Shown here: positions 1-64,000 of the stretch, one piece after another
How the letters are laid out: every line of letters starts with the position of its first letter
Position numbering within the stretch: the stretch's first letter is position 1
Assembly (NCBI RefSeq): GCF_008327825.1
Contig: NZ_AP019827.1
Coordinates: 248,001 to 312,000, forward strand
Reading direction: 5' to 3'
Length of the DNA: 64,000 nt
From: Leptotrichia shahii
Lineage (GTDB): Bacteria; Fusobacteriota; Fusobacteriia; Fusobacteriales; Leptotrichiaceae
Translations under genes and position numbers: made by a program
The notes under the pieces: model-generated
Told to the model about the DNA's origin: nothing
The model's database searches: none
What the model saw: the letters and a program-made list of their open reading frames with translations, nothing else

Positions 1-1
1 T

Positions 2-331
2 AGTGCATTTGATGGATATGATAAATTTCATGCAACTATTGAAAATAGAACAAAAATCAATGACACGTTGCAGCTAGTAGCATTCTTTGATATAGGAAAT
101 GCTTGGCAAAAGGAGTCAAAAGATCCTATTACTGGTAAAAAAATCTATAAACCAAATAGAAAAGATGCTCATGACTTTAAAGATCTTAAAAAAGGTTATG
201 GAGTTGGGGTAAGATTGAATACGCCAATTGGACCGTTAAGATTTGATTATGGTTGGCCTATGGATCCAGAGAAAAAAGGTGAGAAAAAAGATAAAGGTAA
301 ATTTTACTTTAGCTTTGGACAATCATTCTAG
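2..331 (+). CDS. bamA: BamA/Omp85 outer-membrane assembly protein, C-terminal part
   Basis: The reading frame is open from the window edge, so this is the 3' end of a longer gene; an internal TTG at 68 is not its start. BamA is the beta-barrel that inserts other barrel proteins into the outer membrane. The end of the protein reads as final strands of an Omp85 barrel: a strand with FFDIGNAW, then a GVGVRLNTPIGPLRFDYGWP stretch typical of the family, and a last strand ending in phenylalanine (SFGQSF). The loop between is unusually lysine-rich. lpxD follows directly, an order common in Gram-negatives, but without the usual skp/ompH gene between. The identification rests on the C-terminal 110 residues only. 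Confidence 0.85.
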   Translation, partial: SAFDGYDKFHATIENRTKINDTLQLVAFFDIGNAWQKESKDPITGKKIYKPNRKDAHDFKDLKKGYGVGVRLNTPIGPLRFDYGWPMDPEKKGEKKDKGKFYFSFGQSF

Positions 332-366
332 TTTTTCAAATAAATAAAAAATAAAAATAGTTAAAG

Positions 367-390
367 AGGGATGATTAATTTCATCCCTAT
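367..390 (+). terminator. Hairpin after bamA
   Basis: An 8-bp perfect stem, AGGGATGA (367-374) with TCATCCCT (381-388), closes a 6-nt loop and is followed by an A/T-rich but not purely T tail. It could be a weak terminator or a processing hairpin between bamA and lpxD. Confidence 0.5.
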
Positions 391-484
391 AATTTTATAA
401 AAGTTCTGTAAAAATACAGTGTTTGTCGTAATTTTTAGACTTTTACAGATGGCTAAAAGAAAAATAAATAAGGAGATGTTCAAA

Positions 485-1504
485 ATGTATGATATAAAAG
501 AAATAGCAAGATTAGTTAGTGGAAAAATAAATGGAAATGAAAATTTGGTCTTAAAGAAATTATCGCCGTTTTTTTATGCGACAGAAGATGAACTGACTTT
601 CGCAGCAGATGAAAAAATGTTAAAAAATATTGAAAAATGTAATGCTGGGGCAATAGTTGTTCCGCCATTGAAAAATTTGCCAAAAGATAGAACGTATATT
701 ATAGTTGAAAAAAATCCGAGAGAACTGATGCCGATTTTATTAAATTATTTTAAGCCAAAAATAAAGCCGTTTGAAAAAGCAATAGAAGATTCGGCATTAA
801 TAGATGAAACAGCGAATGTTTCAAGAATTAACACTTATATTGGACATAATGTGAAAATTGGTAAAAATGTTGTAATCTATCCAAATGTTTCGATTTTTGA
901 AGGAACAGAAATCGGAGAAGGAACGATTGTTTATTCAAATGTTACTATTAGGGAATTTTCTAAGATTGGTAAAAAATGTATTTTTCAACCAGGAGCTGTT
1001 ATCGGGTCTGATGGGTTTGGTTATATAAAAGTAAAAGGCGATAATGTAAAGATAGATCAGATTGGAAATGTTATATTGGAAGATGAAGTTGAAATTGGAG
1101 CAAATACTTGTATTGATAGAGGAGCTATTGGTGATACAATTGTAAAAAAAGGTACAAAGATTGATAATTTAGTTCACATTGGTCATAATGATGTGATTGG
1201 TTCTAATTGTTTTATTATTGCACAAGTTGGAATTTCTGGAAGTGTGGAAGTGGGAGATAATTCAATACTTGCAGGACAAGTTGGAGTAGCAGGACATCTT
1301 AAAATCGGAAACAATGTGGTAATTGCGGCAAAATCAGGTGTTACAAATGATGTGCCGGATGGAAAGAAAATGTCAGGTTATCCGTTAAGAGAGCATATGG
1401 AAGATTTGAGAGTGAAAATGTCAATGGGGAAAGTGCCTGAACTTGTAAAACGAGTGAAAAAACTTGAAAAAAATATTAATACAAAATTTGAGGATAAAAA
1501 ATAA
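485..1504 (+). CDS. lpxD: UDP-3-O-acylglucosamine N-acyltransferase LpxD
   Basis: LpxD adds the second hydroxyacyl chain, from acyl-ACP to UDP-3-O-acyl-glucosamine, in lipid A synthesis in the cytoplasm. The 339-residue product has the family length. Residues 1-100 form the uridine-binding N-terminal domain, and about 110-310 carry the hexapeptide repeats of a left-handed beta helix (IGKNVVIYP, IGEGTIVY, VEIGANTCIDRGA). The catalytic histidine is expected at H234 in HIGHN, followed by the Asn common to the family. ATG 485 is preferred because AAGGAG at 470-475 lies 9 nt upstream; an in-frame ATG at 476 abuts that site and a GTG at 419 has none. Its presence shows the organism makes a lipid A-bearing outer membrane. 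Confidence 0.95.
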   Translation: MYDIKEIARLVSGKINGNENLVLKKLSPFFYATEDELTFAADEKMLKNIEKCNAGAIVVPPLKNLPKDRTYIIVEKNPRELMPILLNYFKPKIKPFEKAIEDSALIDETANVSRINTYIGHNVKIGKNVVIYPNVSIFEGTEIGEGTIVYSNVTIREFSKIGKKCIFQPGAVIGSDGFGYIKVKGDNVKIDQIGNVILEDEVEIGANTCIDRGAIGDTIVKKGTKIDNLVHIGHNDVIGSNCFIIAQVGISGSVEVGDNSILAGQVGVAGHLKIGNNVVIAAKSGVTNDVPDGKKMSGYPLREHMEDLRVKMSMGKVPELVKRVKKLEKNINTKFEDKK

Positions 1505-1538
1505 AAGATGACTTTTCTATCGAAATTTTAAAACTTCC

Positions 1539-1567
1539 TTGACTTATTAATTCAAATGATGTAGAAT
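1539..1567 (+). promoter_or_regulatory. Sigma-70-type promoter for lipoprotein gene
   Basis: TTGACT (1539-1544), a 17-nt spacer and TAGAAT (1562-1567) fit the vegetative promoter pattern. The start codon lies about 45 nt downstream. Confidence 0.65.
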
Positions 1568-1613
1568 AAATAATAAAGAACAAAGAGATTATATAAAGAG
1601 AAGGGAGTTATAG

Positions 1614-2255
1614 ATGAAAAAATTACTGTTAGGGATATTTATGCTTTTATGCCTAGTTAGCTGTGGATCAGGGCCTAACGACACAGTTTCAAAATTTATT
1701 AATAATATAAAGGCTGGCAAGCCGAGAGAAGCGGCAAAATATGCTATTGATGATAGTTTTGAAGGAGATTTAGAAATAACATATAATAATAAAACTCAGG
1801 AATTACTTTTTAAAACATTGTTAAAAAATCTTGAATATAAAATAGTTGGAACAGAAAAGCAGGATAATGACACTACTATTGTAACTGTAGAAGTAACAAA
1901 TTTAGATGTACAAAAAGTATTTTTACAAGTTTTCCAAAAAATGTCACAAGAAGTTTTTACAAATAAAGATTCTAAGTCACTTTCAGTTGAAGAAAGATTT
2001 AAACAGGAGATTGAAGCAAAAGATAAACCAAAAACAAAAAACAGAACAAAATTTATAGTTAAGAAGACTCCACAAGGAGAAAAAGTAGTAGTAACAGCTG
2101 AAAATATTGATGTATTGCTTGGGAAGCTTAATACAACCTTATTAAATTTGGGTAATCTTGGAAAAGAAGAAGAAACAGCAGTAGAACTTCCAGAAACAGG
2201 ACCATCAACAGGAGTATCACAAAAGCCTGAAGAACTTAGAGATCAAAATAAATAA
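1614..2255 (+). CDS. Lipoprotein, DUF4878-like N-terminal segment
   Basis: This is a 213-residue predicted lipoprotein. The signal peptide ends in a clear lipobox, LVSC, with the modified cysteine at residue 17, so the protein should be anchored to a membrane facing the periplasm or the surface. After the lipobox, the stretch around residues 22-45 (DTVSKFINNIKAGKPREAAKYA) resembles the start of small lipoproteins of the DUF4878/NTF2-like type, in which a short helix precedes a cone-shaped sheet; this is a similarity by eye. The C-terminus is low-complexity, rich in E, P and T. A GAAGGGAG ribosome site precedes the ATG. It has its own promoter and a following hairpin, so it is probably monocistronic. 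The function is unknown. Confidence 0.75.
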   Translation: MKKLLLGIFMLLCLVSCGSGPNDTVSKFINNIKAGKPREAAKYAIDDSFEGDLEITYNNKTQELLFKTLLKNLEYKIVGTEKQDNDTTIVTVEVTNLDVQKVFLQVFQKMSQEVFTNKDSKSLSVEERFKQEIEAKDKPKTKNRTKFIVKKTPQGEKVVVTAENIDVLLGKLNTTLLNLGNLGKEEETAVELPETGPSTGVSQKPEELRDQNK

Positions 2256-2268
2256 AACATCCTATGCT

Positions 2269-2317
2269 AAAAACAATCATTCTTTTGATTTATATTTTAT
2301 AAAGTTTGGTTGTTTTT
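2269..2317 (+). terminator. Probable terminator after lipoprotein gene
   Basis: An A-rich arm AAAAACAATCA (2269-2279) can pair, with one G-U pair, with TGGTTGTTTTT (2307-2317) around a long A/T loop. The second arm ends in a run of T. Confidence 0.45.
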
Positions 2318-2465
2318 TCTTGCAAAGGTAAAACAATATATATAAAAATTTATTTATAAGAACTATGATGTATAATTAGTTATCATTTGAAGCTAAGGAA
2401 TCTTTAAATGAAAAAATCATAATAAAAAATTTCAGAGGAGTTTTTTAAAAGAAAGGTGATTGACT

Positions 2466-3062
2466 ATGAAAAAAACATTAATTAGTTTATTTTTAGTTTT
2501 AGGAGCCGCTTCATTTGCCGATACTGGAAAAATTGAAGCTAGAGGTGGAATAGATTTCGGTGGAAAATACCATTATGGAGGAAACTACAAAGATCAAAAA
2601 ACTAAAAACAGTTCAGGAGAAATCGGAGTTGAATATAGAAATGAAGTAGTTCCTGGATTAGAAGTTGGAGGAGGTACAGCTTTCCAATTCCACAAAGATT
2701 TAAAAGATAAAGTAAGTGGACAAAATGAAAAAAACTATAGTTCTGTTCCAGTTTATGCAACTGCAAAATATACTTTTGATACACAAACAGCAGTAAAACC
2801 TTATTTAAAAGGTGATTTAGGATATTCATTCAATAGTGGAAATCACGATTATGGAACTTTAGGAAAATTCGAAGCTAAAAATGGATTATACTATGGAGTA
2901 GGTGGAGGAATTAACTTCAACAACGTAAACGTGGAACTTATGTATAAAGAAAACCAAGGTGACTATAAATATGAAGGACCTTTAGGTGTATCTAGAAAAT
3001 ATGATGCTAACTACAGAAGAGTATCTCTTGGTGTAGGTTATGATTTCAACTTAGGAAACTAA
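2466..3062 (+). CDS. Small outer-membrane beta-barrel protein
   Basis: The product is a 198-residue secreted protein. A signal peptide (MKKTLISLFLVLGAASFA) is probably cleaved after A18. The mature part is a series of alternating amphipathic strands rich in G, Y and K (GIDFGGKYHYGG, GEIGVEYR, VGVGGGINF), ending in RRVSLGVGYDFNLGN. Such a pattern is typical of 8-stranded OmpA/opacity-type porin-like barrels. ATG 2466 is chosen over an in-frame TTG at 2460 because the AAAGGTG site at 2452-2458 is correctly spaced only for the ATG. A strong terminator follows, so the gene is transcribed alone. The role is unknown; the fold assignment is more secure than any function. Confidence 0.8.
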   Translation: MKKTLISLFLVLGAASFADTGKIEARGGIDFGGKYHYGGNYKDQKTKNSSGEIGVEYRNEVVPGLEVGGGTAFQFHKDLKDKVSGQNEKNYSSVPVYATAKYTFDTQTAVKPYLKGDLGYSFNSGNHDYGTLGKFEAKNGLYYGVGGGINFNNVNVELMYKENQGDYKYEGPLGVSRKYDANYRRVSLGVGYDFNLGN

Positions 3063-3107
3063 TAAATAATAGTTTAGTATTTTAATAACAAAAAAAATAA
3101 TTTTTGG

Positions 3108-3133
3108 CTACTACGAAATGTAGTAGTTTTTTT
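3108..3133 (+). terminator. Rho-independent terminator
   Basis: A perfect 7-bp stem, CTACTAC (3108-3114) and GTAGTAG (3120-3126), with a 5-nt loop, is followed by seven T residues. It ends the beta-barrel gene transcript. Confidence 0.9.
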
Positions 3134-3154
3134 ATACAAATTTTTAAAAATAAT

Positions 3155-3183
3155 TTCAATTCTTTATTTTTTTGTGATATAAT
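3155..3183 (+). promoter_or_regulatory. Extended -10 promoter for the binding-protein genes
   Basis: The motif TGATATAAT (3175-3183) is an extended -10 element; the -35 region (TTCAAT, 3155-3160) is weak. It leaves a leader of about 150 nt before the first binding-protein gene. Confidence 0.5.
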
Positions 3184-3200
3184 AATAAACATAGATAAGT

Positions 3201-3217
3201 GTATAAACAATTTATAC
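3201..3217. promoter_or_regulatory. Inverted repeat just downstream of the promoter, possible operator
   Basis: GTATAAA (3201-3207) and TTTATAC (3211-3217) form a perfect inverted repeat with a 3-nt centre, roughly 18 nt after the -10 element. Its place fits a repressor site, but A/T richness makes chance occurrence possible. Confidence 0.3.
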
Positions 3218-3340
3218 TATTTTCCACTTAAATTAACAGATTTTTTATGAGTCTTTTTGGAAAAGGAATCTTGAAATAACTGAAAGATAATTTGTTTTTT
3301 TATGTGAATTTAGTATTAAAATAGAAAGGAAGATGACAAT

Positions 3341-4453
3341 ATGAAAAAAATATTTTTAATGATGCTGTTAGCCACGATGTTTATTGTCGGATGTGGTAAA
3401 AAATCTGCCAATGGTAATGTCATAAAAATTGGAGTTATTGCACCGCTTACAGGGAATTATGCACAATATGGAGTGGCGGTAAAAGAAGGTGTGGAACTGA
3501 AGGTTGAGGCTATTAACAATGCAGGTGGAATCAATGGTAAAAAAATTGAACTTGTGACTGCAGATAGCAAAGGAGATGTTCAAGAAGCGGTAAATGCCTT
3601 TAAAAAGATGGTTTCACAAGATAAGGTTAATGTTGTGATTGGGGAAGTTGTGTCAGCTACTTCACAGGCTATTTCAGGACTTGCACAACAGGCAAAAGTG
3701 CCTTTAATTTCCGCAACTGCTACAAACCTTGATGTTACAAAGGGAAAAGATTTTGTATTTAGAACAACATTTACAGATCCTTATCAAGGGACTGCCACTG
3801 CAAAATATGCAAAATCTAAAGGTGTAAAATCAATTGCGATATTGACAAATTCTTCAAATGACTATTCTATAGGAATTGCAAATGCGTTTAAGGCACAAGC
3901 TGAAAAAGATGGAATAACTATTACTGAAGAAAAATATACAAATGATGATAAAGATTTTAAAGCAATATTGACAAAAGTAAAAGGACAAAATCCACAAGCT
4001 ATTTTTATACCTGATTATTACAATACAATTGGACTTATTATTTCACAAGCTAAAGATTTGGGAATTAATGCACAGTATTTTGGTGGAGATGGATGGGATG
4101 GAATTCAAACTAACTTTGGAAAAGTTGCAGAGGGAGCAATTTTTGCAAGTCAATTTTCTCCAGATGATAAATCTGAAAATGTCCAAAAATTTATGAAGGC
4201 TTATAAAGCTAAGTATAACAAAGAGCCAATAATGTTTGCGGCACTTGGTTATGATACTGTGCAAATTGTAGAAACTGCTCTAAAATCTACGAAAGATATG
4301 TCTGGAGCATCTATAAGAGAAGCTATGAATAATGTAGGCGGTATAGATTTGATAACTGGTAAATTAAAATTTGATGCTGATAGAAATCCTGAAAAGGCAG
4401 TTACATTTATCCAAGTAAAAGGTGGAAAACTTACATTAAAGGAAAAATTCTAA
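3341..4453 (+). CDS. livJ: Branched-chain amino acid ABC transporter, substrate-binding lipoprotein (copy 1)
   Basis: This is the periplasmic receptor of a HAAT-type ABC importer. The 370-residue protein has a lipobox (IVGC, C18), so it is lipid-anchored and not free as in E. coli LivJ. The family core follows: IKIGVIAPLTGNYAQYG, then INAAGG-type INNAGGINGKKIELV, and the aspartate-rich DDKDFKAILTKVK. These are features of type I periplasmic binding folds for Leu/Ile/Val or related amides. A strong ribosome site (GGAAG) precedes ATG 3341. An almost parallel gene follows after 81 bp. The ligand cannot be read from sequence; amino acids, urea or short amides are all handled by this family. Confidence 0.9.
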   Translation: MKKIFLMMLLATMFIVGCGKKSANGNVIKIGVIAPLTGNYAQYGVAVKEGVELKVEAINNAGGINGKKIELVTADSKGDVQEAVNAFKKMVSQDKVNVVIGEVVSATSQAISGLAQQAKVPLISATATNLDVTKGKDFVFRTTFTDPYQGTATAKYAKSKGVKSIAILTNSSNDYSIGIANAFKAQAEKDGITITEEKYTNDDKDFKAILTKVKGQNPQAIFIPDYYNTIGLIISQAKDLGINAQYFGGDGWDGIQTNFGKVAEGAIFASQFSPDDKSENVQKFMKAYKAKYNKEPIMFAALGYDTVQIVETALKSTKDMSGASIREAMNNVGGIDLITGKLKFDADRNPEKAVTFIQVKGGKLTLKEKF

Positions 4454-4534
4454 AAGTAAAAAAATTCAAGAAAATAAAAAGTTTTAAGTGAATTATTTTG
4501 AATATAAAAATAAATTTTGTAAAGGAGAACAATT

Positions 4535-5653
4535 ATGAAAAAGATATTATTTTTAATTTCATTATTGGCATTGTTTGTACTTAGCTGCGGAGCTAAAACT
4601 GCAAAAGATAAAAATGTTATAAAAGTTGGTGTTATTGGAGCTTTGACTGGAAATGTAGCGCAATATGGAACAAGTACAATCAATGGATTTAAGTTAAAAG
4701 TAAAGGAAATAAATGCTGCTGGTGGAATTAACGGTAAAAAAATCGAACTTGTTGTGGCAGATAGTAAGGGAGACGCACAGGAAGCAATCAATGCATTTAA
4801 AAAAATGGTTTCACAAGATAAAATTGATATTTTTATGGGAGAAGTTACATCTGGACCATCTCTTGCAATTGCACCGCTTGCACAACAAGCAAAAATTCCT
4901 ATGATTACAGCAACTGGAACTGCATTTGATATTACAAAAGATAAAGATTTTGTATTTAGAACAACATTTACAGATCCTTATCAAGGTGTTATCGTTGCAA
5001 AATATGCAAAAGCAAAAGGTTATAAAAATATTACAGTATTGACTAATACAGGTAGTGATTATTCTGTTGGACTTGCAAACGCATTTAAGGAACAAGCTAA
5101 AAAAGAAGGAATCCAAGTTAAAGAAGAACAATATACTGCTGATGACAAAGACTTTAGAGCTTTACTTACAAAAGTAAAAGGATACAATCCTGAAGTAATT
5201 TTTGTACCTGATTATTATAATACTATTGGATTAATTTTGACACAATCAAAAGATCTTGGAATAAACGCTCAATTTATGGGTGGAGATGGATGGGATGGAA
5301 TCCAGACTAACTTTGGAAAAGTTGCTAATGGAGCAATTTTCGCAAGTCAATTTGCACCAGACGATCCTGATCCAAATGTTCAAAAATTTATTGCATCATA
5401 CAAAAAAGAATACAAAGCTAATCCAATTATTTTTGCAGCTTTAGGATATGATACTGGAACAATTTTAGAAACTGTATTGAAAAATGTAAAAGATCTTTCT
5501 TCAAAAGATGCAATTAAAGATGCAATTAAAAACTTTAATGGAACAAATCTTGTTACAGGTTCATTAAAATATGATTCAGAAAGAAACCCTGAAAAGAAAG
5601 TTACATTCATTGAAGTAAAAGATGGAAAACTTACATTAAAAGAAAAATTCTAG
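4535..5653 (+). CDS. livJ: Branched-chain amino acid ABC transporter, substrate-binding lipoprotein (copy 2)
   Basis: A 372-residue paralogue of the preceding gene, collinear along its whole length and sharing long identical stretches, for example around GGINGKKIEL and GGDGWDGIQTNFGKV. The lipobox is LSC with C18. It is a tandem duplication. Differences cluster near the signal peptide, the 75-125 region and the helix before the C-terminus, which could alter ligand choice. An AAAGGAG site lies 6-7 nt before the ATG. It precedes the permease and ATPase genes by 380 bp that include a hairpin and a separate promoter, so receptor and pump levels may be set independently. Confidence 0.9.
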   Translation: MKKILFLISLLALFVLSCGAKTAKDKNVIKVGVIGALTGNVAQYGTSTINGFKLKVKEINAAGGINGKKIELVVADSKGDAQEAINAFKKMVSQDKIDIFMGEVTSGPSLAIAPLAQQAKIPMITATGTAFDITKDKDFVFRTTFTDPYQGVIVAKYAKAKGYKNITVLTNTGSDYSVGLANAFKEQAKKEGIQVKEEQYTADDKDFRALLTKVKGYNPEVIFVPDYYNTIGLILTQSKDLGINAQFMGGDGWDGIQTNFGKVANGAIFASQFAPDDPDPNVQKFIASYKKEYKANPIIFAALGYDTGTILETVLKNVKDLSSKDAIKDAIKNFNGTNLVTGSLKYDSERNPEKKVTFIEVKDGKLTLKEKF

Positions 5654-5713
5654 AATAATAGAATTGTTTGTAAATTAGAGAAATTTAAAATTTAAAAAAG
5701 CAAATATTTTAAA

Positions 5714-5735
5714 GCAAGGGGTTTTGACCCCTTGT
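5714..5735 (+). repeat. CAAGGGG hairpin, family copy A
   Basis: CAAGGGG (5715-5721) and CCCCTTG (5728-5734) form a perfect 7-bp stem with loop TTTTGA. Nearly the same unit, including flanking GC and TTGAAA, recurs at 52379. Here it follows the second binding-protein gene and may act as a terminator or processing site, though no T-run follows. Confidence 0.75.
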
Positions 5736-5980
5736 TGAAATAAAAAAATTTAGATTGTCAAATATATCTAAATATAGGCAATAATAATTATTATAAAGTT
5801 CGGTTGTTGGGGATTTTTTCTTTTTTCTGGCAATCGAGAACTTTTTTTATCTAAAAGAGTTTTTATTTAATGATTTAGAATTTAGTAAAATAAAGACAAT
5901 GAAATTTAGTAAATAAAAATATACGTAAGCAGCTTTAAGATTATATGGAAATTTGAGTAAAATTAAATATAGTTTTTAGG

Positions 5981-6009
5981 TTGCCTAAGTATAAAATAAA
6001 CTGTATAAA
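5981..6009 (+). promoter_or_regulatory. Promoter of the permease/ATPase operon
   Basis: TTGCCT (5981-5986), a 17-nt spacer and TATAAA (6004-6009) lie 25 nt before the livH start codon. Confidence 0.5.
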
Positions 6010-6033
6010 TAGAAGATATAGGAGTTTAAAATT

Positions 6034-6930
6034 ATGTTAAAGAGTTTTATTGAACAAACTATTAACGGACTGCAAACTGGAAGTATTTATGCCCTGATTG
6101 CTTTGGGATACACAATGGTTTACGGTATCGTTAAACTTATAAATTTTGCACATGGTGATATACTTATGGTGGGAGCTTATATTACGCTTATCGCTGTGTC
6201 AAATGGGATGCCATTGATACTGGCTATTGTTTTATCAATTGTTTTGTGTGCGATTTTGGGAGTTGTGATCGACTTTTTTGCGTATCGTCCAATTAGGAAT
6301 GCACCTAAAATTTCGGCATTGATTACTGCGATTGGAATGAGTTTTTTACTGGAAAGTCTGGCACTTATAATATTTGGTGCAAATCCAAAAGTTATTGATC
6401 CAAAATATATACCAGCATTTTTATCAAATGATAATAAAATGAAGCTAGGATTCTTACAAATAAGCACACTTACAATATTTGTAATTGTGATTACAATAAT
6501 ATGTATGGTAGCTTTAAATTTATTTATTAAAAAGACAAAATTGGGAAAAGCTACAAGAGCGGTTTCACAGGATACAGGAGCGGCACAGCTTATGGGAATT
6601 AATGTAAATAAGACTATTGCCATAACATTTGCAATTGGTTCTGGACTTGGTGCATTAGGTGGAGCATTGTATGCGATTGTTTATCCCCAAATTGAGCCAT
6701 ATATGGGGATGCTGCCTGGATTGAAGGCATTTATTGCGGCTGTATTTGGAGGAATTGGAAGCATTCCTGGAGCTATGGTTGGTGGATATGTTCTGGGACT
6801 GCTTGAAGCGTATGTAAAAGGGTCATCGCTTACAACTTGGGCAAATCCAATTGTATTTGGTGTGCTTATATTAATATTGATTTTTAGACCAAATGGATTA
6901 TTTGGTAAAAATATGAAGGAAAAAGTATAA
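6034..6930 (+). CDS. livH: Branched-chain amino acid ABC transporter permease LivH
   Basis: This is one of the two inner-membrane subunits that form the channel of the HAAT importer. The 298-residue protein has about eight hydrophobic segments. It starts with FIEQTINGLQTGSIYALIALGYTMVYGI, the family hallmark in which the first helix leads into GYTMVYGI.KLINFAHGD. The coupling region near residues 175-200 (LGKATRAVSQDTGAAQLMGINV) is the EAA-like loop contacting the ATPases. ATG 6034 has a GGAG site about 9 nt upstream. livM follows after 24 bp. The length and motifs are complete. Confidence 0.93.
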   Translation: MLKSFIEQTINGLQTGSIYALIALGYTMVYGIVKLINFAHGDILMVGAYITLIAVSNGMPLILAIVLSIVLCAILGVVIDFFAYRPIRNAPKISALITAIGMSFLLESLALIIFGANPKVIDPKYIPAFLSNDNKMKLGFLQISTLTIFVIVITIICMVALNLFIKKTKLGKATRAVSQDTGAAQLMGINVNKTIAITFAIGSGLGALGGALYAIVYPQIEPYMGMLPGLKAFIAAVFGGIGSIPGAMVGGYVLGLLEAYVKGSSLTTWANPIVFGVLILILIFRPNGLFGKNMKEKV

Positions 6931-6954
6931 CTTAGAAGGGAGGAAATTGAAAAA

Positions 6955-8067
6955 ATGGAAAAAAATAACAAAGATGTGAAGACAGAAAATATAGCTAGTT
7001 CAGAAAAGAATCATGATGAACATTCTAAAAAAGATAAAGAAACAAAAAATTCCAGATGGAATGACTTAAATTATTTCAACAAATTAAATGTGAAAAATTA
7101 TGTTGCTACATTTCTTTTGATAATTGTATTTTATTTTGTTCTAAGTTTTACTTTTAATCCAAATGACCCTTTCAGCTATACAAAGGGAATCTATATAAAT
7201 ATCCTAATATACGTATTATTTTCAGTAAGTTTGAATATAACAGTTGGACTTATGGGACAGCTTAATTTGGGACAAGCTGGATTTATTGCAATTGGCGGAT
7301 ATTCAGCGGCATTTATTTCAAAAATATTAGTTCAGTATAATTTACCGCCATTTTTACAATTAATTATAGTATCACTATTTGGTGGATTAGTTGCGGCTGT
7401 ATTTGGATTTTTAGTTGGGGGAAGTACGCTTAGATTAAGAGGAGACTATCTTGCAATTATTACACTTGCCTTTGGAGAAATTATAAAATATATTATTCAA
7501 AATTTAGACTTTTTAGGTGGAGCGACTGGACTTAGCAATATTCCGACACTTTTGAGTTTTTCAAATACGTATTTCATTGTAGTTATCTCAATTATTGTAA
7601 TTGCGATGGCTATGACTTCACGAAAAGGAAAGGAAGTTTTGTCAATTAGGGAAGATGAAATTGCGGCTGAAAATATTGGAATTAAATTAAATCGTGTAAA
7701 ACTTTATGGCTTTGCACTTTCAGCATTTTTTGCTGGAATTGGGGGATCACTATTTGCGCATAATGTAGGAATTTTAACGCCTGATAAATTTGGTTTTTTA
7801 TTCTCAATAGAAATTCTTGTTATGGTGGTGCTTGGAGGACTTGGAAGTATTACAGGAGCGATTGTCGCTGCAGTGATTTTGACATTATTAAATGAAAAAT
7901 TAAGAGACGTTTCACAATTTAGATACTTAGTTTATGCAATTATATTGATTTCGTTAATGATTTTCCGTCCAAAAGGAATTTTCGGTACAAAGGAATTTAC
8001 ATTTGCAGGCACAAAAAAAAGAATTAAGCGAATTAGAGATTATAAAAATAATAAAAATGAAAATTAA
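6955..8067 (+). CDS. livM: Branched-chain amino acid ABC transporter permease LivM
   Basis: The partner permease of LivH is 370 residues long. Residues 1-50 are a hydrophilic, lysine- and glutamate-rich extension not usual for LivM. The membrane core follows, with the family signature YILFSVSLNITVGLMGQLNLGQAGFIAIGGY and, near residues 235-255, the coupling loop VLSIREDEIAAENIGIKL. The extension should lie in the cytoplasm. A GGGAGG site precedes ATG 6955. Being between livH and livG, it belongs to the same transcript. It is as long as E. coli LivM, which also has an N-terminal extension, but the charge pattern here differs. Confidence 0.92.
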   Translation: MEKNNKDVKTENIASSEKNHDEHSKKDKETKNSRWNDLNYFNKLNVKNYVATFLLIIVFYFVLSFTFNPNDPFSYTKGIYINILIYVLFSVSLNITVGLMGQLNLGQAGFIAIGGYSAAFISKILVQYNLPPFLQLIIVSLFGGLVAAVFGFLVGGSTLRLRGDYLAIITLAFGEIIKYIIQNLDFLGGATGLSNIPTLLSFSNTYFIVVISIIVIAMAMTSRKGKEVLSIREDEIAAENIGIKLNRVKLYGFALSAFFAGIGGSLFAHNVGILTPDKFGFLFSIEILVMVVLGGLGSITGAIVAAVILTLLNEKLRDVSQFRYLVYAIILISLMIFRPKGIFGTKEFTFAGTKKRIKRIRDYKNNKNEN

Positions 8068-8113
8068 GTATTTTTAATAAAATAAAAAAAGAAGTAAAAT
8101 AGGAGATATGAAT

Positions 8114-8872
8114 ATGTCATTATTAAAAACGACAGATTTGGGAATATCTTTCGGAGGGCTAAGAGCAGTTGATGATGTAAATATTGAAATAAAGGAAGGT
8201 GAACTGATTGGATTGATTGGTCCAAACGGAGCTGGAAAAACAACAATATTTAATTTACTTACAGGTGTTTATAAGCCTACAGATGGAGATATTTCTATAA
8301 ATCAGATTAGTATAAATAAAAAAACCACTCCACAAATAGTTGCTTTGGGAGTTGCCAGAACATTTCAAAATATTAGGCTTTTTAAAGAATTAAGTGTACT
8401 AGATAATGTAAAGCTGGCATTTAACAATAGTATGAATTATAATACTTTTGAAGCGATTTTTAGACTTCCTAGATTTTGGAAAGAAGAAAAGGAAGTGACA
8501 GATAATGCACTTGATTTATTAGATATTTTTGATATGGCTGAAATGGCAAATATTACAGCTGGAAACTTGTCTTATGGACAACAAAGAAAACTAGAAATAG
8601 CAAGGGCTTTGGCAACAAATCCTAAATTATTGCTGCTAGACGAGCCAGCGGCTGGAATGAATCCAAATGAAACGAAGGAATTAATGAATACAATTAGCTT
8701 TATAAGAAATAAGTTTAAAATTGCGATTTTGTTAATCGAACACGATATGGATCTGGTAATGGGAATCTGTGAAAGATTATATGTGTTAAACTTTGGAAGA
8801 ATCATTGCTTCAGGACTTCCAGATGAAATTCAGAATAATAAGGAAGTTATCGCAGCTTATCTAGGAGAATAA
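8114..8872 (+). CDS. livG: Branched-chain amino acid ABC transporter ATPase LivG
   Basis: A cytoplasmic ATP-hydrolysing subunit driving the importer. Visible motifs are Walker A (GPNGAGKT, near residue 38), Q-loop RTFQNIRLF, the ABC signature LSYGQQRKLEIARAL, Walker B LLLLDEPAAGM and the switch histidine in IEHDMDLVM. LSYGQQ and the insertion between the Q-loop and the signature are typical of LivG. The start at ATG 8114 has AGGAG (8101-8105) 8 nt upstream; ATG 8108, two codons earlier, is only 2 nt from that site. It is followed by livF after 44 bp. Confidence 0.93.
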   Translation: MSLLKTTDLGISFGGLRAVDDVNIEIKEGELIGLIGPNGAGKTTIFNLLTGVYKPTDGDISINQISINKKTTPQIVALGVARTFQNIRLFKELSVLDNVKLAFNNSMNYNTFEAIFRLPRFWKEEKEVTDNALDLLDIFDMAEMANITAGNLSYGQQRKLEIARALATNPKLLLLDEPAAGMNPNETKELMNTISFIRNKFKIAILLIEHDMDLVMGICERLYVLNFGRIIASGLPDEIQNNKEVIAAYLGE

Positions 8873-8916
8873 AATTTAAGCTGTAAAATTAATAAAATTA
8901 GCAAAAAGGAGGAAAT

Positions 8917-9630
8917 GTGAATATTTTAAATGTAAATGACTTAAATGTCTATTATGGCGGAATTCATGCCATAAAAAACATTTCATTTCAGATAAAAAAA
9001 GGTGAAATTGTCTCTCTAATCGGTGCAAATGGAGCTGGAAAAACATCCACACTTCACGCTATTTCAGGGCTTGTACCAATAAAATCAGGAGAAATTTCCT
9101 TGAGCGGAGAAAATATAACCAATGCTGATGCCTACAAACTTGTCAGCCGTGGAATGGCACACGTGCCAGAAGGACGTAGAATCTTTACAGAGCTGACTGT
9201 ACTGGAAAACTTGGAAATGGGAGCATACACAAGAAATGATGCAGATCAAATAAAAAAAGATATGGAACATATGTTTTCATTGTTTCCAAGACTTGCCGAA
9301 CGTAAAAAACAATTGGCAGGAACAATGAGTGGAGGAGAGCAGCAAATGCTGGCAATGGCAAGAGCCTTAATGTCAAATCCTTCGTTATTATTACTAGATG
9401 AGCCATCAATGGGACTAGCACCATTATTAGTGCAGGAAATTTTCAATATTATTGAAAGAATTAATAAGGAAGAAAACGTAACTGTGCTGTTAGTAGAACA
9501 AAATGCCAATATGGCACTATCAATCGCAGATAGAGGATATGTTCTGGAAACTGGGAAAATCATTCTGGAAGGAACTGGGAAGGAACTGCTTACAAATCCT
9601 GAAATTAAGAAGGCTTATTTGGGAGGATAA
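8917..9630 (+). CDS. livF: Branched-chain amino acid ABC transporter ATPase LivF
   Basis: The second ATPase subunit, 237 residues, pairs with LivG. Motifs are Walker A GANGAGKTS, Q-loop VPEGRRIFTELTVLENL, signature MSGGEQQMLAMARAL, Walker B LLLLDEPSMGLAP and switch VEQNANMAL; the VPEGR and MSGGEQQ forms are LivF-specific. Translation starts at GTG 8917, four nt after AAGGAGG (8907-8912); the overlapping ATG at 8915 is out of frame and meets a stop at once. It is the last gene of the operon and is followed by a terminator. Confidence 0.93.
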   Translation: MNILNVNDLNVYYGGIHAIKNISFQIKKGEIVSLIGANGAGKTSTLHAISGLVPIKSGEISLSGENITNADAYKLVSRGMAHVPEGRRIFTELTVLENLEMGAYTRNDADQIKKDMEHMFSLFPRLAERKKQLAGTMSGGEQQMLAMARALMSNPSLLLLDEPSMGLAPLLVQEIFNIIERINKEENVTVLLVEQNANMALSIADRGYVLETGKIILEGTGKELLTNPEIKKAYLGG

Positions 9631-9658
9631 AATTAAGAAACTAGAATATTTGTTTTTG

Positions 9659-9706
9659 AAAACTGTCTTGAAAAGTTTTTTAGCTTTTTGAGATGGTTTT
9701 TTGTTT
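9659..9706 (+). terminator. Terminator of the liv operon
   Basis: AAAACTGTCTTGAAAAG (9659-9675) pairs without mismatch, using G-U pairs, with CTTTTTGAGATGGTTTT (9684-9700) around an 8-nt loop. A T-rich tract follows. Confidence 0.8.
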
Positions 9707-9801
9707 TGAAGAAGTTTTTTAAAAAAGGAAAAATTGAAATAGAAAAATTATAAAATTAATGCAAAAAAACAATAAAAAAATGTATTTTTACTAAATTTTT
9801 C

Positions 9802-9829
9802 TTGAAAAAATCAAAAAATATAGTATAAT
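9802..9829 (+). promoter_or_regulatory. Promoter of the ATPase/TOPRIM pair
   Basis: TTGAAA (9802-9807), 16 nt and TATAAT (9824-9829) lie 39 nt before the ATPase start codon. Confidence 0.65.
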
Positions 9830-9867
9830 ATATTTAATAAAATATGTTTTAGTAAAGGAGATTAATT

Positions 9868-11214
9868 TTGAAATTAAAATCTATAAAATTAGAGAATTTT
9901 AAAAATATAAAAAATTCAAAAATTGAATTTAAAAGTAATAATTTATCAGCAATTTACGGACCTAATGGAAGTGGGAAAACGGCTGTAATAGAGGCAATTG
10001 AAGTTGTAAGAGAATATTTTTTGATTGATAAACCTGATTTTATGGAAAAGGAATTGGATGAAAAGTTAAAAAATTTTATAAAAATAGGAGAAACTACGAC
10101 TTCTATTGAGTTGGAAATAGAAGGTGAAACAAAAAAATATAAGATTATTCTAAATTTTTCAAAAGACAAGTTTAATAATATTTTGCCTATGGAAGAAAAA
10201 ATTTTATATAAAAATGCAGATAAAAAAAGAGAAACTTATAAAAAATTAATTTCTTTCAAAAGTTATGAAACACAGCAAATTAAGTTAAAAAAATCTGAAA
10301 GTATCAATATAATAGAAAAAATATTGAAACAGCAGGAAACAAGTAAATTAAGCATAAATTTAGAAAATGTAAATTTAAATAGTTATTTAGGGATTATTTT
10401 TAGTCAAATTATTGAGAATCAAAAAAGTGAAAATAAAATAGAATTGAATGATGAACTCGAAAATGTATTGATAAATTTTTTAGAAATTGAAAACTATTTA
10501 ACTAAAATTTTTGTTATAACATTAGAAAATCAAGCAATAACAAATTTGAAAATTTTCTTAAATATGAATATCCACTTGGAAAATTCACAAGGAACAATCC
10601 CAATTACACTTAACCAAAATAATAATTTTTATTCTGAAAATATAGCAGAAGCAATTATAAATACTGTAAAACAAATAAACGGAATTTTTAAAGCAATTAT
10701 ACCTGATTCTGAATTAGTATGCGAAATAGAAGGAGAAAGAATAACTGAAAAAGAAAAGGAAAAAGGAATAAACTTATATATAATAAAAAAAGGAGATAAA
10801 ATTTCTATAAAAAATGAATCTGTAGGAATACAAAAGATAGTTTCAATATTATCAGCTTTGATTTACTGTATTCAAGACGAAAATGCGCTTGTAGTAATAG
10901 ATGAATTGGATGCCCATATTTTTGAATATTTGCTCGCAGTAATCTTGGAACAAATCTCAAAAATAGCAAAAGGACAACTAATTTTTACCGCCCATAATCT
11001 TTCTCCAATGGAAAGGTTAAAAGGAGAAAATATAATAGTTACTTCTCTTGATGAAGATAAAATAAATTACAGCTATTTTAAAAGAATTTCTAAAACAACC
11101 AACTTAAGACAAAAATACATAAGATCACAAGCAATATGGAGTGAAGACAATATAAATCCATTAAATATAAGTGAAACAGAAATAGCATTGTATATGAGGA
11201 AGTTGGTGAAATAA
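9868..11214 (+). CDS. AAA/ABC-type ATPase of an OLD/RecF-like defence pair
   Basis: A 448-residue ATP-binding protein of the SMC/RecF-like AAA class. It begins with a typical MKLKSIKLENFKNIKNSKI strand-turn, then Walker A GPNGSGKT (31-38). Near the C-terminus come an ESVGIQKIVS signature-like segment (about 315-324), Walker B VVIDELD (342-348) and the switch histidine H376 in FTAHNLSP. The middle is a helical, lysine-rich insertion with no coiled-coil hinge of SMC length. Its stop codon abuts the ATG of a TOPRIM-like gene, so the two are co-translated. Such ATPase plus TOPRIM pairs are known in anti-phage and abortive-infection systems (OLD, Gabija-like, AbiL); which type this is cannot be told. 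The start is TTG 9868 after AAAGGAG. Confidence 0.75.
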   Translation: MKLKSIKLENFKNIKNSKIEFKSNNLSAIYGPNGSGKTAVIEAIEVVREYFLIDKPDFMEKELDEKLKNFIKIGETTTSIELEIEGETKKYKIILNFSKDKFNNILPMEEKILYKNADKKRETYKKLISFKSYETQQIKLKKSESINIIEKILKQQETSKLSINLENVNLNSYLGIIFSQIIENQKSENKIELNDELENVLINFLEIENYLTKIFVITLENQAITNLKIFLNMNIHLENSQGTIPITLNQNNNFYSENIAEAIINTVKQINGIFKAIIPDSELVCEIEGERITEKEKEKGINLYIIKKGDKISIKNESVGIQKIVSILSALIYCIQDENALVVIDELDAHIFEYLLAVILEQISKIAKGQLIFTAHNLSPMERLKGENIIVTSLDEDKINYSYFKRISKTTNLRQKYIRSQAIWSEDNINPLNISETEIALYMRKLVK

Positions 11215-11878
11215 ATGAAGGGGAGTGTTATATTAATAATAGTTGAGGGAATTAGTGACGAAGAAACTCTTGTTCCATGGATAAACAGAACTATAAATAA
11301 ATTGAGAAAAAGAGTTACACCAATTGTGATACATGGTGATATGTTTACAAGATATAAAGAATATTCGAAAGAATTTGAAATTACATCTTCAAATGTAATA
11401 AAAGAATTACAAAAAGTTGTAAATAGTTTTTTAAAAAAGCCATCAAATGTTATAAAATGGGCAGATATTATAAAAGTTTATTATGTAACTGATACAGATA
11501 ATTGTTTCAAAATAGAAAGAGAAAATTTAATAAATAAAAGGAAATGTCTAAATAAATTGTTTAAATTAAAGAAAATTGGAAAATCTAAAGGTTCAAGAGA
11601 AACCGTTTGAAGTAATTTTTTTTGGAAATAATTTGGAACATGTTTTATATGGTATAGAAAATAGATTATCTGATAAGAAAAAAACAAAATTATCTACAGA
11701 ATTTGCAATAGATGTGTCAAATGGAAAAAAAGATTTTAAAAGTTCATTTTCACAAGGTGAAATAAAAACTTGGAACATTTATGAAGAAAGTTATAAAGAA
11801 ATTCAAAATTATGAAGGCAGAGCAACAAATATTATTGCACTAATAGAAGAAATAGAAAATGGATTTAAACCTTTATAA
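11215..11878 (+). pseudogene. TOPRIM-like nuclease partner, broken by a frameshift
   Basis: The gene starts with ATG 11215, directly after the ATPase stop. The first frame (11215-11610) shows a strand followed by VEGISDE (E11, D15) and VTDTD (D93, D95), which is the acidic E...DxD layout of TOPRIM metal sites. The frame ends at 11610, while the +1 frame (about 11570-11878) continues with PFEVIFFGNNLEHVLYG and a helical end. Together they would give about 220 residues. The shift lies between about 11570 and 11608, near runs of A (11572-11575 and 11580-11583). It may be a real inactivating or switching mutation, or a sequencing error. Both halves have the same A-rich codon use as the ATPase. 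Confidence 0.65.
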
Positions 11879-11879
11879 G

Positions 11880-11909
11880 TTGGACTTTTCCCATAATTTA
11901 CTGTATAAT
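11880..11909 (+). promoter_or_regulatory. Promoter of the aldolase gene
   Basis: TTGGAC (11880-11885), an 18-nt spacer and TATAAT (11904-11909) sit 39 nt before the start codon. Confidence 0.55.
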
Positions 11910-11948
11910 ACGAATATGAAGCACCGGTTTTACAGAAAGGAAAAATTT

Positions 11949-12974
11949 ATGTTATATTTTGCAAATGATTATACGCAAGGGGCTTGTCAAGAGATTTTGG
12001 ATGCGATTGTTAAGACTAATTTTGAGAATTTGTCTGGATACGGGGCTGATAAATATTGTGAAAGTGCAAAAGCAAAAATTAGGAAAGCTTGTGAATTGGA
12101 AAATGCAGATGTTTATTTTTTAGTTGGTGGAACACAGACTAACACAGTTGTGATAAATTCGATGCTGCAGTCTTATGAAGGGGTGATTGCGGCTGAAACG
12201 GGGCATATTAGTGTGCATGAGGCTGGAGCGATTGAATTTACAGGGCATAAGGTTTTGATGTTGCCACATCATAGTGGGAAAATTGATGTTAATGAGTTGA
12301 AGGAATATTTACAGACATTTTATGTGGATAAAAATCACGAACATATGGTTTTTCCTGGAATGGTTTATATTTCACATCCAACAGAATATGGAACTTTGTA
12401 TACCAAAAACGAATTAACAGAAATTTCAGAAATTTGTAAAAAATATAAGATTCCGTTATTTTTGGATGGAGCAAGGCTGGCATACGGGCTTATGGCAAAG
12501 GATACGGATGTTACACTTCCAGATATTGCTCGGCTTTGTGATGTTTTTTATTTTGGAGGGACAAAAGCTGGAGCATTGCTTGGGGAAGCAGTTGTTTTTA
12601 CCAAAAATAATACACCAAAGAATTTTATAACAAGGATAAAGCAGCATGGAGCATTACTTGCTAAGGGAAGGCTGCTTGGAGTACAGTTTGACACATTATT
12701 TTCAAATGATTTGTACAAAAGGATTGGAAAACATACTATAAATTTATCTGAAAAATTAAAAAATATTTTACATGAAAAAAATTACAGATTTTATCTTGAA
12801 TCACCTACAAATCAGCAGTTTATCATAATTGAAAATACAAAAATGGAAAAACTGGCAAAAAACGTAAGTTTTTCATTTTGGGAAAAATACGATGAAAATC
12901 ATACGGTAATAAGATTTGCAACGAGCTGGGCAACTACGGAAAAAGATTTGGATGAATTAATAAAATTATTATAA
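11949..12974 (+). CDS. ltaE: Low-specificity L-threonine aldolase
   Basis: A PLP-dependent enzyme of the beta-eliminating lyase superfamily (fold type I) that cleaves L-threonine or L-allo-threonine to glycine and acetaldehyde. Landmarks are FANDYTQGACQEIL at the start, GGTQTN near residue 65, the EAGAIE segment, FLDGARLAYGL with the PLP-contacting aspartate, and FYFGGTKAG with the Schiff-base lysine at K206. ATG 11949 is preferred over an upstream in-frame start at 11859 because AGAAAGG (11934-11940) is well placed and the upstream start would overlap the preceding gene and the promoter. The product is 341 residues, the family length. Confidence 0.9.
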   Translation: MLYFANDYTQGACQEILDAIVKTNFENLSGYGADKYCESAKAKIRKACELENADVYFLVGGTQTNTVVINSMLQSYEGVIAAETGHISVHEAGAIEFTGHKVLMLPHHSGKIDVNELKEYLQTFYVDKNHEHMVFPGMVYISHPTEYGTLYTKNELTEISEICKKYKIPLFLDGARLAYGLMAKDTDVTLPDIARLCDVFYFGGTKAGALLGEAVVFTKNNTPKNFITRIKQHGALLAKGRLLGVQFDTLFSNDLYKRIGKHTINLSEKLKNILHEKNYRFYLESPTNQQFIIIENTKMEKLAKNVSFSFWEKYDENHTVIRFATSWATTEKDLDELIKLL

Positions 12975-12996
12975 TAGAAGAAAGTGAGAGGATTTT

Positions 12997-13815
12997 ATGA
13001 ATTATAAGTTAATTGCAACTGATATGGATGGAACATTGCTTGATGAGGAGCATGGAATAACAAAGGAAAATATAGAGGCGATTGTGAAAGTTCAAAGGGA
13101 AAAAGGTGTTAAATTTGTGCTTGCGAGCGGTAGACCTAGCTATGCGATGCTTGAGTATGCAAAAGAGCTTCAAATGGATAAGTATGAAGGCTATGTTTTG
13201 GCATTTAACGGCGGAGAATTAATTGATATGAAGACAAATGAAGTAATTTTTCACGAAGGGCTGGAAAAAAAGGATATTGAAAATGTTTATAAGGTTTCAA
13301 AGGAGATAAATGTTCCGATGATTTTGTACGTTGGAGACACGATTTATGGAACGGAAGCAACAGAGGGAGTAATGTATGAAGCAGATCAATGTAAAATGAA
13401 ATTCCAAAAATTTGATTCACTTGAAGATTTAGAAAAAAAAGGGATATATAAAACTACAAAATGTATGATTATTGGAACACCTCAGGAGGTATTGATTGCT
13501 CAGGAACATATGAAAAAAGTTCACGAAAATGATTATTTTATCGCAATTTCAAAACCAATATTTCTAGAAATTGCTAATAAAAATGTGGATAAAGGGAAAA
13601 CATTGAAAAAATTGGGAGAAATTGAAAATATAAAGCCTGAGGAAATGATTGCGGTTGGTGACAGTGCGAACGATAAGCCGTTGCTGGAGTACGTGGGAAT
13701 GCCTGTAGCTGTGGAAAATGCAATTCCTGAAATCAAGGAAATAGCTAAATTTATTTCAACTTCAAATGTGGAGCATGGATTGAAAACTATGATTGAGGAA
13801 TTTTTTGAATTTTAA
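12997..13815 (+). CDS. Cof-type HAD-superfamily phosphatase
   Basis: A 272-residue cytoplasmic phosphatase of the Cof (HAD IIB) group, which hydrolyse sugar phosphates, flavin mononucleotide or related phosphoesters. Motif I is DMDGTLLD with the nucleophile at D9 and acid/base D11; motif II is LASGRP; the late motifs are the lysine in NVDKGKTLKKL and VGDSANDKPLLEYVG. The C2B cap domain lies at about 85-195. It starts 22 bp after the aldolase gene with a GAGAGG site, so the two may be co-transcribed. The substrate cannot be deduced. Confidence 0.88.
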   Translation: MNYKLIATDMDGTLLDEEHGITKENIEAIVKVQREKGVKFVLASGRPSYAMLEYAKELQMDKYEGYVLAFNGGELIDMKTNEVIFHEGLEKKDIENVYKVSKEINVPMILYVGDTIYGTEATEGVMYEADQCKMKFQKFDSLEDLEKKGIYKTTKCMIIGTPQEVLIAQEHMKKVHENDYFIAISKPIFLEIANKNVDKGKTLKKLGEIENIKPEEMIAVGDSANDKPLLEYVGMPVAVENAIPEIKEIAKFISTSNVEHGLKTMIEEFFEF

Positions 13816-13894
13816 AACTATAAAATTTGTACAGGAATTATCGGGAAAAAAGTCGAAAAATCATATATACTTTTAGTGTAAGGAGGAAAAATAT

Positions 13895-14755
13895 ATGATT
13901 AAGGCATTTAATGAAACGATGAAATATATCGAAGAAACCTTGACTGATAGAATTGACGAGAGAAAGATTGCATTGCTTTCTGGGTATTCGTATCCGCTGT
14001 TTAGCAGAATGTTTTCAATTATGGTGGATTATCCGTTAAGCGAGTATGTTCGCTTTAGAAAGTTAAGCTGTGCTGCGATAGATTTACGTGAAAGCGATGA
14101 AAAAATAATAGAAATAGCCTTTAAATACGGCTATGAATCTCAAGATTCATTTTCCTTGGCATTCAAAAAATTTCATGGGCACACGCCAAAGGAAGTCAGA
14201 AAAGGAAGTGCATTTCAAATTTTTTCTCCTATAAGATTATCTTTAAGTATTGAAGGAGGAAAAAATATGGATATCAAAGTTATGAAAAAATCGGCTTTTA
14301 AAATAGCAGGCTTAGCAGAAAGAATTGAAGAAGGCGGTAATTTTCCTAATGTTTGGGATAAACTTTTTAAAAAAGTATCTCCAGAAAAATTAGAAAATTT
14401 AGGAAATGGACAAAGTTATGGAGCTTGCTATGAAATTGAGAAAAATGAAAATTGTGAAAGCAAGTTTACTGTAAATTATATGGCTGGATACGATATTCAA
14501 AATGTTACCGAAGCAAACGATTTGGGCCTTAATATACTTGAAGTTCCGGAAACTGAATATGCTGTAGTAAAATTGAAGGGAATTGTTCCAAATTGCATTC
14601 ATGAAGGATGGAAATATGTGACAGGGACATTTTTTCCAGAACAAGGTTATAGACACGCTGGAACGCCTGATTTGGAAGTTTATGGTGAAGGGGATATGTA
14701 TAATCCAAATTATGAAATGGAACTTTGGGTTCCGATTATAAAGGATAAAAATTAA
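13895..14755 (+). CDS. AraC-family regulator with GyrI-like effector domain
   Basis: A 286-residue transcription factor. Residues 5-108 form the double helix-turn-helix of AraC/XylS proteins (YSYPLFSRMFSIMVDYPLSEYVRFRKLSCAA, then EIAFKYGYESQDSFSLAFKKFHGHTPKEVR). Residues 124-286 (starting MDIKVMKKSAFKIAGLAERI) form a GyrI-like/SOUL-type small-molecule binding domain ending in LEVYGEGD...YEMELWVPI. This arrangement is that of Rob/SoxS-type and BltR-like regulators that answer to drugs or hydrophobic ligands. AAGGAGG precedes ATG 13895. No transporter gene lies beside it, so its target is unclear. Confidence 0.9.
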   Translation: MIKAFNETMKYIEETLTDRIDERKIALLSGYSYPLFSRMFSIMVDYPLSEYVRFRKLSCAAIDLRESDEKIIEIAFKYGYESQDSFSLAFKKFHGHTPKEVRKGSAFQIFSPIRLSLSIEGGKNMDIKVMKKSAFKIAGLAERIEEGGNFPNVWDKLFKKVSPEKLENLGNGQSYGACYEIEKNENCESKFTVNYMAGYDIQNVTEANDLGLNILEVPETEYAVVKLKGIVPNCIHEGWKYVTGTFFPEQGYRHAGTPDLEVYGEGDMYNPNYEMELWVPIIKDKN

Positions 14756-14808
14756 ATTGTAGATATGTTTTGAATCTTTTATTAAATATATTTAGAGTTT
14801 TACTATAA

Positions 14809-14850
14809 AAAATGGGAGATATTCTGACTACACAGTTTATTTCCCATTTT
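14809..14850. terminator. Bidirectional terminator between convergent genes
   Basis: AAAATGGGA (14809-14817) and TCCCATTTT (14842-14850) form a perfect 9-bp stem around a 24-nt loop, with A-runs before and T-rich sequence after, suiting both strands. Confidence 0.7.
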
Positions 14851-14874
14851 CTTTTATTAATTTTTTTTCTTTTT

Positions 14875-15828
14875 TCAAGAACTTTGTAAAATATCAAAAA
14901 AGTTAAAAATCACACTTTTCACATTTACATTGCTTCTTATGCTGTTTTTAAAATTTATCAATTTTTTCAAATCTTCTACTTCCACAGAATGCTTAACATT
15001 TATAATGATTTTTGAAAGAAAGCTTATCAGAAATTCCTTTTCCTTTTTCAGTTCATTTTCAATTTCGTTTATAAAAAAATACACATTTTCAATATCCCAG
15101 AAGCGTATTCGCTGTGTCAGCAGTTCAATACTTTTATTATATTTTATGGTCAAATCTAGATTATTTTTCATAATTAGTTCTCCAGTTGTGTAATTTTTCA
15201 TCTCAAAAATGATTTGCAAAATATCTTCTACAGTATTAATTTTAAATTCAATATCATCAAGTGAGAGATTTTGCCTCTTAAATTCTAAAATATCGTTTTC
15301 ATTTCCATCAAAGAAATAGTAAATTTCCTTGCTTACTCCCAGTTCGTCGTTATTCATTCCAGATAGATGAAATTTGAATGTGCGGGATTTTATTGTGGAA
15401 ATGATGTTTAATGTTTTTGATAGAAGTATGAAATATACATTTTGCGGGGGCTCTTCCAAAATTTTTAAAAGTGCGTTTGAAGATTCTTTTCGCAAATTTT
15501 CGATTCCACACAGAATGAATATCTTTTTTGGTGAATTAAATGAAGATTCTATTGATGAATAGATGATTTCTCGCACTTCGTCAATTTTTATGTTTTCATT
15601 GTTTTTATTTATTATTTCAATGTCAGGATATTGAAAATTATTAATAAGCCGTTCGATTTTCTCTCTTTCAGCGTCATTCTGCACATCCTTTGTCATAATC
15701 ATCTTTGAAAACATTAGTGCATAAGAAAGCAAGTCAACTCTCTTATCGCCGTAAAAGAGATAACTTGCACTTATTTTATCCTGATTTATTTCATTTTTAA
15801 ATTTTTCGGTTATTTCCTGTAATTTCAT
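14875..15828 (-). CDS. holB: DNA polymerase III delta' subunit
   Basis: The clamp-loader subunit that helps place the sliding clamp on DNA. The 317-residue protein shows the delta' pattern: no working Walker A (YLFYGDKRVDLLSYA in its place), then IDEVREIIYSS, KIFILCGIENLRKESSNALLKILEEPPQNVYFILLSKTLNIISTIKSRTFKF, the SRC/sensor I region with SRT replacing the usual SRC. The C-terminal half is a divergent collar domain. It lies 39 bp downstream of mreB on the same strand and is likely co-transcribed. Its N-terminal ribosome site is weak (GAGAAAA). Confidence 0.87.
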   Translation of the reverse strand: MKLQEITEKFKNEINQDKISASYLFYGDKRVDLLSYALMFSKMIMTKDVQNDAEREKIERLINNFQYPDIEIINKNNENIKIDEVREIIYSSIESSFNSPKKIFILCGIENLRKESSNALLKILEEPPQNVYFILLSKTLNIISTIKSRTFKFHLSGMNNDELGVSKEIYYFFDGNENDILEFKRQNLSLDDIEFKINTVEDILQIIFEMKNYTTGELIMKNNLDLTIKYNKSIELLTQRIRFWDIENVYFFINEIENELKKEKEFLISFLSKIIINVKHSVEVEDLKKLINFKNSIRSNVNVKSVIFNFFDILQSS

Positions 15829-15867
15829 TTTTTCTCATTTTCTCGTTTTTTTAATTAACAACAAATA

Positions 15868-16899
15868 TTAATTTTCTTTCATTTGAAGAGTTCTTAATAA
15901 TTTTTTATTGTCAAATGCGGCTCCTCCACCTAAAACTACTGAATCCAATGGGTTTGGAGATAAGAATACTTTGATTCCGACTTCTTTTTCCATCATGTCA
16001 ATGAAGTTTTTGATTAGTGAACCTCCGCCAGTCATTACAATTCCATTATCCAAAATATCTGCTGCAAGTTCAGGCGGACATTTTTCAAGAACTTCTTTTG
16101 TAGAGTTTACGATTTGGAATAAAGAATCTTCAATTGCTTCATAAATTTCATTTGCGTTGACTTCCACAGTATTAGGAATTCCAGTTTCCAAATCTCTACC
16201 TTTTATTTCCATAATTTCAGGCGATTGAACTTTTAATGCTGAACCTAGTTCTTTTTTTATTTTTTCTGCAGTTCTATCTCCGATTAGCAAGTTATATTTT
16301 CTTTTTACATATTTTACGATGTCTTCATCAAATCTGTTTCCAGCAATTCTAATTGATTTACTTGCAATAATTTCATCTAAAGAAAGAATTGCAATATCAG
16401 TAGAACCTCCACCTATATCAATTACCATACTTCCTTCAGGTTGAGAAATATCAACTCCAGAACCAATAATAGCTGCTCTTCCTTCTTCGATGATATATGT
16501 TTTTTTAGCACCTTTTACTGCATCAAATAATGCCTTTCTTTCAACACTTGTTACTTCAATTGGCACACAAATCATTACTTCAGGCTTGAATAATGAATTC
16601 CCGTAAATTTTGTGAATAAAATATGTAATCATTTCTTTTGTTGAATCAATATCTGCAATAACTCCGTCTTGCAAAGGTTTTATAGCTTGAATACTGTCAG
16701 GAGTCTTCCCTAACATTTCTCTAGCTTCTCTTCCAACTGCAATTAGCCTTCCAGTCTTTCTATCTCTTGCAACTACAGATGGCTCATTTAATACTATTTT
16801 TTTTCTTTGTTTATCATAAATCAATATGTTTGCAGTTCCCAAATCTATTGAGATGCTTTTATTTACTCTAAATATTTTTACAAAATCAAATGCTCCCAT
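15868..16899 (-). CDS. mreB: Rod-shape determining protein MreB
   Basis: An actin-like ATPase that forms membrane-bound filaments directing lateral wall synthesis. The 343-residue product carries the actin-fold motifs: phosphate 1 SIDLGTANILIY, connect 1 region, phosphate 2 MVIDIGGGSTDIAIL, adenosine motif GIVMTGGGSLIKNF and the family-specific EPSVVA and IEEGRAAIIGSG. AGGAGG precedes the ATG. mreC and mreD are not next to it; holB follows instead. The presence of MreB fits a rod-shaped cell. Confidence 0.95.
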   Translation of the reverse strand: MGAFDFVKIFRVNKSISIDLGTANILIYDKQRKKIVLNEPSVVARDRKTGRLIAVGREAREMLGKTPDSIQAIKPLQDGVIADIDSTKEMITYFIHKIYGNSLFKPEVMICVPIEVTSVERKALFDAVKGAKKTYIIEEGRAAIIGSGVDISQPEGSMVIDIGGGSTDIAILSLDEIIASKSIRIAGNRFDEDIVKYVKRKYNLLIGDRTAEKIKKELGSALKVQSPEIMEIKGRDLETGIPNTVEVNANEIYEAIEDSLFQIVNSTKEVLEKCPPELAADILDNGIVMTGGGSLIKNFIDMMEKEVGIKVFLSPNPLDSVVLGGGAAFDNKKLLRTLQMKEN

Positions 16900-16928
16900 T
16901 TTTCCTCCTATTAAAATTAACTTTCTTA

Positions 16929-16937
16929 ATTATACCA
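16929..16937 (-). promoter_or_regulatory. Extended -10 promoter of mreB
   Basis: On the minus strand TGGTATAAT reads from 16937 to 16929, an extended -10 element about 30 nt before the mreB start. No clear -35 is seen. Confidence 0.55.
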
Positions 16938-16994
16938 TACTTTTTGATAAAAATTTATTATTTTTTGTAAATTTTTTAAATTTTTTGTTATAAA

Positions 16995-17885
16995 TTAAAA
17001 ATCTTTTGCATTTAGCCATTTTAAAATTTCATCATAAATTTCATATTTGTTTGTTTCATTAAGAGATTCATGCCGTCCATTCTTATTTTCAAGAATGTTT
17101 ATTCTTCTTTTTTTCTTTCTTAATGTATTAAAAATTTGATTAATATATGGAATATCTATTACTTTGTCATCTGTTCCATAAATGGCTAATATTCTCGCAT
17201 ATTCATCTAATTTTTTATAGTTTCTATTGATAAATCCTATTGTGGAAAAAATTCCAGAATAAAACTTTGGTGTGACAGAATAGCCGCAAAGCTCATTATT
17301 TTCATATTTTTTATTTTCAGTTTCATCTCTTGTAAGCCAGTCGAATTTTGTTTTATTTGGCTCAAAATTTGCGTTCCACTTTTCTGAAATTTTATTAAAT
17401 ACAGAAACTTTTCTGAAAATCGCTTTTTCTAAAAAAGTGGCAAAATTTCCACCTATAGCTATTAACTGGCTTTTCAATGGAAAACCTGATAAAATAAAAT
17501 ATTTATATTTATTTCTGATTCCCCATTCTGTCCCAATCAAAGAACCCATACTATGCCCCAAAATTGTAGTATTGTTTGGAGTTGCTCCAACTTTGCTCAA
17601 AACTTTTTTAAAAAAGGAATCAATATCTTTAAAGACAGATTTTATTCCCCCTTTTCCAAAATCTCCAATTTCACTATCTTTTAATTCCCCATGACCACGA
17701 ATTTCCATAACAAACACATTATATCCATTTGAAGCCAAAAATTCCCCAAATTCAGCATATCTGTCAATAGGTTCGGTCATTCCGTGAAATATTACAATAT
17801 TATTTTTATATTTATATCTTTTTGATTCAAAAAATAAATAAGGAACCTTTTTTCCATCAAAACTTTCAAAATACTGTTTTTTCAT
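16995..17885 (-). CDS. Alpha/beta hydrolase, lysophospholipase/monoglyceride lipase type
   Basis: A 296-residue serine hydrolase of the Hydrolase_4 (S33-like) family. The oxyanion segment is VIFHGMTEP, followed by MEIRGHGELKDS, which is the R-G-H-G motif typical of lysophospholipases. The nucleophile is S112 in GHSMGS; the acid is in IYGTDDKVID and the histidine in NGRHESLNE. There is no signal peptide or lipobox, so it is cytoplasmic. An AAGGGA site precedes the ATG. The substrate is probably an acyl ester; lipid turnover is inferred from the family only. Confidence 0.85.
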   Translation of the reverse strand: MKKQYFESFDGKKVPYLFFESKRYKYKNNIVIFHGMTEPIDRYAEFGEFLASNGYNVFVMEIRGHGELKDSEIGDFGKGGIKSVFKDIDSFFKKVLSKVGATPNNTTILGHSMGSLIGTEWGIRNKYKYFILSGFPLKSQLIAIGGNFATFLEKAIFRKVSVFNKISEKWNANFEPNKTKFDWLTRDETENKKYENNELCGYSVTPKFYSGIFSTIGFINRNYKKLDEYARILAIYGTDDKVIDIPYINQIFNTLRKKKRRINILENKNGRHESLNETNKYEIYDEILKWLNAKDF

Positions 17886-17954
17886 TATTTCCCTTCCTAA
17901 AAAACATTATTCTATTTATTAACGTAAATTATTCCCGCTTGTAGAAGTCTGCAT

Positions 17955-18020
17955 TTTATTAGATTTAAGTAGAACAGTTATAACTCTAGAGTTTAGTTTT
18001 AAAGTAGTCTTGTGTAATGT
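17955..18020 (+). repeat. Dispersed 70-bp repeat, copy near 17985
   Basis: Its core TTTAAGTAGAACAGTTATAA ... GAGTTTAGTTTTAAAGTAGT aligns with the copies at 57150-57232 (same strand) and 62371-62450 (opposite strand), sharing TTAAGTA, the TCATAG-like centre and GAGTT.GGTTTTA. Differences are mostly transitions. Confidence 0.55.
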
Positions 18021-18282
18021 ATATATTTATTATAATACAATATTATTTTTTTTGCAATTACAAATTTTATTGTTGGCTTTATCTCCATTTAAAAAATAGA
18101 ATAGCCGTTATATTTTAGCTTTTAAGAATTTTTTCAAAAAAAATCATAAATTTTGAAAATTATTAGTATATTTTTTATCAATAAAAATAGAACTTAAAAA
18201 GTATAATTTTAAAAATATTCTTGTATGTGTTTAATTTTAAATTAATTTTAATAAATCGTTGGAAACCCTTATTTTAGGTAGA

Positions 18283-18300
18283 TTTCTCAAAATTGAGAAA
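18283..18300. promoter_or_regulatory. 18-bp palindrome, candidate operator
   Basis: TTTCTCAA (18283-18290) and TTGAGAAA (18293-18300) form a perfect inverted repeat with a 2-bp centre. It lies about 105 nt before the start codon of the regulator-like gene, a place suitable for autoregulation. Confidence 0.4.
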
Positions 18301-18327
18301 GTCAAAAAAGTCATCTAAAAAAATAAA

Positions 18328-18396
18328 CTCATAATTGTTATTATGAAAATATTCGCAAACATTGATATTGCGAGTTTAATTAAGAATTATGAGGAG
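18328..18396 (+). promoter_or_regulatory. Nested hairpin covering the ribosome-binding site
   Basis: Outer arms CTCATAATT (18328-18336) and AATTATGAG (18385-18393) are perfect complements; inside them TCGCAA (18353-18358) and TTGCGA (18368-18373) form a second stem. The 3' outer arm overlaps the GAGGAG ribosome site (18391-18396), so folding should hinder translation of the next gene. This suggests an RNA switch, a thermometer or a protein-binding site. Confidence 0.5.
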
Positions 18397-18406
18397 AAAA
18401 CAATCA

Positions 18407-19840
18407 ATGGGAATTGATTTTAATGAAAGTGATATATTAAAGGATATTTTAAATTTTAAAATTGTTAATAGAAGAAAATTAGAGGAAAAATATGGATTTA
18501 AAATATTGGATTACACAATTGAACATATAAATGATTTTTTATGTGAAAATAACAATGGAATAATACATAAAAGTAAAAATTATTTATATTATTTTGGAAA
18601 ATATTATGAAGAACTATTCAAAGTGGATGATAGAAGCATAAATATGAAAATGTCATTCAGGAGAGAACTTATCACGCTTATCTTGCTGCTTGGAAAAGAA
18701 AAGTTGAATATTTATAAATTCAATAAGCAAATCAGACGAAATGAACAAAATACCAAAAATATTCAAAATGATCTAAAGCAGATATTAAAAATTTATAATA
18801 TAAAGCATTCAGAATATGTAAAAATATCGAATATCGAAAAATTATTTGAAAGTAAAAATTATGACCTTAAGGAATTAAGAGAAAATTATTTAATGGAAAT
18901 ACTGATGAGAAGAATGGAAAAGATTTATATTGGGAAAAGTACATATCAGGAAAATTTTTATTTTAAGATATTACAGGAAATTTTGGAATTAAAAGGAATT
19001 AAATATATGAAGAAACTTATTTTTTCGTATATTGAACAGTCTACCGATATAATTTCAATGTATGAGAAATATTCTATATTGACATATTTTATTTTGAATA
19101 TGAGAAATACAAATATAAAATTTAAATACTGTATAAAAAGAACTGCTGAAACTGAAGAATTTTTCTTAATGATGGAGAAAATTTACAAAAGAGAAAAATT
19201 GAAGATGGATTATAAATTTATTACGTTATTTTATAAAAAATTACATAGAAAGAAAAGAAAACCTGAAAAAATATTAAGTGAAATTAATAAGGCTGTAATG
19301 GTTGAAAAAAGTCGAGAGACATTTGGAATAAAAAAAGTGGAAATTAAAAAGAAAAAAGAAGATAAAGTAGAGGTTTATAGTATTGCTGAAACATCTGTAA
19401 ATTTTGGAAATGAAAATTTGTTAAATAAAAAACTTGTGAAAAAGTATATTCATTTGGATGAAACTTCAAAAATAAAGACATTAGTTTTAGTTGATGTAGA
19501 AGAAAATCAGATTTTAAAGTCATTTAACAAAGTAATGAAATTTTTTAATTTTGTAGAAGTAGTAGAAATATATCACTTAAACAATTTTAAGAAGATTATT
19601 ACAAAAAATAATACAAATTATGAGCAGATACTGATAATTTCAAATTCAAAATTTTTAAATATAATAAGAAACTTTTCAGATATTCCCATTTTTAATTTTG
19701 TATTAGGAAAAGAAAGAGGGACTTTACAAAGCAGAACTAATATTTTGAAGCAAATGATATATTTACGTACAATGATGTTTCAGTATTTGGAATTTAAAAA
19801 AGATAGGAAAATATTTCGTAAAAGAATGAACTACAGGTAA
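18407..19840 (+). CDS. Unknown protein, probable BglG/Mga-like regulator
   Basis: I do not recognise this 477-residue protein as a named family. The layout suggests a transcription factor. Residues 5-65 look like a first winged helix. Residues 85-150 begin RRELITLILLLGKEKLNIYK and read like the second helix-turn-helix of BglG/Mga proteins. A long helical middle (150-260) could be PRD-like. The end (about 365-420; TLVLVDVEENQILKSFNKVMK, then EQILIISN) looks like a Rossmann-type, EIIB-like domain. It is very rich in K, I and N and has no membrane segment. ATG 18407 is chosen because GAGGAG (18391-18396) lies 10 nt upstream; ATG 18389 overlaps that site. The gene precedes pflB but has its own transcription signals. 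Confidence 0.55.
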   Translation: MGIDFNESDILKDILNFKIVNRRKLEEKYGFKILDYTIEHINDFLCENNNGIIHKSKNYLYYFGKYYEELFKVDDRSINMKMSFRRELITLILLLGKEKLNIYKFNKQIRRNEQNTKNIQNDLKQILKIYNIKHSEYVKISNIEKLFESKNYDLKELRENYLMEILMRRMEKIYIGKSTYQENFYFKILQEILELKGIKYMKKLIFSYIEQSTDIISMYEKYSILTYFILNMRNTNIKFKYCIKRTAETEEFFLMMEKIYKREKLKMDYKFITLFYKKLHRKKRKPEKILSEINKAVMVEKSRETFGIKKVEIKKKKEDKVEVYSIAETSVNFGNENLLNKKLVKKYIHLDETSKIKTLVLVDVEENQILKSFNKVMKFFNFVEVVEIYHLNNFKKIITKNNTNYEQILIISNSKFLNIIRNFSDIPIFNFVLGKERGTLQSRTNILKQMIYLRTMMFQYLEFKKDRKIFRKRMNYR

Positions 19841-19938
19841 TTTAAGCGTTTAATTATATAAATTATTTTTTTCACTATTTTACGGCGTTTGAGCAACTTT
19901 TTTTGTAAAAAATTTTTTCAATAATTTAAAAAATATAT

Positions 19939-19967
19939 TTGCTTTTATGAAATTTTTGGGGTATAAT
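19939..19967 (+). promoter_or_regulatory. Promoter of pflB
   Basis: TTGCTT (19939-19944), 17 nt and TATAAT (19962-19967) lie about 85 nt before the start codon. No clear FNR or Rex box was found by eye. Confidence 0.65.
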
Positions 19968-20052
19968 AGGTGTGGAGTTAAGTTCAATATTATAATGATT
20001 ACAAGTAAATAGATAACAAATATTAAAAATTGAAAGGATGTGTTGTTAAGTA

Positions 20053-22284
20053 ATGGACGCATGGAGAGGATTTAAAGAAGGAAATTGGAAAGACAACATT
20101 GATGTTACAGAATTTATCAGATTAAACTACACAGAATATTTAGGAGATGACAGTTTTTTAGAAGGACCGACTGAAGCGACTACTAAATTATGGAAAAATC
20201 TTTCTGAAAAATTTAAAGTAGAAAGAGAAAAAGGTATTTATGATGCTGAAACTAAAATACCTTCTCAAATAGATGCTTATGGAGCTGGATACATTGATAA
20301 AGATTTGGAACAAATTGTAGGACTTCAAACTGATGCACCTTTAAAAAGAGCAATCTTTCCAAATGGTGGATTAAGAATGGTAAAAAATAGTTTAAATGCT
20401 TTTGGATACGAATTAGATCCTGAAACTGAAGAAATTTTTACTAAATACAGAAAAACTCACAATGACGGAGTTTTCTCAGCTTATACTGACCAAATCAAAA
20501 AAGCAAGACACACAGGAATTATTACAGGACTTCCAGATGCTTATGGACGTGGAAGAATTATTGGAGATTACAGAAGAGTTGCACTTTACGGAGTTGACAG
20601 ACTGATAGCTGATAGAGAAGAACAATTTAAAAACTTAGATCCAGCTGAAATGACAGAAGATGTTATTAGACTTAGAGAAGAAATTTTTGAACAAGTTAAA
20701 GCATTAAAAGCATTGAAGAGAATGGCTGAAGCTTATGGATTTGATATTTCGGGACCAGCTACTAACGGTAAAGAAGCAGTACAATGGTTGTATTTTGCAT
20801 ACTTAGCCGCTACAAAAGATCAAAATGGAGCTGCAATGAGTATTGGAAGAACTTCTACATTCTTAGATATTTTCTTGGAAAGAGATTTACAGGAAGGAAC
20901 TTTGACTGAAAAAGAAGCTCAAGAAATAATGGATCACTTTGTAATGAAATTAAGAATAATTAGATTCTTAAGAACACCTGAATACGATGCATTGTTCTCA
21001 GGAGATCCAGTTTGGGTAACTGAATCAATCGGAGGAATGGGATTAGACGGAAGATCAATGGTTACAAAAAATTCATTTAGAATTTTACACACATTGTATA
21101 ACATGGGAACTTCGCCTGAACCAAACTTAACAGTATTATGGAGTGAAAAATTGCCTGAAACTTGGAAAAAATTCTGTGCTAAAGTGTCAATTGATACTTC
21201 ATCAGTACAATATGAAAATGACGACATTATGAGACCACAATTTGGGAATGACTATGGAATCGCATGTTGCGTATCTCCAATGACAATTGGACATCAAATG
21301 CAATTCTTTGGAGCAAGAGTAAACTTGCCAAAAGCATTGTTATACGCAATTAACGGTGGTAAAGATGAAAAATCTAAGATTCAAGTTACACCAGTTGGAC
21401 AATTTGAACCAATCAAAGGTGAATACTTAGAATTTGACGAAGTATGGGAAAAATTAGATAAAGTGTTAGACTGGTTAGCTTCAACTTATGTTAAAGCATT
21501 GAATATTATTCACTATATGCATGACAAATATTCTTATGAAGCATTAGAAATGTCATTGCACGACATTAATATTAGAAGAACAGAAGCATTTGGAATTGCT
21601 GGACTTTCAATTATTGCAGATTCACTTGCGGCTATTAAATATGGTAAAGTAAAAGTTGTAAGAGATGAAGAAGGAGATGCAGTTGACTATATTAATGAAA
21701 AAGACTATGTTCCATTTGGAAATAATGACGACGCAACTGACCAATTTGCAGTAGATATTACAAGAAGATTTATGAACAAATTGAGAACTCACAAAATGTA
21801 TAGAGATGCAATACCTACACAATCAGTATTGACAATTACTTCAAATGTTGTATACGGTAAGAAAACAGGAAATACACCTGATGGAAGAAGAGCTGGAGCA
21901 CCATTTGGTCCAGGAGCAAACCCTATGCATGGAAGAGATACAAGAGGAGCTGTTGCTTCACTTGCTTCAGTAGCTAAAATTCCGTTTGAAGATGCAAATG
22001 ATGGAATTTCTTATACATTCGCAATTACACCAGAAACATTAGGTAAAAATGCAAATGAAAAACAAACTAACTTAGTTGGATTAATGGACGGATATTTCAA
22101 CCAAACAGGACACCACTTAAATGTAAATGTATTCGGAAGAGATTTATTAGAAGATGCAATGGAACATCCTGAAAATTATCCACAATTGACAATCAGAGTT
22201 TCTGGATATGCAGTAAACTTCGTTAAATTGACTAGAGAACAACAATTAGATGTAATTAACAGAACAATTTCAAATAAAATGTAG
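20053..22284 (+). CDS. pflB: Formate C-acetyltransferase (pyruvate formate-lyase)
   Basis: A glycyl-radical enzyme converting pyruvate and CoA to acetyl-CoA and formate under anaerobic conditions; it is a main step of mixed-acid fermentation. The 743-residue product has the adjacent catalytic cysteines C405-C406 in GIACCVSPM and the radical glycine G718 in RVSGYAV, close to the C-terminus as expected (E. coli 418/419 and 734). The N-terminal WRGFKEGNW and PTEAT segments match true PFL and not the diol-dehydratase or choline-lyase branches. Codon use is more regular than in neighbours, suggesting high expression. A hairpin follows, then pflA. Confidence 0.97.
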
Positions 22285-22346
22285 TTTTTGAAAATTTAAA
22301 AATTTAATTGCTAAAATAAATTTAATAAATTGTTAGAAATATGAAA

Positions 22347-22394
22347 AATGTCGCATAGTTTCATAAGAATATGAGTTATGCGGCATTATTTTCT
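22347..22394 (+). terminator. Terminator after pflB
   Basis: AATGTCGCATA (22347-22357) pairs with TATGCGGCATT (22377-22387), and an inner TCATA/TATGA stem caps it; ATTTTCT follows. It should reduce read-through into pflA. Confidence 0.75.
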
Positions 22395-22485
22395 ATTATG
22401 TGGCTTGAAATTTAATTTATAATAAATTTGTTAGATGCTATTTCTCATTTTTTGGTAATAGATTTATTATGGATTTTCAGTGTTA

Positions 22486-22507
22486 GCAAGAGGTATTTTC
22501 CTCTTGT
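22486..22507 (+). repeat. CAAGRGG hairpin, family copy B
   Basis: CAAGAGG (22487-22493) and CCTCTTG (22500-22506) form a perfect stem with loop TATTTT, the same design as the CAAGGGG hairpins at 5714 and 52379. It lies in the 331-bp pflB-pflA spacer, which otherwise shows only the pflB terminator and A/T-rich sequence. Confidence 0.6.
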
Positions 22508-22615
22508 CATAAAATAAATAAAGTTTGATGTTGATGACATAGCCAATAAATTTAAAATAAAATTTAAGTTATTGAACAAATTTATTGAATAGAAAGAGAA
22601 AGAGAGAAAATTAAT

Positions 22616-23350
22616 ATGGAAATAAAAGGGTATATTCATTCATTTGAATCTTTTGGGACAAAGGATGGACCGGGAATTAGATTTGTGCTGTTTTTGCAGG
22701 GATGTCCTTTGAGATGCTTGTATTGCCATAATGTAGATACTTGGGAAATTAAAGATAAAAAGATGATAATGACAGCACAGGAAGTTATGAAGGAAATTTT
22801 AAAAGTAAAAGGATTTATAAAAAGTGGCGGAGTTACTGTATCTGGTGGTGAGCCTTTGATGCAGCCTGAATTTTTAATGGAATTGTTTAAACTTTGCCGT
22901 GAAAATGGTATTCATACAGCACTTGACACATCTGGATATATTTTCAATGAAAAGGCGAAAAAAGTATTGGAGCTTGTGGATATGGTACTTTTAGATATTA
23001 AGCACATAAATCCTGAAAAATATAAAATATTGACCTCAGTAGAACTTGACAATACATTAAAATTTGCAAAATATTTGAACGAAATTAATAAGCCAACTTG
23101 GCTAAGATATGTACTGGTTCCAGGGTATTCTGATGATGAAAATGACTTGCATGAGTGGGCAAAGTTTGTGTCACAGTTAAAAAATGTGGAAAGAGTGGAT
23201 GTTTTGCCGTTTCATCAAATGGGGCAGTATAAATGGGAAAAGGTTGGAAAAGAGTATAAGTTAAAGGATACACCGACACCGACACGAGAATTAGTTGAAA
23301 AAGCTGAGGGAATTTTTAGATCTTATGGGTTAAAATTATTGGATAAATAA
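22616..23350 (+). CDS. pflA: Pyruvate formate-lyase activating enzyme
   Basis: A radical-SAM enzyme that makes the glycyl radical on PflB. The 244-residue protein has the CX3CX2C cluster at C30, C34 and C37 (GCPLRCLYCHN), the preceding FESFGTKDGPGIRFVLFLQG typical of PFL activases, the GGE motif in VSGGEPLMQPEF and the SAM-contact DTSGY. It lacks the extra ferredoxin-like insert of dehydratase activases, which supports PflB as partner. GAGAGA is the nearest ribosome site. It is separated from pflB by 331 bp with a terminator, so it may have its own promoter. Confidence 0.95.
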   Translation: MEIKGYIHSFESFGTKDGPGIRFVLFLQGCPLRCLYCHNVDTWEIKDKKMIMTAQEVMKEILKVKGFIKSGGVTVSGGEPLMQPEFLMELFKLCRENGIHTALDTSGYIFNEKAKKVLELVDMVLLDIKHINPEKYKILTSVELDNTLKFAKYLNEINKPTWLRYVLVPGYSDDENDLHEWAKFVSQLKNVERVDVLPFHQMGQYKWEKVGKEYKLKDTPTPTRELVEKAEGIFRSYGLKLLDK

Positions 23351-23354
23351 AATT

Positions 23355-23397
23355 AAGGGAATTACTTCTATTTTTATTAGAATCGGTTCCCTTTTAA
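23355..23397. terminator. Bidirectional terminator between pflA and the minus-strand gene
   Basis: AAGGGAA (23355-23361) pairs with TTCCCTT (23387-23393); inside, TTCTA pairs with TAGAA. T-rich sequence follows on the plus strand. Confidence 0.75.
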
Positions 23398-23398
23398 T

Positions 23399-24430
23399 TT
23401 ACTTGTTTTCACATATTTGCTTCATTCTATAATTTAATTCGTTAAAATCAATAATTTTAGCCTGCCTATGTATCTCCCTGCCTTCATAAAATAAAATAAC
23501 TACTGGAACTGAAAATAAACTTAATTGTCCAATAGCTTCAGGAATTTCAGTGGCTTCAATATAATAGGCTGGAAAATTTTCTTCATTTACAATTTTTTCA
23601 ACTTTTGGCATATCAGCATGACAGATACTGCAGTTATTCATAGAAACATATAATAAAAAATATTTTTCTTTTTTTATTTTATTTAGTATTTGTTTATAAT
23701 TTTTAAGTTTTTGCATTTGATTATTCCTTTTTGTAAGATTGTCCAAAAATTCATAAAGAAGATTATTCATTTCATTGTAATCGTAATCACGGATTGTTTG
23801 AGGTGATTGGACATAAGGTAAAGTTTGGCTTTTCTTCTCAAGATCTTTATCTGAATTAATTAGTAATTCTGCCACTTTTTTTGTGAATTCAAGATGGCAT
23901 TGAAAGCCGTAGTGCTTTTTGCTGTATTTTATAATTTGTCGTGGGCATCCTTTACTTTTTGCTAAAATTTCTGCCGTGTCAGGCAGTCCTGGCATATCGC
24001 TGTGCCAATGTCCAGTTATAGCTTGTTTTCCAAAATGTTTAATATTTTCATCTTCCAATCCAGCTTCAGTTAGTTCAATTGGAAAATTCCCAATTTCGCA
24101 AGAAGGGCTTTTTTCTGTAGTTCCACCATAAGCTTCTCCTAAAAGTTGAGCTCCAAGACAAACTCCAACTATGTATTTATCAGCTTTTATAGCCTTTTTA
24201 ATCAAATCAATTTCAGCTTTTGGATTAAAATAAGGAAACTCGCTATTATCTCCAATTGGACTTTGAGGGCCTCCCATTACTATTAAAAAATCAAATGAAT
24301 CCGCATTTTCAGGAAGTTTCTCATTTTGATAGACTTTTGTCATTGTAACATCATGTCCAGAAAGTGCTGCCCAAGCAAGATAAGCTCCTGGGACTTCAAA
24401 TATTTCGTGTAATATGAAGTGTATTTTCAT
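23399..24430 (-). CDS. Class I glutamine amidotransferase fused to a thioredoxin-like domain
   Basis: One 343-residue frame holds two domains. Residues 1-195 are a class I glutamine amidotransferase of the GMP-synthase-like/YfeJ group: oxyanion segment VMGGPQSP, nucleophile C91 in GVCLGAQLLGEAYGG, and the H179-x-E181 pair in QCHLEF. Residues 238-343 are a thioredoxin fold: LLYVSMNNCSIC with a C267-x-x-C270 pair, the cis-proline segment FSVPVVILFYEGREI and a final helix. In related bacteria these usually occur as separate proteins. A redox-linked amidotransferase or peptide hydrolase is possible, but the reaction is unknown. AAGGAG precedes the ATG. The frame has no stop or shift between domains. 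Confidence 0.8.
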   Translation of the reverse strand: MKIHFILHEIFEVPGAYLAWAALSGHDVTMTKVYQNEKLPENADSFDFLIVMGGPQSPIGDNSEFPYFNPKAEIDLIKKAIKADKYIVGVCLGAQLLGEAYGGTTEKSPSCEIGNFPIELTEAGLEDENIKHFGKQAITGHWHSDMPGLPDTAEILAKSKGCPRQIIKYSKKHYGFQCHLEFTKKVAELLINSDKDLEKKSQTLPYVQSPQTIRDYDYNEMNNLLYEFLDNLTKRNNQMQKLKNYKQILNKIKKEKYFLLYVSMNNCSICHADMPKVEKIVNEENFPAYYIEATEIPEAIGQLSLFSVPVVILFYEGREIHRQAKIIDFNELNYRMKQICENK

Positions 24431-24615
24431 TTTTTGTGCTCCTTCAAATTTTAGATTTTTGGTGAAATCACTTTAAAATTAAGATTTTATTCAAATTTTA
24501 AGGTCAAAGAGATCAAGTATATTATATAATTTTCATCAAGAAAATTCAAGAAAAGGATTCAAACAAGAAATTTTGCAAAGAAATTAAAAAAACTTATAAA
24601 AATTAGGTGGATATA

Positions 24616-24624
24616 TGATATAAT
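24616..24624 (+). promoter_or_regulatory. Extended -10 promoter of tmcAL
   Basis: TGATATAAT (24616-24624) is an extended -10 element 36 nt before the start codon; no convincing -35 is seen. Confidence 0.5.
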
Positions 24625-24659
24625 ATGTGTAACGTAAGAAAAATTTTTAGGAGAAAAAA

Positions 24660-26021
24660 TTGTTAAAAATAGGAATTGTAGCTGAATACAATCCGTTTCA
24701 CAATGGTCATTTGTATCAAATCCGGAAAATTAAGGAAATATTTGGTAAAAATGTTTTTATTGCAGTTGTGATAAGTGGAGATTTCGTTCAGCGAGGAGAA
24801 ATTTCGTTTTTGGATAAATGGGAGAAAACTCAGGTTAATTTAGAGTATGGAGTTAATTTAATTACAGAGCTCCCACTTTACTATTCAATTCAAAATGCTG
24901 AGATTTTTTCAAAGATGGCGACACAAATTTTGGATTATTTGGGAATGGATATTCAGGTTTTTGGAGCAGAAGAAGAAAACATTGAGGTTTTGCAAAAGGT
25001 GCTTGATTTGCAGAAAAGTCAGGATTATAAGGACAAACTTATGGAGTATATGAAAAAGGGCAATAGTTACAGCACTTCTCAAAGGTTGGCATTGAAGGAA
25101 TATGGACTGGATAGAATTGTGAAATCGAATAATATTTTGGCTTTGGAATATATGCGTGAGATTGAAAAAAGTAATCTTAAAATAAAGCCGTTTATTGTAA
25201 AAAGGGAAATTTCAGAATATAATGAAGAAAAAGTTGAAAAAGAGAGGGAAGAGTTTGCCAGTGCTTCGTTTTTACGGAATGAACTGGAAAAAATATTAGA
25301 AGAATTTTGTGGCGATAAAAATTTAAAATCTAAAAAACTTATTTTGGAAAAGCTGGAAAAAATTCAGAAATTTGTGCCAAAAAAGTCTTTTGAAATAATT
25401 CTTGAAAATTTAGAATTTAAAATAAAAAATGGAATTAATTGGCAAAAATTAAAGAAAGAAATCTTTAAAATCGTAAAATATAAGATTTTGACTGAAAAAA
25501 AAGAAAAAATAATGAAAATATATGACATTAATTGTGAAATTTATGCTAGAATATATAGGGGAGCGGCAATTTCAAAAAATTATAAGGAATTTTTGGAAAA
25601 TACGAAATCAAGAAACTTGTCAAATAAGCGTGTAGAGCGGATTATTTTAAATATTTTGCTAAACATAAAGGCTGAAATGATGGATTTTGAGATAAATTAT
25701 GTCAGAATTTTAGGATTTGATAAAAAGGGACAGAAATATTTGAAAAAAATTCGAGAAAATAATAATTTTGAAGATATTGAAGGGAAAAATGATTTTGAGA
25801 AAAAAAATATTTTTGTAAATTGGAAGGATATTGAAAAATTTGGAAGTTTTTCTGAAAATAATGGGAATATGGAAAATTCAGAAAATATAAAAAATTTTAA
25901 AATTCAAGAAAATTTTTTTAAAAAAATAAAAATTGAAAAAAATGGATTTCTATTAAAAGAATTATTTTTAGAAAAAAGAGAAAAATTGAATCCAATTATT
26001 TATTTGAATAATCAAAATTAA
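24660..26021 (+). CDS. tmcAL: tRNA(Met) cytidine acetate ligase TmcAL
   Basis: TmcAL uses ATP and acetate to form N4-acetylcytidine at the wobble position of elongator tRNA-Met. Residues 1-17 read LKIGIVAEYNPFHNGH with the nucleotidyl-transferase HxGH motif (14-17), followed by VISGDFVQRGE and SNNILALEY, all family hallmarks. The product has 453 residues; the last 80 (ENNNFEDIEGKNDFEKKN and on) are low-complexity and K/N/E-rich and may be a lineage-specific tail. Translation starts at TTG 24660 after AGGAG. It diverges from the amidotransferase gene. Confidence 0.88.
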   Translation: MLKIGIVAEYNPFHNGHLYQIRKIKEIFGKNVFIAVVISGDFVQRGEISFLDKWEKTQVNLEYGVNLITELPLYYSIQNAEIFSKMATQILDYLGMDIQVFGAEEENIEVLQKVLDLQKSQDYKDKLMEYMKKGNSYSTSQRLALKEYGLDRIVKSNNILALEYMREIEKSNLKIKPFIVKREISEYNEEKVEKEREEFASASFLRNELEKILEEFCGDKNLKSKKLILEKLEKIQKFVPKKSFEIILENLEFKIKNGINWQKLKKEIFKIVKYKILTEKKEKIMKIYDINCEIYARIYRGAAISKNYKEFLENTKSRNLSNKRVERIILNILLNIKAEMMDFEINYVRILGFDKKGQKYLKKIRENNNFEDIEGKNDFEKKNIFVNWKDIEKFGSFSENNGNMENSENIKNFKIQENFFKKIKIEKNGFLLKELFLEKREKLNPIIYLNNQN

Positions 26022-26156
26022 AATACAGGCAACTATAAAAGTAAAATCTTTAAAAATTAAGCAGTAGTAGTAAGGAAATAAAAAAATGATATTATTTAAA
26101 GAGATTTTATATGCTTTTATAAATGTTAAAAAATTAAAGTAGAATAGGAGTGAGTT

Positions 26157-27116
26157 ATGGGAACGGAGTTATTAATAATAGTTAATGTACTATTTATGAT
26201 ATTTTTCTTTGTGATTGCATATTTATCAATACGGTATTTTATTAATCAGATTGAGAAATATCCAAGAATCACATTTGAAGAGGTGTATAATAGTAAAAAG
26301 TTAAGACAGAAGTATAATATTGAGAATAATAAGGCAAATCCTTATGATTATGGTTATAATTTTAAAGAAATTGAGTATAAATCAGGGAAAATTCAGCTTT
26401 ATGGGTGGCTTATTGAAAATAAGGAAGCTGCAAAAACTATGATTATTTCTCATGGGCGTGGTGTGAATAGATTGGCGGCATTACAGTATTTGGGGATGTT
26501 TAAGGATATTGGGCTTGATAAGGAGTATAATTTTTTTATTCCAGATTTGAGAAATTCTGGGAAGTCTGATGTAGCTAGAACTAAGATGGGATATTGCTTT
26601 GGGCAGGATATTTTTCATACTATGGAAATGCTGAATGAAAAGTTTGGAAAGAATAATTTTACGCTTTATGGGTTTTCACAAGGGGGAATGGGGTCTGCCA
26701 TTGCTTCTAAAATGTATATAAAGACACTTAGAAAAAAAGGGATAATTATTGAAAAATTAATATTGGATAGTTCAATTTCAAATATAAGAAAGAGAATTAA
26801 GGAAGATGCAAGAAAACGTCGTGTTCCAAAATTTATTGTAAGTGTTATTGTGAGAATTTTTAATTTTAGAGTTGGAAGTCATCTTGATAAATTAAAATTG
26901 TCATATTTGCTAAAAAGAATACCGACTTTGATAATTCAGTCTAAAAATGATAAAGCAACAACTTACGGAATGCTTATGGAAGAATACAATGAATTGGCAC
27001 AAAATGAACATATTAGATTAAAGGTTTTTGAAAAAGGTTCACACACTAGAATTTATGCTGATCCTGATTGCAAAGATGAATATGCCAAAGCAGTAAAGGA
27101 ATTTTTGGTAAATTAA
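26157..27116 (+). CDS. Membrane-anchored alpha/beta hydrolase
   Basis: A 319-residue protein with one N-terminal membrane segment (about residues 5-28) followed by an alpha/beta hydrolase domain of the YqkD/FrsA-like type. Visible are IISHGRGVNRLA (oxyanion region), FFIPDLRNSGKSD, the nucleophile S174 in YGFSQGG, an acid in TLIIQSKNDKATTYG and the final histidine in EKGSHTRIY. The expected topology places the domain either outside the inner membrane or on its inner face; the charged residues near 28-35 favour the cytoplasm. The substrate is unknown. It has a TAGGAG site and lies 32 bp before a transporter gene, perhaps co-transcribed. Confidence 0.8.
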   Translation: MGTELLIIVNVLFMIFFFVIAYLSIRYFINQIEKYPRITFEEVYNSKKLRQKYNIENNKANPYDYGYNFKEIEYKSGKIQLYGWLIENKEAAKTMIISHGRGVNRLAALQYLGMFKDIGLDKEYNFFIPDLRNSGKSDVARTKMGYCFGQDIFHTMEMLNEKFGKNNFTLYGFSQGGMGSAIASKMYIKTLRKKGIIIEKLILDSSISNIRKRIKEDARKRRVPKFIVSVIVRIFNFRVGSHLDKLKLSYLLKRIPTLIIQSKNDKATTYGMLMEEYNELAQNEHIRLKVFEKGSHTRIYADPDCKDEYAKAVKEFLVN

Positions 27117-27148
27117 TATAAATTAAAAGCAGAAAGGTAAAAAAATTA

Positions 27149-28477
27149 ATGAGTTCAAGGTTAACGAAAAAAAGTTATATAATTTATGGGCTTGGTGTTT
27201 CATATTTTATGATTGACCAGATTTATAATCAATGGCTGTCGTATTATTATTTGCCGCCTGAAACGGAAAAAAATTTAGTTCCGTTGCTAAAGCCTCAATA
27301 TTTAGTTCTGGCATTTATTTTTGCGAGGATTATTGATGCAATATCAGATCCTGTAGTAGGATTTTTATCAGACAATTCCAAATCACGTTTTGGAAAAAGG
27401 TCAATATTTATGCTAATTGGAGGATTACCGCTTGGACTTCTTACAATTATGTATTTTTATCCAGTTAAAAGTTCGCAGCTGGTAACACTTATTTATTTGT
27501 CAATTGTTGGAGGACTGTATTTTACAGCTTATACTTTGGTTGCAGCACCGTATAATGCCTTAATTCCAGATTTGGCTTCCAATAAGGAGGAAAGACTTAA
27601 CTTATCTACGATGCAGTCGACTTTTAGGCTTATATTTACTGGTATTGCGATGGTTCTGCCTGGTATTTTGATTTCAAAATTGGGAAGAATAAATGGAGTT
27701 CTAAATACAGAAGTTGGAATACGTAAAACAGTAATTTTGATTACAATATTGTCAGTTTTGGGAATTTATGCGTGCGTATTTTTTCTAAAGGAAAAACAGC
27801 TTACACAAAATCGCCCTAAGACTGAATCACTAGGATTTATGAAATCAATTTCACATTTGAAGAATAAAGAAATTATTTTGTATTTTTTGGGATATTTCTT
27901 TTTCTTTTGTGGATTTAATATACTTCGTGGGGATTTGACGTATTATTTGAGTGCTGTAATGCAAAAGGACATAAAGTATTTGACTGTAATATCAGTTGTG
28001 CTATTTGGGATGGCGGGGCTGTTTTTTCCAATTACAAACAAGTTTGGGAAAAAATATTCGTATAAGAAAATATTGATTGTGGATATGCTGCTTTTAATAA
28101 TCGGTACCTTTGGACTGCTGTTCATTAATAAAAATAATTCGATTTTTGCATATTTGCTTTTTGTAATTTGTGGAACAGGATTAAGTGGTGCAGCGTTTAT
28201 TTTCCCACAGGCAATGCTTAGTGAAATTTCTGCAAAGCTGTCAGAAATAAAAAAAGTAAGTTTGGAAGGCTTTATGTTTGGAATACAGGGAATGTTTTTA
28301 AAATTGGCATTTCTAGTTCAGCAGGTTGTTCAGTCAACTTTGTTAGTTGCTGGAAATCAAAATATTCAAAATGGCGTAAAAGGTGCAACTGAACTGGGGG
28401 TTAAGATAACGCTTGTTGTGGCATTGGTTCTGTTTGGTGTTTCATTGTTTTTTTATAATTTAAAAAAGGAAGATTAA
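27149..28477 (+). CDS. Glycoside-pentoside-hexuronide (GPH)-type sugar:cation symporter
   Basis: A 442-residue inner-membrane transporter of the MFS/GPH group, with about twelve hydrophobic segments. The marker is FARIIDAISDPVVGFLSDNSKSRFGKRSIFM, the GPH version of the loop 2-3 motif with the two conserved aspartates in DAISDP. These carriers move melibiose-like sugars, pentosides or hexuronides with H+ or Na+. Hydrolase upstream and transketolase downstream fit sugar use, though no glycosidase is nearby and the substrate is open. AAAGG lies 11-12 nt before ATG 27149. Confidence 0.82.
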   Translation: MSSRLTKKSYIIYGLGVSYFMIDQIYNQWLSYYYLPPETEKNLVPLLKPQYLVLAFIFARIIDAISDPVVGFLSDNSKSRFGKRSIFMLIGGLPLGLLTIMYFYPVKSSQLVTLIYLSIVGGLYFTAYTLVAAPYNALIPDLASNKEERLNLSTMQSTFRLIFTGIAMVLPGILISKLGRINGVLNTEVGIRKTVILITILSVLGIYACVFFLKEKQLTQNRPKTESLGFMKSISHLKNKEIILYFLGYFFFFCGFNILRGDLTYYLSAVMQKDIKYLTVISVVLFGMAGLFFPITNKFGKKYSYKKILIVDMLLLIIGTFGLLFINKNNSIFAYLLFVICGTGLSGAAFIFPQAMLSEISAKLSEIKKVSLEGFMFGIQGMFLKLAFLVQQVVQSTLLVAGNQNIQNGVKGATELGVKITLVVALVLFGVSLFFYNLKKED

Positions 28478-28521
28478 TTTAGTTAATTATTATTGTTTAT
28501 AAATAAAAAATGGAGGTTTTT

Positions 28522-29340
28522 ATGGAAATAAGAGATTTGCAAAAAAAGGCAAAAATATTGAGGAAAGATATTATTGAAATGGTTTATGGAGCGAAATCGG
28601 GGCATCCAGGAGGTTCGCTTTCAATTGCTGATATTTTGGCTGTGCTTTACTGGAAAGAAATGAATATTGATCCAAAAAATCCAAAAATGGAAAACAGAGA
28701 TAGGCTGGTGCTTAGTAAAGGCCATGCAGCTCCTGCACTTTATGCAGCTTTAATTGAGAAAGGATTTTTAGGCGAAGAAGGGAAAAATCTTATTCCAACA
28801 TTGAGAAAATGGAATTCTCCGCTTCAAGGGCATCCTGACATGAAAAAACTGTCTGGAGTTGAAATGTCAACTGGTTCACTTGGACAAGGGCTTTCTGCCG
28901 CAAATGGAATGGCTTTGAGTGCGAAAATTTATAAAAATAATTATAGAGTTTATGCAATTTTGGGAGATGGAGAATTGCAGGAAGGGCAAATTTGGGAAGC
29001 GGTTATGACTGCTGCACACTATAAACTTGATAATTTAGTTGCAATAGTTGATTATAACAATTTACAAATTGATGGAAAAGTTTCGGATGTAATGAATGTT
29101 GCTCCGATTGGAGAAAAATTTGAGGCATTTGATTGGAATGCAATTGAAATTGATGGACATAATTATGAAGAAATTATAAATGCCCTTAATACAGCAAGAA
29201 CAGTTAAAGATAAGCCAACAGTTATCGTTGCAAATACTATAAAAGGCAAAGGCGTTTCATTTATGGAAAATAATGCAGGATTCCATGGAGCTGCTCCGAA
29301 TGAGGAAGAATATAAAAAAGCGATGGAAGAATTGAACTAA
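28522..29340 (+). CDS. Transketolase, N-terminal subunit
   Basis: The thiamine-diphosphate-binding half of a split transketolase of the non-oxidative pentose phosphate route. The 272-residue product has [20 protein letters not shown], the substrate-contact [27 protein letters not shown] and the TPP motif [13 protein letters not shown]...[14 protein letters not shown] 28522 is the likely start, as GGAGG (28512-28516) lies 5 nt before it; ATG 28510 overlaps that site. Split transketolases of two adjacent genes are common in anaerobic bacteria. The partner follows after 304 bp. Confidence 0.92.
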
Positions 29341-29644
29341 GATTAAAATTCAGATTTTTAAATAGAATAGCAATTAGAAGTAAAAGTTGTAAAAAGTAGA
29401 TTCGCTTGGAAGTAATAGTATTTAAAATTATGAAAAAACAAATATTTTGAAGCAAAGCAGCTTAGTTCTTTATAAAAAATAAAAAGAATTGAGTTGATGA
29501 ACATATCTATTTATTTATACAGAAAGAAATTCTGCCCTTTTTTAAAGAAGAGGAGAAAATAAACAGGAAAAGCTATATTAATAGGATTTCATAAATTTTT
29601 ACAAATAAGCAAATATCAATATTAAAAATAGGAGAATAATAACA
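29341..29644 (+). other. 304-bp spacer between transketolase halves
   Basis: An unusually long gap for a split enzyme. It contains AAGCAAAGCAGCTT (29450-29463), possibly a worn relative of the CAAGGGG hairpins, and a weak TTCTTT/AAAGAA stem near 29467-29490. No gene or clear promoter is seen. Confidence 0.5.
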
Positions 29645-30571
29645 ATGGAAAAAAAATCAACTAGAGTGGCTTATGGGGAAACACTGGTTAAATTGGGGAA
29701 AATAAATAAAGATATAGTAGTACTGGAAGCTGATTTGTCAAAATCGACAATGACTGCATATTTCCAAAAGGAATTTCCAGAAAGACATATAAACATTGGA
29801 ATTGCAGAAGCTGACATGATTGCAACCGCAGCAGGAATTGCAACAACTGGTAAAATAGCATTTGCTTCGACTTTTGCACATTTTGCAGCAGGACGTGCTT
29901 TTGATCAAATTAGAAATTCGGTAGCATATACTCAATTAAATGTAAAAATTTGTCCGACTCACGCAGGAATTTCGTTAGGAGAAGATGGAGGTTCGCATCA
30001 ATCAGTTGAAGATGTGGCTTTAATGCGTGCAGTTCCAGGAATGGTTGTATTATCTCCAGCAGATGCAGTTGAAACAGAGAAAATGATCTTTGCAGTAGCC
30101 GAATATGAAGGACCTGTTTATGTAAGACTTGGAAGATTGAATATTCCAGTATTATTTGATGAAAATTATAAATTTGAAATAGGAAAAGCTGTAACTTTGA
30201 CACAAGGTAATGATGTGGCAATATTAGCAACAGGACTTATGGTTTCAGAAGCCTTAAAAGCTGCAAAAGTATTGGAAGAAAAAGGTATAAAAGCAAGAGT
30301 AATTAATGTTTCAACAATAAAACCGCTTGATAAAGAAACAGTTTTAAAAGCTGCAAAAGAATGTAAATTTATTGTAACAAGTGAAGAACATTCAGTAATT
30401 GGCGGATTAGGTAGTGCAGTTTCAGAATACTTATCAGAAGTTCATCCAACAAAAGTAATAAGACATGGAATACAAGATATTTTTGGACAAAGTGCAGATG
30501 GAGAAACTATGCTTACAAATTATGGATTAAGAGCTAAAAATATTGCAGAAGCAGTTTTAAAAAATATTTAA
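29645..30571 (+). CDS. Transketolase, C-terminal subunit
   Basis: The pyrimidine-binding half of the split transketolase, 308 residues. It begins with TRVAYGETLVKLGKINKDIVVLEADLSKST, then has the family segments FPERHINIGIAEADMIATAAGIA (catalytic glutamate in GIAE), FASTFAHFAAGRAFDQIRNSVAY, and HAGISLGEDGGSHQSVEDVAL. Residues 190-308 form the C-terminal Rossmann-like domain. It works as a heterotetramer with the preceding product. An AGGAG site is 8-9 nt upstream. Confidence 0.93.
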   Translation: MEKKSTRVAYGETLVKLGKINKDIVVLEADLSKSTMTAYFQKEFPERHINIGIAEADMIATAAGIATTGKIAFASTFAHFAAGRAFDQIRNSVAYTQLNVKICPTHAGISLGEDGGSHQSVEDVALMRAVPGMVVLSPADAVETEKMIFAVAEYEGPVYVRLGRLNIPVLFDENYKFEIGKAVTLTQGNDVAILATGLMVSEALKAAKVLEEKGIKARVINVSTIKPLDKETVLKAAKECKFIVTSEEHSVIGGLGSAVSEYLSEVHPTKVIRHGIQDIFGQSADGETMLTNYGLRAKNIAEAVLKNI

Positions 30572-30602
30572 TTGGGAAAATATTTTTGGAAATTTTATAT
30601 AC

Positions 30603-30631
30603 TTGCATTTGTCTTTTAAATATGCTATAAT
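30603..30631 (+). promoter_or_regulatory. Strong promoter of tuf
   Basis: TTGCAT (30603-30608), 17 nt and TATAAT (30626-30631) with an upstream TG (extended -10, TGCTATAAT). It lies 65 nt before the start codon, as expected for a highly expressed gene. Confidence 0.75.
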
Positions 30632-30695
30632 CAAAATGCTATAAAATACATTAATAAAAAACAAAAAAATAAAATAAAATGGAGGAAAAATTAAA

Positions 30696-31880
30696 ATGGC
30701 AAAAGCTAAATTTGAGAGAAGCAAACCACACGTAAACATAGGGACAATAGGTCACGTTGACCACGGTAAGACAACAACAACAGCAGCAATTTCAAAAGTA
30801 TTATCTGAAAAAGGTCTAGCTGAAAAAGTTGACTTCGAAAACATTGACCAAGCCCCTGAAGAAAGAGAAAGAGGGATTACAATTAACACAGCTCACATTG
30901 AGTATGAAACAGAAAAAAGACACTACGCTCACGTAGACTGTCCAGGCCATGCTGACTATGTAAAAAACATGATTACAGGGGCAGCACAAATGGATGGAGC
31001 TATCTTAGTAGTATCAGCAGCTGACGGTCCAATGCCTCAAACAAGAGAACACATCTTGCTGGCAAGACAAGTTGGAGTTCCTTACATTGTAGTATACTTG
31101 AACAAGGTAGACATGGTAGATGACGAAGAGTTATTAGAATTAGTAGAAATGGAAGTAAGAGAACTATTGAACGAATATGGATTCCCAGGAGATGACGTGC
31201 CAGTAATCAAAGGGTCTTCATTAGGAGCATTAAATGGGGAACAAAAATGGGTAGATGCAATTGCAGAACTAATGGACGCAGTGGATGAATATATTCCGAC
31301 ACCAGAAAGACCAGTTGACCAACCATTCCTGATGCCAATTGAAGATGTATTTACAATTACAGGAAGAGGAACAGTAGTAACAGGAAGAGTAGAAAGAGGA
31401 GTAGTGAAAGTTGGGGAAGAAGTAGAAATTGTAGGAATCAAGCCAACTTCAAAAACTACAGTAACAGGAGTAGAAATGTTCAGAAAATTATTGGATTCAG
31501 GACAAGCTGGAGATAATATAGGAGCATTGCTAAGAGGAACTAAGAAAGAAGAAGTGGAAAGAGGGCAAGTACTTGCAAAACCAGGAACAATCACTCCACA
31601 TACAGGATTTAAATCAGAAGTATATGTATTGACAAAAGATGAAGGAGGAAGACATACACCATTCTTCACAGGATACAAGCCACAATTCTACTTCAGAACG
31701 ACTGACATTACAGGAGAAGTAAACTTACCAGAAGGAGTAGAAATGGTAATGCCTGGAGACAACATAGAAATGACAGTGGAACTAATTCACCCAATCGCAA
31801 TGGAAGAAGGATTAAGATTTGCGATAAGAGAAGGTGGAAGAACAGTAGCTTCAGGAGTAGTTGCAACTATTACTAAGTAG
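30696..31880 (+). CDS. tuf: Elongation factor Tu
   Basis: EF-Tu is the GTPase that carries aminoacyl-tRNA to the ribosome. The 394-residue product is full length. The G motifs are GHVDHGKT (G1), DCPGHADY (G3), NKVDM (G4) and the SSLGAL segment (G5, SAL-like); domains 2 and 3 follow, ending VVATITK. GGAGG precedes the ATG. Codon choice is visibly different from neighbours (more C-ending codons such as AAC, CAC, TTC), as in highly expressed genes. It stands alone here, away from the str operon, with its own promoter and terminator. Confidence 0.98.
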
Positions 31881-31946
31881 TTATGAGTTCTTAAAATTAA
31901 GGTTATTTTATTAAAATAAGATTTTTATAATCAAAAAATAATTTAT

Positions 31947-31998
31947 ATAGCACTCGATTAAATAAATTTTCATAAAATTATCGTGTGCTATTGTTTTT
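31947..31998 (+). terminator. Terminator of tuf
   Basis: ATAGCACTCGAT (31947-31958) pairs, with one mismatch, with ATCGTGTGCTAT (31980-31991), followed by TGTTTTT. Confidence 0.8.
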
Positions 31999-32222
31999 AA
32001 AAGAAAAATAAGGTATACTATATTACATAATAAGATTTATTTTAAATACAGATTAAGTTTATCAGTTAATAAAGATTTTTAGTTATGTTTATAAAAAATT
32101 TATGTAAAGAGGAAATAAATAGAATTTTAGATCGAAATGTAAACTATTACTAAGTAATTGCTTGATTAAATTAAAGTGGTTCAATAAATTTTTAAAATTA
32201 TTTTCTAAATTTTAAAAAAGAC
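31999..32222 (+). other. A/T-rich spacer upstream of the outer-membrane protein gene
   Basis: Part of a 428-bp intergenic stretch. It contains no gene; at 32142-32156 fifteen bases match the last codons of tuf exactly, which may be chance or a trace of recombination. Confidence 0.4.
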
Positions 32223-32251
32223 TTTACAAATTTATATTATTATGGTAAAAT
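32223..32251 (+). promoter_or_regulatory. Promoter of the outer-membrane protein gene
   Basis: TTTACA (32223-32228), 17 nt and TAAAAT (32246-32251) with an upstream TG (TGGTAAAAT). The start codon is 58 nt downstream. Confidence 0.6.
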
Positions 32252-32308
32252 TAACTGTGAATCGTTAAGATATATATTTGTTAAAATTATTTTTAGGAGG
32301 AAAAAACA

Positions 32309-33409
32309 ATGAAAAAAGTATTAGGAGTATTAGCATTAGTTTTAAGCGTATCTAGTTTAGCAATCGCTGATCAAGAACAAGATACATTAAAAGAAATTCA
32401 TTTCTCTTCAGAATTAAGACAAACTTACACAGATAAAAAATCAAATACAGGAAATGGATTAGGAATTGCAGGATTTAGAGGAGAAAACAAAGAAAAAACT
32501 AAATGGAAAAATGTTCTTGGTGGAGATTTACGTTTAGTAGATGAAGGAAATTTAGGATTAAGATTTGAATTTCAAAATGATCAAGATAGAGTTGAAAATC
32601 CTTTTAATTACAAAACTAAAACAGGTACAAAAGGAACTGTTGATAAAGCTCAAACTTGGGAAAATGATATTGCATTATATAAAGATATTAAATTAGGTGC
32701 TTGGACTGCTAAATGGGATTTGGGATGGAAATATAAATCTACAAATGGTAATGGTAGATATGCAGGACATAGAGGAACATCAAATGAAATTTATGTAGGA
32801 CCAGAATTTGGAATTAATTTCTTTGGTCAACATTTTGATGGGAAAGCTCAATTTGTATATTTTGACCAATCAGGAGAAAAAGATGCAGATAATGCATGGT
32901 CTGGAAATGATTTCAAAAATGGAAAAACAAGTGGTGTAGGTGGTAATTTTGATTTAACAACTAATGGTAAAGTTTTTGATAATGGAGCCGGGAATTTAAA
33001 TTACTATATTACTTTAAATAACCATTTAAGAGATGCAAACGGTAAATTAACTGAAACTGGAAAAGATGCTAAATCTACTGTATATTTAGACTATGTAACT
33101 GGTGCAACTTATAAAACACCTGAATTAGCAGGATTCTATGGGTTAGTTAATACTGAAAATGAATGGGAAAAACAAACTGCTAGACATGGTTTCAAAAATA
33201 ACTTCTCAGTATGGACTGGATTAGGATATAAAACAGGAATTGATTTGTCAGTAGGAACATTGACATTAAATCCTGAAGTTAAATACAGAGTTGTTAATAA
33301 AGAAACTGTTAAAGGATATGCTAACGATGGACGTTATAACACTGATAAATACACAAGAGAATACAATGAATTAAGAGCAGGATTAAACGTTGGATTAGAA
33401 GTTAAATAG
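32309..33409 (+). CDS. Outer-membrane beta-barrel protein (porin-like)
   Basis: A 366-residue secreted protein. The signal peptide MKKVLGVLALVLSVSSLAIA is probably cut after A20. The mature part is composed of amphipathic strands with many K, D, G and aromatic residues (LRFEFQNDQD, LGAWTAKWDLGWKYKS, GLGYKTGIDLSV), ending with a strand LRAGLNVGLEVK. The spacing of strands suggests 14-16 of them, as in fusobacterial FomA-type major outer-membrane proteins, though it is not clearly FomA itself. A strong GGAGG site, own promoter and terminator point to high, independent expression. Diffusion of solutes or adhesion are possible roles. Confidence 0.75.
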   Translation: MKKVLGVLALVLSVSSLAIADQEQDTLKEIHFSSELRQTYTDKKSNTGNGLGIAGFRGENKEKTKWKNVLGGDLRLVDEGNLGLRFEFQNDQDRVENPFNYKTKTGTKGTVDKAQTWENDIALYKDIKLGAWTAKWDLGWKYKSTNGNGRYAGHRGTSNEIYVGPEFGINFFGQHFDGKAQFVYFDQSGEKDADNAWSGNDFKNGKTSGVGGNFDLTTNGKVFDNGAGNLNYYITLNNHLRDANGKLTETGKDAKSTVYLDYVTGATYKTPELAGFYGLVNTENEWEKQTARHGFKNNFSVWTGLGYKTGIDLSVGTLTLNPEVKYRVVNKETVKGYANDGRYNTDKYTREYNELRAGLNVGLEVK

Positions 33410-33437
33410 TTTATTTTAATTAGATTCATATTTAAAA

Positions 33438-33468
33438 GGGATGAAGAAGTTATTTCATCTCTTTTTTT
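33438..33468 (+). terminator. Terminator of the outer-membrane protein gene
   Basis: GGGATGAA (33438-33445) pairs with TTCATCTC (33454-33461), one G-U pair, and is followed by seven T residues. Confidence 0.85.
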
Positions 33469-33551
33469 AGTATTTTTTAAAGAAAATAATATTAAATAAG
33501 ATCAAAAAATTTCAAATCTGGTAAAAATATCAAAAAAATTTTTAAAATAAG

Positions 33552-33580
33552 TTGACAAAATTAAAAAAATATATTATAAT
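33552..33580 (+). promoter_or_regulatory. Consensus promoter of tRNA-Leu
   Basis: A perfect match to the vegetative consensus: TTGACA (33552-33557), 17 nt, TATAAT (33575-33580), 21 nt before the tRNA. Confidence 0.85.
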
Positions 33581-33601
33581 AATTAGGTAATTTAAAAATT
33601 A

Positions 33602-33687
33602 GCCCGAGTGGTGAAATTGGTAGACGCAACGGACTCAAAATCCGTCGATTTTATATCGTGCCGGTTCGACTCCGGCCTCGGGCACCA
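33602..33687 (+). tRNA. tRNA-Leu (anticodon CAA)
   Basis: The acceptor arms GCCCGAG and CTCGGGC pair fully. The anticodon loop CTCAAAA gives CAA, which reads UUG. A long variable arm (around GTCGATTTTATATCGTGCC) marks it as a class II tRNA, as for leucine; the T arm is CCGG-TTCGACT-CCGG. The terminal CCA is encoded. It has a private consensus promoter and terminator. Confidence 0.95.
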
Positions 33688-33718
33688 ATAATATAATTAA
33701 ATTTTTTCATAATAAATC

Positions 33719-33746
33719 ACACTCTACATTTTTAGAGTGTTTTTTA
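33719..33746 (+). terminator. Terminator of tRNA-Leu
   Basis: ACACTCTA (33719-33726) and TAGAGTGT (33733-33740) form a perfect 8-bp stem with loop CATTTT, followed by T residues. Confidence 0.88.
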
Positions 33747-33980
33747 TTTATTGAAATTAAGTGATAAAGATAAAGAAAACTAAAAATAAAAATTTCTTGA
33801 AATTATAAAATAAAAATGATACCATTATGACAAGAGAAAATAAACTTGAAAATATAGATTTTGACTTGGATAGTATTGAAGCGCTATTTGAGTAATAAGA
33901 TATATCATATTTACAGCAATTCAAAAGCTATTCAGGAAAAATCAAAAGAGTAAAAAAGAATTAAAATTTGGAGGGAAAAA

Positions 33981-35309
33981 GTGGAAAAAAGAGCGACAAT
34001 AATAACTTATGGTTGTCAGATGAACGTAAATGAAAGTGCAAAAATGAAGCAGATGTTGCAAACAATGGGATACAGTATGACTGAAGATATTGAAAATACA
34101 GATTTAGTATTTTTGAATACTTGTACAGTTAGAGAAGGTGCAGCTGTTAAAGTGTATGGAAAACTTGGAGATTTGAAGAGAATTAAAGAAGAAAAAGATG
34201 GGAAAATGATTATTGGAGTTACGGGGTGCCTGGCTCAGGAAGTAAGAGATGAGTTTATTAAAAAGACGCCTTATGTTGACTTGGTGCTTGGGAATCAAAA
34301 TATTGGGAGAATTCCTGATCTTTTAGAAAGAATTGAGGCTGGGGAAGAAACGCATATTGTTATGGTAGAAGATGAGGATGAACTGCCAACTAGAGTGGAT
34401 GCTGACTTTGGAGATGATATTGTGGCTTCCATTTCGATAACTTATGGATGTAATAATTACTGTACTTTCTGTATTGTGCCTTATGTGCGTGGAATGGAAC
34501 GTTCTGTGCCTCTTAATGAAGTCGTGAGGGATGTCGAGCAGTATACTAAGAAGGGATATAAGGAAATATTGTTTTTGGGTCAAAATGTAAATTCTTATGG
34601 AAGTGATTTTGCAAATGGAAAAGATAATTTTGCTGAACTTTTGGAGCAAAGTGCAAATGTGGAAGGGGATTTCTGGATAAAATATGTATCGCCACATCCA
34701 AAGGACTTTAGTGACGAAGTAATTGATACGATTGCAAGAAATCCTAAAATAGCTAGAATGTTACATTTGCCATTACAATCAGGATCTACGAAAATTTTGG
34801 ATGCAATGAATAGAGGATATACAAAGGAGGAATTTATTGCACTTGCTAAGAAAATTAAGCAAAAAGTACCTGATATTGGGCTTACAACTGATATTATTGT
34901 AGGATTTCCAGGAGAAACTGATGAGGATTTTCAAGATACGATGGATGTTGTAAATGAAGTTGGATTTGAAAATGCGTTTATGTTTATGTATTCTAAAAGA
35001 ACAGGAACTCCTGCGGCTACAATGGAAAAGCAAGTTGACGAGCATATAAAAAATGAGAGATTACAACAGCTTATGAGATTGCAAAATATGAAGGCAAAGG
35101 AAGAAAGTCAAAAGTATTTAGGGAAAATTGTAAAAGTTTTAGTTGAAGGACCGAGCAAAAAAAATCCTGAAATGTTGACTGGTAGAAGTTCTACGCATAA
35201 AATAGTTTTATTTAAAAGTGATAGAAAGGATCTAAAGGGAAAATTTGTGAATACAAAAATTTATGATGCTAAGACATGGACATTATATGGAGAGTTGGTG
35301 GAGGAATAA
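33981..35309 (+). CDS. miaB: tRNA-2-methylthio-N6-dimethylallyladenosine synthase MiaB
   Basis: A radical-SAM methylthiotransferase that converts i6A37 to ms2i6A37 in tRNAs. The 442-residue product has the UPF0004 domain with cysteines in TYGCQMNVNES, NTCTVREGA and GVTGCLAQE for the second FeS cluster, the CX3CX2C radical motif GCNNYCTFCIVPYVRGMERS, and a C-terminal TRAM domain. The VPYVRG and LPLQSGS forms favour MiaB over MtaB or RimO. It starts at GTG 33981 after GGAGGG. rho begins at the base after its stop codon, so the two are probably translated in tandem. Confidence 0.94.
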   Translation: MEKRATIITYGCQMNVNESAKMKQMLQTMGYSMTEDIENTDLVFLNTCTVREGAAVKVYGKLGDLKRIKEEKDGKMIIGVTGCLAQEVRDEFIKKTPYVDLVLGNQNIGRIPDLLERIEAGEETHIVMVEDEDELPTRVDADFGDDIVASISITYGCNNYCTFCIVPYVRGMERSVPLNEVVRDVEQYTKKGYKEILFLGQNVNSYGSDFANGKDNFAELLEQSANVEGDFWIKYVSPHPKDFSDEVIDTIARNPKIARMLHLPLQSGSTKILDAMNRGYTKEEFIALAKKIKQKVPDIGLTTDIIVGFPGETDEDFQDTMDVVNEVGFENAFMFMYSKRTGTPAATMEKQVDEHIKNERLQQLMRLQNMKAKEESQKYLGKIVKVLVEGPSKKNPEMLTGRSSTHKIVLFKSDRKDLKGKFVNTKIYDAKTWTLYGELVEE

Positions 35310-36734
35310 ATGATAAAAAAAGAAAAAAAAATTGAAGATGAAAAAGTATTGGAAGAACAGCCAGAAACGACAAAACTAAGAAGAGGACGAATAAGAAATA
35401 TAGAAACAGATAAAATTTTGGAAAGTGCTGAATCAGGGGAAGAAAAAAAACATAAAGACGATGAAAACTTAAATTATGAAGAAAAAATGATAAAAGATAT
35501 TCTTTCTGAAAATGTAACTAAATTGAAAAAAATGGCAAAGGAATATAAAATTGAAGGTTTTTCTGGAATGTCAAAACTTGAACTTATAAATGCTATTTTG
35601 ATAAAAAAAGGTGAGGAAAGAGGAAAAACCTATGGATTTGGGAAACTGGATGTAATAGGCGACGGAAATTATGGATTTTTGAGAAATACATCAATTGGAC
35701 CTGATGTGTATGTGTCGATTTCTCAGATAAAGAGGTTTTTTTTAAGAAATGAAGATATTGTATTTGGGGAATTAAGAATTCCGATTGGAACAGAGAAAAA
35801 TTATGGGATTTTGAAGGTTTTGCTTGTAAATGGGGATTTGCCTGAAAAATCGCTGGAACGTCCGTATTTTGATGATTTAGTGCCATCTTATCCAGATGAA
35901 AAGTTAAATTTGGGAGGTGGAGAAATTTCATCTAGAATTATAGACCTTGTTTCGCCTATTGGGAAAGGGCAGAGAGGGCTCATAGTTGCACCCCCAAAAG
36001 CGGGAAAAACTGTGCTTCTTTCAACACTTGCAAATGATATTATAAAATATAATCCAGAAATTGATGTCTGGATACTGCTAATTGATGAACGGCCTGAGGA
36101 AGTTACGGATATTAAGGAAAATGTGAAGGATGCGGAAGTTTATTCGGCGACTTTTGATGAGGATCCTAGAGTGCATACGGAAGTTACGGAAAATGTGCTT
36201 CAAATGGCAAAAAGACAAGTGGAACGTGGGAAAGATATTTTAATTCTTATGGATAGCCTGACAAGGCTTGCACGTTCATATAATATAACCATTCCATCAA
36301 GTGGAAAGTTGATCTCAGGAGGGATTGATCCAAATGCACTTTATTATCCAAAAAGATTTTTAGGAGCTGCGAGAAATATAAAAAATGGTGGAAGTTTGAC
36401 AATTATTGCGACGGCTCTTGTTGAAACTGGAAGTAGAATGGATGAAGTGATTTTTGAGGAATTTAAAGGTACAGGAAATATGGAAATCATTTTAAGCAGA
36501 ACGCTTGAGCAGTTGAGAATATTTCCAGCGATTGATGTGCTGAAAAGTGGAACAAGACGTGAGGAGCTTTTAATTCCAAGACAGAATTTGGAAAAAATAT
36601 GGAAATTGCGAAGAGAATTAAATGAAATGTCTGAAGTTGAAGGAATAAGAAATCTAATTGAGCTTATAAAAAAATATAAAAATAATGATGAATTATTGGA
36701 AGATTTGTATAAAACGAAAAAAATAAATAAATAA
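35310..36734 (+). CDS. rho: Transcription termination factor Rho
   Basis: A hexameric RNA helicase that ends transcription. The 474-residue product has a charged, K/E-rich N-terminal extension (1-60), then a Rho N-domain (KLKKMAKEYKIEGFSGMSKLELINAIL), the RNA-binding cold-shock-like domain (GFGKLDVIGDGNYGFLR), and the ATPase core with Walker A APPKAGKT (227-234), Walker B ILILMDSLTRLARSYN and the Q-loop/R-loop region GKLISGGID. The ATG follows the miaB stop directly. It is of ordinary length apart from the extension. A small cupin gene lies 20 bp downstream. Confidence 0.96.
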   Translation: MIKKEKKIEDEKVLEEQPETTKLRRGRIRNIETDKILESAESGEEKKHKDDENLNYEEKMIKDILSENVTKLKKMAKEYKIEGFSGMSKLELINAILIKKGEERGKTYGFGKLDVIGDGNYGFLRNTSIGPDVYVSISQIKRFFLRNEDIVFGELRIPIGTEKNYGILKVLLVNGDLPEKSLERPYFDDLVPSYPDEKLNLGGGEISSRIIDLVSPIGKGQRGLIVAPPKAGKTVLLSTLANDIIKYNPEIDVWILLIDERPEEVTDIKENVKDAEVYSATFDEDPRVHTEVTENVLQMAKRQVERGKDILILMDSLTRLARSYNITIPSSGKLISGGIDPNALYYPKRFLGAARNIKNGGSLTIIATALVETGSRMDEVIFEEFKGTGNMEIILSRTLEQLRIFPAIDVLKSGTRREELLIPRQNLEKIWKLRRELNEMSEVEGIRNLIELIKKYKNNDELLEDLYKTKKINK

Positions 36735-36754
36735 AAAATAGAAGGAGAGTAAAA

Positions 36755-37036
36755 ATGTTTGGAAATGTAAAATATGAAGCAGGATTGTTATTTAACAAGG
36801 AAAATTTTAAATTGGTAAAAAAAGTTTTGAAAAGGGATGAAAAAATTGCTAAACATAATCATGAAAATGAAGAAATTATTTTCACAGTTTTGAAGGGAAA
36901 AATGGAAATATTTTTAAATGAAACTGAAAAACATATTTTAGTTCCAGGAGATATTTTGCATTTTGACGGAGTGAATTTTATTAATGGTGTTGCTTTAGAG
37001 GATTCTGAAGTTAGCGTTACATTGATAAAAAAATAG
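36755..37036 (+). CDS. Small cupin-domain protein
   Basis: A 93-residue single-domain cupin. Motif 1 appears as KHNHENEEIIFTVLKGKMEI (metal ligands H-x-H and E) and motif 2 as LVPGDILHFDG, where the usual third histidine is in LHFDG. Such small cupins bind a metal ion and act in sugar or small-molecule binding, or as sensors; function cannot be assigned. An AAGGAGAG site precedes the ATG. Being 20 bp behind rho and followed by a strong terminator, it ends the miaB-rho transcript. Confidence 0.82.
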   Translation: MFGNVKYEAGLLFNKENFKLVKKVLKRDEKIAKHNHENEEIIFTVLKGKMEIFLNETEKHILVPGDILHFDGVNFINGVALEDSEVSVTLIKK

Positions 37037-37049
37037 GAGTATTAAAAAA

Positions 37050-37095
37050 GGCTGTATTTCGTAAGATTAACTTTATGAGACAGCCATTTTTTTTT
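37050..37095 (+). terminator. Terminator of the miaB-rho-cupin transcript
   Basis: GGCTGT (37050-37055) pairs with ACAGCC (37080-37085) with a further imperfect inner stem, followed by a long run of T. Confidence 0.8.
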
Positions 37096-37220
37096 ATTTT
37101 TATCAAAACCTTTAACTAAAAAATATTTGAAAATCTTTTTAACATTAGTTATACAAGTCAATCCAAATTGTTCATTTAAAAGAGTTGCAACATTTTTAGA
37201 AATAAATGATGGAGTTTATA

Positions 37221-38705
37221 TTACATTTTTAGATTTTTATGGATTATTTTATTTTTATTTTTTTTTGAAATTAAATTCAATGTTGAGATTAAAATATAAA
37301 GATATACCAAATATGGCATAGCCCCAACTTTATGGAATTCAGTAAAAACAATTGCAAAAACAAAAATTCCAAGAGTAAGTAAAATCATTTTTCCAGATTC
37401 TCTTAACATTTCTTCCTTCACATCGTAACCAAATACCACAGGACGGAAAACTTTATTCATAATTCTTGTAAAAGGGTTTAATATTAATAGAACATAAGAT
37501 AATATTTCGTTTTTTACTCCAAGTATTGATAAAAGTCCAATTACAAGTCCGAGCATTATCCCGTAATATATTTTTCCTGGTGCAGATGATGGACTTGTTG
37601 GCATATCTGTTGCCATAAAGATTCCTGTTAATAATAATCCGCCAGTTGAAATATTAATATTATTTCTTAAAAATATTGAAACTAGAAAAAATGTAGCAAA
37701 TAAACTTACTGGAATATGCCATGAAATTCGATTTTTTAATAACAAGTACAGTCCTCCTAAAATTAGGGCAAATGCAGAATAAGCACCAACAGATCCTGAA
37801 GAAGTTAATAGTAATCCGTCTAGATAATTAGTAATTGAAGAATTATGAAATCCTGCAAAAAATTTTATTTTAGATAATTGTATTAATTCCTGACTGAACC
37901 ATATTGTTCCAGAGGACATTGCTGATGAAAAAAATACAGTCATAAATTCCCGACCTATTACTGCAGGATTAAAAATGTTTTTTCCAATTCCGCCATAAAT
38001 TAATTTTCCAAAAATAACTGCCATACAAGCTCCAAAAATAACTATAGGTAATGGAGTTAATGGGGCAAGTGTCATAGCCAGCAAGATACCTGTTATAATT
38101 GCTGACAAGTCATGAACAGAATCGTTGTCATTTAAAAAATATTTTGAAAAAAGTTTTTCAGTTACCACAGCGGATAAGACAGAAGTCGCTATTAAAAGGA
38201 GCGATTTTGTTCCATAAACTAAAGCTGAGGCGATAATAGCTGGAAATAATGCTGCGATTACGTCTTTCATAATATTTCTTACTTCTGTTTCAGTTCTGAT
38301 ATATGGAGTAAAAGATAATTTCTGTAATTTTCTTTTTTTAAAAAAGTTTTTTATTATTTTTTTTCTTTTAATTTTTTCATCGCTTTCTAGAGCTTCTTTT
38401 TTAGAAAATATTTTTTTTATATCAATCTTATTTTTTTTTAGTAGTTCTGTTTCTTTTTTCTTTTCTCTTTCTTTAATGTTTTCAGTTGTATTCAAATTAC
38501 TTGAATTTTTTATTTTACTGTTGGTTCTGCCTATTTCAGAATCTTGAGAATAATTCTTTTTTAATTGTTCAGTTTTTTTAGCTTTTGGAAGGTTGTGAAC
38601 TGTAGAATCTAAAAGTGTATCATCGTTGTCTAAAAGTCCCTTTTTGCCGTTATTCTTTTTTCTGTCTAATATTTCTTCCATTAACGATTTTTCGTTATTT
38701 TTCAT
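37221..38705 (-). CDS. rnfD: Ion-translocating oxidoreductase subunit RnfD with long N-terminal extension
   Basis: A membrane subunit of the Rnf complex, which couples ferredoxin:NAD+ electron transfer to Na+ or H+ pumping. Residues 1-140 form a charged, lysine-rich extension not normal for RnfD. The membrane core follows, with IMKDVIAALFPAIIASALVYG, GILLAMTLAPLTPLPIVIFGACMAVIFGKLIYGGIGKNIFNPA and the later TGIFMATDMPTSPSSAPGKIYYGI, all RnfD/NqrB signatures. A SSGT (about residue 265) stands where the covalently flavinylated Thr is expected. GGAGG lies 9 nt before the ATG, which overlaps the rnfC end by 11 nt. rnfG, rnfE, rnfA and rnfB do not follow. Confidence 0.9.
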   Translation of the reverse strand: MKNNEKSLMEEILDRKKNNGKKGLLDNDDTLLDSTVHNLPKAKKTEQLKKNYSQDSEIGRTNSKIKNSSNLNTTENIKEREKKKETELLKKNKIDIKKIFSKKEALESDEKIKRKKIIKNFFKKRKLQKLSFTPYIRTETEVRNIMKDVIAALFPAIIASALVYGTKSLLLIATSVLSAVVTEKLFSKYFLNDNDSVHDLSAIITGILLAMTLAPLTPLPIVIFGACMAVIFGKLIYGGIGKNIFNPAVIGREFMTVFFSSAMSSGTIWFSQELIQLSKIKFFAGFHNSSITNYLDGLLLTSSGSVGAYSAFALILGGLYLLLKNRISWHIPVSLFATFFLVSIFLRNNINISTGGLLLTGIFMATDMPTSPSSAPGKIYYGIMLGLVIGLLSILGVKNEILSYVLLILNPFTRIMNKVFRPVVFGYDVKEEMLRESGKMILLTLGIFVFAIVFTEFHKVGAMPYLVYLYILISTLNLISKKNKNKIIHKNLKM

Positions 38706-40080
38706 TATTTTTTACCTCCAATTCCGACAAAATTAATTTTCCAGTTTTTATACTTTCCATCAAAGGAACTCTTGAAGGGCATACAAATTCACAAGCTCCG
38801 CAGTCGATACAGTTTTGAATATTAGCTGTTATCATTTTTTCATATTTCCCATTTTTATAGTAATCTGCAAATTCAAAAGGCATTAGGTTCATTGGACAGG
38901 CTTCTACACAATATCCGCAAGAAATGCAGTTTTTACGTTCAATTTCTTCTGTGTCTAAAAATAGTATTCCAGAAGTTCCTTTTACTGTTGGTATTCTAGA
39001 ATCAAAAACTTCTGTTCCCATCATTGGTCCGCCAAAAATTACTTTATCTTCATTTACAATTTTTAGTTCATTTACAATATAGTAAAGTGGAGTTCCAAAT
39101 TTTAACTTATAATTTCCGATATTTCTTGCTTTTTCTCCAGAAATTGTAACAATTCTTTCAATAAGTGGCTTTCCTTCAAAAAAAGCATTGTAAATTGCTT
39201 TGACTGTACTTACATTACTTACAATTACACCTTGTTCAAGAGGCAGTTCCCCCTTTTTAACTTTTTTTTGTGTAATAGTATTTATTAGTTGTAGTTCACT
39301 TCCTTGTGGATAAATTGTAGGAAGCAATTTTACTTTTACTTCAAATTTTTCTTCTTTTTGTATTTTTTCAAATATTTCAATTAGTTCCTTATTTTCTTCT
39401 TCTATTCCAATTACAATTTCTTTCGGATTTAATAATTTTTGTATAACTTTTAAGCCACGGAAAATTTCTGTTGTAAAATTTTTCATAACAGAGTAGTCAG
39501 AAGTCAAATATGGTTCACATTCAGCACCGTTTATTATAAGGGTTTCTACTTTTTTAAATTTTATATCATATTTTACATGTGTGGGAAATTGTGCTCCTCC
39601 AAGCCCAACTATTCCTGCTTCCCTGATTATTTTAAAAATTTCTTCTTTTTTTATCAGTCTTAAATCACGTAGTTCTCTTTTCGTCAAAGTTTCTTCTGTA
39701 TTTTGAAAGTCATTTACAATAATAACTGTTTTGACTTTTTTTCCGTTTGCCATAAGATGATCAATAATATCAACGACGTCCCCAGAAACTGGCGAATGAA
39801 TATTAGCTGAAATATTTCCAGAAATTTCTCCTATTTTTTCATATTTTTTTACGTGGTCTCCAATTTCTACTATTGGAATAGCTGGACTTCCTATATGTTG
39901 TGAAAGAGGTATGTAAAAAAGGTTGGGATCTGCAATTTCTTTTATTTTGGTATTTTTTGTCATTGGTTTCATTGGTTGACGTTCTTTATTTGTATTTTTT
40001 TTTATAGTCTTTTCATCTTCATCAATGTTCTTGTTGAAAAGGATGTTTGCTATTCGTCTAAAACTTATTCTTCTAACCAT
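38695..40080 (-). CDS. rnfC: Ion-translocating oxidoreductase subunit RnfC
   Basis: The peripheral subunit that binds NADH and FMN and carries two 4Fe-4S clusters. The product (461 residues from ATG 40080) has the family order: N-terminal barrel-sandwich hybrid (VEIGDHVKKYEKIGEI), the nucleotide region GIVGLGGAQFPTHVK with LIINGAECEPYLTSDY, an SLBB segment, and clusters CISCGYCVEACP and CIDCGACEFVCPSRVP. GGAG lies 6 nt before ATG 40080; an in-frame ATG at 40092 overlaps that site. Together with rnfD it forms a two-gene unit. Confidence 0.93.
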   Translation of the reverse strand: MVRRISFRRIANILFNKNIDEDEKTIKKNTNKERQPMKPMTKNTKIKEIADPNLFYIPLSQHIGSPAIPIVEIGDHVKKYEKIGEISGNISANIHSPVSGDVVDIIDHLMANGKKVKTVIIVNDFQNTEETLTKRELRDLRLIKKEEIFKIIREAGIVGLGGAQFPTHVKYDIKFKKVETLIINGAECEPYLTSDYSVMKNFTTEIFRGLKVIQKLLNPKEIVIGIEEENKELIEIFEKIQKEEKFEVKVKLLPTIYPQGSELQLINTITQKKVKKGELPLEQGVIVSNVSTVKAIYNAFFEGKPLIERIVTISGEKARNIGNYKLKFGTPLYYIVNELKIVNEDKVIFGGPMMGTEVFDSRIPTVKGTSGILFLDTEEIERKNCISCGYCVEACPMNLMPFEFADYYKNGKYEKMITANIQNCIDCGACEFVCPSRVPLMESIKTGKLILSELEVKNNEK

Positions 40081-40206
40081 TTTTATCTCCATTTTTTATT
40101 TATTAATTTTTAGTAAATTTACGTAATAAGGCGAACTCTTTTAATTTAAAAAAAGTCAATAATTTTAAAGGTTCAGATTTAAAGAAAATCTTATCAATAA
40201 CTAGAA

Positions 40207-40231
40207 AACAAGGGGTTTTTGCCCCTCGTTC
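40207..40231 (-). terminator. CAAGGGG-family hairpin acting as terminator (copy C)
   Basis: On the minus strand AACGAGGGG pairs with CCCCTTGTT (one G-U pair) around CAAAAA, followed by TTCT. It lies 25-45 nt beyond the end of the flavin oxidoreductase gene. It is a variant of the dispersed hairpins at 5714, 22486 and 52379. Confidence 0.7.
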
Positions 40232-40253
40232 CAGAATATTATCAAAATATTAA

Positions 40254-41414
40254 TTAGTTTGTTGTCATAAGTTCATTTATCAGATCTTTTACATGCACAA
40301 GTTCCTTTAATCTCCATCCATTAGCCCCTGAGAAAAACAATCCGCTTTGAAGTCTACCTAGATAAGCATCTCCCAAGCTGTCGGCAATACAGTATCCCAC
40401 TCTATTTGCACCTTTTCCACGTTCACAAGGAAATACGCAGTTGCTTATACATTTGATTTTTTTTGTATTTGGTTCTAATGTTTTGATTAAATTTGTTTTT
40501 ACTGCACGTCCAGGATAACCAACTGGAGAACTTACGATTACAATGTCTTCTTCCTTTGCATCGATCAATACTTGTTTTAACACATCGCTTGCATCACATT
40601 CGTAAGTACCGATAAATCTTGTACCCATCTGAACGGCATCTGCTCCAAGTGCCATAATATTTTTTATATCGTTATTGTCCCATATTCCACCTGCTGCAAT
40701 AATAGGAAAATCTCCCCATTTATCACGCTCTTCCTTTATTGGAGGAAGAATTGCTTCCAGCTGATGTTCAGGAGCGAATAATTCTTCATATTTTGCACCT
40801 TGGTGTCCTCCACTTTTTGGTCCTTCCACAATTACTGCGCCTGGCATTTTTCCAGCAGCCTTCCATTTTCTGCAAATTATTTTTAATGCTCTGGCTGATG
40901 AAACTATTGGAACAATTTCCACATCTGGATAATCTTTTACAAGTTTTGGAAGTTCCAGCGGAAGTCCAGCTCCTGTAACAATAATATTTGCTCCAGCTTC
41001 AAGTGCATCCTTTACAACTCTCGCATAATCATTTATTGCATGGAGAATATTGCAGGCAAGCGGTTTATCTCCACAAATTTTTCTTGCATTTTTAAATATT
41101 TCAAAAAGTGCTTCACGATTATAGGCATTTTCTGTTCCAAGAGGACGTCCATTTACAGCTTTTTTTACAAATTTCATATTTTGGTAATATCCAGTACAAA
41201 TTGCACTTATTGTTCCAAGACATCCATTTTTTGCAACGTTTCCAGCAAGTCTGTCCCAGCTGATACCAACTCCCATTCCACCTTGAACGATTGGTTTTTC
41301 AATAAAATATTTTCCTATTTTAATTCCCTTTAATTCAATTTTTTTATTTTCATTTATTTTTTCTTCATTTAAATTTACAGAATTTTCTTCTTTTATTTCT
41401 GATGCTTTATTCAC
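40254..41414 (-). CDS. Nitronate monooxygenase/FabK-like flavin oxidoreductase
   Basis: A 386-residue FMN-dependent TIM-barrel enzyme of the nitronate monooxygenase / enoyl-ACP reductase II (FabK) / PfaD family. Markers are PIVQGGMGVGIS near the start, PLACNILHAINDYARVV, the phosphate-binding VIVEGPKSGGHQG with the active-site histidine, PIIAAGGIWDNNDIKNIMALGADAVQMGTRFI, and a cysteine-rich C-terminal part (CISNCVFPCERG). The first 30 residues are a charged leader. It starts at GTG 41414, 8 nt after GGAGG; an upstream TTG (41429) overlaps that site. Nitronate detoxification and fatty-acid elongation are both possible; no other fab gene is near. Confidence 0.82.
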   Translation of the reverse strand: MNKASEIKEENSVNLNEEKINENKKIELKGIKIGKYFIEKPIVQGGMGVGISWDRLAGNVAKNGCLGTISAICTGYYQNMKFVKKAVNGRPLGTENAYNREALFEIFKNARKICGDKPLACNILHAINDYARVVKDALEAGANIIVTGAGLPLELPKLVKDYPDVEIVPIVSSARALKIICRKWKAAGKMPGAVIVEGPKSGGHQGAKYEELFAPEHQLEAILPPIKEERDKWGDFPIIAAGGIWDNNDIKNIMALGADAVQMGTRFIGTYECDASDVLKQVLIDAKEEDIVIVSSPVGYPGRAVKTNLIKTLEPNTKKIKCISNCVFPCERGKGANRVGYCIADSLGDAYLGRLQSGLFFSGANGWRLKELVHVKDLINELMTTN

Positions 41415-41443
41415 TTTAATTTCCTCCAATTTTATAATTTTTA

Positions 41444-41923
41444 TTAATAGTTATTTTTATGAAAATTATACGGAGGAGCTCTACAAATTTTTGTATTTGA
41501 ACTTATTGAAGTATAATTTAAGAGAATATAAAAAAATAAATATAGTTTTTGTAAAATTTCTAATATTTTTTTTATTCTTTCGATTATCTTATTTCTAATA
41601 TCATTTTCAATAAAATTTTTATATCCATTGGCACAAAGCCTCTCAAATTTTTCAACGAGCCTTTTTAAATCAACATTTTCCAAAAAGGATAAATCAATGC
41701 CTGAATTGGAAATATATTTATCCAAAGCCTTTAGAAATCCATCACTTTTGCTAATAACAATATTTTTATTTTTTTTATATAATAAAGCAACGTTTTCAAT
41801 ATTTAAAAAATTTATTTTAGAAAAAGTACCAAAGTAATCTTTTTTTGTTATTTGGTCAAAAAGAATTGATATAACCGACTGTACAACTTTTGAGAGTTTT
41901 TTTAGCCGAAATTTTTCAAACAT
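41444..41923 (-). CDS. Hypothetical protein
   Basis: A 159-residue protein that I do not recognise. An AGGAGG site four nt before the ATG supports translation. The sequence is mainly helical, basic and hydrophobic (FRLKKLSKVVQSVISILFDQ, then KNKNIVISKSDGFLKALDKYI and RLCANGYKNFIENDIRNKI), with a hydrophobic stretch near residues 125-140 (LQKLYLFFYILLNY). It lies 29 bp upstream of the flavin oxidoreductase gene and is probably co-transcribed with it. It has no signal peptide. The role is unknown. Confidence 0.5.
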   Translation of the reverse strand: MFEKFRLKKLSKVVQSVISILFDQITKKDYFGTFSKINFLNIENVALLYKKNKNIVISKSDGFLKALDKYISNSGIDLSFLENVDLKRLVEKFERLCANGYKNFIENDIRNKIIERIKKILEILQKLYLFFYILLNYTSISSNTKICRAPPYNFHKNNY

Positions 41924-42302
41924 AAAACCTCCTTTATTACTTAATTATTTTGATATTAAAAAAATTTGTTTATACAATGCATACTGTTTTAATTATATAA
42001 TGTTTTTGTAATTTTTACAATTAAATATTTTTATTTTGTTAATCAAAGTATTTTAAAAATAAATAGAATAACAGTAAAAATAAAAAAAATATTAATAATT
42101 TTATAGAAAACAAATAATTTTTAAAATACCGTCAAAAAATTGCAATCTTATAAATTTTAGAGTATAATATATTTTAGAATATTAAAATTATTATAGATAA
42201 AAATAATTGAGGAAAATAAATAGGAAATTGTAAAAGTAAAGTCTGTAAAAATTATATAAACTTTTACATAAAACTAAAATAAAGAAAAATATAGGAGGCT
42301 TT
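41924..42302 (+). other. 379-bp divergent intergenic region
   Basis: Extremely A/T-rich. It carries the clear promoter at 42140-42168 for the DUF262 gene and must hold a minus-strand promoter for 41923, which I could not place with confidence. No further gene is seen. Confidence 0.5.
42140..42168 (+). promoter_or_regulatory. Promoter of the DUF262 gene
   Basis: TTGCAA (42140-42145), 17 nt and TATAAT (42163-42168). It gives a leader of about 128 nt. Confidence 0.65.
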
Positions 42303-44012
42303 ATGGTTGCAACAATACAAGTTAATAAACAAAGTATAAAACGGCTGCTGGAAAGCGGGAAAGAACAGATGTTTTTAATACCTGAATATCAAAGGCCATA
42401 TTCCTGGACTGAAAATGAGACTAAGACATTATTTTACGATCTTTTGGAATTTACAGAAAGTGAGTCGAAAAAAAATAGTGAAGTGGAAGGAACATATTTT
42501 TTAGGAAGTATCGTTTCTTATGAAAATGAAGCTGGAGAGCAGGAAATCATTGATGGGCAGCAAAGAATCACTTCATTGTTCTTGCTTCTTCGTGCAATTT
42601 ATACAAAATTAACTTCTTATAAGGAAAAAACTGTTGAGCAGGAAAACTTTATAAGACAGATTCAGCCTGCACTTTGGAAACAGGAAAAATTGACTGGAGA
42701 AGTTGATTATAAAAGTGTGCTGATTACATCACGAGTTATAGATAATGAGGGAAATAAAATTTTACAGGATATTTTAGAAACAGGAATTGCTGACCATAAG
42801 AGAAAGGACAATTATTCTAAAAATTATATTTTATTCCAAAGGCTATTTGATAAACTTTGTGAATTAAGTCCAACTTTAATGCTGGAATTTATTTATTATA
42901 CATTAAATAAGGTGGTAGTTTTCCCAATAAAGACAGATTCTCAAGATGATGCTCTAAGCGTGTTTTCTACTTTGAATGACAGAGGATTGCCATTATCTGA
43001 AGCGGATATATTTAAGGCAAAAATGTATAATAGAATAAAAAAAGAATATAAGAAAATGTTTATTAAGCAATGGAAAAATCTAAGTGAACGGGCAACCTAT
43101 GCCAGAGAAAATGTAAAACAGCTGTTTTATTACTATATGTTCTATTTAAGGGCAGTAGAAAAGGATATTGCAACAACTACACTTGGACTTAGACGTTTTT
43201 ATTCAAAAAATGGATTTACAAGGCTGTATAAATCAAATTTACTAAAACATCTGGATCAAATTCTGGATTTATGGGTTGTAATGAACAGGCATGAATCTAT
43301 TGACGACAAGCCTTGGACTGAAAATATAAATATTATTAAAATTTTGGATACTTTGTCAGCATATCCAAATGAATCTTGGAAATATCCAGTTGTTGTATAT
43401 TATTTGTCGCATGGAGAAAAGGAAAATTTTGAAGCGTGTTTTCTAAAATTTTTGAGAAAGCTGTTTTTGGAATTAACTGCCAATTACCTTGTAACGCCAA
43501 GTGTTTCAGCAGTAAAAGCAGACATTCTCAAATTAAATGTTGATATAGTTGATAATATTTCTCCAAAAGTTGCGTTTAAAAATATTCCAATCACGATATT
43601 ACAGGAAAGAGTTAAAACGCCCAATAAAAATCTTGTGCGTATGATTTTAAAAATGGTTGTCTATAATAATCAAGATGAACTGTTGCCTGAAAAATGGGAA
43701 GTTGAATATATATTGCCACAAAAATGGAGTGACCGGTTTACAGAAAGTGTCGAAAATAAAGAAGTTAAGAAGCATATAAATTATATAGGAAACAAGATTC
43801 CATTTGAAAGAAGATTGTCAATTAAAGCTACGGAAAACTTCTTTGAAAAGAAAAAGATAAGTTATAAAAAATCTAAAATTAAATATGTTAGAGAATTGAT
43901 ACCAGATGATAAGAATGACTGGACTTTTGAAGATATTGAAACAAGAAATAAAAAAGTAGCTGAAGAACTTGTTAAATTGTTTATTACTTGGAATGGAGAA
44001 TATGAATTTTAA
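42303..44012 (+). CDS. DUF262/DUF1524 protein (GmrSD-like), nuclease motif altered
   Basis: A 569-residue single-chain protein of the GmrSD/DUF262 type, whose members include type IV restriction enzymes against modified phage DNA. The N-terminal ParB-like domain has LIPEYQRPYSW and DGQQR (84-88), the nucleotide-handling motif; ALSVFSTLNDRGLPLSEADIFKA follows. The C-terminal DUF1524 domain should hold an EHILPQ-type HNH motif, but here it reads EVEYILPQ: the catalytic histidine is tyrosine (Y469), while IGNK and the K...YKKS end are kept. Either the nuclease is inactive or another residue serves. AGGAGG precedes ATG 42303. A membrane-protein gene follows 11 bp later. Confidence 0.85.
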   Translation: MVATIQVNKQSIKRLLESGKEQMFLIPEYQRPYSWTENETKTLFYDLLEFTESESKKNSEVEGTYFLGSIVSYENEAGEQEIIDGQQRITSLFLLLRAIYTKLTSYKEKTVEQENFIRQIQPALWKQEKLTGEVDYKSVLITSRVIDNEGNKILQDILETGIADHKRKDNYSKNYILFQRLFDKLCELSPTLMLEFIYYTLNKVVVFPIKTDSQDDALSVFSTLNDRGLPLSEADIFKAKMYNRIKKEYKKMFIKQWKNLSERATYARENVKQLFYYYMFYLRAVEKDIATTTLGLRRFYSKNGFTRLYKSNLLKHLDQILDLWVVMNRHESIDDKPWTENINIIKILDTLSAYPNESWKYPVVVYYLSHGEKENFEACFLKFLRKLFLELTANYLVTPSVSAVKADILKLNVDIVDNISPKVAFKNIPITILQERVKTPNKNLVRMILKMVVYNNQDELLPEKWEVEYILPQKWSDRFTESVENKEVKKHINYIGNKIPFERRLSIKATENFFEKKKISYKKSKIKYVRELIPDDKNDWTFEDIETRNKKVAEELVKLFITWNGEYEF

Positions 44013-44023
44013 AGGAGAAAAAT

Positions 44024-44518
44024 TTGGAAAGTTTTATTTTTTTAGGAATTATTTTGTTAGTTGGAGCAATAACAAATAATAAGTCTATTGTTTGGGCAAC
44101 AATTTTTGTGCTAATTTTAAAATCTTTATTTAATATTACTGAATATTATAAAATAAAGGGAATTAATATTGAAGGATTTATGACTCAATTTAGAAAGGAA
44201 GGGATAAGCTGGGGAGTGTTAATAATTACAATTGCAATTTTGATTCCTATTGCAACTGGGGAAATTGGTTTTTCCCATCTGCTTTCTGCCTTTAAATCTC
44301 CAGTTGGATGGGTTGCAATTATAAGTGGAATTACAGTTTCCATCCTTTCTTCAAAAGGAGTCGGACTTCTTTCTGGGCAGCCTGAGATCACCGTTGCCCT
44401 TGTAATTGGGACAATAATGGGAGTTGTATTTTTTAAAGGAATTGCGGCAGGACCAGTTATTGCCAGCGGAATTACATTTTGCATTTTAAAGGTGATGGAA
44501 TTATTTTTAAGGCATTGA
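44024..44518 (+). CDS. UPF0756 (DUF441) membrane protein
   Basis: A 164-residue inner-membrane protein with four or five hydrophobic segments. The core GILIPIATGEIGFSHLLSAFKSPVGWVAIISGI and the following SSKGVGLLSGQPEITVALVIGTIMGVVFFKGIAAGPVIASGI are the signature of the UPF0756/YeaL family. Its function is not known. It starts with TTG 44024 after AAAGGAG and lies 11 bp behind the DUF262 gene, so the two probably share a transcript. No terminator is seen before the rpmG promoter. Confidence 0.85.
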   Translation: MESFIFLGIILLVGAITNNKSIVWATIFVLILKSLFNITEYYKIKGINIEGFMTQFRKEGISWGVLIITIAILIPIATGEIGFSHLLSAFKSPVGWVAIISGITVSILSSKGVGLLSGQPEITVALVIGTIMGVVFFKGIAAGPVIASGITFCILKVMELFLRH

Positions 44519-44581
44519 TTTTGTTTAAAGGTTATTTTTTATAAAAAAACAGCAAAAATTTAAAAAAGTAAAGAAATGGTG

Positions 44582-44610
44582 TTGACAAAAGCTACAGAGT
44601 ATGGTATTAT
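44582..44610 (+). promoter_or_regulatory. Promoter of rpmG and downstream genes
   Basis: TTGACA (44582-44587), 17 nt and TATTAT (44605-44610) with an upstream TG. It lies 56 nt before rpmG. Confidence 0.7.
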
Positions 44611-44665
44611 AAATGAGCTAGTTTATTCTGGTAATACCAATATTTTATTGGGAGGGATAGAAACA

Positions 44666-44815
44666 ATGAGAGTACAAGTTATTTTAGAGTGCACTGAAAC
44701 TAAGTTGAGACATTATGTTACAACTAAAAATAAAAAAACTCATCCTGAAAGATTAGAGATGAGAAAATACAATCCAGTGCTTAAAAGACATTCTCTTTAC
44801 AGAGAAGTTAAATAA
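44666..44815 (+). CDS. rpmG: 50S ribosomal protein L33
   Basis: A 49-residue ribosomal protein of the large subunit. The sequence [20 protein letters not shown], then [29 protein letters not shown] matches the L33 family over its full length. Only one cysteine remains, so this is the zinc-independent (C-minus) form. GGGAGG (44650-44655) is about 10 nt upstream. The order rpmG, tRNA-Trp, secE, nusG is the widely conserved one. Confidence 0.95.
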
Positions 44816-44831
44816 TCTCATAAAAATAGAT

Positions 44832-44907
44832 AGGTCAGTAGTTCAATTGGTAGAGCGTCGGTCTCCAAAACCGAAAGTTGCGGGTTCGATTCCTGCCTGG
44901 CCTGCCA
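44832..44907 (+). tRNA. tRNA-Trp (anticodon CCA)
   Basis: The acceptor arm AGGTCAG pairs with CTGGCCT (one G-U), the anticodon loop CTCCAAA gives CCA, and the T arm is GCGGG-TTCGATT-CCTGC. The CCA end is encoded. It lies between rpmG and secE, as in many bacteria. Confidence 0.95.
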
Positions 44908-45052
44908 TTTTATTTTATGAGAATTTTTTTTAATAAAGAAATTAGTTATATATGGTTTGAGAACTATTTATTTTTTAAGTTAAATTTCTTTATTTAGAGT
45001 AGGAGAATTTAGTTTTTTAGTTAAAATTCTTGGATGATTCTAGGAGATAATT

Positions 45053-45268
45053 ATGAGTAAATTTAATTTAGAGGATGCTATCAGAAATTTACGTGAGGAA
45101 TATAAAAAAATATATTGGCCAGATAAAATTGAAATTTATCATGTTACTATAATTGTGATTTTGATGACAGCTTTTATAGCTGTATATACACTTCTTTTTG
45201 ATACAGCATTTAATTTTGTGTTGGCAAAAATAAGTGAAGTTCTAAGAAATATTTTAGGAGGCGCGTAA
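45053..45268 (+). CDS. secE: Preprotein translocase subunit SecE
   Basis: The small clamp subunit of the SecYEG channel. The 71-residue product has the usual single-span form: a cytoplasmic amphipathic helix (FNLEDAIRNLREEYKKIYWPDK, with the conserved W-P) and one membrane segment (VTIIVILMTAFIAVYTLLFDTAF). AGGAG precedes the ATG. nusG starts two bases after the stop, so both are co-transcribed. Confidence 0.94.
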   Translation: MSKFNLEDAIRNLREEYKKIYWPDKIEIYHVTIIVILMTAFIAVYTLLFDTAFNFVLAKISEVLRNILGGA

Positions 45269-45269
45269 A

Positions 45270-45896
45270 GTGACTGAAGCAAGTGAAAAGGTTGAAGAGG
45301 AAGTTGCATACGAAAAAAAATGGTATATAATTCACACTTATTCTGGTTATGAAAAAAAAGTGGCTGCTGATTTAGAAAAAAGAATAGAGTCGCTTGATTT
45401 GACGGATAGAGTTTTTAGAATTTTGGTGCCTGAAGAAGAGGTTCTAGAAGAAAAACGTGGAAAAATGGTAAAAGTTCCAAGAAAACTTTTTCCAAGTTAT
45501 GTAATGATAGAAATGCTTTCTGTTAGAGAAGAAAATGAATTAGGGCTGGGATATCGTGTTGACAGTGATGCCTGGTATGTAATAAGAAACACTAATGGAG
45601 TTACTGGATTTGTCGGGGTTGGAAGTGATCCAATACCGTTGTCTGATGAAGAAGCTGCAGATTTACTTTCTAAAATTGGAATTGATATCGATGGAGAAGA
45701 AAAAGCTCCGAGACTTGATATTAATTTTACAGTTGGAGAAGTTGTTACTGTTAAAGGTGGCTCATTTGATGGACAGCAAGGAGAAATTTCAGAAATTGAC
45801 CATGAACACGGTAAAATAAAGGTAATGCTTGAAGTATTGGGGCGTTTGACTCCTGTAGAAGTAGAGCATACTGAAATAGAAAAAATAGATTATTAA
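45270..45896 (+). CDS. nusG: Transcription elongation/antitermination factor NusG
   Basis: NusG binds RNA polymerase and links it to Rho and the ribosome. The 208-residue product has the NGN domain (KKWYIIHTYSGYEKKVAADLEKRIE...FPSYVMIEM, and TNGVTGFVG) and the C-terminal KOW domain (FTVGEVVTVKGGSFDGQQGEISEID). Start is GTG 45270 after AGGAGG. A short acidic segment precedes the NGN domain. Confidence 0.96.
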   Translation: MTEASEKVEEEVAYEKKWYIIHTYSGYEKKVAADLEKRIESLDLTDRVFRILVPEEEVLEEKRGKMVKVPRKLFPSYVMIEMLSVREENELGLGYRVDSDAWYVIRNTNGVTGFVGVGSDPIPLSDEEAADLLSKIGIDIDGEEKAPRLDINFTVGEVVTVKGGSFDGQQGEISEIDHEHGKIKVMLEVLGRLTPVEVEHTEIEKIDY

Positions 45897-45979
45897 AATT
45901 TAAAAACAAAAAAAGTATTATTTTAAAGGAAAGTATTATTAAAGAATAACAATTAGCGAAATTTTAATTTGAAAGAAAG

Positions 45980-46017
45980 AGTGGGAGATTTTAAAAATTC
46001 AATTACCACAGAGGAGG
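45980..46017 (+). promoter_or_regulatory. L1-binding-type mRNA site before rplK
   Basis: GTGG (45981-45984) followed by GAG, and CCAC (46006-46009) just before GAGGAGG, form the short stem and purine bulge typical of the L1 autoregulation site that mimics the 23S rRNA L1 stalk. Confidence 0.6.
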
Positions 46018-46021
46018 AAAA

Positions 46022-46447
46022 ATGGCTAAAGAAGTAATCGGGAAGATTAAATTACAATTAGAAGCGGGGAAAGCGAATCCTGCACCACCAGTAGGGCCTG
46101 CATTAGGACAACATGGGGTAAACATTGCAGAATTCTGTAAATCATTCAACGCTCAGACACAAGATAAAATGGGATTCGTAATTCCAGTAGAAATTACTGT
46201 TTATGCAGATAGAAGTTTTACATTTATACTAAAAACACCACCTGCATCAGACTTGTTGAAAAAAGCTGCTAAAGTTAAAAAAGGTGCTGGGAACTCAGTA
46301 AAAGAAGTTGCTGGAACTATAACTAAAGCTCAATTGCAAGAAATTGCAGAAACTAAAATGCCAGATTTAAATGCTGGATCAGTTGAAGCGGCTATGAATA
46401 TTATCGCAGGAACTGCAAGAAGTATGGGAATTAAAATTTCTGAATAA
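46022..46447 (+). CDS. rplK: 50S ribosomal protein L11
   Basis: A 141-residue protein of the GTPase-associated centre, bound to 23S rRNA. The proline-rich N-terminal segment ([21 protein letters not shown]) and the C-terminal RNA-binding domain ([18 protein letters not shown], then [14 protein letters not shown]) are both complete. GAGGAGG precedes the ATG. It is followed by rplA. Confidence 0.97.
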
Positions 46448-46502
46448 TTAAATATTTAAATTAGAGATAAGAAATAAAGAATTATAATGATTATTAGAAC
46501 AA

Positions 46503-46537
46503 GTGGAAGGTTATAAAACCAATGACCACAGAGGAGG
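46503..46537 (+). promoter_or_regulatory. L1-binding-type mRNA site before rplA
   Basis: GTGG (46503-46506), then AAGG, and ATGACCAC (46522-46529) directly before GAGGAGG. It closely resembles the element before rplK; ATGACC is the loop sequence also found in the 23S L1 site. Confidence 0.6.
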
Positions 46538-46546
46538 AAATAATAA

Positions 46547-47254
46547 ATGGCAAAAAGAGGAAAAAGATACGATAACATTTCTCAAAAAGTAGATAAAATG
46601 AAAGTTTACACACCAGAAGAAGCATTGGATTTAGTTTTTGAAACTAAAAGTGCAAAATTTGTGGAAACAGTAGAATTAGCAATAAGATTGGGAGTAGATC
46701 CAAGACACGCTGATCAGCAAGTAAGAGGTACAGTTTCATTACCAAACGGAACAGGTAAAACAGTAAGAATCTTGGCTATTACAAGCGGAGAAAATATTGA
46801 TAAGGCATTGGCAGCAGGAGCAGATTTTGCTGGAGATGATGAATATATTAACAAAATCCAAGGTGGATGGCTTGATTTTGACTTAGTAATTGCTACACCT
46901 GATATGATGCCTAAACTAGGAAGATTAGGAAGAATTTTAGGAACTAAAGGACTTATGCCTAACCCTAAATCAGGAACAGTTACAACAAACATTGAACAAA
47001 CAGTTCAAGAATTTAAAAAAGGAAAAGTTGCATTTAAAGTTGATAAATTAGGATCGATTCACTTACCAATCGGTAAAGTTGATTTTACAAAGGAAGCTAT
47101 CGTAGAAAACTTCAAAGTAGCATTAGATCAAATTATCAAATTAAAACCAGCCGCTTCAAAAGGGCAATATTTAAGAACAGTTGCAATCTCATTAACTATG
47201 GGACCTGGAATTAAAGTTGATCCATTATTGGCTGGAGCATTTGTTGCTAAATAG
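46547..47254 (+). CDS. rplA: 50S ribosomal protein L1
   Basis: The L1 stalk protein, 235 residues, which binds 23S rRNA and in many bacteria represses its own operon. Family segments are AKRGKRYDNI at the start, VSLPNGTGKTVRI, GLMPNPKSGTVT and VEFRVDK-like KGKVAFKVDKLGSIHLPIGK. A GAGGAGG site and an L1-type site precede it. The preserved target sites before rplK and rplA fit autogenous control. Confidence 0.97.
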   Translation: MAKRGKRYDNISQKVDKMKVYTPEEALDLVFETKSAKFVETVELAIRLGVDPRHADQQVRGTVSLPNGTGKTVRILAITSGENIDKALAAGADFAGDDEYINKIQGGWLDFDLVIATPDMMPKLGRLGRILGTKGLMPNPKSGTVTTNIEQTVQEFKKGKVAFKVDKLGSIHLPIGKVDFTKEAIVENFKVALDQIIKLKPAASKGQYLRTVAISLTMGPGIKVDPLLAGAFVAK

Positions 47255-47273
47255 TAAATAATCTTAATAATAT

Positions 47274-47308
47274 AAATTACCGAGCGGATTTTTTCTGTTC
47301 GGTAATTT
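47274..47308 (+). terminator. Terminator after rplA
   Basis: AAATTACCGA (47274-47283) pairs with TCGGTAATTT (47299-47308), and the stem continues through GCGGA/TTCTGT with G-U pairs around a T5 loop. Confidence 0.75.
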
Positions 47309-47347
47309 AAAAAAATATAAAAATTAATAATGATTTTTAAAATATAC

Positions 47348-47376
47348 TTGCAATTTTGTGAAAATTGTTGTATAAT
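47348..47376 (+). promoter_or_regulatory. Promoter of rplJ-rplL
   Basis: TTGCAA (47348-47353), 17 nt and TATAAT (47371-47376) lie before the L10 leader. Confidence 0.75.
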
Positions 47377-47418
47377 AATATATATTGGTTTATAATATAT
47401 AAATCATATAGAAAAATA

Positions 47419-47560
47419 TAACCAAAGACAGTAGGTAGAATTAAAATTCTTTAAACCCTACCGAGGTAAATATTATTACAAATAGATATTAAAGTTAAAT
47501 AATAAATATTTTTATAATATGATACCTCTGGGCTTATTGTTTTTGTTTCAGAGGTTTTTA
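47419..47560 (+). ncRNA. L10 leader (autoregulatory, with terminator stem)
   Basis: ACCAAAGACAGTAGGTAG (47421-47438) and CCCTACCGAGGT (47456-47467) match the conserved core of ribosomal L10 leaders, where L10-L12 binds. Further on, ACCTCTG (47524-47530) pairs with CAGAGGT (47549-47555) followed by T residues, a terminator stem; GAGGTAA (47463-47469) could pair instead with the ATACCTC (47522-47528) region to form an alternative structure. This is the known attenuation design for rplJL. Confidence 0.8.
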
Positions 47561-47580
47561 TTATAAGGAGGTGAAGTGAA

Positions 47581-48087
47581 TTGCCAGCACAAGAAAAATT
47601 AGAAGTTGTAAAAAGTTTAGTTGAAAAATTAAAAGATGCTAAAGCAGTAGTATTTGTTGATTATAAAGGGATTAGTGTTAATGAAGATACTGAACTTCGT
47701 AAAAATGCTAGAGAAGCAGGAGTAGAATACTTTGTTGCTAAAAACAGATTGTTTAAGATAGCATTGAAGGAAGCAGGATTTGACACTGACGTTGATGATC
47801 TGTTGGAAGGAACTACATCATTTGCATTAGGATATGAAGATGGAGTTGCGCCATCTAAATTAGTTTTTGATTTTGGAAAAAAACTAAAAGACAAATTAGC
47901 AATTAAAGGTGGATTATTAGAATCTGAAAGAGTTGACGTGTCAACTGTTGAAGCATTGGCTAAATTACCATCTAGAGATGAATTACTTGGTCAAATTGCT
48001 TACGGATTGTTGTCACCAGTTAGAATGTTGGCTGTGGCATTATCAAATGTTGCAGAACAAAAAGAAACTGGAGCAGCAGCTGAATAA
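47581..48087 (+). CDS. rplJ: 50S ribosomal protein L10
   Basis: The stalk base protein that anchors L7/L12 dimers. The 168-residue product has the N-terminal RNA-binding domain (AKAVVFVDYKGISVNEDTELRKNAREAGVEYFVAKNRL) and the C-terminal helix binding L12 (LLSPVRMLAVALSNVAEQKE). It begins with TTG 47581, 9 nt after AAGGAGG. Its product with L12 should bind the leader upstream. Confidence 0.95.
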   Translation: MPAQEKLEVVKSLVEKLKDAKAVVFVDYKGISVNEDTELRKNAREAGVEYFVAKNRLFKIALKEAGFDTDVDDLLEGTTSFALGYEDGVAPSKLVFDFGKKLKDKLAIKGGLLESERVDVSTVEALAKLPSRDELLGQIAYGLLSPVRMLAVALSNVAEQKETGAAAE

Positions 48088-48162
48088 TTAAATAAAAATA
48101 TTAATAAATTGAAGTAATAAAAAATAAATTTAAAAAAAGAAAAATTAGGAGGAAATAAAATA

Positions 48163-48531
48163 ATGGCATTTAATAAAGAACAATTTATAGAAGATTTAAA
48201 AGCTATGTCTGTATTAGAATTAAAAGAAGTAGTTGAAGCTATTGAAGAAACATTTGGAGTATCAGCTCAACCAGTAGCAGTTGCTGGAGCAGCAGCAGCA
48301 GGTGGAGCAGCTGAAGAAAAAACTGAATTTGATGTAATCTTAGTATCTCCAGGAGGAGCTAAATTAGCAGTAATTAAAGAAGTAAGAGGAATTACTGGAT
48401 TAGGACTTAAAGAAGCTAAAGAATTAGTAGAAGCTGGTGGAAAAGCAGTTAAAGAAGGAGTTTCTAAAGAAGAAGCTGAAGCAGTTAAAGCTCAATTAGA
48501 AGGTGCAGGAGCAACTGTAGAAGTTAAATAG
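48163..48531 (+). CDS. rplL: 50S ribosomal protein L7/L12
   Basis: The 122-residue stalk protein that recruits translation GTPases. The N-terminal dimerisation helices ([26 protein letters not shown]), an Ala/Gly hinge ([10 protein letters not shown]) and the C-terminal domain ([35 protein letters not shown]) are complete. AGGAGG precedes the ATG. It is followed by a hairpin that may reduce transcription into rpoB. Confidence 0.97.
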
Positions 48532-48552
48532 TCAAAATCAAAATCAAAAGTG

Positions 48553-48588
48553 AAGACACTCTTAGACGTTACAGAGAGTGTCTTTTTC
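48553..48588 (+). terminator. Terminator/attenuator between rplL and rpoB
   Basis: GACACTCT (48555-48562) and AGAGTGTC (48575-48582) form a perfect 8-bp stem followed by TTTTT. A partial terminator at this place is known from other bacteria. Confidence 0.8.
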
Positions 48589-48911
48589 CACTATAAAACT
48601 TTAAAATTGAATAGACAATTTATTCTTTTTTGTATTAATTTTTAGAGATAAAAATAGGTCAAAACAAATTCATAATTATAATACAGCAAAGCTGCTTATG
48701 AAAAGACATGAATATTGAAAAAATAGATTGTTTTTTAGATAAATTTGATTATTTTTAAATAATTGAATTATGAAAAGTAGTTTTGATATATAAAACTTAA
48801 AGCGAACATAATTATAGATGTTTAGAAATTTAAATTTAGAAGTTTATATAAAGCTTAATTTTTGATTTGAATTGAAGAAGAATGTGTTCTTTATAGGGAG
48901 GAATTTTTTAA
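48589..48911 (+). other. Spacer before rpoB with a possible promoter
   Basis: The rest of a 380-bp gap. It holds a small hairpin CAGC-AAA-GCTG (48684-48694) and a candidate promoter, TTGAAT (48763-48768), 18 nt, TATATA (48787-48792) with upstream TG. No gene is seen. Confidence 0.4.
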
Positions 48912-51900
48912 ATGAACAAACTTATTGAAAGATATAGTTTCGGAAAAATAGTAGACAGAGGGGAAATGCCGCACTTCTTAGAATTTCAAATAAATTCTTA
49001 TGAAGATTTTTTGCAGACAAAAGTGCCGCCTCAAAAGAGAGAAAATAAAGGTTTTGAAGCGATCTTTAATGAAATTTTTCCAATTGAATCCAGCAATGGA
49101 TTATTGAAATTAGAATACTTATGGTATGAAATTCATGATAATGATGAGCCTTTAAATGATGAATTGGAATGTAAAAAAAGAGGTAAAACGTATTCTGGTC
49201 AATTAAAAGTTAGATTAAAATTAACTAACAAGAGAACAGGAGAAATTCAAGAGACATTAGTTCATTTTGGAGATATACCGCTTATGACTGATAAAGCAAC
49301 ATTTATTATAAATGGTGCAGAAAGAGTCGTTATTTCCCAATTACACAGATCACCAGGAATTACTTTTAACAAAGAATTGAATATTCAGACAGGAAAAGAT
49401 GTGTTTATTGGAAAAATTATCCCTTATAAAGGAACATGGCTTGAATTTGAAACTGACAAGAATGATATTTTAAATGTAAAAATTGATAGAAGAAAGAAAG
49501 TTTTATTGCCTGTTTTCCTTAAAGCAGTTGATTTTTTCCACAGTAATGAAGAAATTATGAATGAATTTTTTGAATTAAAGAAAGTAGAATTGTCAGAACT
49601 TTATTCAAAGTATAGAGATACTGAGTTGGAAGAAATTTTGCGTTCACGATTAGAAGGAAGTTTTGTAAGAGAAGATATTTTAGATGAAGAAACTGGAGAA
49701 TTTGTAGCGGAATCGGAAGAAATTATTGATATGCCTGTCATTCAGAGAATAATTGACGCAAAAGTACCTGTACTTAGTATTTGGGAAGTAAAACCTGAAG
49801 ATAGAATTATTGCTAATGCTTTGGTTCACGATAATACAAAAAACAGTGATGAGGCTGTTATAGAAGTGTTTAGAAAATTACGTCCAGGAGACTTGGTAAC
49901 TGTGGACAGTGCCAGATCGCTTGTTAAACAGATGTTTTTTAATCCACAAAGATATGATTTGGCAGATGTTGGAAGATACAAGGTTAACAAAAGATTAAAA
50001 CTGGAAGTTCCAGCAGATGTAATTGTATTGACAAAAGAGGATGTTTTACAGACTATTGAATATGTGAAAAATCTTGTAAGCGGAGAAGGATTTACAGATG
50101 ATATTGACAATTTGTCAAATAGACGTGTAAGAGGTGTTGGAGAGCTGCTTTCCATCCAAATAAAAGGTGGAATGCTTAAAATGTCTAAAATGGTCAGAGA
50201 AAAAATGACAATTCAAGATATCACAACATTGACTCCACAAAGTTTATTAAATACAAAACCATTAAATGCGTTAATTCTTGAATTTTTTGGAAGTGGACAG
50301 CTATCACAATTTATGGATCAGTCAAATCCGTTATCTGAATTGACTCATAAGAGAAGAATTTCGGCATTAGGACCGGGAGGGCTTTCTAGAGATAGAGCAG
50401 GATTTGAGGTTCGTGACGTTCATAACTCGCATTATGGAAGAATTTGTCCAATAGAAACTCCAGAGGGACCAAACATCGGACTTATCGCTTCACTTTCAAC
50501 TTATGGAAAAGTTAATAAATACGGATTTATTGAAACTCCGTTTGTAAAAATAAATGATGGAAAAGCTGATTTTAATGATATTAGATATTTAGCCGCTGAT
50601 GAAGAGGAAGGACTGTTTATCGCACAGGCTGATACTCCTATTGACAAAGATGGAAACTTCTTGACTGATGAAGTTGTGTGCCGTTACGGAGATGAAATTG
50701 TACATATTGATAAGTCAAAAGTTGATATTTTGGATGTGTCGCCTAAACAGCTAGTATCTGTTTCAGCGGGATTAATTCCATTCTTGGAACATGATGATGC
50801 CAATCGTGCGTTAATGGGGTCAAATATGCAGCGTCAAGCCGTACCATTATTAAAAACTCAGGCTCCTTATGTAGGAACTGGGCTTGAAAGAAAAGTTGCT
50901 GTGGATTCGGGAGCAGTTATTACTTCAAAAGCAGCAGGAACTGTAACTTTTGTAGATGCAAGAAAAATTATTGTAACTGATGAAAATGGAAAAGAACATT
51001 ACCATAGATTACTAAACTTTGAAAAATCTAACCAGTCAATGTGTTTACATCAAAAACCAATTATTGACTTGGGAGATAAAGTTAAAAAAGGCGATATTAT
51101 TGCAGATGGACCATCTACTGCAGGTGGAGATTTGGCATTAGGTAAAAATATCCTGCTGGCATTTATGCCTTGGGAAGGATATAACTTTGAGGATGGAATC
51201 CTTATTTCTGAAAGACTTAGAAAAGATGATGTATTCACGTCAATTCATATTGAAGAATTTGATATTGAGGCAAGAACTACAAAATTAGGAGATGAAGAAA
51301 TTACAAGAGAAATTCCTAATGTTTCTGAGGAAGCCTTGAGAAACCTTGATGAAAATGGAATTATAAGAATAGGAGCTCACGTAATTCCTGATGATATTCT
51401 TGTTGGAAAAGTAACTCCTAAAGGGGAAACTGAGCCACCAGCAGAAGAAAAACTATTACGTGCAATCTTTGGGGAAAAAGCAAAAGATGTAAGAGATACT
51501 TCATTAAGACTTCCGCATGGGGTAAAAGGTACTGTTGTAGACGTACTTGAGTTATCTAAGGAAAATGGAGATGATTTGAAAGCTGGAGTAAATAAACTAA
51601 TCAGAATTTATATTGCGGAAAAAAGAAAAATAATGGTTGGGGATAAAATGTCTGGACGTCATGGAAACAAAGGGGTAATTTCAAGAGTATTGCCAGTCGA
51701 AGATATGCCGCATTTAGAAAATGGAACACCAATAGATGTTTGTCTTAATCCGCTTGGAGTACCATCACGTATGAATATTGGACAGGTTCTGGAAGTGCAT
51801 TTGGGACTTGCAATTGGAGATATTGACAAATATATTGCAACGCCAGTATTTGACGGAGCAAGTGAAGAAGATGTTAAAAATTACTTGGAAGAAGCTGGAT

Positions 51901-52358
51901 ACAGCAGAACTGGTAAAGTAAAACTAATTGACGGAAGAACTGGACAGCCATTTGACAATCCAGTAACAGTTGGACGTATGTATATGCTAAAACTTCACCA
52001 CTTGGTAGAAGATAAAATGCATGCCAGAGCAATTGGACCATACTCACTTGTTACTCAGCAGCCACTTGGAGGAAAAGCCCAATTTGGTGGACAAAGACTT
52101 GGAGAAATGGAAGTTTGGGCATTGGAAGCCTACGGTGCGTCAAATATCCTTCAAGAAATGCTTACAGTTAAATCAGACGACATTAGCGGAAGAACAAAAA
52201 CTTATGAAGCTATCGTAAAAGGACAGGCAATGCCAGAAGCAGACGCTCCAGAATCATTTAGAGTATTAATTAAGGAATTCCAGTCACTTGGACTAGATGT
52301 GGCTCTTTATGATAAAGATGGGGAACAAATTGAATTAGATAAAAATGTAGATGCTTAG
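48912..52358 (+). CDS. rpoB: DNA-directed RNA polymerase subunit beta
   Basis: The 1148-residue beta subunit. Recognisable blocks include the fork loop/rifampicin region ([45 protein letters not shown], then [16 protein letters not shown]), the catalytic lobe ([26 protein letters not shown]), [13 protein letters not shown] and the C-terminal clamp segment ([24 protein letters not shown]). In the rifampicin pocket the usual resistance positions look wild type (Q, D, H, S as in [16 protein letters not shown]). It is shorter than the E. coli protein because the beta insertions are absent. AGGGAGG precedes the ATG. Confidence 0.98.
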
Positions 52359-52378
52359 TAAAATTAAATATAAAATAG

Positions 52379-52402
52379 CAAGGGGGTCTTGACCCCTTGT
52401 TG
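52379..52402 (+). repeat. CAAGGGG hairpin, family copy D, after rpoB
   Basis: CAAGGGG and CCCCTTG arms (52380-52400) around GTCTTGA, with the same flanks (GC before, TTGAAA after) as the copy at 5714. It separates rpoB from the following gene and could weaken read-through. Confidence 0.75.
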
Positions 52403-52439
52403 AAAATTAATAAAAATAAGAACAATTTTGGGAGAGAAT

Positions 52440-52955
52440 ATGAAAAAAATATTTTGTTTAGCGATTGTTTTAGCAGTTTTTGTGAATGTTAATACATTTT
52501 CTGCAACTAGAAAATCAAATTCGAATAAAAAAAATTCATCTAGTCAAATAAATTCAGAGGCAGCACAAGTTGCATTAAAATTTTTAAAAGAGTATACAGA
52601 AGTTTTAGAAAACAATACGACAGGTATTCCAAATGATGTATCTAATCCAGAAGATTATGATGTAGAATATATTTATTTTAAAACAACGGATTTAATTACA
52701 GAAAGATTTAGAAATGAGTTATTAAAATTAACCGTAGAATGTTATTCTGAGGAAGACGGCTGCGGTGCAGATTTAATTACAGGACACCAATATTATGATC
52801 CTAAATTAAAAATTCTTTCCTATAATTCTAATAAAGTAATTGTAATAATTCAAGGTATTGATATGCCTGACTTTAAAGTTAAAGTAAAAGTAAAAAATGT
52901 AAATGGAAAATGGCTAGTCGATAATTCAGGTGCTCCTGACATGGTAGACTGGTAA
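52440..52955 (+). CDS. Secreted protein of unknown function between rpoB and rpoC
   Basis: A 171-residue protein with a signal peptide (MKKIFCLAIVLAVFVNVNTFSA) likely cut after A22, followed by a basic S/N/K-rich linker. The mature part has segments AAQVALKFLKEYTEVLENN, FKTTDLITERFRNELLKL and VKVKVKNVNGKWLVDNSG; the layout (helix, then a curved sheet ending in a K-W-L-V strand) recalls small NTF2-like/DUF3828 secreted domains. It also contains two close cysteines (ECYSEEDGCGA). ATG 52440 is preferred over TTG 52428 owing to the GGGAGAG site. A secreted protein is not expected between rpoB and rpoC. Confidence 0.8.
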   Translation: MKKIFCLAIVLAVFVNVNTFSATRKSNSNKKNSSSQINSEAAQVALKFLKEYTEVLENNTTGIPNDVSNPEDYDVEYIYFKTTDLITERFRNELLKLTVECYSEEDGCGADLITGHQYYDPKLKILSYNSNKVIVIIQGIDMPDFKVKVKVKNVNGKWLVDNSGAPDMVDW

Positions 52956-53026
52956 AAATAATTAAAGTTTTCCCACTTTACTTTTCAAAAAAAGTGGAAT
53001 TAAAGAATAGAGGAGGCTCTTAACGA

Positions 53027-56000
53027 ATGAGTATAAGAGATTTTGACAGTATTCAAATAAAGTTGGCATCGCCAGAAAAGATTTTGGAATGGTCGTATGG
53101 TGAGATTACGAAAGCCGAAACAATAAATTATAGAACATTAAAGCCTGAAATGGACGGATTATTCTGTGAGAGAATATTTGGGCCGTCTAAGGACTATGAA
53201 TGTGCCTGCGGGAAGTATAAGAGAATGCGTTACAAAGGCATGGTTTGTGAAAAATGTGGTGTTGAAGTGACAACTTCAAAAGTTAGACGTGAAAGAATGG
53301 GACATATTAAACTGGCTACACCGATTGCACATATTTGGTATTCTAAAGGTACGCCCAACAAAATGAGTCTTTTGTTGGGAATTAGCACAAAAGAATTGGA
53401 ATCAGTTTTGTATTTTTCAAGATATATTGTAACTGATCCTGGAGAAACTGGGCTTGAAAAAGGTCAAATTTTGACAGAAAGAGAATATAAATTGCATGAA
53501 AGTCAATTTAAAGGTGAGTTTACAGCAAAAATGGGTGCTGAAGGAGTTTTAACTTTACTTGAGGAAATTGATTTACATGAATTGGAAAGTAAACTTCAAA
53601 ATGAGATGGATGTGGAACATTCTACACAAAAAAGAAGAAAAGTTATAAAAAGATTAAAAGTAGTAAGAGATTTGATAGAAGCTGGAAATAGACCTGAATG
53701 GATGATTTTAACTGTGTTGCCAGTTATTCCAGCTGATTTAAGACCGATGGTTCAATTAGATGGTGGAAGATTTGCTACTTCTGACTTGAATGATTTGTAT
53801 AGAAGAGTAATTAATAGAAATATCAGGCTTAAAAAATTGATGTCAATTAAAGCTCCTGAGATTGTAATAAAAAATGAAAAGAGAATGTTGCAGGAAGCTG
53901 TAGATGCGTTAATTGATAATGGTAGACGTGGAAAACCTGTTGTTAATCAAAGCAACAGGGAATTGAAATCACTTTCTGATATGTTAAAAGGGAAACAAGG
54001 ACGTTTTAGACAAAATTTATTGGGAAAACGTGTGGATTATTCAGGAAGGTCGGTTATTGTCGTTGGACCAAGCTTGAAAATGAATCAATGTGGATTGCCT
54101 AAAAAGATGGCACTTGAACTGTATAAGCCATTCTTGATGAGAGAACTTGTAAAAAGAGAATTGGCTTCAAATATTAAAGTTGCTAAGAAAATGGTAGAAG
54201 AAGAAGATGAAAATGTATGGGAATTGATTGAAGAAATTATTAAAAATCACCCTGTGCTTCTAAATCGTGCTCCAACGTTGCATAGACTTTCGATTCAGGC
54301 ATTTGAGCCAATCTTGATAGAAGGAAAGGCAATAAGACTTCATCCGCTTGTATGTTCTGCATTTAATGCGGATTTCGATGGTGACCAAATGGCAGTTCAC
54401 TTAGTATTATCTCAAGAAGCGCAAATGGAAGCAAAATTACTTATGCTTGCTACAAATAATATTATAGCTCCTTCCAATGGTGGACCGATAGCCGTTCCGT
54501 CACAAGATATGGTAATGGGATGTTATTATATGACGAAAGAGAAAAAAGGTTCAAAAGGAGAAGGAAAGGTATTTTCTAGCAGAAATCAGTTAATTACTGC
54601 TTATCAAAGCGGAAAAATATCAGTTCATGCTGTAGTAAAAGTTAGAGTGGAAAATAGTATTCTTGAAACAACACCAGGAAGATTAATGTTTAACTTAATC
54701 TTGCCAAAAGAAGTTAGAAATTATGGAATTACATTTGGTAAAAAAGAATTGAAAAATCTAATTGCTGAACTTTATAAGAGATATGGATTTGAAAAAACTT
54801 CAAAGTTACTGGATGATATTAAAGAATTTGGGTATCATTATGGTACACTTGCTGGAATTACAGTTGGAATTGAAGATTTGAAAATTCCTGAAACTAAAAA
54901 AGAAATACTTGAAAATGCTGAAAAAGATGTAGCAGAAGTTGAAAAACAATATAAAGATGGAGAAATTATTAACGAAGAAAGATACAGAAAAACAGTGGGT
55001 ATCTGGGCAGAAGCTACTGAAAGAGTTACAAAAGATATGATGGACAATCTTGATGAATTTAATCCAGTATATATGATGGCAAACTCTGGAGCCAGAGGGT
55101 CAATCGCACAAATGCGTCAATTAGGTGGAATGCGTGGACTTATGGCGGATACGCAAGGTAGAATTATTGAAATGCCAATTAAAGCGAACTTTAGAGAGGG
55201 GCTTAATATTTTGGAATTCTTTATGTCTTCGCATGGAGCCAGAAAGGGACTTGCCGATACTGCACTAAGAACCGCGGATTCAGGATATTTGACAAGAAGG
55301 CTAGTTGATATTTCACACGAAGTTATTGTAAATCATGATGACTGCGGATGTGAACACGGAATTGTCGTATCAGACTTGATGGATGCTGGGCAAGTTATTG
55401 AAAAATTAAGTGAAAGAATTTATGGAAGAAATTTGGCAACAGATTTGGTTCATAATGGAGAAGTTATTGCGACTAGAAATACTTTGATTGATGATGAATT
55501 GATTAAAAAGATTGAAGAATTGGATATTCGTGAAGTGGAAATCAGAACACCTTTGACTTGTAAATTGGAAAAGGGAGTTTGTAAAAAATGTTACGGATTG
55601 GATCTTTCTAACCACAAGGAAATTTTGAAAGGGGAGGCAGTAGGAGTTATTGCGGCACAGTCAATCGGAGAACCTGGTACACAGCTTACAATGCGTACTT
55701 TCCATACTGGAGGAGTTGCCACAGCAGCTTCTGTTCAATCTGATTATAAAGCAGATGTTTCTGGGAAAATTAAATTTAGAGATATTTCTACCCTTGTAAA
55801 TGAAGAAGGAAAGGAAATTGTTGTTTCTCAAAATGGACGTTTGATAATAGGAAAACATAGATATGAAATTCAATCTGGTTCAGTTTTACATGTAAAAGAT
55901 GGAGACACAGTTGAAAAAGGACAAGTCCTAGTTGAATTTGACCCTTATCAAACACCGATTATTACATCTGAAGAAGGTAAAGTGGAATTTAGAGATATTT

Positions 56001-57094
56001 ATGTGAGAGAAAATATTGACATAAAATATGGAGTTACTGAAAAAGTGGCAATAAAACCTGTGGAAAGTAGCGATGTAAACCCTAGAATTATAATTTATAC
56101 AAAAGATGACAGAAGAGTGGAATATGCAGTTCCTTATGGGGCATATTTAATGGTAAATGAAGGAGAAATAGTTAAAAAAGGGCAAACTATTACAAAAATC
56201 TTGAAAACAGGAGAAGGAAATAAGGATATTACTGGAGGACTTCCTCGTGTTCAGGAATTGTTTGAAGCGAGAAATCCTAAAGGAAAAGCTATTTTATCAG
56301 AATTTGCAGGACGTGTTGTATTCTCAGATAAAAAGAAAAAAGGTATGAGATTAATCCTAATTGAAGATCCTGAAACTGGGGAATTAATTCAAGAATATAC
56401 AGTTCCTGTGGGGGAACATCTGGTTGTAACTAATGAAATGTTAATCGAAAAAGGTGCTAAAATTACAGATGGACCAGTTTCACCTCATGATATCTTAAAA
56501 ATTAAAGGGCTTGTAGAAGCACAGCAATTTATTTTAGAATCGGTGCAACAAGTTTATCGTGAACAAGGGGTTGCAGTTAATGATAAGCATATTGAAATAA
56601 TAGTAAAACAAATGTTCCAAAAAATTAAGATTAAAGAAGCTGGAGATTCGCTATTCCTTGAAGATGAATTGATTGATAAGAAAATTGTGGAACGTGAAAA
56701 TGAAATATTGATTTCAAAAGGAAAACGTCCAGCAACTTATGAGCCTGTAATACAAGGTATTACAAAAGCTGCAGTAAATACAGAAAGTTTCATTTCAGCA
56801 TCATCATTCCAGGAAACAACAAAAGTTCTTGCAAATGCTGCAGTTGAAGGAAAAACAGACAGACTTGAAGGACTTAAGGAAAATGTAATCATTGGTAAGA
56901 AAATACCGGGAGGTACTGGTTTTAGAGATTATAAATATTTGGATGCAACTTTGAAAAGTGATATCGTAGAAGATTCTGAAGTAGAAATGGAAGCTAATAC
57001 GAATGAAGGAAATGAAGAAGTTGAGGCAGTTTCAGATGTTTTAGAAAATGAAACAGTAGAATTCGTAGAAAATACAGAAGAAACAGAAGTTTAG
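53027..57094 (+). CDS. rpoC: DNA-directed RNA polymerase subunit beta'
   Basis: The 1355-residue catalytic subunit. It has the N-terminal zinc ribbon ([23 protein letters not shown]), the lid/rudder region ([39 protein letters not shown]), the active-site [12 protein letters not shown] triad of aspartates, the bridge helix ([24 protein letters not shown]), the trigger loop ([38 protein letters not shown]) and the second zinc site (CGCEHG...[13 protein letters not shown]). The C-terminal 45 residues are acidic ([20 protein letters not shown]...). GAGGAGG precedes the ATG. The intervening gene and 71 bp separate it from rpoB. Confidence 0.98.
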
Positions 57095-57130
57095 AAAAAT
57101 TCTAAATTAAGTGACTGATACATTCGCTAC

Positions 57131-57240
57131 CTTTGTAAAGTAAATTATAAAAAATTTCATAAACTTAGGGTTTGAATAAAATAGTCATAGTTTTTAAGTT
57201 TGATTTTAAATCGGCTTTACTATAAAAATTGTTTACAAAG
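57131..57240 (+). repeat. Dispersed 70-bp repeat bounded by 9-bp inverted repeats
   Basis: CTTTGTAAA (57131-57139) and TTTACAAAG (57232-57240) are perfect inverted repeats enclosing a segment (57150-57221) that aligns with the reverse complement of 62371-62450 almost continuously, sharing ATAAACTTAGGG, GTCATAG/ATCATAG and GCTATA/ACTATA blocks. Most differences are transitions plus one gap. It looks like a decayed MITE-like element. Confidence 0.6.
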
Positions 57241-57290
57241 TAAAGTAATTTGTCAGTTTGAAACTTAGAAAAGAAAAAATAAATTTAATG

Positions 57291-57326
57291 AATAGGGGAA
57301 TTTGTAAATATGAATTTCCCCTTATT
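57291..57326 (+). terminator. Hairpin after rpoC
   Basis: AATAGGGGAA (57291-57300) pairs with TTCCCCTTATT (57316-57326) with one bulged base. The tail is not a strong T run, so this may be a weak terminator. Confidence 0.5.
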
Positions 57327-57351
57327 CACTTAAAATAAAGGTGGTTTTTTA

Positions 57352-57897
57352 ATGAAAGGAAAACTATTTATCATCTCGGGGCCTTCAGGCTCAGGAAAAT
57401 CAACAGTCACAAAATTAGTAAAAGATAGATTAAATATCCCATTATCAATATCAGCTACAACTCGTAAGCCAAGAAATGGAGAAATCGACGGAAAAGATTA
57501 CTTTTTTTTAACTAAGGAAACCTTTGAACAAAAAATAAAAAATGATGAATTTTATGAATATGCAAATGTTCATGGCAATTATTACGGAACGTTAAAGGAA
57601 GTTGTGGAAAGCAACTTGAATAAAGGGCTAAATGTAATTTTAGAGATTGATGTTCAAGGTGCATTAATTGCGAAGGAAAAGAAAAGAGATGCTATTTTAG
57701 TGTTTTTTCGTACAAAGGATATGGAAACGCTTGAAAAAAGGCTTCGTAATAGAAATACTGATACAGAGGAAGTTATTCAGACACGTTTAAAAAATGCACT
57801 AAAAGAGCTGGAGTATGAAAAAGAGTATGATCATACAATAATAAATAATGATATTGAAGAATCTTGCCAAAAATTAATAAATATCATTAATTCGTAA
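57352..57897 (+). CDS. gmk: Guanylate kinase
   Basis: It phosphorylates GMP to GDP. The 181-residue protein has the P-loop GPSGSGKST (10-18), the GMP-binding SATTRKPRNGEIDGKDYFF and YANVHGNYYGT segments, and the lid/arginine region RLRNRNTDTEEVIQTRL. The usual N-terminal G-L-L/I-F-V/I-I-S start is seen as KLFIISGPSG. GGTGG is the nearest ribosome site. The order gmk then rpoZ is widely conserved. Confidence 0.96.
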   Translation: MKGKLFIISGPSGSGKSTVTKLVKDRLNIPLSISATTRKPRNGEIDGKDYFFLTKETFEQKIKNDEFYEYANVHGNYYGTLKEVVESNLNKGLNVILEIDVQGALIAKEKKRDAILVFFRTKDMETLEKRLRNRNTDTEEVIQTRLKNALKELEYEKEYDHTIINNDIEESCQKLINIINS

Positions 57898-57938
57898 AGT
57901 TAATATAAATTCTAAAATAATAGGAGAAATTATAAAAA

Positions 57939-58136
57939 ATGAAAAAAGAAAAAATAACAATAGATGAATTATTGACTAAAGTATCTAATAAATATGAACT
58001 TGCAATTATTTCAGGAAAAATTGCAAAAAAAGAATTTGCTAAAGGAAAATCAAAATCAGAAATAATGGATGAAGTTTTTAAGGACATTATGGAAGACGAA
58101 GTAGTAATTATTAGAGAAAAGAATGAAGAAAATTAA
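57939..58136 (+). CDS. rpoZ: DNA-directed RNA polymerase subunit omega
   Basis: A 65-residue protein with the omega pattern: TIDELLTKVSNKYELAIISGKIAKKEF, where L..K..NKYEL.....KRAR is the family core, followed by a short helix and charged tail. It is shorter than the E. coli omega but similar to those of Firmicutes. It stands directly after gmk, which supports the call. TAGGAG precedes the ATG. Confidence 0.9.
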   Translation: MKKEKITIDELLTKVSNKYELAIISGKIAKKEFAKGKSKSEIMDEVFKDIMEDEVVIIREKNEEN

Positions 58137-58156
58137 AAAAATTTATTTAAAAAGTA

Positions 58157-58184
58157 TTGACTATTTAGAAAAATAAATTATACT
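58157..58184 (+). promoter_or_regulatory. Promoter of dnaG-rpoD
   Basis: TTGACT (58157-58162), 16 nt and TATACT (58179-58184), about 50 nt before the dnaG start. Confidence 0.6.
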
Positions 58185-58233
58185 AATAGTGTAAGTATTT
58201 TTTAGTGACTGTTTTGCGGAGGAATGAAGAATA

Positions 58234-60072
58234 ATGTTTTACAGTAAAAAAGAAATACAAAAGTTAATTGACAATCTGGACATTGTTCAAGTGATTGGTG
58301 AATATGTTAATTTGAAAAAGGCAGGTTCAGATTATAAGGGGCTATCTCCGTTTAAGGAGGAAAAGACCCCTTCCTTTACAGTCAGTCCAGTAAAAAATAT
58401 TTTTAAAGATTTTAGTACTCAAATTGGTGGAAGTGTAATTTCATTTTATATGAAAATTAATGACATTGGATTTATTCAGGCGGTTGAGGAATTGTCACAA
58501 AAGTATAATATTCCGCTAAAAAAAAATAGGGGATATGAGATAGTTAATCAGGAAATTGAGAAAAAAAAGGCTGTAAATAAGGAATATTTTGAAATAATGA
58601 AGGAAGCTCAGATATTTTTTAGGGAAAATATCGAGAAGTATGATGAAGCATTGGAATATATGAAGGAGCGGGATTTTTCGCTGGATGAAATAAATAAGTT
58701 TGGAATCGGATTTGCTTCTAGCTCACGGGATGAGTTATTTCGATATTTACTAAAAAAGGATTTTCCAGAACAGAAAATAATGGAACTGGGACTTGTCAAA
58801 AGAAATGAAAATGGAGAAATCTATGATAGTTTCAGAAATAGAATAATTTTTCCAATTTATAATGCAGATGCCCAAATTGTTGGATTTGGAGGACGGATAA
58901 TTGAGAAAAATACTAACTTGCCTAAATATCTAAATTCTCCAGATTCGCCTATTTTTAAAAAAGGAAATGAACTTTTTGGAATAAAGTACCGAGGGGAAAA
59001 TATTAGAAAAAAAGGTTTTGCGATGCTAATGGAAGGTTATCTCGATGTGCTGACAGCTCAGAAAAATGGGTTTGAAAATGCGGTAGCAAGTCTTGGAACG
59101 GCATTTACCGAAGAGCAGGGAGAGCTTTTGAAAAGATATACGGATAAGGTATTGATTTCATACGATAATGATGAAGCAGGGAAAAATGCAATTGTAAAAG
59201 CTGGATATATTTTGAAAAAATATGATTTTGATGTAAAGTGCCTAGTTATGGATGGAAGTGAGAAGGATCCTGACGAGTTTTTGAGAAAAAATGGGAAAAG
59301 GGCTTTTATTGAAGTTGTAAAAAAATCGGAAGAAATTTTTGACTTTTTGACAAAGGAAGTTTCAAAGGATTTGGATTTAAATAATATAAATGGTGAGAAA
59401 AAGTTTATTGAAAGATTAAAGCCATTTTTTTCAAATATTACGAATAATCTTAGTAAAAATCTATATTTACAGCGATTGTCAGTCAATTTTGGAATTAACG
59501 ACTTTGTATTGGAAGAATCGCTAAAAAATATATCAGGTGAAACTTCACAAAGAAAAAAAAGAAAAGATTACGGAAATCAAAAAGTTCAATATAAAAAGTT
59601 AAAAGAAGACTTGAATATTGCATTGGAAGAACAGACACTTATGTACATTTTGGAATTTTACGATTCTGAAAGGAAAAGATGCGAAGAATTGTTAAATAAG
59701 GAATTTAGCCATTCTTTGTTTAATGAGCTAATAAAAAAACTAAAACTTGTAAATTTTGATATAGTACAGCTTGATAAAAATGACATTAGCGAAGAAAGCA
59801 GAGAAGTTGTAACACAATTAAAATTACGGGCAGATAAGGATATTAAGTACAAGGATAGCTATTTTAAAGATAGATATTTTATGGAAGTTTATTCTGGATG
59901 GTTTGAGCGTGAAATAAGAGAGGAAAGTAAAAAGTCAGAAGAAGAAAATAATAAAATAAAAAAAATTGAGTTAAGAAAATTGTTGTTAAAAATAAAAAAT
60001 ATTAATAAAATTGATGAAATAAAGAAATTATATGATGAATTTATATTGATAAGGAGACTGGGTTATGTCTGA
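58234..60072 (+). CDS. dnaG: DNA primase DnaG with zinc ligands lost
   Basis: The primase that makes RNA primers at the replication fork; 612 residues. The N-terminal zinc-binding domain is still recognisable ([29 protein letters not shown]...GGSVISF), but all four ligands are changed: C-P-F-H is S38-P-F-K41, and the later K-C-F-G-C is K-D59-F-S-T62. The RNA-polymerase core is intact: [19 protein letters not shown] motifs MEGYLDVL and SYDNDEAG. The C-terminal third (from about 425) is helical and divergent, presumably the DnaB-binding part. GCGGAGG precedes the ATG. rpoD overlaps its end by 8 nt. Confidence 0.93.
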
Positions 60073-61243
60073 TAAAAAACAAAATTTAAAAAATAGTCTC
60101 GCAAATTTTATAAAACAGGCACGAGAGCAAAAAGTTGTAAGTTACGAAGAAATAAATTCTGTTTTGTCTATCGGATTTTCAACTGAAAAAATTGATCAGT
60201 TAATAAAAAAACTGACTGATGACGGTGTTCAAATTGTAGATACGATAAAGGAAAAGGAAGATTTGTTAAAAGTTCCTGAATCTATGGAAGATATTGAAAA
60301 AATGGAATTAACAGATTTTGAAGATTCGCATGATGAGTTTGTAGAGAGTGAAATTGATGATTCGGAAGTGGATAAATTGTTGCAGACAGATCTATTGAAA
60401 ATGGCTGAAAGTATGGATGTGGATGAGCCGATAAAGATGTATTTAAGAGAAATCGGGCAAATTCCGTTACTTAGCTATGAAGAGGAAATTGATTATGCTC
60501 AAAGAGTTTTAAATGGGGAAGAAGAAGCTAAACAAAAATTAATTGAATCAAATTTAAGACTTGTTGTCAGTATTGCAAAAAAGCACACAAATCGTGGCTT
60601 AAAAATGCTGGATTTAATTCAAGAGGGGAATATGGGTCTTATGAAAGCTGTAGAAAAATTTGAATATGAGAAGGGATTCAAATTTTCAACTTATGCAACT
60701 TGGTGGATTAGACAGGCTATAACACGTGCAATTGCTGATCAGGGAAGAACAATAAGAATACCTGTTCATATGATTGAAACGATTAATAAAATTAAAAAGG
60801 AAAGCAGAATAATTCTTCAGGAAACTGGAAAAGAGCCGACTGCGGAAGAATTGGCTGAAAAACTTGAATTACCTGTTGAAAAAGTAAAAAGTATTCTTGA
60901 AATGAATCAAGATCCAATCTCGCTGGAAACTCCAGTTGGAAGTGAAGAAGATAGCGAACTGGGAGATTTTGTAGAAGATGACAAATTTGCAAATCCTTAT
61001 GATGCGACAACAAGAGTCCTTTTAAAGGAACAGCTTGATGATGTGCTGAAAACATTAAACGAGCGGGAAGAGATGGTACTTAGATATAGATATGGACTGG
61101 ATGATGGTTCCCAGAAGACTTTGGAGGAAGTTGGAAAAATATTTAATGTAACAAGAGAACGTATCAGACAGATTGAGGTAAAAGCATTAAGAAAGTTAAG
61201 ACATCCGAGCAGAAGAAAAAAACTGGAAGATTATAGGAGCTAA
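60065..61243 (+). CDS. rpoD: RNA polymerase primary sigma factor RpoD
   Basis: The housekeeping sigma factor, 392 residues. Region 1.1 lies at 1-75, region 1.2 at [16 protein letters not shown], region 2 at [61 protein letters not shown], region 3 at [11 protein letters not shown], and region 4 at [51 protein letters not shown]. All promoter-recognition residues look standard, in line with the consensus promoters read here. The start overlaps dnaG, implying translational coupling. A strong terminator begins within its last codons. Confidence 0.97.
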
Positions 61244-61264
61244 AATTATTATTTAGCTCCTTTT
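61236..61264 (+). terminator. Terminator of rpoD
   Basis: GGAGCTAAA (61236-61244), which includes the stop codon, and TTTAGCTCC (61252-61260) form a perfect 9-bp stem followed by TTTT. Confidence 0.9.
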
Positions 61265-61370
61265 AGATATTCAGTATAAATAATTTAGCAGGGTATTAAA
61301 TAGCTAAAGTGTAATTTCATCGGTTTTTATGTCATAAAATAAATAAAAAATAAAATAAGGGGAGAAGTAA

Positions 61371-62321
61371 ATGTTAGCCAAAATTTTTGAAGATATTAGG
61401 AAGAAGGGAAGTTTTAGTTTTGAAAAAATCATTGAGAATTATACAATGAGTGATGATGAATTTTTTGAATTTCTAAAATTTGTTCATCTGGAAAATATCC
61501 CTGAAGTTAGAAATTCAACTGATGGAAGTGATTTTATTGTGTTAGAGGATGAAAATGTTTTTATTGCGGAAAAAGACATTATAAAATCATATTTAGAAAA
61601 TATAAAGGAAAAATATGAAGAATTTGAGAAAAAGAGCGAGAGTGAAAAGGAAAATGAGGAATTAATTGATAAATATCTGAAAATTGCTGTAAAGGAAAGC
61701 CTGCTTTATTCAAAATATGGATTTTCATTTTTGGATACGGTTCAGGAGGCTACGCTTGGAATTATGTCAGGGCTGAATTATTATAGTCAAATTACAGAAA
61801 TTACAAAAGATCCTGAATTTTTTATAAAAAATTTTGCTGTAAGATATATTTTGGAATTTCAAAAGGAATTGTTAAAAGATATTAAATCTTCAGAATTATC
61901 ATATATTTTGTATTTGAAAGTAAAAATGGATAAAAGTATGGGACTTTCAATGAAGGAAATAAGCAGGCAAATGAATGTTTCAACAGAATATATTGAACAG
62001 CTGGAAATGTTATTTGATGAGGCTGAGCCTGAAGAATTAATGGAAAATACACAAATATTTGAAAAAGCGGATAAAATCACACAAATGTATATTTTAGAAA
62101 ATATTCCGAAAAAATTAAATTATTTGGATGAGCAAATTTTGGTTATGACTTATGGGCTTGATGATAAAGTTTATACAGAAAAGGAAATTGCAAAGTCATT
62201 AAATATTGCAAGACATAACGTGAAAATTTTAAAGGAGAAGGCACTTAATAAACTTTCCATTGATATGATGAGGAATGATTTTGTCGAAAATAGCGAAGAG
62301 GCAAATTATACAGTAAATTAA
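61371..62321 (+). CDS. Divergent sigma-70-like protein next to rpoD
   Basis: A 316-residue protein with a worn sigma-70 plan. Residues 90-165 resemble region 2: EELIDKYLKIAVKESLLYSKYGFSFLDTVQEATLGIMSGLNYYS compares with [11 protein letters not shown]...[18 protein letters not shown] of RpoD; the DNA-melting and -10 residues ([10 protein letters not shown]) are missing. Residues 200-225 (SMKEISRQMNVSTEYIEQLE) resemble region 3, and 250-295 (LNYLDEQILVMTYGLDDKVYTEKEIAKSLNIARHNVKILKEKALNKL) resemble region 4. It lies 127 bp behind rpoD after a terminator, with a GGGGAG site. A duplication that lost promoter opening is likely; it could be a regulator or anti-sigma-like decoy. Confidence 0.7.
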   Translation: MLAKIFEDIRKKGSFSFEKIIENYTMSDDEFFEFLKFVHLENIPEVRNSTDGSDFIVLEDENVFIAEKDIIKSYLENIKEKYEEFEKKSESEKENEELIDKYLKIAVKESLLYSKYGFSFLDTVQEATLGIMSGLNYYSQITEITKDPEFFIKNFAVRYILEFQKELLKDIKSSELSYILYLKVKMDKSMGLSMKEISRQMNVSTEYIEQLEMLFDEAEPEELMENTQIFEKADKITQMYILENIPKKLNYLDEQILVMTYGLDDKVYTEKEIAKSLNIARHNVKILKEKALNKLSIDMMRNDFVENSEEANYTVN

Positions 62322-62348
62322 TAGAATTTTTAGAAATTGGGATTCTGA

Positions 62349-62370
62349 AGCAAGGAGATTTGGTTTCTCG
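62349..62370 (+). repeat. Degenerate CAAGG-type hairpin, family copy E
   Basis: The unit begins GCAAGGAG and ends TTTCTCG, a weakened version of the CAAGGGG/CCCCTTG hairpins. It runs directly into the 70-bp dispersed repeat at 62371-62450, suggesting that both were once parts of one element. Confidence 0.45.
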
Positions 62371-62450
62371 TAAAAATATAGCAAAACTCATCTAAAACCG
62401 AACTCAAAAGCTATGATTATTTACTTAAGCCCTAAGTTTATATGATTTTT
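62371..62450 (-). repeat. Dispersed 70-bp repeat, minus-strand copy
   Basis: Read on the minus strand it aligns with 57150-57232 and 17955-18020 (shared ATAAACTTAGGG, TTAAGTAAA, ATCATAG, GAGTTCGGTTTTA). It lies between the sigma-like gene and the Nif3-family gene. Confidence 0.6.
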
Positions 62451-62559
62451 AATAGTTCGATTTTGGATGGGTTAGAGTATAAAATGAAAATACTTGACGC
62501 AAAAAGGTTGAGAAGATAGGAAAATTATAAAATAAAAAACAATGAAAGGAAATAAAATT

Positions 62560-63372
62560 ATGAAGTTATGGCAAATAATGGGAGAACTGCAGACAATTTT
62601 CAGTCCGAAAATAGCGGAAGATTGGGATAATGTTGGGTTTCTTGTGGGAGATAACACCAGAGAAATAAACAAGGTCTTATTTTGTTTGGATGTGACGGAG
62701 AAGGCTGTGCAAAAGGCTGTGGATAACAATGTGGATTTGATAATTTCACATCATCCAGTTATTTTTTCAGGATTGAAGAAAATTACAAACGAAACTGTGC
62801 ATGGGAGAAAAATTTTAAAATTAATAGAAAATAAAATAGCAGTTTATTCAATTCATACAAATTCAGATTTTGCAATAAATGGACTAAATGATTTTATAAT
62901 GGATAAATTGAATTTAGATGGTGAAAAAATAATTTTTAATGAACATGAATTTGAAGATTATAATCCAATAAAAAATAAAATGGAGCATGTTCGTGGCGGA
63001 CTTGCCAGAATTAAAATATTAAATGAAAAAATGAAACTTGGGGATTTAATAGAAAGAATAAAGGATTCACTTGGGATAAGCTATGTGAGATATGTTGGGA
63101 ATAAAAATTCTTATGTGAGAAAAATTGGTCTTGTTACAGGTGGTGGAAGTTCATTTATGTATGAAGTCGCTAATAGAATAGATGTGTTTCTTACTGGGGA
63201 TTTGAGATACCATGAAGCTTTGGATGCTTTGGAGGAAGGGCGTATTTTAGTTGATATTGGGCATTTTGAAAGTGAGTATTTATTTGTGGATATGATGGAA
63301 CAGGAAATGGGAAAATTCTTTAGAGGGGAAATGATACGGCATTTTGAAGATGAAGTATTTAAGTTGGGATAA
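62560..63372 (+). CDS. Nif3-like dinuclear metal-centre protein
   Basis: A 270-residue member of the Nif3/YbgI (DUF34) family, hexameric proteins with two metal ions in each subunit. Metal-site segments are WDNVGFLVGD, ISHHPVIFSGLKKI (H-H), VYSIHTNSDFA and, near the end, DIGHFESEYLF (H and E). Family members are often called GTP cyclohydrolase I type 2, but the true reaction is unsettled. ATG 62560 is chosen: AAAGGA (62545-62550) lies 9 nt upstream, whereas ATG 62542 overlaps it. The family often sits beside rpoD, as here. Confidence 0.9.
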   Translation: MKLWQIMGELQTIFSPKIAEDWDNVGFLVGDNTREINKVLFCLDVTEKAVQKAVDNNVDLIISHHPVIFSGLKKITNETVHGRKILKLIENKIAVYSIHTNSDFAINGLNDFIMDKLNLDGEKIIFNEHEFEDYNPIKNKMEHVRGGLARIKILNEKMKLGDLIERIKDSLGISYVRYVGNKNSYVRKIGLVTGGGSSFMYEVANRIDVFLTGDLRYHEALDALEEGRILVDIGHFESEYLFVDMMEQEMGKFFRGEMIRHFEDEVFKLG

Positions 63373-63432
63373 AATTATTTTAAAAAAAATAAAAAGAAGT
63401 CTAAAAATATACTAAAATTAGTTAAAAAAATT

Positions 63433-63460
63433 TTGAATATTTAAGACAAAGTGCTATAAT
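63433..63460 (+). promoter_or_regulatory. Promoter of the NRAMP-like gene
   Basis: TTGAAT (63433-63438), 16 nt and TGCTATAAT (63452-63460), an extended -10. It leaves a leader of about 220 nt. Confidence 0.65.
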
Positions 63461-63686
63461 ACCTATATAATTTCAAAAATTTGGTAATCAAAATATACTT
63501 AAACTTGGGAAAATTTAGAAAATTTTCATTTAATTTAATAGAGAAGTCTAGGACTTCTATAAGTGAGATTAGTTGGATTAATAAGAATTATACGAATTTA
63601 AAGTTTAAAGAGTATGATTAACCTTTAAGTCTTAGAGGAATTTACTGTAGTTTTTGAAACAAATAATAGAGAAGGAAGGTATTTTT
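63461..63686 (+). promoter_or_regulatory. Long leader of the NRAMP-like gene with a perfect hairpin
   Basis: AGAAGTC (63542-63548) and GACTTCT (63552-63558) form a perfect inverted repeat with centre TAG. I saw no clear yybP-ykoY (manganese) or M-box core, so the leader is only a candidate control region. Confidence 0.4.
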
Positions 63687-64000
63687 ATGACAAATATAGC
63701 AAAGACTAAAGCAGGCTGGTATAGCAAATTTAAAGCCTTTGGGCCTGGTATTCTTATGGCTTCGGCGGCTATTGGGGGTTCTCATATTGTGGCATCTACA
63801 CAAGCGGGTGCATTATACGGATGGCAATTGGCAATTATTGTAATTTTAGTAAATATTTTTAAATATCCGTTTTTCCGTTTTGGAACTCAATATACCTTGG
63901 AAAGAAAAAAAACATTAATTGAAGGTTATGGGGAAAAAGGAAAGATTTATTTATGGGTATTTTTCATTATGAATATATTTTCAGCAATTATTAACATTGC
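63687..64000 (+). CDS. NRAMP-family metal transporter, N-terminal part
   Basis: The frame runs off the window edge; 104 codons are seen. An NRAMP-type protein should import Mn2+, Fe2+ or a related ion across the inner membrane. The first segment reads FKAFGPGILMASAAIGGSHIVASTQAGALYGW, which matches the NRAMP TM1 frame (G-P-G...) and following S/T-Q-AGA-YGW, but the metal-binding DPGN is replaced by IGGSH. Proteins with this change form a divergent branch whose substrate may differ. GAAGGAAGG precedes ATG 63687. Confidence 0.75.
   Translation, partial: MTNIAKTKAGWYSKFKAFGPGILMASAAIGGSHIVASTQAGALYGWQLAIIVILVNIFKYPFFRFGTQYTLERKKTLIEGYGEKGKIYLWVFFIMNIFSAIINI

What the first reader, a model, noticed from the sequence alone, without database searches (positions are those of the whole stretch)
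9868..11878. ATPase plus TOPRIM-like pair, possibly an undescribed or divergent defence system, with a frameshifted nuclease
Seen: an SMC/RecF-type ATPase (Walker A 31-38, Walker B 342-348, switch H376) whose stop codon abuts a gene with E11, D15 and D93-x-D95 in TOPRIM spacing. The second gene changes frame between about 11570 and 11608, beside short A runs. Known: ATPase plus TOPRIM proteins (OLD, Gabija, AbiL) act against phages. Inferred: this is a two-gene relative in which the nuclease is small (about 220 residues) and separate. The break may be a way to switch off a costly toxin.
Basis: partly seen in the sequence, partly recalled or inferred. Interest (0 to 1): 0.72.

Follow-up and report, generated by a model that had tools for sequence, protein, structure and literature searches.

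The report
ATPase–TOPRIM defence pair, effector gene broken
This oral Leptotrichia carries a two-gene module, an SMC/Rad50-type ATPase sensor with a small TOPRIM-like nuclease, that is very probably an anti-phage system of the AbiL/PARIS type but with a nuclease family that standard databases do not recognise; in this strain the nuclease gene is disabled by a two-base deletion, while a close relative has an intact copy.

Summary
Window 9868-11214 encodes a 448-aa ABC (Rad50/SMC/PtuA-like) ATPase. Its stop codon abuts 11215, the start of a small gene with E11, D15, D93-x-D95. That gene is frameshifted: against an intact homologue in Leptotrichia sp. oral taxon 879 F0557 (98% identical ATPase; nuclease 221 aa), two bases are missing at 11600/11601, not in a homopolymer. 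The pair, same order and abutting or overlapping, recurs in Fusobacteriota chromosomes, Cetobacterium, Paenibacillus, Lysinibacillus and Ruminococcus plasmids, a Clostridioides phage and IMG/VR contigs. The acidic motif is invariant or nearly so at 21-47% identity. A confident model (pLDDT 91) has the TOPRIM strand order with the acids at the ends of strands 1 and 3; its best structural match is an OLD TOPRIM domain (Z 6.3, weak). Some homologues sit beside Thoeris, SEFIR, type I restriction, AbiL or Cas13c genes. The effector matches neither RloB (AbiLii), DUF4435 (AriB) nor any library family at threshold. So it works like AbiL/PARIS, with a distinct effector family: a new variant of a known kind, disabled in this strain. 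Nuclease activity, defence and target are inferred. Phase-variable switching is not supported; plain loss of the effector is.

The parts
9802..9829 (+). probable sigma-70 promoter (TTGAAA-16-TATAAT)
   Evidence: consensus scan, 11 of 12 matches, best in the region; consensus only
9854..9860 (+). Shine-Dalgarno-like AAAGGAG before the TTG start
   Evidence: sequence
9868..11214 (+). ABC ATPase (Rad50/SMC/PtuA/AriA/AbiLi-like sensor), intact, 448 aa
   Evidence: Pfam AAA_15 2e-14, AAA_21 3.5e-11; PADLOC AbiLi 1e-23, mad3 3e-18, AriA 2e-17; AF2 model pLDDT 80, Rad50 Z 22.9, PtuA Z 20; omega 0.095 against F0557
11215..11610 (+). 5' part of the TOPRIM-like effector gene (131 codons, ends at a premature TGA), with the E11/D15, D42, D93-x-D95 and K108 motifs
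   Evidence: homologous to residues 1-125 of the intact F0557 protein
11600..11601 (.). position of the two-base deletion that shifts the frame
   Evidence: DNA alignment with the intact homologue L008
11576..11878 (+). 3' part of the effector gene in the second frame (homologous from about 11604), with the NLE motif and the C-terminal N206 motif
   Evidence: (84% identical to F0557 residues 119-220)

Best explanation
The locus is a compact, solitary two-gene anti-phage (abortive-infection type) module. The first gene makes an ABC/SMC-head ATPase that dimerises or oligomerises on ATP, holds the effector and senses infection. The second gene, translated directly after it, makes a small two-metal TOPRIM-family nuclease (about 220 aa) with catalytic E11, D93 and D95. 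On infection the ATPase would release or activate the nuclease, which would cut a nucleic acid, most plausibly tRNA by analogy with AriB, and stop growth before phage progeny are made. In this Leptotrichia the effector gene has lost two bases, so only a truncated 131-aa product lacking the C-terminal 40% is made and the module is almost certainly not functional, although the ATPase is intact. Shown here: gene structure, pair conservation, motif conservation, ATPase fold, disruption. Inferred: TOPRIM nuclease chemistry, ATPase control, defence, RNA target.
For: Every full-length effector homologue recovered has the ATPase (or its remains) directly upstream, overlapping or with a gap of at most 2 nt. 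Motif residues E11, G12, D42, D93, D95, K108, L141, K157 and N206 are invariant in 14-15 sequences at 21-47% identity. AF2 model pLDDT 90.8: b1(4-10)-a1-b2(34-40)-a2-b3(85-93)-a3-b4(130-137), with E11 after b1 and D93/D95 at the end of b3, as in TOPRIM. Best structural aligner hit is the B. pseudomallei OLD TOPRIM domain (Z 6.3, 142 aligned, rmsd 4.4, 18% identity), with X. campestris OLD at Z 5.7. ATPase: Rad50 Z 22.9, PtuA Z 20.1, retron ATPases; profile-profile homology to the AbiL-type ATPase at 1e-23. Neighbours: L050 pair followed after 92 bp by ThsB, ThsA and bSEFIR; L030 pair between PDC-S18 and HsdR pieces; L043 pair before an AbiL ATPase; L010 ATPase beside HepT/nucleotidyltransferase genes and Cas13c. 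Carried on plasmids, a phage and prophage-like contigs. Patchy: effector gene in 10 of 98 Fusobacteriota genomes. Precedents: AriA/AriB (PMC12409363, PMC9122126); AAA:TOPRIM_OLD pairs (PMC10440598); F. nucleatum AbiLii toxic in E. coli (PMC3985639).
Against: No family library recognises the effector at threshold. The structural match to TOPRIM domains is below the level the tool calls trustworthy (Z 6.3 with unrelated folds at 5-6; no Foldseek hit at E <= 0.001). Profile comparison with OLD TOPRIM aligns only the E11 motif (E 0.01); the same test also failed to link RloB with OLD, so it is insensitive. Most chromosomal copies, this one included, lie among housekeeping genes, not in classic defence islands. 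No activity data.
Confidence: 0.72

Rival explanations
1. It is a toxin-antitoxin module in which the ATPase merely neutralises a toxic TOPRIM protein and defence is secondary or absent (as validated for AAA:TOPRIM_OLD pairs from Clostridium algidicarnis and Streptococcus agalactiae).
For: Neutralisation of TOPRIM_OLD toxins by AAA ATPases was measured in E. coli for two other pairs (PMC10440598, read). In the loci here, effector loss with intact ATPase (window, L010, L012, L042, L048) is commoner than the reverse (L035).
Against: Antitoxin-first TA does not exclude defence; those authors themselves propose abortive infection. In PARIS deletion of either gene was non-toxic (PMC9122126), and F. 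nucleatum AbiLi did not neutralise AbiLii (PMC3985639). L035 keeps an intact effector with a broken ATPase (indels only, possibly an assembly error).
Confidence: 0.3
2. The pair is a DNA-repair or chromosome-maintenance ATPase-nuclease, like SbcCD/RecF partners, with a housekeeping role.
For: The ATPase is closest in fold to Rad50/SMC heads; the gene sits among housekeeping genes in several genomes.
Against: Patchy presence (effector in 10 of 98 Fusobacteriota genomes; ATPase in 3 of 13 Leptotrichia genomes, one of these decayed), plasmid and phage carriage, frequent decay, and defence-gene neighbours.
Confidence: 0.07
3. The frame change in the second gene is not a lesion but programmed frameshifting, phase variation or a sequencing error, so the effector is made in some cells.
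For: Both halves keep homology (84-90% identity to F0557); the 3' half has omega 0.18; a +1 slip at the terminal GTT-TGA would join the frames one residue short (sequence).
Against: Two bases are absent outside any homopolymer or repeat; all intact homologues are read in one frame; no usual slippery site was recognised by eye; the 5' half shows 7 non-synonymous against 1 synonymous change, suggesting relaxed constraint (small numbers).
Confidence: 0.12

Closest known systems
AbiL (AbiLi ATPase + AbiLii RloB-type TOPRIM-related effector)
   Same: Two genes, ATPase first, small separate effector; the ATPase is homologous (PADLOC AbiLi 1e-23, profile-profile 1e-23).
   Different: Effector does not match PF13707 RloB, which does ring in 14 other Fusobacteriota genomes; the ATPases paired with RloB there look like a separate subgroup (start M-L-I-x-F-x-x-K-N-F-K-S-F).
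PARIS (AriA + AriB, class 4 OLD)
   Same: Split ABC ATPase and TOPRIM effector; the ATPase passes the AAA_15/AAA_21 cut-offs used for AriA.
   Different: Effector lacks DUF4435 (PF14491). This genome has a separate genuine AriA/AriB pair on its second contig.
AAA(D29):TOPRIM_OLD pairs of the NetFlax network (PMC10440598)
   Same: Same architecture, AAA neutralising a TOPRIM_OLD toxin; may include this very family.
   Different: Sequences of nodes M70/D60 were not available here, so membership is open.
OLD nucleases / Gabija GajA
   Same: ABC ATPase plus TOPRIM chemistry; the effector's best structural match is an OLD TOPRIM domain.
   Different: Domains not fused; no UvrD-type helicase partner.
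MADS Mad3/Mad4 and Septu PtuA/PtuB
   Same: Related ATPases (mad3 3e-18, PtuA 9e-13; PtuA fold Z 20).
   Different: No methyltransferase module beside the pair; no HNH domain found in the effector.

Membership tests
Split ATPase+TOPRIM (OLD-like) defence class | ABC ATPase with Walker A, signature, Walker B and switch His | tested here: met
Split ATPase+TOPRIM (OLD-like) defence class | TOPRIM topology with Glu after strand 1 and D-x-D after strand 3 | tested here: met
   AF2 model pLDDT 90.8 and invariant residues
Split ATPase+TOPRIM (OLD-like) defence class | significant structural or profile match to a TOPRIM family | tested here: inconclusive
   OLD TOPRIM is the top structural row but Z 6.3 only; OLD-like_TOPRIM E 0.015-0.1, below cut-off; hhalign local only
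Split ATPase+TOPRIM (OLD-like) defence class | anti-phage activity | not testable with these tools
   needs experiment
AbiL | AbiLi-type ATPase | tested here: met
   models of this class overlap widely
AbiL | RloB (PF13707) effector | tested here: not met
   no match at any pair locus; 14 other genomes ring
PARIS | AAA_15/AAA_21 ATPase | tested here: met
   54.3 and 44.1 bits against cut-offs 32.1 and 27
PARIS | DUF4435 (PF14491) effector | tested here: not met
   the only hit in this genome is on contig 2
Gabija / OLD | ATPase and TOPRIM fused, with GajB helicase for Gabija | tested here: not met
   separate ORFs; no helicase neighbour recognised by inspection of the window ORFs
Septu | HNH nuclease partner | tested here: not met
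   no HNH match in the effector family
MADS | Mad3/Mad4 with methyltransferase genes in one operon | tested here: not met
   ATPase mad3-like; no methyltransferase neighbour recognised by inspection of the window ORFs
NetFlax AAA:TOPRIM_OLD node M70 or D60 | homology to the node's TOPRIM protein | not tested
   node sequences not held

The most novel reading that the evidence does not exclude
A separate, unnamed ATPase-TOPRIM anti-phage system, spread by plasmids, phages and chromosomal cassettes through Fusobacteriota and Bacillota, whose small effector is a TOPRIM nuclease family of its own (invariant E11-G12, D42, D93-x-D95, K108, N-L-E/D, K157, N206), probably with its own RNA target.
Probability: 0.45. 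Interest if true: 0.55.

Novelty: new variant of a known kind. Interest (0 to 1): 0.42.

Why it matters
TOPRIM effectors coupled to SMC-type ATPases are a growing class (PARIS, AbiL, OLD, MADS), but effector families outside RloB and DUF4435 are not caught by the detection libraries used here. This family suggests that such modules are undercounted, in Fusobacteriota especially, and gives a small effector with a clear set of invariant residues and intact copies ready to test. The broken copy here also shows that the mere presence of the ATPase, which tools may call AbiL or AriA, does not mean a working system.

Tried and rejected
PADLOC PDC-M12B hit (2e-5) for the truncated 131-aa product: set aside, because it vanished for the intact homologue. 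Foldseek against PDB and BFVD with the effector: no hit at E <= 0.001, mixed Rossmann-like folds; an RloB-like phage protein appears at rank 14 in BFVD. Profile search of solved structures with the effector alignment: nothing. hhalign against RloB and DUF4435 alignments: no match, but the control RloB against OLD also failed, so uninformative. A further viral scan with the Clostridioides phage ATPase found nothing. Phase variation by slippage: rejected, no tract at the lesion. Loss asymmetry (5 effector losses against 1 ATPase loss) is suggestive only: many loci were found through the ATPase, which biases the count. A read-level check of the lesion and metagenome scans were not possible.

Full report
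What is there. The window lies in a 2.16-Mb Leptotrichia genome (G000, contig 1, 248001-312000); its nearest named relative in the collections is Leptotrichia sp. oral taxon 879 F0557. Between a branched-chain amino-acid transporter ATPase gene (8917-9630) and a threonine-aldolase-like gene (11859-12974) lies a cassette: a good promoter-like site at 9802-9829, a Shine-Dalgarno-like AAAGGAG, an ATPase ORF 9868-11214 with a TTG start, and a second gene starting at 11215 directly after the stop.

The ATPase. It matches AAA_15, AAA_21, SMC_N and AAA_23, and the ATPases of AbiL, MADS, PARIS, Septu and Gabija in PADLOC. An AlphaFold2 model (pLDDT 80) aligns best with Rad50 heads (Z 22.9), other SMC heads and PtuA (Z 20.1). 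Walker A 31-38, Walker B 342-348, H376 and an S-x-G signature at 318-320 are invariant or nearly so in 16-17 homologues. Against F0557 dN/dS is 0.095, so it has been under purifying selection.

The second gene. The F0557 copy (L008 7348-8013) is intact at 221 aa, next to an ATPase 98% identical to the window's. The window's copy lacks two bases between 11600 and 11601 relative to it, hits TGA at 11608-11610, and continues in the other frame to 11878. The lesion is not in a homopolymer. Both halves retain homology. The 5' half shows 7 non-synonymous and 1 synonymous changes, the 3' half 8 and 9; numbers are too small for a firm claim but agree with relaxed constraint.

Family. Searches in 98 Fusobacteriota genomes found the second gene in 10 of them. 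tblastn against plasmids and phages added Cetobacterium, Paenibacillus, Lysinibacillus and Ruminococcus plasmids and a Clostridioides phage, and IMG/VR added further loci. Wherever the second gene is full length the ATPase, or its remains, is directly upstream. Alignment of 15 members gives invariant E11, G12, S14, D42, D93, D95, K108, L141, K157 and N206. The model of the intact protein (pLDDT 90.8) has the b-a-b-a-b-a-b order of TOPRIM domains, with E11 after strand 1 and D93/D95 at the end of strand 3. The structural aligner puts the OLD TOPRIM domain first (Z 6.3, 18% identity) with another OLD TOPRIM domain at Z 5.7, but unrelated folds follow closely, so the fold assignment rests mainly on topology plus motifs.

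What it is not. The effector family does not match RloB (AbiLii), although that family rings in 14 of the 98 genomes, nor DUF4435 (AriB), which rings in this genome only on contig 2, nor any Pfam, NCBIfam, PADLOC or PHROG family at threshold. Its weak best Pfam hint is OLD-like_TOPRIM (0.015-0.1), in the right register at E11. It is therefore not AbiL or PARIS by their defining effector, although the ATPase alone could be labelled either.

Context. Several copies are beside defence genes: a contig in the viral collection with ThsB-ThsA and a SEFIR gene 92 bp downstream (L050), a copy between a PADLOC candidate and pieces of a type I restriction subunit (L030), a copy followed by an AbiL-type ATPase (L043), and an ATPase beside HepT/nucleotidyltransferase genes and Cas13c on a Cetobacterium plasmid. 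Other copies, including the window's, are solitary among housekeeping genes. In Leptotrichia the site between the transporter gene and the HAD-phosphatase gene varies in content: G003 and G004 have another small gene there, G011 a dynamin-like pair, G002 and G012 clusters of small secreted or membrane proteins; G008 has a decayed ATPase elsewhere.

Losses. Among loci examined, five have an intact ATPase with a missing or broken effector (window, L010, L012, L042, L048), one has an intact effector with an ATPase broken by indels only (L035), and three are decayed in both or have a decayed ATPase without effector (L036, L045, L096). This fits an effector that is costly, but the sampling favours loci with an intact ATPase.

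Mechanism. By the AriA/AriB precedent (the ATPase oligomer sequesters a TOPRIM tRNase and releases it on sensing a phage protein; PMC12409363) and the AAA:TOPRIM_OLD toxicity-neutralisation results (PMC10440598), the most likely mode is an ATPase sensor controlling a two-metal nuclease that arrests growth. F. nucleatum AbiLii was toxic in E. coli but was not neutralised by AbiLi (PMC3985639), so simple toxin-antitoxin logic need not apply. None of these steps was shown for this family.

Verdict. It is a new variant of a known kind, with a disabled effector in this strain.

Noticed in passing
G000 contig 2, about 6731-7411 (L115 1372-3667, minus strand): A genuine PARIS pair (AriA-like ATPase 9.5e-30, AriB DUF4435 6e-25) on the second contig of the same genome, overlapping by about 80 nt; a near-identical copy is on contig 2 of G011.
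   Followed up: partly
window 42303-44012: DUF262/GmrSD-like protein (PADLOC HEC-06 2.8e-42), another candidate defence gene, among ordinary genes.
   Followed up: no
window 9720-11880 and the same site in L090-L095: The stretch between the livF-like and HAD-phosphatase genes is a variable-content site across Leptotrichia; F0557 has a 7.4-kb insert flanked by a duplicated 3' end of the transporter gene and has lost most of the threonine-aldolase gene.
   Followed up: partly
L092 1990-4308: Dynamin-like GTPase pair (weak LeoBC match, 4e-6) at the same variable site in another Leptotrichia.
   Followed up: no
G000 contig 1 35649-35840 and most Fusobacteriota genomes: An ATPase/OLD-TOPRIM protein of about 430-490 aa (PF20469) is found in most Fusobacteriota genomes searched (family in 57 of 98) and strongly conserved, more like a core gene than a defence system.
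   Followed up: no
L043 4389-8246: An IMG/VR contig carries this pair immediately followed by an AbiL-type ATPase gene without an evident RloB partner.
   Followed up: no

Follow-up and report, generated by a model that had tools for sequence, protein, structure and literature searches.

Proteins of the DUF3828 family include Tai3, the structurally characterized BT_3511 (PDB 3KZT) and YbjP (PMC13082787, PMC3924330). Tai3, a periplasmic immunity protein, counters the effector Tae3, which is an amidase; more generally, DUF3828 genes pair with genes for NlpC/P60 amidases (PMC13082787, PMC3924330). The hallmark residues of the family are a Phe/Tyr pair, an Asp with a nearby Gln, and a C-terminal Trp (PMC3924330). 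A literature search returned nothing relevant on genes located between rpoB and rpoC.

Here we describe a gene at that position in Leptotrichia shahii, in a 64,000-nucleotide stretch of the chromosome (the window) for which the original prediction was a secreted-protein gene inserted between rpoB and rpoC. The product resembles Tai3 in its NTF2-like DUF3828 fold, in being exported, and in belonging to a family tied to peptidoglycan-hydrolase genes. It differs from Tai3 in sharing only 12% identity with it, in having no adjacent effector, in its altered QDX motif, and in being encoded within the RNA polymerase operon.

Organization of the rpoB–rpoC junction

The separation of 668 bp that had been predicted between rpoB and rpoC is exact, with rpoB ending at 52358, rpoC starting at 53027 and both flanking genes identified by Pfam. 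The closest named matches to rpoC belong to Fusobacteriaceae, at 81% and 77%. Both predicted occupants of the gap, a CAAGGGG hairpin and a gene for a 171-residue protein with a signal peptide, are present at 52379–52399 and 52440–52955, respectively. The features of this junction, referred to below as the slot, are as follows.

48912–52358, + strand: rpoB, an ORF of 1148 aa with RNA_pol_Rpb2 domains (Pfam); upstream flank of the slot
52379–52399, unstranded: CAAGGGGGTCTTGACCCCTTG palindrome, one variant member of an intergenic repeat dispersed in the genome, marking the 5' edge of the insert
52379–52583, + strand: constant leader module, comprising the palindrome, 5' UTR, ribosome-binding site, signal peptide and Ser/Lys linker (through the first 48 codons)
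52430–52436, + strand: ribosome-binding site of the inserted gene, GGGAGAG, from the sequence
52440–52955, + strand: inserted gene for a 171-aa exported DUF3828-like (predicted NTF2-fold) protein, from the ORF, a structural model, and fold and profile matches
52440–52505, + strand: predicted Sec signal peptide, by inspection, with cleavage after ...NTFSA and no lipobox
52584–52952, + strand: variable mature domain, defined by divergence from G005
52973–52997, + strand: conserved rpoC-leader hairpin, CCACTTT...AAAGTGG, found throughout the 13 genomes of the genus and also in sister genera, whether or not the slot is occupied
53010–53016, + strand: ribosome-binding site of rpoC, GAGGAGG, from the sequence, conserved across the family
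53027–57094, + strand: rpoC, an ORF of 1355 aa with RNA_pol_Rpb1 domains (Pfam); downstream flank of the slot

The inserted ORF starts with the ATG at 52440, preceded by a good ribosome-binding site (GGGAG, 52430), and its Sec-type signal peptide, read by inspection, is MKKIFCLAIVLAVFVNVNTFSA, with T as the first residue after the cleavage site. An assembly artefact was ruled out as the source of the insert because three genomes share the layout: the genome of the window (G000) and two other carriers of the gene (G005 and G012). A search of Rfam found nothing at the slot itself. The only passing matches were one tRNA and, upstream of rplJ, the L10 leader (RF00557; window positions 47404–47569, 47 bits).

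Distribution of genes at the junction

As the original prediction had assumed, adjacency of rpoB and rpoC is near-universal in the junctions compared. Across 78 junctions of diverse bacteria from many phyla the gap has a median of 46 bp, and in 76 it is no longer than 213 bp. The two exceptions (616 and 758 bp) are found in Candidatus Rhodobacter lobularis and Candidatus Staskawiczbacteria, where the gap contains an exported 192-aa ORF and a membrane-anchored 193-aa ORF, respectively, for which no resemblance to the window protein was noted.

Within the genus, 10 of 13 congeners have a gap of 68–132 bp and no gene, and the remaining three have 627–668 bp and the gene. All three carriers hold it at the identical site, and it is missing from close sister species. 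The protein family was found in three of the 29 genera searched within the phylum, and in the slot only in this genus. The insert is therefore neither common nor ancient in the phylum, and to describe it as an inserted secreted-protein gene is correct.

The gaps read in other genera of the family are mostly 14–122 bp, with one of 220 bp that lacks a gene (G002). The gap of G003 contains a 38-codon lipoprotein-like ORF. A different gene, of 253–260 codons, occupies the slot in one g6 genome (G017) and in two of three g8 genomes (G021 and G022). The G017 gene clearly encodes a BPL_N protein (PF09825; E 1.2e-47), which is glutamine-amidotransferase-like; the G021 and G022 ORFs look homologous to it, and G020, of the same genus as these two, lacks it. 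Like the gene in the window, the BPL_N gene of these sister genera separates rpoB from rpoC, shares their strand and is upstream of the same leader hairpin, but its product is unrelated to the window protein and has no signal peptide. At least two unrelated types of gene are thus found at this junction, and the slot has been used more than once in the family. Two Fusobacteriaceae gaps (129–135 bp) contain strong, unrelated palindromes, so structure in the rpoB–rpoC spacer may be more widespread among fusobacteria.

Phylogeny and mosaic structure of the insert

The three carriers are split on the rpoB/rpoC tree, each lying among genomes with an empty slot. They are also split among empty genomes on the independent gltX tree, where a constraint to one clade is rejected (p-AU 4e-50), and this tree carries its own signs of recombination. 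The empty genome G016 adjoins G000 in both trees, and the empty genome G014 adjoins G012 in the rpoBC tree. G016 and G014, which represent both subclades, have homologous spacers (alignment score of 69 against a best score of 45 among 500 shuffles, none of which was as good), and this spacer is missing from the carriers. Because sister genomes of both subclades share a spacer that the carriers lack, the alignments favour an empty ancestor followed by gain or lateral exchange by replacement, which fits better than many losses, with the caveat that the carriers number only three and that an empty allele spread by recombination could look like an ancestral empty state.

Comparison of G000 with G005 reveals a sharp breakpoint within the gene. 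Identity is 92–98% across the UTR, signal peptide and linker and then drops abruptly; at the amino-acid level, 43 of 48 residues are identical in the leader and 40 of 103 in the mature domain. Synonymous differences number 1/42 in the first 48 codons and 16/38 in the body (Fisher p 1.2e-5). The same two genomes differ at 69 of 481 synonymous positions in rpoB, and the leader is lower than this as well (p 0.03). Vertical descent of a single gene would not produce this contrast between leader and mature body; the body has been replaced behind a constant leader. In the comparison with G012, leader and body do not differ in divergence, which would make the exchange involving G012 older or of a different kind. 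DNA searches across the genus, aimed at silent leader or body sequences, returned only the slot copies and AT-rich noise; they revealed neither a cassette store nor a donor for the swapped bodies.

These data bear on the alternative that the insert is ancestral, having entered once before the genus diversified and then diverged vertically, with loss in most lineages. The identical site, orientation and palindrome–gene order in the three carriers are consistent with a single entry, as is the closer similarity of the three slot proteins to one another than to their paralogues, and one gain with several losses keeps some likelihood because recombination could have carried the shared empty spacer between lineages. 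However, the homologous empty spacers across both subclades point to an empty ancestor, and synonymous change in the leader falls far below that in its own body and below that in rpoB. We regard an ancestral insert as rather unlikely, and lateral acquisition as the better account of the carriers.

Fold and likely role of the exported protein

Pfam and NCBIfam gave no match to the window protein, and the lead to its identity came from its fold. An AlphaFold2 model built from 11 relatives (pLDDT 74, with core blocks above 90) matches Tai3 with a Z of 12.6 (2.5 Å over 110 residues), 3KZT with a Z of 9.7 (Foldseek E 3.2e-4), and YbjP with a Z of 9.3. The model has an NTF2-like fold in which helices are followed by a four-stranded sheet, as in 3KZT. 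A sequence profile of the insert family also matches 3KZT (E 7e-4), and a phmmer search of PDB sequences with the G005 protein gave no match. By inspection of the alignment, F48, Y52 and W158 are kept in all or nearly all members, and an Asp and a Gln are found at the place expected for DUF3828 (GADLITGHQ in the window protein and DADSIIAGQD in G005, where the likeness to the DAD..I..QD-like region of DUF3828 is clear). The family thus carries the Phe/Tyr pair, the Asp with its nearby Gln, and the Trp near the C-terminus. None of the 33 genomes of the bacterial family has a member that reaches the curated PF12883 cut-off, however; the window protein has no hit and its best relative, G005, has an E of 0.059. 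Because PF12883 itself is not reached, the window protein is best filed as DUF3828-like, not as a DUF3828 member. A profile scan of wider genome contigs, from which near genomes were perhaps left out, found no relative of the insert.

The window protein lacks an intact version of the QDX motif linked to inhibition of Tae3 (it has HQYYD), and a GQD motif is kept in G005 (GQDAP) and in two of three paralogues at the hrcA locus. No amidase, effector or Tae3 gene lies beside the slot copy, whose neighbours are rpoB and rpoC. The paralogues are found in clusters of small exported genes and at two loci adjoin genes for LprI-type lysozyme inhibitors, with an Amidase_3 gene near one of them. Because paralogues adjoin LprI genes, DUF3828 genes pair with amidases, and Tai3 blocks one such enzyme, the window protein is most likely a putative periplasmic inhibitor or immunity protein acting against peptidoglycan-degrading enzymes, an assignment by model and analogy that is a lead and not a demonstration.

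At one locus (G000:C1:624500–631500), small genes for exported proteins are clustered with a paralogue and an LprI gene, and transposase pieces lie on both sides; the piece tested is IS630-type (Pfam). In three genomes, paralogues are located upstream of hrcA–grpE–dnaK, beside hrcA, and LprI-type genes accompany two of the three.

The protein might instead act, like YbjP, as a partner in envelope assembly or efflux; YbjP is among the best fold matches and is also exported. YbjP, however, is a TolC-bound lipoprotein restricted to some Enterobacterales (PMC13082787), whereas the window protein has a plain Sec signal and no lipobox. Its mature domain is also fast-changing, unlike an adaptor to a conserved partner, and its paralogues adjoin lysozyme-inhibitor genes. 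We therefore consider a YbjP-like role unlikely and retain a putative inhibitor or immunity function as the working assignment.

The CAAGGGG palindrome and transcription of the insert

The RNA stem of the CAAGGGG palindrome is stable (−15.4 kcal/mol, z −3.95, with none of 200 shuffles as good), but the element is not specific to this junction. Elsewhere, the G000 genome contains 27 exact copies of a perfect 20-bp palindrome, from which the window copy departs in having five Gs opposite four Cs (about 28 copies in total with this variant). The palindrome recurs in 10 of the 13 congeneric genomes; the 20 copies examined with their flanks all appear to be intergenic. At the slot, the palindrome is present in all three carriers and is degenerate in G012. 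The palindrome family has the form CAAGGGGTC..GACCCCTTG at 27 places in G000:C1, and a subfamily of about 115 bp with inverted ends, TTAGA..TGTTCGATAAC, is MITE-like in appearance; the window copy consists of the core only. The idea that these palindromes always precede exported genes was rejected, as most of the 20 copies lie between ordinary genes.

Despite the stability of its stem, the palindrome was rejected as a + strand terminator. No T run directly follows the stem on the + strand, where the tail is TTGAAAATT, and a terminator scan found terminator-like sites on the − strand only. Because the coding strand lacks a T-rich tail, transcription probably reads through the palindrome, and the inserted gene is likely to be co-transcribed with rpoB and rpoC. 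The claim that the gene has no promoter of its own finds weak support. The best + strand candidate, TTGACC-17-AAAAAT at 52389–52417, matches at 9 of 12 positions, which is within chance; promoter-like matches number eight, near the chance mean of 4.6 (sd 2.3); and in G005 an indel of 10 bp disrupts the spacing of the candidate.

The same data weigh against a cassette with its own weak promoter, or an attenuating palindrome, either of which would allow the gene and rpoC to be controlled apart from rpoB. The palindrome does contain the −35-like TTGACC and its stem is strong, but these promoter statistics, the absence of any + strand terminator-like match, and the decay of the palindrome in G012 make separate control of this kind improbable compared with readthrough from rpoB.

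A conserved hairpin upstream of rpoC

The original prediction that rpoC would rely on transcription past the hairpin is probably correct, but the weight it gave to the CAAGGGG hairpin was overstated, this being a dispersed repeat with no + strand terminator tail. The hairpin that matters to rpoC is likely to be a second one, at 52973–52997 and immediately ahead of the rpoC ribosome-binding site, which covaries and is also present in species without the inserted gene; it had gone unmentioned in the earlier reading. Its pairing is maintained in 98.7% of cells, against 34–56% in slid controls, and three of its seven pairs show two-sided changes. The alignment was made by hand with the loop removed, so that the count leans toward structure, and the slide and shuffle controls are clear. 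The hairpin is absent where the rpoB–rpoC gap is 14–29 bp and has no Rfam match; it is a possible unreported leader element. The hairpin would set or protect the translation of rpoC and allow cargo upstream to be tolerated.

The secreted protein had also been proposed to be made in step with RNA polymerase. From the position of the gene this is a reasonable expectation, but regulatory coupling to RNA polymerase is unsupported. An adaptive form of the idea, in which output of the exported protein is deliberately matched to that of RNA polymerase, draws on the operon location and on the exported or membrane-anchored ORFs inserted in the two unrelated bacteria with long gaps. Against it, 10 of 13 congeners lack the gene and have no visible replacement, the slot protein of the sister genera has no signal peptide, and the outside cases number just two. 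We consider an adaptive position very unlikely.

A model for the junction

The explanation that we favour, to which we give about an even chance, is that the rpoB–rpoC junction is a tolerant cargo slot holding a laterally acquired, exchanged and body-swapped cassette that is co-transcribed with rpoBC and encodes a putative periplasmic inhibitor. The slot would lie upstream of the conserved rpoC-leader hairpin in Leptotrichia-like bacteria. The cassette, composed of the palindrome, a ribosome-binding site and the exported DUF3828-like gene, would have been acquired laterally and have taken the place of an ancestral spacer of 50–70 bp. The simplest route for its exchange between species would be homologous recombination via the nearly identical rpoB and rpoC flanks, with the mature domain swapped behind the constant signal-peptide leader. 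Transcription from rpoB would continue through the palindrome, which lacks a terminator tail, and so carry the gene on the rpoBC mRNA. Translation of rpoC would be kept independent of the inserted gene by the rpoC-leader hairpin and ribosome-binding site. The product would be a periplasmic protein that, like Tai3, inhibits or confers immunity to enzymes that degrade peptidoglycan.

A broader proposal, which we hold more tentatively than this one, is that the junction, which joins one of the most conserved gene pairs in bacteria, is in this family a recurrent exchange site, with the ultra-conserved flanks serving as recombination arms, the covarying hairpin as insulation of rpoC, and cargo that includes diversifying, exported, immunity-like genes built of a constant leader and a swappable body and expressed at the level of RNA polymerase.

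If the model is correct, an essential operon acts as a recombination landing site for accessory, and possibly defensive, genes. This meaning is based on a slot that accepts at least two unrelated genes, one of them with an exchanged mature domain behind a constant leader. The conserved RNA hairpin before rpoC may have a role in balancing the subunits of RNA polymerase, which is open to direct test.
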